A DNA stretch of 23,253 nucleotides from a virus, in IMG/VR virus record IMGVR_UViG_3300044949_000493, positions 1-23,253 of that record, one strand, 5' to 3'. The notes beneath the pieces are model-generated. The model was not told the origin of the DNA. It saw only the letters and a list, made by a program, of their open reading frames with translations, and ran no database searches. Below are positions 1 through 23,253 of the stretch, in pieces; positions within the stretch are counted from its first letter, which is position 1, and the number at the start of each line of letters is the position of its first letter. Position numbers and translations under genes: made by a program.

Positions 1-296
1 TTCTTTACCAGTCTTGCCATATCCTCCATAAGCAAGGAAAGTATTACATCGTCCACTTCAAGGAACTTTTTGAATTGGATGGTAAGCCAAGCAATATGTC
101 AGACAATGACATTCAACGCCGAAATACTATTGCCAATCTAATGGCTGAGTGGGGATTGGTAACATTGGTTGATCCTGCAAAGTCTAAAGACAACGTTGCG
201 CCATTGAGCCAGATCAAGATCCTTCCGTTCAAGGAAAAGGCTGATTGGCAGTTGGTGTCCAAGTATACAATCGGGAAGAAAAAGAAAGAGGCATAA
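1..296 (+). CDS. regA: RegA translational repressor, 3' part (5' end outside window)
   Basis: The reading frame is open from base 3 to the TAA at 294-296, giving 97 residues with no start in the window. The segments LYQSCHIL, YYIVHFKEL, MDGKPS, IANLMAEWGLV and KYTIG line up with T4 RegA from about residue 33 of its 122 to its C-terminus, so roughly a quarter is missing. RegA is known in T4 as an RNA-binding protein that competes with ribosomes at the start sites of many early mRNAs, including its own. The protein ends in a lysine-rich tail (KKKKEA). The dUTPase gene starts 4 bases downstream, so the two are probably cotranscribed. In T4 the next gene would be the DNA polymerase; here it lies 12.3 kb away. 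An in-frame TTG at 75 is not the start, because homology continues upstream of it. Confidence 0.93.
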   Translation, partial: LYQSCHILHKQGKYYIVHFKELFELDGKPSNMSDNDIQRRNTIANLMAEWGLVTLVDPAKSKDNVAPLSQIKILPFKEKADWQLVSKYTIGKKKKEA

Positions 297-299
297 TTT

Positions 300-863
300 A
301 TGATTCAATTGGGTATGTACCGAATGAGTGATGATGTGATTGTTCCGAGTTACGGAACTTCAATGTCAACTTGTTTTGATTTGAGTTTTTTCCCACTAGA
401 TGCAACGGTCAAAGGCTATGATGCATCTAATAATCCGATTTCACAATACGTCAATGGTCACGGTGAGATTTCCATTTATCCTGGTGATCGCCTTTTGATC
501 CCAACTGGAATCATTCTCAAGGTTGTGCGAAACATGACCATTGAGACGTATTCTGATATTGCCAAAGACCAACTGCCTTTGAAGCACTACAGCATTCGCT
601 TGCATGCGCGTTCTGGGCTTGCTCTCAAGAAGGGATTGGTTCTAGCCAATTCAGAGGGTGTCGTTGACGTTGACTATCAAGAACAGATTTTTGTCATTCT
701 CACAAACATTTCGTCCATGGGAGCAGTCTTGAAAAAAGGCGATCGAATTGCTCAGGCTGAAGTGGTTTGCAATGAGCCATTTGAGTTTGTAGAGTTTGGA
801 ATTGCTCCAGAGAAATATTCCGAAAGAGAAGGTGGATTTGGTTCCACAGGCGTCTCTGTCTGA
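300..863 (+). CDS. dut: dUTP diphosphatase (dUTPase), trimeric type
   Basis: This 187-aa protein carries the five dUTPase motifs in order: motif I around residues 20-28 (STCFDLSF), motif II at 103-112 (ARSGLALKKG), motif III at 120-128 (GVVDVDYQE), motif IV at 147-152 (GDRIAQ) and the P-loop-like motif V at 176-184 (REGGFGSTG). The enzyme hydrolyses dUTP to dUMP and pyrophosphate, keeping uracil out of DNA and feeding dTMP synthesis. It is longer than bacterial dUTPases (about 150 aa) because of inserts near residues 36-56 and 78-96. Motif I has Cys-Phe where Gly-Tyr/Phe is usual, motif III lacks the usual Gly-Glu after the Tyr, and motif V is one residue short between Arg and GGFGSTG. A purine-rich stretch (AAAGAGG, 285-291) is a well-spaced ribosome-binding site. 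The dCMP deaminase downstream supplies the same pathway. Confidence 0.92.
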   Translation: MIQLGMYRMSDDVIVPSYGTSMSTCFDLSFFPLDATVKGYDASNNPISQYVNGHGEISIYPGDRLLIPTGIILKVVRNMTIETYSDIAKDQLPLKHYSIRLHARSGLALKKGLVLANSEGVVDVDYQEQIFVILTNISSMGAVLKKGDRIAQAEVVCNEPFEFVEFGIAPEKYSEREGGFGSTGVSV

Positions 864-871
864 TATAAATA
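864..871 (+). promoter_or_regulatory. T4-type late promoter
   Basis: The octamer TATAAATA is the exact T4 late-promoter consensus, recognised by the phage sigma factor gp55 with RNA polymerase. It starts right after the dUTPase stop codon and lies in one of the few real intergenic gaps. Transcription would begin about 6-8 bases downstream, near 878, giving a leader of about 55 nt before the Hsp20 start at 934. About one such octamer per strand is expected by chance in 23 kb at this base composition, so its position is the main support. Confidence 0.7.
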
Positions 872-875
872 GAAG

Positions 876-898
876 TGGAATGCCCAATTGGGGTTCCA
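876..898 (+). other. Hairpin at the 5' end of the predicted late transcript
   Basis: TGGAA (876-880) pairs with TTCCA (894-898), and CCC (883-885) with GGG (890-892), around an AATT loop with a small internal bulge. No T-tract follows, so this does not look like an intrinsic terminator. The predicted late start falls inside or just before it, so it could form a 5'-terminal stem that protects the mRNA. That role is inferred. Confidence 0.5.
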
Positions 899-933
899 TG
901 ACTATAAACTTGCTTATTTAAGGAGTAAACAAA

Positions 934-1374
934 ATGACAAATCTAAGCACATTAACATCTGTCAACTATGAGCGTTATCTTCCATCCCTTCTGGGATTTG
1001 AAAGCGCATTCGCCGCACTCGATAACGCCTCTCATCTACTAACGTCTGGCGCTTCTGCTTTTCCACCTGTGAACGTCGTCAAGAAAGACGAATATAATTT
1101 TGTGGTTGAACTTGCAGTTGCTGGATACAAACTAGATGAAATTGACATTACTGCAGAAAAGAACTCACTCAAAGTGACTGGCAAGAAAACAGAGACTGAT
1201 GATCGTCAATATCTCGTAAAGGGTATTGCTGGTCGTTCATTCTCACGCCAGTTTGTTCTTTCTGATACAGTAGTCGTTCGTGGTGCTGAACTTGCTGATG
1301 GCATTCTTTCTATTCAATTAGAGAACGTCATTCCTGAAGAACAGAAACCTCGTAAGATTGAAATTCGTAAATAA
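934..1374 (+). CDS. Hsp20/alpha-crystallin small heat-shock protein
   Basis: This 146-aa protein has the IbpA-like layout: a variable N-terminal arm to about residue 40, an alpha-crystallin domain from about 42 to 135, and a short basic C-terminal tail ending PRKIEIRK. Typical segments are FPPVNVVKKDEYNFVVELAV near the start of the domain and ELADGILSIQLENVIPEE near its end. Small heat-shock proteins are ATP-independent holdases, and relatives occur in many T4-like cyanophages and other marine myoviruses. The start is well set by TAAGGAG about 8 bases upstream. A perfect late promoter lies 63 bases upstream, suggesting expression during virion assembly, perhaps to protect assembling capsid or tail proteins (inference). 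The dCMP deaminase gene follows after 16 bases. Confidence 0.92.
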   Translation: MTNLSTLTSVNYERYLPSLLGFESAFAALDNASHLLTSGASAFPPVNVVKKDEYNFVVELAVAGYKLDEIDITAEKNSLKVTGKKTETDDRQYLVKGIAGRSFSRQFVLSDTVVVRGAELADGILSIQLENVIPEEQKPRKIEIRK

Positions 1375-1390
1375 CCATTGAGACTATATT

Positions 1391-1882
1391 ATGAATTATG
1401 ATGAACTCTCGTGGGATGAATTGTTTATCTTACAGGCTGCTCTGATTTCTCAGAAAAGCAAAGACCCCAGTACTAAGGTCGGTTGCATTATTGTCAATGA
1501 TGATAATGTGATTCTTAGTACTGGGTTCAATGGCTTTCCTCGTGGTATCGAAGAAGATTGGAAAGATCGCTGGAAGCGTCCAGAAAAGTATCACTGGGTT
1601 GAGCACGCTGAACGTAACGCAATCTTCAATGCCGCTCGCGTTGGAGTTTCTCTCAACAACTCACGCGCATATCTAAACTGGGAACCGAAACCCTGCGCTG
1701 ATTGCACACGCGCATTGATTCAGGCTGGCATCAAGGAAGTTATCGGACCAAACCGAAAGTTTACTGGGGCTGGTGCAGGTAAGCATTACTCGATCGACCA
1801 CGCCGAAACTATGCTCCGCGAGGCAGGAGTCCGAATACGGTATTTCGACCTTCCCCCAGACCTATCCTACGGTCCAGAATAG
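1391..1882 (+). CDS. dCMP deaminase (ComE/dCMP deaminase family)
   Basis: This 163-aa protein has the zinc-dependent cytidine/deoxycytidylate deaminase signature: HAE at residues 72-74 (His ligand and catalytic Glu) and PCADC at 101-105 (two Cys ligands). DPSTKVGCIIV at 25-35 and GFNGFPRG at 45-52 are typical of the dCMP deaminase/ComEB group. It would deaminate dCMP to dUMP, the substrate for thymidylate synthase; the dUTPase two genes upstream feeds the same pool. T4 has an equivalent (cd). The start ATG has only a weak ribosome-binding site (TGAGA), so translation may be partly coupled to the Hsp20 gene 16 bases upstream. The last 20 residues after RIRYFDLPPD are probably a loose tail. Confidence 0.9.
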   Translation: MNYDELSWDELFILQAALISQKSKDPSTKVGCIIVNDDNVILSTGFNGFPRGIEEDWKDRWKRPEKYHWVEHAERNAIFNAARVGVSLNNSRAYLNWEPKPCADCTRALIQAGIKEVIGPNRKFTGAGAGKHYSIDHAETMLREAGVRIRYFDLPPDLSYGPE

Positions 1883-1886
1883 ACCG

Positions 1887-1921
1887 CTCTCTCGGCTCTC
1901 TCCTCGGCGAGAGAGGGTGTC
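1887..1921 (+). other. Inverted repeat with two competing left arms after dCMP deaminase (possible terminator)
   Basis: GAGAGAG (1909-1915) can pair with either of two CTCTCTC copies, at 1887-1893 or 1896-1902. The nearer copy gives a 7-bp stem with a CTCGGC loop. The farther copy can be extended by GAC (1882-1884) pairing with GTC (1919-1921). The structure lies between the deaminase stop and a new promoter, where a terminator would be expected, but no T-tract follows at once. It may be a 3'-end-stabilising or factor-dependent stop. Confidence 0.4.
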
Positions 1922-1957
1922 GTAAGTTATTGATTCTATTAGGGTTTTTACTATTGC
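1921..1957 (+). repeat. Promoter-upstream direct repeat, copy A
   Basis: This 37-bp block matches 2663-2699 with one mismatch (T1928 against C2670). It runs up to and into the -35 element of the promoter at 1954-1982. The downstream start region (CTTATGAAAT, then GCGAAAACAC) is also shared with copy B, while the spacer bases between diverge. Preservation of the block upstream of the -35 suggests a binding site for an activator or polymerase alpha subunit, or recent duplication of a whole promoter cassette. Confidence 0.9.
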
Positions 1958-1982
1958 CTTTTTCGGTTGTTTTTGCTATAAT
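1954..1982 (+). promoter_or_regulatory. Sigma70-type promoter, copy A, predicted leaderless start
   Basis: TTGCCT (1954-1959), a 17-bp spacer and a perfect TATAAT (1977-1982). Only six bases separate the -10 box from the ATG at 1989, so the usual start of transcription falls on the A of the start codon. No Shine-Dalgarno sequence is present. The same geometry is seen in copy B. Confidence 0.8.
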
Positions 1983-1988
1983 TCTCTT

Positions 1989-2258
1989 ATGAAATGCGAA
2001 AACACTGTGAAAATTGGTGACGTAGTCAAGAGCCTTGACTTCGTTGGCGTCAATGACTGCTACTATGTCGGTCTCGTTATGGGCGTCAGCAAGATGGATG
2101 GTACGTTCCGCGCCAAGACCATCAAGCGTGTGTGGCGCGGTGAGGTAGATTATAAGAAAATCTACAATGACTTCTTCGTCGCTCCGCTTCCTGGCAATCA
2201 TCTTCTGGATGATCTGGAAGAAAATATTCGCGACCCTCGCATTCAGGTGGTTGCCTAA
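1989..2258 (+). CDS. Unknown small protein with KOW/SH3-like beginning
   Basis: This 89-aa protein is not recognised. The segment IGDVVKSLDFVGVNDCYYVGLVMGV, then RAKTIKRVW, has the alternating pattern of a small beta-barrel (a flow of strands around turns), but no family can be named with confidence. The start is fixed by the promoter 6 bases upstream and is probably translated from a leaderless mRNA. Its first codons (MKCENT) match those of the gene at 2731 (MKYENT), which sits behind the second copy of the same promoter. The stop overlaps the next start (TAATG at 2256-2260), making it the first gene of a three-gene run to 2667. Confidence 0.75.
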   Translation: MKCENTVKIGDVVKSLDFVGVNDCYYVGLVMGVSKMDGTFRAKTIKRVWRGEVDYKKIYNDFFVAPLPGNHLLDDLEENIRDPRIQVVA

Positions 2259-2458
2259 TGAATATCAGCGAAGCAGTCGAGATTATTGAGCAGCAAGCCA
2301 AGCGAGATGGCGTTAGTGTTCTTGAACTTCTCGAGACCCTCGACAGGTATGGTGCTCTTTGGTATATCCAAGAAGCCAAGTTGGGCATTGAGTTCCTCAC
2401 CGCATTCAACATCTTCATGGATTCTGGTCGTAAAATGTTTGCAAAGGTGGAAGCGTAA
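2258..2458 (+). CDS. Unknown small helical protein
   Basis: This 66-aa protein is not recognised. It reads as mostly helical (EAVEIIEQQAKRDG, VLELLETLDRYG, EFLTAFNIFMDSGRKMF) with no membrane segment and no Cys. The ATG overlaps the preceding stop as TAATG, and its own stop overlaps the next ATG the same way, so its translation is probably coupled to both neighbours. It shares the phrase EAKLGIEF/EAKLNWRN with the next gene, a hint of distant paralogy that is too short to press. Confidence 0.7.
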   Translation: MNISEAVEIIEQQAKRDGVSVLELLETLDRYGALWYIQEAKLGIEFLTAFNIFMDSGRKMFAKVEA

Positions 2459-2667
2459 TGACAATTCCCTACTATGAAATGTTCTCCGACGAAGGCAACG
2501 CTGTAGTCCATCGCGATATCGTGTTGTTCGCTCGCGAAGCCAAGTTGAATTGGAGAAATGTTCAGGCTATGCTGAACGATCTCAGTCAGATTGAGAAATA
2601 TAGCGAAGCGTCTGATACCGCAGTTCGCGAGGCAGTTTACGCTGCTCTTTTTACGGAGGTTGCGTAA
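2458..2667 (+). CDS. Unknown small protein
   Basis: This 69-aa protein is not recognised. It is acidic and probably helical after residue 20 (LFAREAKLNWRNVQAMLNDL, then SQIEKYSEASDTAVREAVYA). The start is set by a TAATG overlap with the gene before. Its stop (TAA at 2665-2667) lies inside the second copy of the repeated promoter-upstream block, so this copy partly overlaps coding sequence. Confidence 0.7.
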   Translation: MTIPYYEMFSDEGNAVVHRDIVLFAREAKLNWRNVQAMLNDLSQIEKYSEASDTAVREAVYAALFTEVA

Positions 2668-2699
2668 GTCATTGATTCTATTAGGGTTTTTACTATTGC
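2663..2699 (+). repeat. Promoter-upstream direct repeat, copy B
   Basis: Matches 1921-1957 at 36 of 37 positions. The first bases overlap the stop codon of the gene ending at 2667. It carries the -35 element of the promoter at 2696-2724. Together with copy A it brackets the three-gene run 1989-2667. Confidence 0.9.
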
Positions 2700-2724
2700 G
2701 TTTTTTCGCTCTGTAGGCTATAAT
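2696..2724 (+). promoter_or_regulatory. Sigma70-type promoter, copy B, predicted leaderless start
   Basis: TTGCGT (2696-2701), a 17-bp spacer and TATAAT (2719-2724). The ATG at 2731 follows after six bases, as in copy A, with no Shine-Dalgarno sequence between. The spacer differs from copy A at many positions while both boxes and the distance to the ATG are kept, which suggests selection rather than simple recent copying. Confidence 0.8.
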
Positions 2725-2730
2725 ATTCTT

Positions 2731-2907
2731 ATGAAATACGAAAACACAGAAATGGATGCGCTCCTTCTTATCGCTGAAAAGGACAAGGAGATCGAGCGGC
2801 TGCGCGCGGTGCTAAACAAACTTGAATACTATAGCGATGGCATCACCCTTCGGCTATACCCTACTGAATCTGAAGTGGAAGTTGCGCTGAGGGATCCTAA
2901 TGTCTAA
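2731..2907 (+). CDS. Unknown 58-aa protein behind promoter copy B
   Basis: The frame opens with MKYENTEMDALLLIAEKD, continues as a charged helix (KEIERLRAVLNKLEYY) and ends at TAA 2905-2907. The middle (residues 12-32) has a heptad-like spacing that could be a short coiled coil; similar coiled-coil peptides are common in phage accessory regions. The first codons match those of the gene at 1989. The start is set by the promoter 6 bases upstream. The end overlaps the next ATG by 8 bases. Confidence 0.65.
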   Translation: MKYENTEMDALLLIAEKDKEIERLRAVLNKLEYYSDGITLRLYPTESEVEVALRDPNV

Positions 2908-3037
2908 TTACACCGTTCTGTATTCTACTTTTCGTCGTGGGTTCGCCGAGCAGTATATGTCCGAGCGCAACATTCCTAACAGTGTGTTGTGGTTGATGGG
3001 CAACGGCGAGTGGCAAGTTCGTGTCTATTCGGAGTAA
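2900..3037 (+). CDS. Unknown 45-aa protein
   Basis: A short frame (MSNYTVLYSTFRRGFAEQYM at the start, WQVRVYSE at the end) beginning 8 bases inside the previous gene. It is aromatic-rich and basic, with no membrane segment. I do not recognise it. Support comes from the tight overlap with the upstream gene, the 5-base gap to the next gene, and the lack of any other good frame here. Confidence 0.6.
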   Translation: MSNYTVLYSTFRRGFAEQYMSERNIPNSVLWLMGNGEWQVRVYSE

Positions 3038-3042
3038 CATAG

Positions 3043-3390
3043 ATGCCCAAGAAGGTTGCAGTAAATCTAAACGAAATCGGCAATTCCTGCTACGCAGTAT
3101 TGTGTCCGAGCGTTGGCTATCTTAAGATTGTGTGGGGGGAAGTTCAATTCGAAAAGAACATACCAAGAGCGAGCGGCATCTTCAATACCGAAGCGGAAGC
3201 GCAAGTTGCTTTGACAAATGCAATTGAAAATGCCAACAAAGAATATAAAAAAGAACTCGAGAACGAAGAGCGCGACAAGCGATTTGGTCGTTGGGTTCCT
3301 GGACGTTTTTTTGTAAAACGAAGCAAGGAAACACTCGATAACGCCAAGAGGGCGATAATCGTGAAGATTGGTGTAACGGCAGTTTCTTGA
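3043..3390 (+). CDS. Unknown basic protein, 115 aa
   Basis: Not recognised. The N-terminal half looks beta-rich (GNSCYAVLCPSVGYLKIVWG), followed by a charged helix (EAEAQVALTNAIENANKEYK, then KELENEERDKRFG) and a basic C-terminal part. GGAG at 3031-3034 is 8 bases before the ATG and fixes the start. The stop (TGA, 3388-3390) overlaps the leader of the next gene. Confidence 0.7.
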   Translation: MPKKVAVNLNEIGNSCYAVLCPSVGYLKIVWGEVQFEKNIPRASGIFNTEAEAQVALTNAIENANKEYKKELENEERDKRFGRWVPGRFFVKRSKETLDNAKRAIIVKIGVTAVS

Positions 3391-3404
3391 TGAGGAATGG
3401 TAAG

Positions 3405-3617
3405 ATGAAAAAGCATACTGAAACGATTCTTTCTGAAGCCATTGATCTGGTGAGTGGTGTTGATCATGTTCTTGCGAACACGATGACGCAGCATGATCTG
3501 AGTTCCAAGAACTGCTATGATCTTGCTGAGCGCCTTGAGCGCGCATGTCATATGCTCTTGGTAGTTGGCGATCGCAAGTACCAGGAAGAAATCAACCAAC
3601 TCGACAAGGTGTCGTAA
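3405..3617 (+). CDS. Unknown small helical protein, 70 aa
   Basis: Not recognised. The protein starts MKKHTETILSEAIDLVSG and is predicted to be all helical (DLAERLERACHMLLVVGDRK). The ATG at 3405 is preferred because TGAGG (3391-3395) sits 9 bases upstream. A start at ATG 3390, which would touch the previous stop, adds only five residues and lacks a ribosome-binding site. The stop overlaps the next start as TAATG. Confidence 0.7.
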   Translation: MKKHTETILSEAIDLVSGVDHVLANTMTQHDLSSKNCYDLAERLERACHMLLVVGDRKYQEEINQLDKVS

Positions 3618-3838
3618 TGGGATTCTATAAAAATTTAGAATTTGACGTGATTCAGATGTACAAGGAAGATGGTCTGCGCGAAACTGAAATTGCAAAGGTC
3701 ACTGGTCTTTCTTTGACGCAGATTCACGAGGTTCTCTCAGCGTATGAGCGCCGAGAGATGGATTATGATGAGTCCGATGAGATCGTTAGTTACGATGATC
3801 TCTCATTTGAGCCCACGGAGCCTGAAGATTATGAATAA
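3617..3838 (+). CDS. Small HTH-like protein with acidic tail
   Basis: This 73-aa protein has residues 9-43 (IQMYKEDGLRETEIAKVTG, then LSLTQIHEVLSAYERRE) that fit a helix-turn-helix of the sigma-region-4 / homeodomain-like kind: a helix, the short turn TGLS, and a recognition helix. The rest is strongly acidic (about 20 Asp/Glu in the last 30 residues), unusual for a classical DNA-binding repressor and possibly a DNA-mimic or interaction tail. The start overlaps the previous stop (TAATG). Binding to DNA is inferred from pattern only. Confidence 0.65.
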   Translation: MGFYKNLEFDVIQMYKEDGLRETEIAKVTGLSLTQIHEVLSAYERREMDYDESDEIVSYDDLSFEPTEPEDYE

Positions 3839-4037
3839 TGAAGTTGTATATCATTTGAAGGCACTTCGCGATCTTGGTTTTGCTGTTGTTGCTTTTACGC
3901 CTGAAGAATTGCGTGGTGCAGAACCAGATCATGTTGAGGATCGCCTGATCGAAATTGGCTGGGATGTGATTGATGCTTTGGCAACTGAACAGCCACTCGA
4001 GTCTCAGCAAATGTATTTTGATGGAGCGCACTACTGA
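3831..4037 (+). CDS. Unknown small acidic protein, 68 aa
   Basis: Not recognised. It starts MNNEVVYHLKALRDLGFAVV and continues with FTPEELRGAEPDHVEDRLIE; the pattern LRDLGFAVVAFTPEEL is shared by small phage proteins of unknown role. The ATG lies 8 bases inside the preceding gene, and the stop overlaps the next ATG (TGATG). Longer versions of this frame starting upstream run through the previous gene and are unlikely. Confidence 0.7.
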   Translation: MNNEVVYHLKALRDLGFAVVAFTPEELRGAEPDHVEDRLIEIGWDVIDALATEQPLESQQMYFDGAHY

Positions 4038-4129
4038 TGCGTGACGCATACGATGCTGTTGTTTGGTTCTCTGCAGGATTTGTTTTTGCTTCTGTGCTGT
4101 GGTTTGTTTTTATTGAATATGCAGTTTGA
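4037..4129 (+). CDS. 30-aa single-pass membrane peptide
   Basis: A very short frame from the TGATG overlap at 4035-4039. After MRDAYDA the rest (residues 8-30) is hydrophobic and aromatic and could form one membrane-spanning helix. The next tiny gene is also a membrane peptide. Such peptides in phages include lysis regulators and superinfection-exclusion proteins, but nothing here identifies this one. Confidence 0.45.
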   Translation: MRDAYDAVVWFSAGFVFASVLWFVFIEYAV

Positions 4130-4137
4130 GGTATAAT
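4109..4137 (+). promoter_or_regulatory. Sigma70-type promoter candidate
   Basis: TTTATT (4109-4114), 17 bp, TATAAT (4132-4137). It differs by one base from the TTTACT boxes at 5242 and 16456. The ATG at 4140 is too close to the -10 box to be transcribed from it, so this promoter would serve the gene at 4232 and those after it. Confidence 0.5.
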
Positions 4138-4139
4138 AT

Positions 4140-4229
4140 ATGGTCGATCCACTTATTGCTTTTGCTCTTGGTTTTCTCATGGGTCTTGTGCTTGGCGTTC
4201 TGATTACGATTCGCCTTCCGAGGGTCTAA
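4140..4229 (+). CDS. 29-aa single-pass membrane peptide
   Basis: The frame reads MVDPLIAFALGFLMGLVLGV then LITIRLPRV and ends at TAA 4227-4229. Residues 5-24 are a clean membrane segment with Gly spacing (GFLMGLVLG), followed by a basic end, so the C-terminus is probably cytoplasmic. The gene starts 10 bases after the previous stop and ends 2 bases before the next ATG. Function unknown. Confidence 0.5.
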   Translation: MVDPLIAFALGFLMGLVLGVLITIRLPRV

Positions 4230-4231
4230 TA

Positions 4232-4450
4232 ATGGCAACCTATCGAAGTTCAGTTCTTGCACCGAAGCCGCGAGTAACTTTCGATCCTAGCAATAACAAG
4301 CACATGCTTGACTTTGCTCGATTTGTCAAGTATAATAACTGGAAGAATGGCTGCGCGTATTATCTTGAAGATCCGTATGGTGATATTCCTTCCATGATTC
4401 GTGCTAAAATTGCTGACTACACTCTTTCTAAACTTGTAGAGAAGGTCTGA
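4232..4450 (+). CDS. Conserved T4-like phage protein of unknown function, 72 aa
   Basis: It starts MATYRSSVLAPKPRVTFDPS and includes HMLDFARFVKYNNWKNGCAY and LEDPYGDIPSMIRAKIADYT. I recall close relatives of this sequence as uncharacterised proteins in other T4-like myoviruses, but no function. Soluble, mixed charge, one Cys. The stop overlaps the following ATG (TGATG, 4448-4452). A good promoter (4308-4336) lies inside this gene. Confidence 0.8.
   Translation: MATYRSSVLAPKPRVTFDPSNNKHMLDFARFVKYNNWKNGCAYYLEDPYGDIPSMIRAKIADYTLSKLVEKV
4308..4336 (+). promoter_or_regulatory. Intragenic sigma70-type promoter
   Basis: TTGACT (4308-4313), a 17-bp spacer and TATAAT (4331-4336), matching the promoter at 8834-8862 in both boxes. 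It lies within the 4232 gene and would give a transcript starting near 4343, about 107 bases before the gene at 4450. Confidence 0.6.
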
Positions 4451-4770
4451 TGCTCATATACTGTGCCTCGCGCTTCAAGCCCAAGAAGAAGCGCAAACCC
4501 AAGGGTGTGATTGCGCAGAAGTATCGCACTTCTAGCGCAATTCTTGGCGTTGAGAAACTGCCTTCGCTTTCATATGGTCCTCGTGCTGGCGCTGATGCTG
4601 CTCGCACCATTTCATCTCTCAAGACAGAAGCATTATATACTGAGAAACGCGAGAGCATGAAATACACTGGCACGTTGGTCAAGGGTATTGCTACGATGCA
4701 TAAATCAAATGCTGTTCCTGTAATTGACGAAGAGCAGATGAAAGACATTTCACGGATGCGTCGAGGTTGA
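4450..4770 (+). CDS. Conserved T4-like phage protein of unknown function, 106 aa
   Basis: A very basic N-terminus (RFKPKKKRKPKG, residues 8-19) is followed by SSAILGVEKLPSLSYGPRAG and a more neutral C-terminal half. The basic stretch could bind nucleic acid, but I cannot name a domain. The ATG overlaps the stop of the previous gene. Its own stop (TGA, 4768-4770) overlaps an ATG that is immediately followed by TGA, so the next gene uses GTG. Confidence 0.75.
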   Translation: MLIYCASRFKPKKKRKPKGVIAQKYRTSSAILGVEKLPSLSYGPRAGADAARTISSLKTEALYTEKRESMKYTGTLVKGIATMHKSNAVPVIDEEQMKDISRMRRG

Positions 4771-4771
4771 T

Positions 4772-4924
4772 GTGAAAAATATTCTTGCGCATGTGTTGTA
4801 TTATTTGGGTCACTTTGTAAGCAAGTTTCTTACAATTACAAGAGGTTATGCTTATCCTCTTTACTGTAAGTTAATGCTGTGGAGTTTTGATCTGGATACG
4901 CAAGGTAAAATTTGGAAAAGGTAA
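4772..4924 (+). CDS. Small amphipathic phage protein, 50 aa, GTG start
   Basis: The frame starts with GTG at 4772, reads MKNILAHVLYYLGHFVSKFL, and ends CKLMLWSFDLDTQGKIWKR. The pattern of an amphipathic or membrane-associated helix followed by YxLYxKLMLWSxDLD is one I recall from short uncharacterised T4-like phage proteins. It overlaps the previous stop region (TGATGTG) and precedes the next ATG by one base. Possibly membrane-associated; role unknown. Confidence 0.7.
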   Translation: MKNILAHVLYYLGHFVSKFLTITRGYAYPLYCKLMLWSFDLDTQGKIWKR

Positions 4925-4925
4925 T

Positions 4926-5252
4926 ATGACTATTAATACAATCAAACGTCTTGGTAACAAGCGAATTAATAATCTTGAGTTACGATGGACTAATTGTCCA
5001 GTCAGCGAAGGATACTATGAGATTGTTTGCTGGCAAGGTGAAGCAGATAAAGAGTATTGCTACAGTCTTGCCATGTGGTACAAAGACAGCGAAGGCTGGA
5101 ATCTCAGATTTGTTGGCAATCGTCCGTTTGACTCGTGGAAAGTCGATCGTCATTTGTTCTGGCAACTTGCGAAATATGGCGACACCGTTGCCAATGCTGA
5201 GTTTGCATTAGAACAAAAAATGGATGATTACAAGAATCACATTTACTCTTGA
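4926..5252 (+). CDS. Conserved phage protein of unknown function, 108 aa
   Basis: The protein contains LELRWTNCPVSEGYYEIVCW, YCYSLAMWYKDSEGWNLRFV and FWQLAKYGDTVANAEFALEQ. It resembles a conserved uncharacterised family of tailed-phage proteins, rich in Trp and Tyr, probably a small mixed alpha/beta fold. The start at ATG 4926 is chosen because AAAAGG (4916-4921) lies just upstream; an ATG further up the same frame (4887) would overlap the previous gene by 38 bases. Confidence 0.75.
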   Translation: MTINTIKRLGNKRINNLELRWTNCPVSEGYYEIVCWQGEADKEYCYSLAMWYKDSEGWNLRFVGNRPFDSWKVDRHLFWQLAKYGDTVANAEFALEQKMDDYKNHIYS

Positions 5253-5270
5253 CGATTGCTATAGTATAAT
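5242..5270 (+). promoter_or_regulatory. Sigma70-type promoter, predicted leaderless start
   Basis: TTTACT (5242-5247), a 17-bp spacer and TATAAT (5265-5270). The ATG at 5277 follows after six bases, the same distance as in the two repeated promoters upstream. The TTTACT-17-TATAAT form recurs at 16456-16484. No Shine-Dalgarno sequence precedes the ATG. Confidence 0.65.
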
Positions 5271-5276
5271 AATGGT

Positions 5277-5861
5277 ATGAATATGTTTATCAAAACTCCT
5301 GAAGACGGTTTTCATTTTAGCAGTGATGGAATTGCTATTATTGAGAAACAATATGGCGCCAAGTACATGGGCTATTGGACAATCCTACGGAAGTCTGGTT
5401 GGTCAGACACACCTGTTGATGTTTTCTATCAACCGAATGCCGATGCGAGCAAAGGTCATTCAAACTACTTTGGAATGTTTCGTCCCTACAAAGGACAAGT
5501 AATGATCACTGATGCTGCAAGTGCATTCAGCGAACCGATCACTGGTTTATTGACTGATGATGGTGAGGTGATTGTCAGTCGCTATCGTCATGATTGTGTT
5601 GTCAAAGGATCATACATGATTGATGGTGGTCGTGATTATTTGCGAACCAGTGGTAATGCCGATAGTGCGCTGGTGAAAATTACTGTTGTGAATGGTGAAT
5701 TTGTTTTCGAGGAATACAAGTCACAATCACAGGATCAACCGATTGGTGAGGCGTTGCGCGAGGTGTTGACTATTGACGCCAAAAACCAAAATGTCGGTTT
5801 GTTTGTTGAGCCTCCCAATAAGAAACTTGAAGTAGTGTCGAACCAGGAGCAACCGAAATGA
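5277..5861 (+). CDS. Conserved phage protein of unknown function, 194 aa
   Basis: Contains SDGIAIIEKQYGAKYMGYWT near the N-terminus and DAASAFSEPITGLLTDDGEV mid-protein; similar segments occur in uncharacterised proteins of many tailed phages. The sequence to about residue 150 looks like a beta-rich globular domain, then a hydrophilic tail to the end. It is probably translated from a leaderless transcript (promoter 5242-5270), although a second in-frame ATG at 5283 could also be used. It ends in an ATGA overlap with the next gene. Confidence 0.75.
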   Translation: MNMFIKTPEDGFHFSSDGIAIIEKQYGAKYMGYWTILRKSGWSDTPVDVFYQPNADASKGHSNYFGMFRPYKGQVMITDAASAFSEPITGLLTDDGEVIVSRYRHDCVVKGSYMIDGGRDYLRTSGNADSALVKITVVNGEFVFEEYKSQSQDQPIGEALREVLTIDAKNQNVGLFVEPPNKKLEVVSNQEQPK

Positions 5862-6250
5862 CAACTTTACGAGAAGCCGCACAGCAGGCGTTGGAGGCGC
5901 TACAGGCTTATGGTAGCCACGCCCCAAACTGTGATTATCTTGTGTTGCTGACTTCACTGCCTCCGCAACGCAAACCGTGTTCGTGTGGGCTTGCTGCCAA
6001 CATCACTGCTCTCCGCGCCGCGCTGGCAGAGCCAAACCACGACTACGAGCGTGGGTTCGTTGGTGGCATGAGTGAGCAAGTACGGCGCGACGTAGAAAGG
6101 AACGTAATGGCATCGCTTGACCGCTTCTACGCTATTGCTGTAGCCGCCGAGCGTGAGGCGTGTGCGAAGGTGTGTGAGGAAATTCGCTTTCCAGACAGTT
6201 ACACAGCCATACGTTGCGCCGCCGCGATTCGGGCGAGGGGTGAGACATGA
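5858..6250 (+). CDS. G+C-rich accessory protein, paralogue 1, 130 aa
   Basis: Begins MTTLREAAQQALEALQAYG, has a Cys-rich turn (KPCSCG), then ITALRAALAE, and ends with AAEREACAKVCEE and CAAAIRARGE. This architecture of alternating Ala/Arg/Glu helices is familiar from uncharacterised accessory proteins of Burkholderiales and other proteobacterial phages. Its base use stands out: 6121-6180 is about 62% G+C by direct count, against about 37% at 6661-6720. It shares a perfect 39-bp repeat and a second near-identical block with the next gene, so the C-terminal modules are duplicated. The start overlaps the previous stop (ATGA). Confidence 0.75.
   Translation: MTTLREAAQQALEALQAYGSHAPNCDYLVLLTSLPPQRKPCSCGLAANITALRAALAEPNHDYERGFVGGMSEQVRRDVERNVMASLDRFYAIAVAAEREACAKVCEEIRFPDSYTAIRCAAAIRARGET
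6143..6181 (+). repeat. 39-bp direct repeat, copy 1
   Basis: Identical to 6358-6396. It encodes AAEREACAKVCEE in the same reading phase in both genes. A second shared block, 6215-6243 against 6463-6491 (27 of 29 identical), encodes the RARGE end of both proteins. Confidence 0.95.
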
Positions 6251-6510
6251 CCCGCGACGACATTGAACGCATGGCAAAAGAGGCAGGTGCTATGGAATGG
6301 GGCGAAAGCGTTGTGCCAGCAATGATGGATATAGAAAAGTTCGCTGCCCTCGTTGCCGCCGCCGAGCGTGAGGCGTGTGCGAAGGTGTGTGAGGAACATG
6401 GAGACAAATGGGCAGACGGTAGTGACGAATGGCGTAACGGTCAGGCAACGGCTTCTTATTACTGCGCCATCGCGATTCGGGCGAGGGGTGAACAGGAGCA
6501 GCCACGATGA
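6247..6510 (+). CDS. G+C-rich accessory protein, paralogue 2, 87 aa
   Basis: Begins MTRDDIERMAKEAGAMEW, then carries AAEREACAKVCEEHGDKW and ends IAIRARGEQEQPR. The second half aligns with the C-terminal part of the preceding gene at DNA level (39-bp perfect repeat plus a 29-bp block with two differences). The N-terminal half differs, so this is a module duplication, not a whole-gene copy. It starts in an ATGA overlap with paralogue 1. Two Cys six residues apart (ACAKVCEE) could bind metal but are unproven. Confidence 0.75.
   Translation: MTRDDIERMAKEAGAMEWGESVVPAMMDIEKFAALVAAAEREACAKVCEEHGDKWADGSDEWRNGQATASYYCAIAIRARGEQEQPR
6358..6396 (+). repeat. 39-bp direct repeat, copy 2
   Basis: Identical to 6143-6181 and offset by 215 bp. 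A perfect repeat this close is a likely site for recombination that would delete or multiply the module. Confidence 0.95.
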
Positions 6511-6632
6511 GAAAGTTTGATGTATCGTGGGTGAAGCAATGGTCATTTGGATCAACTGTGCGATACAACAATGGCAATCCGTATCGTGATATTCGCATCG
6601 GACCAATTATGATTCGATGTTTTTGGAGTTGA
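6507..6632 (+). CDS. Unknown 41-aa protein
   Basis: The frame MRKFDVSWVKQWSFGSTVRY to IMIRCFWS starts in an ATGA overlap with paralogue 2 and ends 5 bases before the next ATG. It is basic and aromatic, without a membrane segment. Not recognised. Supported by the overlap and by filling the only gap between well-supported genes. Confidence 0.5.
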   Translation: MRKFDVSWVKQWSFGSTVRYNNGNPYRDIRIGPIMIRCFWS

Positions 6633-6637
6633 CTGAA

Positions 6638-6853
6638 ATGAAATTCCCAGAATTAGACGACTACGATAAGCGACTTATTAGCGTCGTGATTGGTTTTGTT
6701 GTTTTCGCGTTTATCTTTATTTTTTTTGTATTTAAATTCATCAAAAACCAGCACAATCAATGCAAGCAAGCAGGTGGTGTTTTTGTTGCAACGAGGCACA
6801 ACTACGTTTGTTTGCGTCGCGATGCAGTAATTGAGATGAAAGAAGTAGAGTGA
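6638..6853 (+). CDS. Small membrane protein, 71 aa, with C-terminal Cys pair
   Basis: The start ATG at 6638 has GGAG at 6625-6628 upstream; an in-frame ATG at 6617 overlaps the gene before and has no such site. Residues 13-35 are a strongly hydrophobic membrane segment rich in Phe and Ile. After it, QCKQAGGVFVATRHNYVCLR contains two Cys 16 residues apart around a Gly-Gly, a layout seen in small phage membrane proteins, possibly disulphide-linked outside the cytoplasm. Function unknown. It overlaps the next gene by 4 bases (GTGA). Confidence 0.7.
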   Translation: MKFPELDDYDKRLISVVIGFVVFAFIFIFFVFKFIKNQHNQCKQAGGVFVATRHNYVCLRRDAVIEMKEVE

Positions 6854-6993
6854 GATTTTCAAAAGAAATAATTTGGCATTTCACCTGCGACCAATGTAAG
6901 AATTGGTGGAGTATTGCATCATCTGATGATTGGCAACCGAAGAAACTTTTTTGCCCGCACTGTGGGCATGAACATCATTATGGAGTTGAGTGA
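6850..6993 (+). CDS. Zinc-ribbon protein, 47 aa, GTG start
   Basis: Starts with GTG at 6850 in a GTGA overlap. Two CxxC knuckles, C13-C16 (CDQC) and C35-C38 (CPHC), flank KNWWSIASSDDW and should bind one zinc ion. I recall relatives with the same CxxCxxWWSIA core in cyanophages and other T4-like phages, where they are uncharacterised. The C-terminus adds His residues (HEHHYG). Short zinc ribbons often contact nucleic acid or RNA polymerase, which is possible here. The stop overlaps the next ATG (TGATG). Confidence 0.75.
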   Translation: MRFSKEIIWHFTCDQCKNWWSIASSDDWQPKKLFCPHCGHEHHYGVE

Positions 6994-7286
6994 TGCCTAT
7001 TCGTTACAGCACCAACTGGATGGGACCAATCAATATGGATTGGATAGAAAAGAACGGCAGTGATTGGGCTGGTGGTCGAATCGACATGCACGGCGGTGAT
7101 TGGAGTTACCCAGAAGAAATTGGTTTGCCCATGATGAAGCAAGAAGATTTTAACAAATTCAGTAATTGGCTAGATACTATTGAGACTGATGATGTGTGGA
7201 CATTACAGCAATTGGTTAAACAATACGAAAAAACAAATTCGAAAATCGTTTGGCATACAACACCAAAGTGGGAGATGGACAAATGA
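6993..7286 (+). CDS. Conserved phage protein of unknown function, 97 aa
   Basis: Begins MPIRYSTNWMGPINMDWIEK with WAGGRIDMHGGDWSYPEEIG and a C-terminal helix. The pattern STNWMGP...GGRID...YPEEIG...M occurs in uncharacterised proteins of many tailed phages. The ATG at 6993 overlaps the preceding stop as TGATG; a GTG three bases upstream is the alternative. The stop overlaps the next gene as ATGA. Confidence 0.75.
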   Translation: MPIRYSTNWMGPINMDWIEKNGSDWAGGRIDMHGGDWSYPEEIGLPMMKQEDFNKFSNWLDTIETDDVWTLQQLVKQYEKTNSKIVWHTTPKWEMDK

Positions 7287-7519
7287 ACAAGAAGATTACA
7301 GTTGAACTTGATTGGGATACAATTGACAAGATTACAACTTGTTCGATGAAAAGTCTTGTTGAGAGTCTTGAAGACGATCTCGAAAAACGCAAGGCTGGAA
7401 CTGGTGTGAAAACCCTTGCAATTTTCGATACAAACAAGAAGAAAGACATTGCTGAGATCAAGCGACACATTGATGCATTCAAGACTGTGTTGAAGTATTA
7501 TGGTGAAGACCATGAATGA
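7283..7519 (+). CDS. Small charged protein, 78 aa
   Basis: Begins MNKKITVELDWDTIDKITTC. GGGAG at 7270-7274 precedes the ATG by 8 bases. A beta strand with the next helix (DWDTIDKITTCSMKSLVESL) is followed by a C-terminal helix (KKKDIAEIKRHIDAFKTVLK). The short N-terminal strand/helix pattern is common in T4-like phage proteins of unknown function. Overlaps the next gene by 8 bases. Confidence 0.7.
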   Translation: MNKKITVELDWDTIDKITTCSMKSLVESLEDDLEKRKAGTGVKTLAIFDTNKKKDIAEIKRHIDAFKTVLKYYGEDHE

Positions 7520-7679
7520 TTCTCCCCTAATTTTTGTGGTGGCGTTAATTGTATTTGTTTTGGGGCATCTGCTTGGGTTTACTCTTACTGAGAAAAGAAT
7601 CTACAACAATTGTCTTGAAGCCAACGCAACGATGATTCACAAAGATGCAGTCGCCAAGTGCAAAGAGTTTATAAAATGA
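7512..7679 (+). CDS. Small N-terminally anchored membrane protein, 55 aa
   Basis: Residues 5-25 (IFVVALIVFVLGHLLGF) form one membrane segment; the remainder (TEKRIYNNCLEANATMIHKD then AVAKCKEFIK) is hydrophilic with Cys34 and Cys50. The layout could be a type II membrane peptide with its tail in the periplasm, which would suit a spanin-like or envelope role, but no lysis cassette is nearby, so function is left open. It starts inside the previous gene and ends in an ATGA overlap. Confidence 0.6.
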   Translation: MNDSPLIFVVALIVFVLGHLLGFTLTEKRIYNNCLEANATMIHKDAVAKCKEFIK

Positions 7680-7987
7680 GCATGACTCGAGTTTTATTTG
7701 TTGATTCAGATCGTAGGTCCGCTAAAAGATCTTTCGATAGAACACTTGAAACTTTAAAGTGGTTGTCATTGAATGGAGTTTTTGCATCTCATTCGATCTC
7801 ACAAATGTATATTCACGTTGGTAATGTGCGTTATGAATTTGTGTCCACTTGCAATCTTGACGATCATCTATTAGGAAGAGAATTTGATGGCATCCTTGTT
7901 GATGAGTTGGTTAGTTTGACCGATGATCAAAAAGTTCGATTGAATTTATGCAATCGAAATAAAAATACAAGACTTGGGAGTCTATAA
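7676..7987 (+). CDS. Unknown protein, 103 aa
   Basis: Begins MSMTRVLFVDSDRRSAKRSF and contains LKWLSLNGVFASHSISQMYI and REFDGILVDELVSLTDDQKV. The alternation of a strand ending in VDSD, helix, strand, helix, and GILVDEL suggests a small alpha/beta fold, and GILVDE looks like a Walker B strand, but there is no Walker A, so an ATPase is not claimed. The ATG at 7676 overlaps the previous stop. An earlier in-frame start (7658) would overlap more and has no better ribosome-binding site. Confidence 0.65.
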   Translation: MSMTRVLFVDSDRRSAKRSFDRTLETLKWLSLNGVFASHSISQMYIHVGNVRYEFVSTCNLDDHLLGREFDGILVDELVSLTDDQKVRLNLCNRNKNTRLGSL

Positions 7988-7988
7988 A

Positions 7989-8342
7989 ATGAGTGAAGTA
8001 AAAGCATGCCGTGAAAAAGAATGGTGGGAATATTATCCGCTACACAAGTGGTGGTGCAATGATCTCTGCCCGTTAGTTCCAAGGTTTCATTATTGGGAAG
8101 GCGATGAGTATAATGCCAACAGATTCAGCGTTAATTGGTTGTTCTTCCATGTTTGGTCGTTGGAGAATTTCTCTTTTGGCGTAGATGCTGGACTCTCTTT
8201 TAATGAAGTTTATGTCGGAGCACACGTGCCTTATCTCAGAATTACTATTGGCATTCGAAGTTATTATACTGGATGGACTTGGAAGTTGACGCGATTCTTT
8301 CAGCGAAAGCCAGCAATGATGAAGGATCCAGATTATGAGTGA
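7989..8342 (+). CDS. Unknown Trp/Tyr-rich protein, 117 aa
   Basis: Begins MSEVKACREKEWWEYYPLHK and is unusually rich in aromatic residues (WWEYYPLHKWW, SYYTGWTWKLTRFF). GGGAG at 7976-7980 is 8 bases before the ATG. A central beta-rich part (SFGVDAGLSFNEVYVGAHVP) is likely. Not recognised. Overlaps the next gene by 8 bases. Confidence 0.65.
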   Translation: MSEVKACREKEWWEYYPLHKWWCNDLCPLVPRFHYWEGDEYNANRFSVNWLFFHVWSLENFSFGVDAGLSFNEVYVGAHVPYLRITIGIRSYYTGWTWKLTRFFQRKPAMMKDPDYE

Positions 8343-8532
8343 AGAAGAATACGATGTTGTTCTTGATGTGCTGCAAAAGCACCATGACAAACTTTGGAAA
8401 ATGACGAAACAAAACATGGAATCTGAGTTTATTGGAATGGGAATCATGGATGACATTCGATTACAACAAATGGCTGAAATCAAAGAAGCGATTCGTTGGT
8501 GGAAAGAACGAAAAGAGATGCTTGGAAAATGA
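8335..8532 (+). CDS. Small helical protein, 65 aa
   Basis: Begins MSEEEYDVVLDVLQKHHDKL and continues as charged helices (QMAEIKEAIRWWKERKEMLG). Probably a helical hairpin. Not recognised. Starts within the previous gene and ends in an ATGA overlap with the next. Confidence 0.65.
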   Translation: MSEEEYDVVLDVLQKHHDKLWKMTKQNMESEFIGMGIMDDIRLQQMAEIKEAIRWWKERKEMLGK

Positions 8533-8708
8533 AAGCAAAAGAATACAATCTAATTGCTCAGTGTGTTGAGACTGGCGTAATGGTTGGCTGGAATCGGGCA
8601 CATGAACACACCGAAACCCCAGAGCCGTATTATATCCACAAACATATTCAAGAAGCAGTATTAAATGAGATTTGTGAATGGTTTGACTTTGAGGAAGTGA
8701 AAGAATGA
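8529..8708 (+). CDS. Unknown small acidic protein, 59 aa
   Basis: Begins MKAKEYNLIAQCVETGVMVG and continues NRAHEHTETPEPYYIHKHIQ. The segment TGVMVGWNRAHEH...I..AVxNEICEWF is reminiscent of short conserved phage proteins of unknown role. The ATG overlaps the preceding stop as ATGA, and the gene ends the same way into a membrane protein. Confidence 0.65.
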   Translation: MKAKEYNLIAQCVETGVMVGWNRAHEHTETPEPYYIHKHIQEAVLNEICEWFDFEEVKE

Positions 8709-8905
8709 CACTTATAGAAACATTTGTTCTTGCGACAATCGCATTGACAGCGATATCATCCATTTACCTGTTCGTCTATCGCAAGGATCAGTTTATCCTT
8801 TACTCGTTCACTTGGACATACCTTTGGATGACCTTGACTTTTGCTATGAATTTACTTATAATACCCTTTGGTGTTGCTCTTTATATCTTGGAGAAATTTG
8901 TATGA
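8705..8905 (+). CDS. Two-segment membrane protein, 66 aa
   Basis: Hydrophobic segments at about residues 5-24 and 38-60 are separated by a short basic loop (YRKDQ), so it probably spans the inner membrane twice. Begins MTLIETFVLATIALTAISSI. Small two-span proteins in phages include immunity (Imm-like) and holin-like proteins; neither can be assigned from sequence alone. A strong promoter (8834-8862) lies inside the gene. Confidence 0.65.
   Translation: MTLIETFVLATIALTAISSIYLFVYRKDQFILYSFTWTYLWMTLTFAMNLLIIPFGVALYILEKFV
8834..8862 (+). promoter_or_regulatory. Intragenic sigma70-type promoter
   Basis: TTGACT (8834-8839), a 17-bp spacer and TATAAT (8857-8862), with both boxes identical to those at 4308-4336. 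The start would be near 8869, giving a leader of about 33 nt with a good ribosome-binding site (GGAG at 8890-8893) before the gene at 8902. Confidence 0.65.
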
Positions 8906-9204
8906 ACAACGAATTTGATGATATTGATGACAAGTATGGTTTTGTCAAGAGTTCCTATGATCAGTTCGATTTTGAACAGCAAATTATGGAATGCTGGCGC
9001 GTGACCAATGATCTTGAAGCCGTGTCCGAATACGTTATGGAAAATGATGCAAAGGCACCCGAATACAAGGACACCGTTGCTAACATGCTGATTGGTCTAG
9101 AAGCACTATATAATACAAAGTTCGATAAATTGTTTCGTATGTTCGAGGTTCAGAACCGCGAGCGATACGATTTGATGCGACGACTAAAGGATTTGGAAGA
9201 GTAA
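8902..9204 (+). CDS. Conserved T4-like phage protein of unknown function, 100 aa
   Basis: Begins MNNEFDDIDDKYGFVKSSYD and includes FDFEQQIMECWRVTNDLEAV and NMLIGLEALYNTKFDKLFRM. I recall close relatives as uncharacterised proteins in cyanophages and other T4-like phages. It is acidic and mostly helical. The start is fixed by GGAG (8890-8893) and lies in an ATGA-type overlap with the membrane protein gene. It has its own promoter at 8834-8862, so it can be made apart from the upstream run. Confidence 0.8.
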   Translation: MNNEFDDIDDKYGFVKSSYDQFDFEQQIMECWRVTNDLEAVSEYVMENDAKAPEYKDTVANMLIGLEALYNTKFDKLFRMFEVQNRERYDLMRRLKDLEE

Positions 9205-9210
9205 TTTTTT

Positions 9211-9372
9211 ATGACTCAATTAGATGAAACCACAGAAAAGTTATGGAACGAAGAAACATATAGAGTTTATCAACAAAACTCGATGCTGTCTTGGGAAGCG
9301 TGTGAAATGATTGCTTGGAATCGTATCATGAAGCAGGTGAAAGATGAAGATTACAATCGGCAATTATCCTAA
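9211..9372 (+). CDS. Unknown 53-aa protein overlapping the next gene
   Basis: Begins MTQLDETTEKLWNEETYRVY, contains SWEACEMIAWNRIMKQV and ends at TAA 9370-9372. GGAAGAG just upstream gives a usable ribosome-binding site. Probably two helices. It overlaps the following gene by 29 bases, longer than the usual 4-8 here. Not recognised. Confidence 0.6.
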   Translation: MTQLDETTEKLWNEETYRVYQQNSMLSWEACEMIAWNRIMKQVKDEDYNRQLS

Positions 9373-9838
9373 AGATCCCAAAAAGACTCAAAAGAAGTCT
9401 ATTCGGATTGATCCATGGGATACATGGAACACAGCACACACGCTTGCGGATATCATCTATCCGATGCTCAAGCAGTTGAAGAAAACTCAAATGGGTGCAC
9501 CCTTTACGGATGATGAGGATGTGCCTGAGCATCTTCGTTCTACTGCAGCCAAGCCGAAGAAGAACGAGTGGGACACCGACGAGTTTCATTTCAAGCGTTG
9601 GAACTGGATCCTCGGCGAGATGATTTGGGCATTCGGTGAACTCGCAAAAGATCGCGATCCTGATTTTTGCCTTGTCACACCTAAATTTAAGTGGGTAAAG
9701 AAAGAAGGTCAAGAATGGAGCGAGATGGTTACTATCCGCGAAGGCAAGTATGACATTGAGAAGCAGAAAGCATATCAGGCTCGCAAAAACAATGCCTTCC
9801 GTTTGTTCGGAAAATACTATGAGAATCTTTGGGACTAA
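9344..9838 (+). CDS. Conserved phage protein of unknown function, 164 aa
   Basis: Begins MKITIGNYPKDPKKTQKKSI and contains IDPWDTWNTAHTLADIIYPM, LKQLKKTQMGAPFTDDEDVP and HFKRWNWILGEMIWAFGEL. This set of segments marks a family widespread among tailed phages with no assigned function. Strongly charged, soluble, mostly helical. AGGTG before the ATG and conserved N-terminal IRIDPWDTW support the start. Followed after three bases by the GTG of the glycosyltransferase. Confidence 0.8.
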   Translation: MKITIGNYPKDPKKTQKKSIRIDPWDTWNTAHTLADIIYPMLKQLKKTQMGAPFTDDEDVPEHLRSTAAKPKKNEWDTDEFHFKRWNWILGEMIWAFGELAKDRDPDFCLVTPKFKWVKKEGQEWSEMVTIREGKYDIEKQKAYQARKNNAFRLFGKYYENLWD

Positions 9839-9841
9839 TTT

Positions 9842-10585
9842 GTGAAAGTATCAATCATAACGCCTACTACGGGCAATCCACTTCTTGCTGATTGCATTCG
9901 GTCAGTAAAAAATCAAACTTACAAAAACATCGAACATATCGTTGTTGTCGACGGCAATCAACGATGGGAAAAAGCAGAACCCATTTTTCGTGCTTCTGAA
10001 TTTCCAAATGGGGTGAATGAACATGTTTGCGTATTACCATATCCTACAGGGACTAATCGTTACAATGGTCATCGTGTGTATGGTGCTGCTACTTATTTCG
10101 CAGATGGCGATTATCATATTTGGTTAGATGATGATAACAAACTTGAACCCAATCACGTCGAAAGTCTAGTGAAGTTGGTTCAAGAAAAGAATCTAGATTG
10201 GGCTTTTTCATTTCGTCAGATCATAGACAAAGAAGGGAACTTTCTTTGTAACGACGATTGTGAGTCACTTGGATTGTGGGCTAGTATTCTACACCCACAA
10301 GACTTTTTTGTTGATGTGAATTGTTACTTTGTCAAAAAAGAAGTTGCTATTGGTATGTCTCCTGTTTGGTATCGAAAGTTCAGAGAACCAGGTCAGGTTG
10401 AGATCGATAGAGCAATTGCTGGTGTTCTTATGGCAAAACAAAACAATCTAAAGTTTGACTGCACTAGGCAGTATACAGTACAATACAGAGTAGGAAATAC
10501 TGGCTTGTCAGTTCAAGCAGAATTTTTTGCTAATGGAAATAAAAGAATGCTACACAGACATAATGGGAGTTTGCCATGGAAATAG
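9842..10585 (+). CDS. Family 2 (GT-A fold) glycosyltransferase, 247 aa
   Basis: The N-terminus MKVSIITPTTGNPLLADCIR then SVKNQTYKNIEHIVVVDG is the classical GT2 start (strand, helix, strand ending VVVDG). HIWLDDDNKLEPNH (residues 92-105) holds the DxD-type motif that binds the metal and nucleotide-sugar phosphate. The family moves a sugar from an NDP-sugar to an acceptor; which sugar and acceptor cannot be read. It uses GTG at 9842, three bases after the previous stop. First of a three-gene cassette with a methyltransferase and a second glycosyltransferase, as seen in phage clusters that modify virion or host-surface glycans. Confidence 0.85.
   Translation: MKVSIITPTTGNPLLADCIRSVKNQTYKNIEHIVVVDGNQRWEKAEPIFRASEFPNGVNEHVCVLPYPTGTNRYNGHRVYGAATYFADGDYHIWLDDDNKLEPNHVESLVKLVQEKNLDWAFSFRQIIDKEGNFLCNDDCESLGLWASILHPQDFFVDVNCYFVKKEVAIGMSPVWYRKFREPGQVEIDRAIAGVLMAKQNNLKFDCTRQYTVQYRVGNTGLSVQAEFFANGNKRMLHRHNGSLPWK
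10455..10484 (+). promoter_or_regulatory. Weak intragenic promoter candidate
   Basis: TTGACT (10455-10460), an 18-bp spacer and TACAAT (10479-10484), inside the glycosyltransferase gene and about 90 bases before the methyltransferase ATG. The non-optimal spacer and -10 make it less convincing than the 17-bp group. Confidence 0.3.
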
Positions 10586-11220
10586 TTATTACGCAATCCG
10601 TAAGAGATAAAATTTATAGCGGACATGATCCGTATGAGAACTTCACTCCAGTCAAATATGACCTTCAAGGCTGGGCAAGCACCTCACCTTGTTTTGAAGA
10701 GTCAATCAGAGAAATTAAACCAAAAGTAATCGTTGAAGTTGGTACTTGGAAGGGTGCTTCTGCGGTTCACATGGCTAAAACTTGTAAGAAATACTATGAC
10801 GATTTTGAGATCATTTGTATTGATACCTTTCTAGCATCAGTAGAACATTGGACTAAAATTGACCCAAATCTACCAAAGGCTATGCTAAAGAATGGTCGAC
10901 CAATCATCTACGAAACTTTTTTGACGAATGTTGTTCAAGAAAATCTAACAAAGCACATCACACCATTCCCTATTGACTCTATCAATGGTGGATTGGTCTT
11001 AAAGGCTTTGAATGTTAAAGCAGACTTGATTTACATTGACGCTGGACATGAATATCAGTCAGTGTACATGGATCTCATGCTGTACAAGGATATTCTTCGT
11101 CCAGGTGGACATTTGCTAGGCGACGATTGGTTCCATGGACCAATTAAGCAAGCAGTCGCAGCCTCGTTAGGAAATGTTGTAACAAAGAGTGCCGATAAGT
11201 TTCTTTGGGTGAAGCCATGA
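10576..11220 (+). CDS. SAM-dependent class I methyltransferase, 214 aa
   Basis: Motif I is IVEVGTWKGASAVHMA (residues 52-67), the SAM-binding glycine-rich loop; IICIDTF (79-85) supplies the acidic residue for the ribose; ADLIYIDAGHEYQSVYMDL and RPGGHLLGDDWF are typical of the Methyltransf_24 / cephalosporin hydroxylase-like group, often found with sugar and cell-surface genes. It would methylate a sugar or related small acceptor (inference). It overlaps the glycosyltransferase before it by 10 bases and the one after it by 4 (ATGA), so the three are one translational unit. Confidence 0.85.
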   Translation: MEIVITQSVRDKIYSGHDPYENFTPVKYDLQGWASTSPCFEESIREIKPKVIVEVGTWKGASAVHMAKTCKKYYDDFEIICIDTFLASVEHWTKIDPNLPKAMLKNGRPIIYETFLTNVVQENLTKHITPFPIDSINGGLVLKALNVKADLIYIDAGHEYQSVYMDLMLYKDILRPGGHLLGDDWFHGPIKQAVAASLGNVVTKSADKFLWVKP

Positions 11221-11894
11221 ATCCATGCATAGCATCAATATTCATGGGAAACATTGATGAGAAAACTGTCAGACTTCAACAACAAGTTGTTAACAAGTTC
11301 AATACTTCTCATATAGCACATTATCCTGTATTGAGTCAGGCTAATCCTGGATATACAATGGATAAGTTGGTTGATATGCTAGAGAAAAAAGGGCACGATG
11401 CAATTATGTTTCTAGACATTGATTGCGTTCCTTTGAACGATTCTGCATTAGAATATTTCTTTAAGCAAGCATATGCAGGTAAAGTTATTGGCGACGCTCA
11501 ACGCAGCAATCACATTCAAAATGATCAGCACGTGTTCTGTGCACCACATAATGTGACATTTACCGTAGAACTTTATCATAAACTTGGCAATCCATCATTC
11601 ATGCCAAACTATCGCGGTGATGTTGCTGAAGAATTGACTTTTAAAGCAAGAGAGTATAAGATTGATGTTGAAATTGTGATGCCAATTCGATATGATGCAC
11701 CACCAGTTCGTATGGATTGGGAATCAAAAGATTTGCCACCATATTGGGATCTTGCTGATGGTATGCCGAAGTATGGTGTTGGAACAACATTTGGTAAAGA
11801 TGGAGTTGAAATGTTCTGGCATAACTATCAGATCTTTCATCCAGGACAACAAGAACGTTTTTGGAAAAAGTGTGAGGAATTATTAAATGGCTAA
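11217..11894 (+). CDS. Putative GT-A glycosyltransferase, 225 aa
   Basis: Begins MNPCIASIFMGNIDEKTVRL. DAIMFLDIDCVPLNDSALEY (residues 61-80) contains the DxD motif (DID, 67-69) at the end of a beta strand, as in GT-A glycosyltransferases. HPGQQERFWKKCEELL closes the protein. Similar single-domain proteins are annotated in phages as glycosyltransferase-like, but the fold is less certain than for the gene at 9842. ATG 11217 is preferred to a start 12 bases up because it forms an ATGA overlap with the methyltransferase. Overlaps the next gene by 8 bases. Confidence 0.65.
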   Translation: MNPCIASIFMGNIDEKTVRLQQQVVNKFNTSHIAHYPVLSQANPGYTMDKLVDMLEKKGHDAIMFLDIDCVPLNDSALEYFFKQAYAGKVIGDAQRSNHIQNDQHVFCAPHNVTFTVELYHKLGNPSFMPNYRGDVAEELTFKAREYKIDVEIVMPIRYDAPPVRMDWESKDLPPYWDLADGMPKYGVGTTFGKDGVEMFWHNYQIFHPGQQERFWKKCEELLNG

Positions 11895-12090
11895 TAGATC
11901 AGATTTTTTTAACGCAAAGTTGCCACGTGGATACAAGCGTATGATGGCAATGGCGCAGACGAATGGTTGGGTGAAGGATTCTCATGAGTATGGAAAGATC
12001 AAGAATCTTTTTATTGATGCTCATGCTAATCATGTTCGATACAAGGTTAAGCGTCAGTCAATGGATACTCCATCAACTGGCGAAGAATAA
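11887..12090 (+). CDS. Conserved small basic protein, 67 aa
   Basis: Begins MANRSDFFNAKLPRGYKRMM and continues AMAQTNGWVKDSHEYGKIKN. Basic and probably helical; it resembles small T4-like phage proteins of unknown function. It overlaps the glycosyltransferase by 8 bases and joins the next gene through TAATG. Confidence 0.7.
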   Translation: MANRSDFFNAKLPRGYKRMMAMAQTNGWVKDSHEYGKIKNLFIDAHANHVRYKVKRQSMDTPSTGEE

Positions 12091-12344
12091 TGCATTCGCT
12101 AGTTGAATTGAAAAACTATCTGCTTGAGAGAGAAATTAAAATTCGCAAGTTTGATGGTTGGAGATTAAAAGTTGGTTCAGACGTTTGGACTATGGCGCAT
12201 GATGTGCTCTACAGAAACAACGAGCCAGTCAATTTGAAGAAAGATAAATCAATTTTTGATAGTTATAAAAAGGAGAACGATAATGTCAATCAAGTCACTC
12301 AAACTCGCAACTGGCGAGGAATTAGTAGTAGAAATTACAGATGA
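12090..12344 (+). CDS. Unknown protein, 84 aa, with 62-nt overlap into next gene
   Basis: Begins MHSLVELKNYLLEREIKIRK and contains FDGWRLKVGSDVWTMAHDVL. The first 60 residues look like an alpha/beta domain; the last 20, after KKEND, lie in sequence that also encodes the next protein and are rich in Asn, Thr and Arg. That tail is likely unconstrained. Start by TAATG overlap. Not recognised. Confidence 0.65.
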   Translation: MHSLVELKNYLLEREIKIRKFDGWRLKVGSDVWTMAHDVLYRNNEPVNLKKDKSIFDSYKKENDNVNQVTQTRNWRGISSRNYR

Positions 12345-12576
12345 ATCTGCAGATTCTGTCACGTTCAAGAACCCACTCATGTGTGCTCTTCAGCGCGGCG
12401 AGAAGGGTCCACTTCTTGGCTTCATGCCTTGGATGCAGTCTAGCGATGGTCCCTTTGTAGTTAATCGTAGTCATGTTGTTTTAGTTGCAGAAGTTGCCCA
12501 AGAAGTGAAAAACGGGTATAATCAAATCTTCGGAGCAGGAATTGTAGTTCCACCACAGCAATTGATTACGGGGTAA
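12283..12576 (+). CDS. Small beta-rich protein, possibly LSm-like, 97 aa
   Basis: AAGGAG (12270-12275) is 7 bases before the ATG, one of the best ribosome-binding sites in the window, implying high expression. The sequence begins MSIKSLKLATGEELVVEITD and includes SADSVTFKNPLMCALQRG and FVVNRSHVVLVAEVAQEV. A short helix-free run of beta strands with xLxTGEELVVEI...SVTFKNP is the pattern of LSm/Hfq-like small barrels, and similar proteins are known in T4-like phages, but RNA binding is inference. It contains the promoter at 12494-12522 and ends five bases before the polymerase start. Confidence 0.7.
   Translation: MSIKSLKLATGEELVVEITDESADSVTFKNPLMCALQRGEKGPLLGFMPWMQSSDGPFVVNRSHVVLVAEVAQEVKNGYNQIFGAGIVVPPQQLITG
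12494..12522 (+). promoter_or_regulatory. Promoter for DNA polymerase gene
   Basis: TTGCCC (12494-12499), a 17-bp spacer and TATAAT (12517-12522) inside the preceding gene. The start would be near 12529, leaving a leader of about 52 nt before the TTG start at 12581 and a further 74 nt before the terminator-like hairpin at 12655. The -35 box resembles those at 1954 and 2696. Confidence 0.6.
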
Positions 12577-12580
12577 TTTC

Positions 12581-15106
12581 TTGGCAGACTTTTACACTAA
12601 CGTCAGCGTTTCTGGTAAGTATATTCTTCTTAGAGGCGTTGAGAATGATAAGAGGGTCAGACGGAAGGTCGAATTCCGTCCGACCTTTTTTCTTTCCAGC
12701 CAGGAGAAGTCTGAATATACAACTCTTGCTGGAGAGTATGTAAAACCCATTGAACCAGGAACCATTCCTGAGTGCCGTGAATTCTTGGAGAGGTACAAAA
12801 GTGTCGACAATTTTCCTGTTTACGGGAATAATCGTTTTGAGTATTCTTATATTGCTGACGAGTATCCTGACGATATCCTTTGGGATATTAGTAAAATTTG
12901 CATTGCCTATATTGACATCGAAGTCGAATCTGAGAACGGATTCCCCGAGCCAAGAGATGCCAATGAATCAATCACAGCAATCACACTCAAAATTAAAGGT
13001 AATTATTTTGTGTTTGGTGTCGGCAATTATAGCAAGCATCGTGACGACGTGCACTATGCAAAGTGTCGAGATGAATCAGACCTTATACGAAGATTCCTTG
13101 ACCTCTGGGCAAGATTCCACCCCGATATTGTAAGTGGATGGAACATCAAGACATTCGATATTCCATATCTTGTAAATCGAATCGTCAAGATCTTTGGCGA
13201 AGCAGAAGCCAAGAAGTTGTCTCCTTGGAATAGAATCTCTGAACGCAACGTCACGTTCATGGGTCGTGAACATCAGATCTTCGAGATTGATGGTGTTGCA
13301 ACTCTAGACTATCTGGAATTGTACAAGAAGTTTACCTATTCGCAGCAAGAGTCATATCGCCTAGATCACATTGCAAATATTGAACTTGGCGAAAAGAAGT
13401 TAGATTATTCTGAGTATGAAAATCTACATGAGTTGTACAAGCAAGATTATCAAAAGTTTATTGAGTATAACGTCAAGGACGTAGAACTTGTCGAGAAACT
13501 TGAAGACAAGATGAAACTTCTTGAGTTGGCATTGACTCTTGCGTATGATAACAAAGTAAATTATGACGACGTCTTCACGCAAGTGCGCATGTGGGACGCG
13601 ATTGTTTACAATTATCTTTTGAAGAAAAAGATTGTCATTCCGCAGATGTCGCTGAGTTCTAAGAGTTCTCAGTACGAAGGCGCATATGTGAAAGATCCGA
13701 TCATTGGAATGCATGAGTGGGTTGCATCCTTTGACTTGAATAGTCTGTATCCGCACTTGATCATGCAATACAATATTTCGATGGAAACTCTTGTTGAGCC
13801 TGGCGCTATTTCTTTTGATAGAGGTAGTGTCAAAGTTGATACGTTGTTGAATCAAGAAGTTGACACAGAGTTCTTGAAACATCATGGAGTGACACTAACT
13901 CCGAATGGTCAATTGTTCAGTTGTACGAAGGGTCAGGGTGTCATGCCTGAGATCATGGATACAATGTACAAAGACCGCACACGCTATAAAAAGTTGGCAA
14001 TTGAAGCCAAAAAGAAAATTGAGACTGTTCTTGAAGATAAGAATCAAGTAGAGTATCTACAAAAACAAGTTGCACGATATAATAATCTGCAGTTGGCTAA
14101 AAAAGTTACTCTGAATTCTGCATATGGTGCGATGGGTAATCAATACTTCCGCTTCTTTGACATTCGAATGGCTGAAGCAATCACCACTGCAGGTCAGTTG
14201 TCGATTCGTTGGATCGAAAAGAAGATTAATGAATACATGAACACTCTTCTCAAAACGCAAGATGAAGACTATGTCATCGCTTCTGATACTGACTCGATTT
14301 ATCTGAACATGGGTCCGCTGGTCAACAAACTTTATCCGAATGTTTCTGACACTAAGAAAGTTATTGACTTCATGGATAAGGTTTGCGATCAAAAGATTCA
14401 GCCATTCATTGACAAGTCTTATGGTGAACTTGCTGAGTATTTGAATTGCTATCAACAGCGCATGGAAATGAAGCGCGAGTCTTTGGCTGACAAGGCTATC
14501 TGGGTCGCGAAAAAGAACTATGTGTTGAACGTGTACAACAGCGAAGGTGTTGCTTACGCAAAACCAAAACTCAAGATGATGGGTATTTCTGCCGTTCGTT
14601 CTTCGACTCCTGCTGCTTGCAGAACGAAGATCAAAGAAGCAATCAATATCATCATCACGCAAAATGAAAGTGCACTCCACAAGTTTATTGAAGAGTTCCG
14701 ACAAGAGTTCAATAAACTTCCTGTTGAAGAAATCTCATTTCCACGAAGCGTCAATGGTCTTAGTGAATATTCTGACAATGCAAATATCTTCAAGAAGGGT
14801 ACACCAATTCATGTAAAGGGTGCTCTTGTTTACAATCATTTCTTGCGCGAAATGAAATTGACCAAACGCTATCAGGAAATCAAGGAAGGTGAAAAGATTA
14901 AATTTGTTTACTTGAAACAGCCAAACATGTTCAACAATAACACTCTTGCTTTTCTTTCTGTGTTGCCTAAAAAGTTTGACGCCGAGCAATTTATAGATTA
15001 TGATTTGCAGTTCGAGAAATCGTTTCTAGAACCACTAGAGATCATACTCAATCCTATCAATTGGAATTCACAGAAAGTGGATTCTCTGGATTGCTTTTTC
15101 TCATAA
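12581..15106 (+). CDS. 43: Family B DNA polymerase, T4 gp43-like
   Basis: This 841-aa protein (T4 gp43 has 898) copies the phage genome and proofreads. Exonuclease: D112/E114 (IAYIDIEVE), GWNIKTFDIPYL with D193, and YNVKDVELV with D300. Polymerase: motif A SFDLNSLYPHL (383-393, D385), motif B KKVTLNSAYGAMGN (507-520), motif C ASDTDSIY (567-574, D569/D571), and the KxY region AKKNYVLNVY. The N-terminus MADFYTNV matches T4 MKEFYIS, so the rare TTG at 12581 is the start; an in-frame stop lies 15 bases further up. The C-terminal end SLDCFFS resembles the T4 clamp-binding tail SLDFLFG. TTG start, own promoter (12494) and a terminator-like hairpin in codons 25-37 suggest tight control. Confidence 0.97.
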   Translation: MADFYTNVSVSGKYILLRGVENDKRVRRKVEFRPTFFLSSQEKSEYTTLAGEYVKPIEPGTIPECREFLERYKSVDNFPVYGNNRFEYSYIADEYPDDILWDISKICIAYIDIEVESENGFPEPRDANESITAITLKIKGNYFVFGVGNYSKHRDDVHYAKCRDESDLIRRFLDLWARFHPDIVSGWNIKTFDIPYLVNRIVKIFGEAEAKKLSPWNRISERNVTFMGREHQIFEIDGVATLDYLELYKKFTYSQQESYRLDHIANIELGEKKLDYSEYENLHELYKQDYQKFIEYNVKDVELVEKLEDKMKLLELALTLAYDNKVNYDDVFTQVRMWDAIVYNYLLKKKIVIPQMSLSSKSSQYEGAYVKDPIIGMHEWVASFDLNSLYPHLIMQYNISMETLVEPGAISFDRGSVKVDTLLNQEVDTEFLKHHGVTLTPNGQLFSCTKGQGVMPEIMDTMYKDRTRYKKLAIEAKKKIETVLEDKNQVEYLQKQVARYNNLQLAKKVTLNSAYGAMGNQYFRFFDIRMAEAITTAGQLSIRWIEKKINEYMNTLLKTQDEDYVIASDTDSIYLNMGPLVNKLYPNVSDTKKVIDFMDKVCDQKIQPFIDKSYGELAEYLNCYQQRMEMKRESLADKAIWVAKKNYVLNVYNSEGVAYAKPKLKMMGISAVRSSTPAACRTKIKEAINIIITQNESALHKFIEEFRQEFNKLPVEEISFPRSVNGLSEYSDNANIFKKGTPIHVKGALVYNHFLREMKLTKRYQEIKEGEKIKFVYLKQPNMFNNNTLAFLSVLPKKFDAEQFIDYDLQFEKSFLEPLEIILNPINWNSQKVDSLDCFFS
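12655..12691 (+). terminator. Intrinsic-terminator-like hairpin inside the polymerase gene
   Basis: Bases 12655-12666 pair with 12674-12685 in 11 base pairs with one A/C mismatch (12659/12681), around a 7-base loop, followed at once by six T (12686-12691). This is the textbook form of a Rho-independent terminator. It covers codons 25-37 (RVRRKVEFRPTFF). A competing 5-bp hairpin is possible: GGTCG in the loop (12667-12671) with CGACC (12681-12685), which would break the large stem. Ribosomes translating the gene would also disrupt it. Confidence 0.6.
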
Positions 15107-15119
15107 AATAGTATACAAT
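15091..15119 (+). promoter_or_regulatory. Promoter for uvsX
   Basis: TTGCTT (15091-15096), a 17-bp spacer and TACAAT (15114-15119), spanning the end of the polymerase gene and the 41-base gap after it. The start would be near 15126, about 22 nt before the uvsX ATG, with GGAG (15136-15139) as ribosome-binding site. Confidence 0.6.
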
Positions 15120-15147
15120 ATATACATCGCCAAACGGAGATACAAAT

Positions 15148-16203
15148 ATGAGCCTACTCGATAAACTCAAGAAAAATTCTACGATCAAGGACACCGCTAT
15201 TCTTGCGAAGTCCAAGTTCTTTGCCGCCAAGGATATGATTCAGACCAGCATCCCTGTAGTGAATGTTGCGTTCTCTGGTGATCTTGACGGCGGTTTCACT
15301 CCTGGTCTTACGATGTGGGCTGGTCCGTCGAAGCACTTCAAGACCGCATTTAGTCTTTTGATGGCAAAAGCCTATCAAGACAAATACCCTGATTCGGTAG
15401 TTTTGTTCTATGACTCGGAGTTCGGCACTCCGCAAAACTATTTCACATCTTTTGGAATTGATACAGATCGTGTTGTTCATACGCCAATCACAGACGTTGA
15501 GCAATTGAAATTTGATATTATGGCGCAATTGGGAAATATTGAGCGCGGTGAACGCATCATGATCATCGTTGACTCAATTGGTAATCTTGCGTCAAAGAAG
15601 GAAGTAGAAGATGCCCTTGAGCAGAAGTCAGTCGGGGATATGACTCGTGCCAAGCAAATAAAATCCCTGTTCCGTATGGTGACGCCTCACCTCACCCTGA
15701 AGGACATTCCTATGGTTGTTGTAAATCATACCTATAAAGAGATCGGTATGTATCCCAAGGATATTGTCGGTGGCGGAACAGGTTCCTATTACTCAGCCGA
15801 TAACATCTACATTCTTGGACGTCAACAAGAAAAGGATGGTGCAGAACTAATCGGATATAACTTCATTATCAATGTTGAGAAGTCTCGCTATGTCAGAGAA
15901 AAAGCCAAGATTCCTGTTACTGTACGTTTCGATGGTGGCATTTCTCGTTACAGTGGCTTACTTGATATGGCTCTTGAATCTGGTCATGTAACGAAGCCAA
16001 ATGTTGGCTGGTATGCCAAGGTAAACACTACCACTGGTGAAGTTGATAGCAAGAAGTGGCGCATGGCTGATACTGAGTGCGCTGAATTCTGGGATAGCAT
16101 TCTTTCCAACGAAAGTTTCAAGCAGTGGGTTCGCGATAATTACCAGTTCAGTTCAGCGATTGCTGGCAATGCAGTAACCGAAGATAGTGATGATGAAGAA
16201 TAA
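15148..16203 (+). CDS. uvsX: UvsX RecA-like recombinase
   Basis: This 351-aa protein (T4 UvsX is about 390) forms filaments on single-stranded DNA and drives strand exchange for recombination-dependent replication. Walker A is GPSKHFKT (59-66), the catalytic Glu lies in FYDSEFGTP (E91), and Walker B is RIMIIVDSIGNLASKKE (136-152). SDMTRAK of T4 appears as GDMTRAKQIKSLFRMVTP, and GGGTGSYYSADNIYILG and NVEKSRYVREKAK match the DNA-binding loop and following strand. The C-terminus is acidic (TEDSDDEE), as in UvsX and RecA, where it modulates DNA binding. It has its own promoter, a clear ribosome-binding site, and overlaps the next gene by 11 bases. Confidence 0.97.
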   Translation: MSLLDKLKKNSTIKDTAILAKSKFFAAKDMIQTSIPVVNVAFSGDLDGGFTPGLTMWAGPSKHFKTAFSLLMAKAYQDKYPDSVVLFYDSEFGTPQNYFTSFGIDTDRVVHTPITDVEQLKFDIMAQLGNIERGERIMIIVDSIGNLASKKEVEDALEQKSVGDMTRAKQIKSLFRMVTPHLTLKDIPMVVVNHTYKEIGMYPKDIVGGGTGSYYSADNIYILGRQQEKDGAELIGYNFIINVEKSRYVREKAKIPVTVRFDGGISRYSGLLDMALESGHVTKPNVGWYAKVNTTTGEVDSKKWRMADTECAEFWDSILSNESFKQWVRDNYQFSSAIAGNAVTEDSDDEE

Positions 16204-16702
16204 AATTCTAGATCTCATTGCTAAATTTGAATTTTGGTACGCAGTCAAGCGAATCAAACTCGACAAGCACTACACGTTTTTCTTTGATCTTGCTGGTGAA
16301 CCTGGCACGTTCGCAGTTAAACTTCTCAAGAAATACGATGGCGTGATTGTCGAGTATTCAAATATTCGCGTCGGTGAGGATAGTCAGTTGAACTTTGATG
16401 TTGATGTTATTTCAAACGTCAATAATTGCGATACAAAGTCAAAGGCATTCAATCGATTTACTTCTAACATTATGCGTAGTATAATTCATAACTCTATTGA
16501 AACAGCGGAAAGGGGAAAGAATGAAAACGGAAACACTGATCTTGTCGAATCTGATTCGGAACGAACAATTCATGAGGAAGTCTCTGCCGTTTCTGAAAAG
16601 CGAGTACCTGAGCGAAAGCCACGAAAGAAAACTGTTCGAAGAAATAAAGCAGTTCATTCTCAAGTACAACAGTCCGCCGCCGATAGCAGCACTGGAGATT
16701 AG
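16193..16702 (+). CDS. gp40-position protein (possible head-vertex assembly factor), overlaps helicase
   Basis: This 169-aa frame lies between uvsX and the helicase, the place of T4 gene 40, whose product helps initiate prohead assembly at the vertex. Position is the main support. Residues 1-100 look like a folded domain (KHYTFFFDLAGEPGTFAVKL, IVEYSNIRVGEDSQLNFDVD). From about residue 110 the sequence turns hydrophilic and basic (ERKPRKKTVRRNKAV) and overlaps the helicase gene for 182 bases in another frame. The start could be ATG 16193 or 16190, both inside the uvsX end. The tail may simply follow the helicase coding sequence; a shorter gene product would be closer to T4 gp40 in size (about 114 aa). 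Confidence 0.65.
   Translation: MKNKILDLIAKFEFWYAVKRIKLDKHYTFFFDLAGEPGTFAVKLLKKYDGVIVEYSNIRVGEDSQLNFDVDVISNVNNCDTKSKAFNRFTSNIMRSIIHNSIETAERGKNENGNTDLVESDSERTIHEEVSAVSEKRVPERKPRKKTVRRNKAVHSQVQQSAADSSTGD
16456..16484 (+). promoter_or_regulatory. Intragenic promoter for the helicase gene
   Basis: TTTACT (16456-16461), a 17-bp spacer and TATAAT (16479-16484), the same boxes as at 5242-5270. Transcription would start near 16491, 30 nt before the helicase ATG, placing the ribosome-binding site AAGGGG (16510-16515) in the leader. Confidence 0.65.
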
Positions 16703-17897
16703 TCTCAAGGAATCTACAAAACTTACTGAGACCGAGGTCACTAAATCTCTTGAATTGCTAAAGGAAGTCGCAGTTGACAAGTCCGAACAAAAACTCGAAT
16801 GGCTTCTTGACACGACCGAGAAGTTTTGCCAAGAAAAGGCTATCTACAATGCTATCATGGATTCCATTCAGATCCTGGACGGAAAAGATCAAGCACGTGG
16901 CAAAGGAAGCATTCCTACTTTGCTTTCTGATGCTTTGGGCGTTAGTTTCGATCCTAATATTGGTCACGACTTTTTGGATAATTACGCTGATCGGTACGAT
17001 TTCTATCATCGCATCGAAAAAAGAATCCCGTTTGATCTTGAATACTTCAACAAGATCACTAAGGGAGGACTTCCGCAGAAGACCCTTAATATTGCTCTTG
17101 CAGGTACTGGCGTCGGTAAGTCTCTTTTCATGTGTCATGTGGCTGCTTCTTGCCTGACGCAAAATTATAATGTTCTATACATCACGCTAGAAATGGCTGA
17201 AGAGAAGATCGCCGAACGTATTGACGCGAATCTTCTAAACGTATCCCTTGATGATCTAATGAACATGCCGAAAGACATGTATGAAAAGCGCATGGGCAAA
17301 CTGAAGGAGCGCGTAAAGGGAAAACTCATCATCAAAGAATATCCGACCGCTTCGGCAAATCCAGCGCACTTCCGTGCATTGATCAATGAACTTGCGTTGA
17401 AGAAGAACTTCCGTCCAGATATTATTTTCATTGACTACCTAAATATTTGCGCATCCGCAAGAATCAAGGCTGGCGCGAATGTCAATTCCTACACTTACAT
17501 CAAAGCGATCGCCGAAGAACTTCGTGGGCTCGCCGTTGAAAACAACGTGCCGATTGTCTCCGCAACTCAAACGACACGTTCGGGCTTTTCGAACTCAGAT
17601 CCTGGTCTGGAAGATACTTCAGAGTCTTTTGGTTTGCCTGCTACTGCTGATTTTATGTTTGCATTGGTGAGCACAGAAGAACTGCAAAACCTAAATCAGT
17701 TGCTTGTGAAGCAGTTGAAGAATCGTTACAATGATCCGAATTTGCATAAAAGGTTTACTATTGGAGTAGATCGCGGTAAAATGAAACTCTATGATCTTGA
17801 ACAAAAAGCGCAAGATGCAGTGATGAAGGAAGCAGAATCAAAGCCTGTGTTCGATCGTGGTCGTAGCACAGATAAATTCAAAAATCTCAAAGTGTAA
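16521..17897 (+). CDS. 41: Replicative DNA helicase, T4 gp41-like (DnaB family)
   Basis: This 458-aa protein (T4 gp41 is 475) forms the hexameric 5'-3' helicase of the replisome. The N-terminal domain (1-150) resembles gp41 (ILSNLIRNEQF, FLKSEYLSES, SFDPNIGHDFLDNYADR). The RecA-like core has KITKGGLPQKTLNIALAGTG, Walker A AGTGVGKS (194-201), VLYITLEMAEEKIAERIDAN with E224, and Walker B DIIFIDYLNIC. SYTYIKAIAEELRGLAVEN and GLPATADFMFALVSTEEL match gp41 almost word for word. ATG 16521 is preferred because it follows AAGGGG and begins at the same point as T4 gp41; an earlier in-frame start (16497) has no such site. The partner primase and gp59 loader are not in the window. Confidence 0.96.
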   Translation: MKTETLILSNLIRNEQFMRKSLPFLKSEYLSESHERKLFEEIKQFILKYNSPPPIAALEISLKESTKLTETEVTKSLELLKEVAVDKSEQKLEWLLDTTEKFCQEKAIYNAIMDSIQILDGKDQARGKGSIPTLLSDALGVSFDPNIGHDFLDNYADRYDFYHRIEKRIPFDLEYFNKITKGGLPQKTLNIALAGTGVGKSLFMCHVAASCLTQNYNVLYITLEMAEEKIAERIDANLLNVSLDDLMNMPKDMYEKRMGKLKERVKGKLIIKEYPTASANPAHFRALINELALKKNFRPDIIFIDYLNICASARIKAGANVNSYTYIKAIAEELRGLAVENNVPIVSATQTTRSGFSNSDPGLEDTSESFGLPATADFMFALVSTEELQNLNQLLVKQLKNRYNDPNLHKRFTIGVDRGKMKLYDLEQKAQDAVMKEAESKPVFDRGRSTDKFKNLKV

Positions 17898-18511
17898 TGC
17901 AACTTCAGCGGATTGAAAAGAAGGTCTACGCTCTTGCTAAAAATTGGGTCGGCGTAAAGAGCGTTCCTTCTATCATTCGCAGTTTGAACCGAGCGTTCAA
18001 TCGAAACATTGTTACTTTTGGTTCGGATAGATTTCAAGAAGAATACTATGACGATCATAACATTATTGTTAGCGGTCATTATTGTAATCGCATTTCTGAT
18101 TTCATTCCCGAGCATATCTTCATCAAGTTGAGTTTCCCAAAAGACTCTAAGAAAGCAATCATAACTGAAAAGGGTGCGGTGAATCTGGCGGTGAAAATTG
18201 TCAGAGCCATTCATCATGAGTATCGGCACAAGTATCAGCAAAAAGGTCGTCCATTGCTTTTGCAAAAAGAATACAAGCCGAAGCCGAAGCAGAATAAAAT
18301 GAAGGCGATGTACTACGGTAATCCAGATGAACTGGATGCTCATGCATACGAAACACAGGCTGAGAAACTGAATATAAATAAATTACGAAAAGCGCATAGG
18401 ATTGGTTGGCGCGAGTGTGAAGCGATCTTCATGTATCGCCAAACTTTTCGTAAACAGGATCCAAAGGTTTGGAAAAAGTTTCTAAAAAAAGTATACAAAA
18501 ACAATGGCTAA
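17897..18511 (+). CDS. Predicted zinc metallopeptidase-like protein, 204 aa
   Basis: A zincin motif is clear: AIHHEYRHKYQ contains H107-E108-x-x-H111, with E108 as likely catalytic base. Downstream, NPDELDAHAYETQAEK (142-157) offers a third metal ligand of the ExxxHAYE kind, as in several phage and bacterial single-domain zincins. No signal peptide, so it should act in the cytoplasm. Flanking regions are basic (KPKPKQNKMK). The target is unknown. It directly follows the helicase (TAATG overlap) and overlaps the next gene by 8 bases, so it is made with the replication proteins. T4 has no counterpart at this position that I know of. Confidence 0.65.
   Translation: MQLQRIEKKVYALAKNWVGVKSVPSIIRSLNRAFNRNIVTFGSDRFQEEYYDDHNIIVSGHYCNRISDFIPEHIFIKLSFPKDSKKAIITEKGAVNLAVKIVRAIHHEYRHKYQQKGRPLLLQKEYKPKPKQNKMKAMYYGNPDELDAHAYETQAEKLNINKLRKAHRIGWRECEAIFMYRQTFRKQDPKVWKKFLKKVYKNNG
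18373..18380 (+). promoter_or_regulatory. Possible late promoter octamer inside the metallopeptidase gene
   Basis: TATAAATA, the T4 late consensus, lies in the coding strand about 120 bases before the gene at 18504. It could give late expression of that gene, but one or two chance copies are expected in a window this size. Confidence 0.25.
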
Positions 18512-19535
18512 ATTGAAACCACAAGATTTCGTCGGATTGGCTGGAAAAGAAATTCTGGTGTCGGCACTCTCAGAAAAAATTATTGAAGCCATCAGAAAAA
18601 GAAAAGATTTGCCGATGGAATTATCTTCATATTTGGTTAAGTTGACGCAATACTGTGCTACTCCAAATGATACTTTGAAGAAAGATCTCAAAAAATTATA
18701 CCCAAAGGTCTCGGCACAAGATAGGGCTGCTATTAAAAAAGATTTTTCAGAATTGATTGCCGCAATTATTGTTAAAAACATGTCGAAAACTCTTCGCGAC
18801 AATTTACAACTAACATTTACAGCGCAGTCGAAACTGTTTATACCAACTGCTGGTAATTTTCCTCTTATCGATTTCATGGTAAAGAGCACTAATAATGTTG
18901 ATAATTATTCTGTCAAAATTATGGGCAAGACAACCAACACAGTTAAGGCTCAAGATGTGTTATCAACAGTATCAGATCAGTTGAAAAGAAAGCGTTCAAA
19001 AGAAACAAAGATTTTAAAGTGTATTGCAGAAAATGATGCAAAACTAGGACCAATTCTTGCCCTTGAATCAGTGATTGACGAGATGCCTGGAGTCAAGGCT
19101 GGTAAAATGCGATCAAAGTTCGCAGAGTTGGTTAGAAATAAATCTATAAATAACGATGAGTTAGCGAAATCGCCAGAAGATTGGTGGGCATTTTTTGAGC
19201 CAGTGATTGATAACTACTATTCAAAAGGAAAAGCAACTCTAGCCAAAGCATGGAAAAGAGGATATCATTATGATGCACTCACAGTTCTTGCTCAATATGC
19301 TGTTGCAGACCATACCAAAGATATGAATTGGGTTGATTTTGTGAATGAAATTCAAACGAAGGTTAATTATTTTAAGTTCGATTTAAACAATGATGGAACT
19401 TTTTTAAGCGAAGTTGTTAATGGCTTGTCTGAAAGAAAGCCAAATCAAAAATTCAGACTTCGAGCAAAAAGTAGAATTAAAGAGTCAGCACCATCATCAA
19501 GATCAGGGCAGGATAAATTGGGAATTCAACCATAG
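18504..19535 (+). CDS. Unknown protein, 343 aa; possible PD-(D/E)XK-like core
   Basis: Begins MAKLKPQDFVGLAGKEILVS. Residues 118-151 (NFPLIDFMVKSTNNVDNYSV then KIMGKTTNTVKAQDV) have the rhythm of a nuclease-like core: a strand with D123, then a strand ending in S136-V-K138, then a T/K-rich loop. In PD-(D/E)XK enzymes the second strand carries (D/E)xK; here the acidic residue is replaced, so activity is doubtful and the match is a guess. The remainder is helical; the end is basic and Ser-rich (KSRIKESAPSSRSG). Starts 8 bases inside the metallopeptidase gene. The 12-base gap to the next gene marks the end of the replication block. Confidence 0.6.
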   Translation: MAKLKPQDFVGLAGKEILVSALSEKIIEAIRKRKDLPMELSSYLVKLTQYCATPNDTLKKDLKKLYPKVSAQDRAAIKKDFSELIAAIIVKNMSKTLRDNLQLTFTAQSKLFIPTAGNFPLIDFMVKSTNNVDNYSVKIMGKTTNTVKAQDVLSTVSDQLKRKRSKETKILKCIAENDAKLGPILALESVIDEMPGVKAGKMRSKFAELVRNKSINNDELAKSPEDWWAFFEPVIDNYYSKGKATLAKAWKRGYHYDALTVLAQYAVADHTKDMNWVDFVNEIQTKVNYFKFDLNNDGTFLSEVVNGLSERKPNQKFRLRAKSRIKESAPSSRSGQDKLGIQP

Positions 19536-19547
19536 TAATGGGGCTTT

Positions 19548-20495
19548 ATGACTACATTTGTGACTGGCGGTTTGGGATTTATTGGTTCTAATTTTGTAAT
19601 CTCTCACCTGAAAAAATATCCTAGCGATGAGATTGTCGTTCTTGACAATCAATCATACGCTGCTAACGGATCAAATCTAAACGGATACTACGACGACTGG
19701 CGACTTACCGTCAAGAAAGTCGACATTCGCAATCTAGATTCACTGGATGGGATCTATCACACTTATGAACCAGACATTACGTTTCATTTTGCTGCTGAGT
19801 CTCACGTTGACAATTCTATTCGCGGTGACGATGATTTCCTCAGCACTAATATTAATGGCACTCACAACATTCTAAAGTGCATTCGCAAGTATGGCGGCAA
19901 GTTAGTCCATGTTTCGACTGATGAGGTTTACGGAAGTCTTGGTCCTAATGATCCTGAGTTCAGTGAAACAACTCCATATGATCCTCGCAATCCATACTCA
20001 GCAACCAAAGCAGCCAGCGATCATTTGGTTCGTGCTTATGTAAACACGCATAAGATTGACGCGGTTGTAACTAACTGTTCGAATAACTATGGTCCTCGTC
20101 AGCACCAAGAAAAGTTTATTCCTACGATTATTCGCCACATTCAACAAAACACACCAATCCCTGTTTACGGACAGGGCATCAACGTTCGCGATTGGTTGTT
20201 CGTAGAAGATCACTGCGAGGCTTTGTTGACGATCGGTCAGAAGTTTAAATCTGGCGAGCGATACAATATCGGTGGTGGAGTTGAATTGACAAACATTCAA
20301 ATGATCAAATTGATTCTTGAGATTATGGGCAAGGATGTCGATCGTTATACGGACTGGCTAAATTTTGTGACTGATAGAAAGGGTCACGATATGCGTTATG
20401 CTATGAACGCTGATAAGATTTACAATGAACTTGGCTGGAAAGCGAAAACTAATATTATACATGGTCTTGAAAAGACAGTGGAGTGGTACTTATGA
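19548..20495 (+). CDS. rmlB: dTDP-glucose 4,6-dehydratase (RmlB/RfbB-like)
   Basis: This 315-aa extended SDR enzyme (bacterial RmlB about 355) converts dTDP-glucose to dTDP-4-keto-6-deoxyglucose using bound NAD. Visible features: TGGLGFIGSNF Rossmann motif (6-16), FHFAAESHVDNSI (79-91), VSTDEVYGSLG with the catalytic T124-D125-E126, Y150-x3-K154 in YSATKAASDH, SNNYGPRQ, RDWLFVEDHCEAL and RKGHDMRYA. The last segments mark NDP-glucose dehydratases rather than plain epimerases. It is 40 residues shorter than bacterial forms, mostly in loops. The next gene, for dTDP-glucose synthesis, overlaps it by 4 bases. Confidence 0.93.
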   Translation: MTTFVTGGLGFIGSNFVISHLKKYPSDEIVVLDNQSYAANGSNLNGYYDDWRLTVKKVDIRNLDSLDGIYHTYEPDITFHFAAESHVDNSIRGDDDFLSTNINGTHNILKCIRKYGGKLVHVSTDEVYGSLGPNDPEFSETTPYDPRNPYSATKAASDHLVRAYVNTHKIDAVVTNCSNNYGPRQHQEKFIPTIIRHIQQNTPIPVYGQGINVRDWLFVEDHCEALLTIGQKFKSGERYNIGGGVELTNIQMIKLILEIMGKDVDRYTDWLNFVTDRKGHDMRYAMNADKIYNELGWKAKTNIIHGLEKTVEWYL

Positions 20496-21364
20496 GAAAA
20501 GGAATTATATTGAGTGGTGGGCTGGGAACTCGTTTGTACCCATGCACTAGGGTTATTTCTAAACAGTTGCTTCCAGTTTATGATAAGCCACTGGTATACT
20601 ATCCTCTCTGCACATTGATGCTTGCAGGGATTCGCAATATTCTCATCATCACATCACCTGCTGACAGAGTCCCATTCGAAAAATTGATTGGAGATGGATC
20701 TCAGTGGGGTTTAAATATTTCATATGAAACTCAGTTAGAACCACTAGGTATTGCTGAATGTTTTCGTATTGGTGAAAAGTGGATTGGCAACGATGATGTC
20801 ACTCTGATTCTTGGTGACAATATTTTCTATGGAAACGAATTAATTAATCGATTTAATGCAGCAAAAGAAAACAATGCAGGGTGCACTCTTTTTGCATATC
20901 ATGTCGCAGATCCAGAACGATTTGGCGTCATTGAACAAGATGAGCAAGGCAATCCTATAAGAATTGTAGAGAAGCCAAAAGTTGCACCAACCAATTATGC
21001 TGTCACTGGGCTTTACTTTTATGACAATAAAGTAGTAGAATACTCTAAGAGGATTAGTCCATCAGCAAGGGGTGAACTAGAGATTACAGATATTAACAAT
21101 CTTTACATGGAAAACAAAGATTGCGAAATTGAATATCTAAATCGCGGCATTGCTTGGATTGATACTGGAACTTTTGAATCGCTATCAGAGGCTTCAGTGT
21201 TTGTAGGTTCGGTTCAACGTAGAACTGGTATGATGATCGCTTGTCCCGAAGAAATTGCTTATCGCAATGAATGGATCACTGAATTTGAGATTTCTCGGGT
21301 TGCAGAAAAGTATAGTAAATCTGATTATGGCAAATATCTTGGACAAATTTTGAGGACAAAGTAA
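20492..21364 (+). CDS. rmlA: Glucose-1-phosphate thymidylyltransferase (RmlA/RfbA-like)
   Basis: This 290-aa protein joins glucose-1-phosphate and dTTP to give dTDP-glucose. It shows the nucleotidyltransferase start GIILSGGLGTRLYPCTRVIS, the signature SKQLLPVYDKPLVYYPL, VTLILGDNIFYG with the catalytic Asp, IVEKPKVAPTNYAVTGLYFY, and GIAWIDTGTFESL. These are RmlA-type, not the CDP-glucose (RfbF) type. The usual PDGLAQA loop reads EPLGIAECF, a change near the sugar site. ATG 20492 is chosen: GGAG lies 8 bases upstream and the ATGA overlap fits; an earlier in-frame start would extend into rmlB. It couples to the next gene by TAATG. Confidence 0.93.
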   Translation: MRKGIILSGGLGTRLYPCTRVISKQLLPVYDKPLVYYPLCTLMLAGIRNILIITSPADRVPFEKLIGDGSQWGLNISYETQLEPLGIAECFRIGEKWIGNDDVTLILGDNIFYGNELINRFNAAKENNAGCTLFAYHVADPERFGVIEQDEQGNPIRIVEKPKVAPTNYAVTGLYFYDNKVVEYSKRISPSARGELEITDINNLYMENKDCEIEYLNRGIAWIDTGTFESLSEASVFVGSVQRRTGMMIACPEEIAYRNEWITEFEISRVAEKYSKSDYGKYLGQILRTK

Positions 21365-22659
21365 TGACTGATGTGAATAAAATGATTGAAGAACTCGTTG
21401 CTGCTGTTGGCACACCGAAGTATGCTTATAACTGTAAGGATTTCGATCCAGAAAAAAGCACCGTATTCTATTCTGGTCCATATTGGGATGAGAAGGAAGT
21501 CATTGCTGGTGTCACAGCATTTCTTACAGGCAAGTGGCTTGTCTCTGGTGAACAGGTCGGAAAGTTTCAGTGGGCATTTGGTCGCAAGTTCAATGTGAAG
21601 CATTGCCACATGGTGAACTCTGGTTCATCCGCCAACCTCACGATGGTTGCTGCTCTAAAGAAGCACTTGAAGTGGAAGGATGGTGATGAAGTAATTGTTT
21701 CGCCTGTTGGATTCCCAACTACCATTGCTCCACTTGTTCAAAACAATCTCAAGCCAGTCTTTGTTGACATTGAGATGAACACGTTGAACTTTGACGTTGA
21801 GTTGGTAAAGAAGTCATTGACAGATCGCACTGTGGCTGTATTTGTTTCACCAGTCCTTGGCAATCCGCCTGATATGGATGAAATTGCAAAGTTCTGCGCT
21901 GAGAACGATCTTTATCTAATTGGTGATAATTGCGATTCGTTGGGCACTCGCTGGGATGGTAAGTTACTTACAGACTATTACTATTCCTGGACAACATCTT
22001 TCTATCCAGCGCATCACATTTCAACTGGTGAAGGAGGCATGGTTTGCTCGAATGATGAAGAACTTATTAATACAGCGCGTTCAATTAGTTGGTGGGGTCG
22101 CGACTGCCGTTGTGTTGGTGCTGCTAATCTATTGGCTTGCGGTACATGCGGCAATCGCTTTGACAAGTGGCTCGAAGGATACAATGGAATCATCGACCAC
22201 AAATATCTATTCTCCAATATGGGATATAATCTCAAGCCACTAGATCTACAGGGTGCTATTGGAATTGAGCAGTTGAAGAAGATCGACGAAATTGATACAA
22301 AGCGTCGATGGAACTTCCACAAGATTGCAAAGATGTTCGAGAAGTACGTTCCAGGTGTCCGTGTTGCAAATAATCTTGAGAAGGCTGATCCTTCCTGGTT
22401 CGGTGTTCCTTTGATTACTGATACCCCAGAAATTAAAGAGAAACTACAGGCATTCTGCGAAGCCAATCGAATCCAGACTCGTAATTACTTTGCTGGAAAC
22501 ATTCTACTTCATCCAGGCTACAAGCATCTCGGCAATGCTGCAGATTACCCGAACGCTAATAAGGCATTGAGCAACGTGTTCTTTGTTGGTTGCCCACCAC
22601 ATTATGGTGATAAGGTTTGGGCATACTACGAAAGCGTATTGGCAAAATGGCAATCGTAA
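21364..22659 (+). CDS. E1/RfbH-like NDP-4-keto-6-deoxyhexose 3-dehydratase
   Basis: This 431-aa protein belongs to the DegT/DnrJ/EryC1/StrS family but to the RfbH/E1 branch. In SFYPAHHISTGEGG (212-225) a His (H217) stands where aminotransferases have the PLP-binding Lys, so the cofactor would be PMP and no amino transfer is expected. Cys190, Cys248 and Cys250 have the C-x57-C-x1-C spacing of the E1 [2Fe-2S] site; the fourth Cys is C259 or C262 in CGTCGNRF, with a small insertion against E1. WWGRDC, GYNLKPLDLQGAIG and FAGNILLHPGY also match E1. The enzyme would remove the 3-hydroxyl of a 4-keto-6-deoxy sugar, leading to a 3,6-dideoxyhexose. It needs an E3-type reductase not found here. Canonical E1 uses CDP-sugars, while the neighbours make dTDP-sugars. 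Confidence 0.9.
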   Translation: MTDVNKMIEELVAAVGTPKYAYNCKDFDPEKSTVFYSGPYWDEKEVIAGVTAFLTGKWLVSGEQVGKFQWAFGRKFNVKHCHMVNSGSSANLTMVAALKKHLKWKDGDEVIVSPVGFPTTIAPLVQNNLKPVFVDIEMNTLNFDVELVKKSLTDRTVAVFVSPVLGNPPDMDEIAKFCAENDLYLIGDNCDSLGTRWDGKLLTDYYYSWTTSFYPAHHISTGEGGMVCSNDEELINTARSISWWGRDCRCVGAANLLACGTCGNRFDKWLEGYNGIIDHKYLFSNMGYNLKPLDLQGAIGIEQLKKIDEIDTKRRWNFHKIAKMFEKYVPGVRVANNLEKADPSWFGVPLITDTPEIKEKLQAFCEANRIQTRNYFAGNILLHPGYKHLGNAADYPNANKALSNVFFVGCPPHYGDKVWAYYESVLAKWQS

Positions 22660-23253
22660 ATGTTTATGGTGGGTTTGGCTTTGTTGGAACCGAATATTGT
22701 AAGGTTTCGCGAGACGGACTCATCAAAAACTTTCGTGACAATTATGAAGTGCGCAGTGCAAACTGCGTCTACTTCATAAGCACGGTACATAACTACAACG
22801 TTCAAATCGACTCTCTATTAGACATCAATACTAATCTTGTAGTATTGATGAAGGTTTTGGATAACTATCGAGATTATGTAAAGAAAACTGGCGAGGATGG
22901 AGTTTTTAACTTCATTTCAAGTTGGTTTGTGTATGGAAAGGACTCTGGATTCGGCGAAGATGCTCGAGGGATCCCAGAGACTGATTCTTGCGATCCGAAA
23001 GGGTTCTATTCCATCACAAAACGTTGCGCCGAACAGTTGTTAATGTCCTACTGTGAAACTTTTGGATTGAAGTATCGTATTTTAAGGCTTGCGAACGTCT
23101 TGGGTCCACAGGACAAGAAGGTTTCGGCACAGAAAAACGCTCTTCAGTACCTTCTAACTCAGATGGCTGACAATAAGTCAGTAGACCTTTATGATGCTGG
23201 ACACTTCTACAGAGACTATATCGACGTTCGAGATTGTGCGAGAGCCATTGATC
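22647..23253 (+). CDS. NAD-dependent epimerase/dehydratase (extended SDR), 3' end outside window
   Basis: Starts MAIVNVYGGFGFVGTEYCKV with a GGFGFVG nucleotide-binding loop; SSWFVYGKDS, YSITKRCAEQLLMSY (the YxxxK motif), LRLANVLGPQDK and YRDYIDVRDCARAID follow. About 202 residues are visible of an expected 280-320. It could reduce or epimerise the 4-keto sugar made upstream, the last step to the finished NDP-sugar. The start lies 13 bases inside the preceding gene. The region after the Rossmann loop is shorter than in RmlB-type enzymes. The DNA at 22742-22850 forms two strong hairpins. Confidence 0.85.
   Translation, partial: MAIVNVYGGFGFVGTEYCKVSRDGLIKNFRDNYEVRSANCVYFISTVHNYNVQIDSLLDINTNLVVLMKVLDNYRDYVKKTGEDGVFNFISSWFVYGKDSGFGEDARGIPETDSCDPKGFYSITKRCAEQLLMSYCETFGLKYRILRLANVLGPQDKKVSAQKNALQYLLTQMADNKSVDLYDAGHFYRDYIDVRDCARAID
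22742..22779 (+). other. 15-bp hairpin with GCAA tetraloop inside the epimerase gene
   Basis: TTATGAAGT (22742-22750) pairs with ACTTCATAA (22771-22779), and CGCAGT (22752-22757) with ACTGCG (22762-22767), closing on GCAA, a stable GNRA loop. A small internal loop separates the two stems. No T-tract follows. Confidence 0.8.
22823..22850 (+). other. 11-bp perfect hairpin inside the epimerase gene
   Basis: CATCAATACTA (22823-22833) is the exact reverse complement of 22840-22850, with a 6-base loop. It begins 44 bases after the preceding hairpin. Perfect 11-bp inverted arms this close are rare in coding sequence. No T-tract follows. Confidence 0.8.

Follow-up and report, generated by a model that had tools for sequence, protein, structure and literature searches.

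Two promoter copies in an uncultured T4-like phage point to a dispersed family with an IHF-like upstream element and first genes mostly predicted to be leaderless

We analyzed a 23,253-base viral record, referred to here as the window, which carries a T4-type gene set encoding RegA, dUTPase, Hsp20, dCMP deaminase, DNA polymerase, UvsX and a DnaB-like helicase. RegA (3-275) is partial, its N-terminus being cut off. The DNA polymerase is ~51% identical to cyanomyovirus enzymes, and UvsX shows up to 67% identity to that of Stenotrophomonas phage DLP_6. No relative of the DNA polymerase was found in GTDB genome contigs, which gives no host link, and photosystem genes, sought as a test for a cyanobacterial host, were absent from four phage records. 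Near the left end of the window, four short ORFs lie behind two copies of a conserved upstream block, each abutting a sigma-70-type promoter; a third promoter, further right, lacks the block (Table 1). The block was found neither in GTDB genome contigs nor in the phages Stenotrophomonas DLP_6 and IME-SM1, Xanthomonas X1, C48C1, and Vibrio 1.081.O. Elsewhere in the window, exact 39-nt direct repeats (6143-6181 and 6358-6396) and near-exact 29-nt direct repeats (6215-6243 and 6463-6491) mark a locally G+C-rich stretch in an otherwise A+T-richer phage.

Table 1. Promoter elements and genes of the window considered in this study
Feature	Position	Strand	Details
Upstream block, copy A	1921-1957	+	Core TAAGTTATTGATT at 1923-1935, the IHF consensus WATCAANNNNTTR reversed
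Sigma-70-type promoter A	1954-1982	+	-35 TTGCCT at 1954-1959, 17-bp spacer, -10 TATAAT at 1977-1982
ORF1 (89 aa, no known family)	1989-2258	+	Predicted leaderless; predicted +1 is the A of ATG 1989
ORF2 (66 aa)	2258-2458	+	Shine-Dalgarno led; downstream of ORF1 in the same run
ORF3 (69 aa, MTIPYYEM...)	2458-2667	+	Shine-Dalgarno led in the window
Upstream block, copy B	2663-2699	+	Core TAAGTCATTGATT at 2665-2677
Sigma-70-type promoter B	2696-2724	+	-35 TTGCGT at 2696-2701, 17-bp spacer, -10 TATAAT at 2719-2724
ORF4 (58 aa)	2731-2907	+	Predicted leaderless; the cassette provides MKYENT, joined in frame to the body
Block-less promoter	5242-5270	+	TTTACT-17-TATAAT, 6 nt before ATG 5277
ORF (194 aa, phrog_12504)	5277-5861	+	Predicted leaderless without the block

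The two blocks are identical at 36 of 37 positions and lie 742 bp apart, start to start; a 30-mer of the block, searched with up to three mismatches, had no match in 100 dinucleotide shuffles of the window. Copy A includes a T-tract (1945-1949), and the stop codon of ORF3 (TAA, 2665-2667) falls inside copy B. In both copies, six bases separate TATAAT from the ATG, and the first codons read ATGAAATRCGAAAACAC, with one difference in the first 17 coding bases. The spacers between the -35 and -10 boxes are identical at only 10 of 17 positions. We looked for a Shine-Dalgarno-like motif before the starts at 1989 and 2731 and found none; later genes of the same runs, starting at 2258, 2458, 2900 and 3043, have one. 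The initial annotation had described this layout of block, boxes, 17-bp spacer, six bases and first codons, together with the diverged inner spacer and starts devoid of a Shine-Dalgarno site, and the sequence agrees with it base for base. Its label of a duplicated cassette falls short: this is not a local duplication, the copies being part of a multi-copy family across a phage lineage.

An exact 28-mer of the window block had no match in viral contigs, but degenerate versions did. All 69 homologues of ORF1 in viral contigs keep the block, a -10-like box and an ATG six (rarely seven) bases further on, and a Shine-Dalgarno-like motif precedes the start in one of them. A 197-kb relative (G001) bears the block at 11 promoters and has two further elements in tandem, every one of them on the same strand; the ATG lies at 6 or 7 nt in seven of these 11 copies (chance ~6e-8). 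Over all loci we collected 83 distinct copies, in which the block has a general length of ~34 bp, the -35 to -10 spacer measures 16-17 bp and the -10 box stands 53-55 nt from the block start in every copy. The ATG follows the -10 box at 6 nt in 64 copies, at 7 nt in 12 and at 10 nt in one (G001 64567), and is absent in six. A second scan of viral contigs, directed at the block and independent of any gene, yielded 89 distinct copies; in 62 of these the ATG is 6 nt away, in 7 it is 7 nt away, and 14 carry ATA at +1. The ATG therefore lies 6-7 nt past the -10 box in 76/83 and 69/89 copies, respectively (78-92%), although these counts overstate independence, since the copies are related by descent. 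The ORFs behind the promoters sort into about a dozen groups with no relation to one another, so the spacing is not explained by all of them descending from one gene. These comparisons suggest that the window copies belong to a dispersed sigma-70 promoter family of an uncultured T4-like phage lineage. We found no account of such a cassette in the open-access literature searched.

Conservation within the block peaks at YAANNNNTTGATW, which corresponds to the published IHF consensus, WATCAANNNNTTR (PMC7581858), reversed, that is, read on the other strand. Among the eight fixed IHF columns, seven show no variation across the 83 copies and the eighth holds in 81; every copy has T or C in the Y column, and variation is found at each of the four N columns. 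Conservation is higher in the fixed columns than in the remaining block (p = 3e-5). Furthermore, 65 of 67 distinct 35-mers contain a perfect match to the consensus; of 20,000 dinucleotide shuffles of the block, just 36 did. On the match to its consensus, IHF is the best-fitting candidate for a protein that would act here, and we put the chances that it binds the element at about even. No IHF or HU gene was found in the phage records. Other known sites were compared with the element. A MotA box of a T4 middle promoter would centre at -30, and the promoters here have a -35-like hexamer 17 bp from the -10 box, the wrong spacing for such a box. An FNR-like site, TTGATNNNNATCAA, is present in its left half only.

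A diverged relative (G003) holds 25 such cores, on both strands, against ~4 expected. Core arrays, in tandem at 25 bp and inverted, lie upstream of leaderless-type promoters in this relative (L089-L092; 62546-62573, 57098-57136, 44369-44579 and 30006-30068). A dyad, CTCCTT...AAGGAG, accompanies some G003 copies and is not kept in others. In an IHF site, an A+T-rich tract would be expected on the side of the core that faces away from TTR; copies of the main family have a T-tract at ~10 bp from their core, and several G003 copies lack it.

Another regulator, phage-encoded or a non-IHF host protein, might occupy the block in tandem, as activator or repressor, with the leaderless cassette otherwise unchanged; we regard this as a tentative but real competitor. 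Core elements upstream of promoters in G003 and G001 stand in tandem 25-28 bp apart, some of them inverted. IHF wraps ~35 bp, and sites at this distance are tight for such a protein. The offsets between the element and the -10 box in G003, 53-54 or 42-43 (the latter read by eye), are one helical turn apart, as would fit a protein touching RNA polymerase, and across the 83 copies bases outside the IHF core are conserved beyond what IHF requires. Such a regulator is harder to reconcile with a pattern in which precisely the IHF consensus columns are the most invariant and the N columns vary, and a lineage-specific phage factor is argued against by the occurrence of the element in phages of other types.

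A looser search found the element in many other viral contigs. Once contigs bearing the ORF1 signature had been removed, 12 of 83 elements had a strong sigma-70 promoter within 100 nt, compared with 25 of 830 random places, and 38 of 83 had a second core nearby, compared with 60 of 830. In an unrelated phage type, the 34-bp block sits ~30 bp further upstream of another promoter, and in three related copies of an unrelated phage it does not lie at the distance from the -10 box that the family keeps. A site common to unrelated phages suggests a host protein. Additionally, TAACCCATTGATTTTAAAGGA elements occur beside tRNA-like sequence in three contigs (L283, L313 and L372) and are possibly attachment-site IHF elements of other phages; a search for tRNA-adjacent elements in phages and plasmids returned matches mostly to the tRNA itself.

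A further reading takes the block as nothing more than an A+T-rich UP element, recognized by the alpha C-terminal domain of RNA polymerase, its likeness to an IHF site being due to chance. The block is indeed A+T-rich and abuts the -35 box, and T4 early promoters are of the UP/-35/TGn/-10 kind (PMC2988021). However, TTGAT is invariant or nearly so over the 83 copies, unlike in a UP element, and the block stands further upstream of the promoter in the other phage type. We therefore consider this explanation unlikely.

Whatever binds the block, leaderless transcription at the predicted 5' ends is well supported by the comparison of copies. Were the ATG spacing a coincidence, with transcription starting elsewhere upstream and ordinary leaders throughout, one would have to set aside its conservation over about a dozen unrelated ORF groups, and the near absence of Shine-Dalgarno-like motifs at ORF1 starts. 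The few copies with the ATG at 10 nt or with a true leader fit such a reading, which we hold to be improbable. Copies that lack the ATG mostly have ATA at the same position, followed by a Shine-Dalgarno site and a start codon further on, and behind one copy (G001 73948) lie 25 clustered tRNA genes. Both kinds are as expected if the promoter fixes +1 at that A. The initial annotation had proposed leaderless starts, had asked whether the block in related phages always precedes an ATG by a -10 box and six bases, and had held that a block away from gene starts would speak against its reading. Leaderless starts are supported by the spacing, and this arrangement, with six or rarely seven bases, is found in every ORF1 homologue, but not in every copy: about 14 of 89 stand before ordinary leaders with a Shine-Dalgarno site, one stands before the tRNA cluster, and in an unrelated phage the block lies further upstream of another promoter. 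What does not stand is the tie between the block and leaderlessness.

Some of the exceptional copies have features of their own. Two in G001 (65156 and 191104) place an 8-codon ORF, MINDKVKV and MVNEWSLM respectively, at the predicted 5' end; these ORFs run up to or into the start of the following gene and are possible leaderless uORFs. Three leadered copies (G001 90980, L099 4276 and L265 4689) have in common a 5' leader that starts with a small G+C-rich hairpin-like ATAGGGT...CCCCCC and stands before a Shine-Dalgarno gene.

The third promoter of the window has the same spacing without the block, which shows that block and leaderlessness are separable; its TATAAT-N6-ATG arrangement (5265/5277) is kept in several, but not all, homologues of that gene. 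The block belongs to the promoter, probably as an IHF-type site, and not to leaderlessness. That it is instead a terminator or RNA hairpin of the upstream operon is very improbable: a T-tract follows the core, and the block lies at the 3' ends of the genes before it, whose stop codon is in some cases the block's TAA, but it folds no better than shuffled sequences (z 0.21 and -0.95) and the T-tract is absent from several G003 copies.

The start codon itself appears to travel with the cassette. In the window and five other loci, the gene represented by ORF3 has a native M-x-x-PYYEM start behind a Shine-Dalgarno site; in L006/L165/L166 and G001, it is cassette-led and begins MKIENTPYYEM. Furthermore, the body of ORF4 is 98.6% identical over 73 nt to one contig (window 2809-2881, L073 8-80) and 93.6% identical over 94 nt to another (window 2788-2881, L072 5001-5094), both belonging to another phage type with 53-56% G+C; in L072 the related gene has a different, longer N-terminus. 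This near-identity may be read as a sign of recent capture of a gene fragment behind the cassette. The start swap of the PYYEM gene and the ORF4 fusion indicate that a start codon and the first codons can come from the cassette itself. In sum, architecture, conservation, variety of gene contexts and start-codon swap can all be read directly from the aligned sequences. Additionally, the A content from +4 to +18 is 0.505 at cassette-led starts and 0.387 at the Shine-Dalgarno-led ORFs of G001 (p = 7e-4), in a comparison of 14 cassette-led starts, some from related cassettes. This A-richness may aid leaderless initiation, or merely reflect the shared descent of the cassette.

We consider it likely that the whole is best explained by a dispersed sigma-70 promoter family with an IHF-like upstream element, a +1 fixed at an A and mostly leaderless first genes. 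In such a promoter, the upstream element would occupy roughly -66 to -36, followed by the -35 box, the 16-17-bp spacer and the -10 box, and host sigma-70 polymerase would start at the A ~7 nt after the -10 box. A host DNA-bending protein, IHF or a DNABII relative, would most likely bind the element and raise promoter strength in early infection, the polymerase being helped by an IHF-type bend that lies directly before the -35 box. We infer that the 5' ends are leaderless, that IHF binds, that it activates the promoter and does not repress it, and that the promoter acts early. In most copies, the +1 A would be the A of the ATG, so that the first gene of the unit would be read from a leaderless mRNA by 70S ribosomes starting at the 5' AUG without a Shine-Dalgarno site, a mechanism described for leaderless mRNA (PMC9031893); later genes on the same RNA would use their Shine-Dalgarno sites. 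When it moves, the cassette would take along its start codon and the few codons that follow, joining them in frame to the bodies of unrelated genes. Since RegA is encoded, it is possible that leaderless genes escape it. A more far-reaching proposal, which we advance as speculative, is a mobile promoter and start-codon module that is IHF-activated, carries its own AUG and first codons and gives a captured sequence a leaderless, Shine-Dalgarno-independent start, possibly exempt from RegA-type translational control. Equally conjectural is that such a module would move before or into gene bodies of a lytic phage lineage, including fragments from unrelated phages.

Lambda pL and Mu Pe are IHF-stimulated phage early promoters. 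Like them, the promoters described here are phage sigma-70 promoters with an IHF site, in this case predicted, upstream of the -35 box; unlike them, one cassette is present in many copies in the genome of a T4-like phage, keeps the distance between element and -10 box constant and usually has a predicted leaderless start. The leaderless lambda cI mRNA (PMC9031893) shares the 5'-end AUG, predicted here, the missing Shine-Dalgarno site and the expected 70S initiation. However, cI is a single gene, whereas here a whole promoter family in one lineage is involved and the start codon travels in the cassette. T4 early promoters (PMC2988021) are likewise read by the host polymerase, carry conserved sequence ahead of the -35 box and occur in many copies per genome; those of the present lineage differ in having a specific conserved upstream element with an IHF-like core and a start codon usually at +1. 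In E. coli, mRNAs with a 5'-terminal AUG followed by a Shine-Dalgarno gene have been described (PMC4965119). The two G001 copies with 8-codon ORFs at +1 resemble these, but arise from a repeated cassette, and their translation is putative. The portable multi-copy cassette newly combines leaderless mRNAs with IHF-type phage promoters, each of them known already.

If this reading is correct, the phage would make systematic use of leaderless starts and of sites for host architectural proteins, which would then be more than isolated curiosities. The cassette would offer a route to new phage genes, with promoter, start codon and first codons ready-made. Moreover, the question of why leaderless starts are kept would become testable, as escape from Shine-Dalgarno-directed or RegA-type control, and the cassette would provide a reliable signature for start annotation in these uncultured phages.
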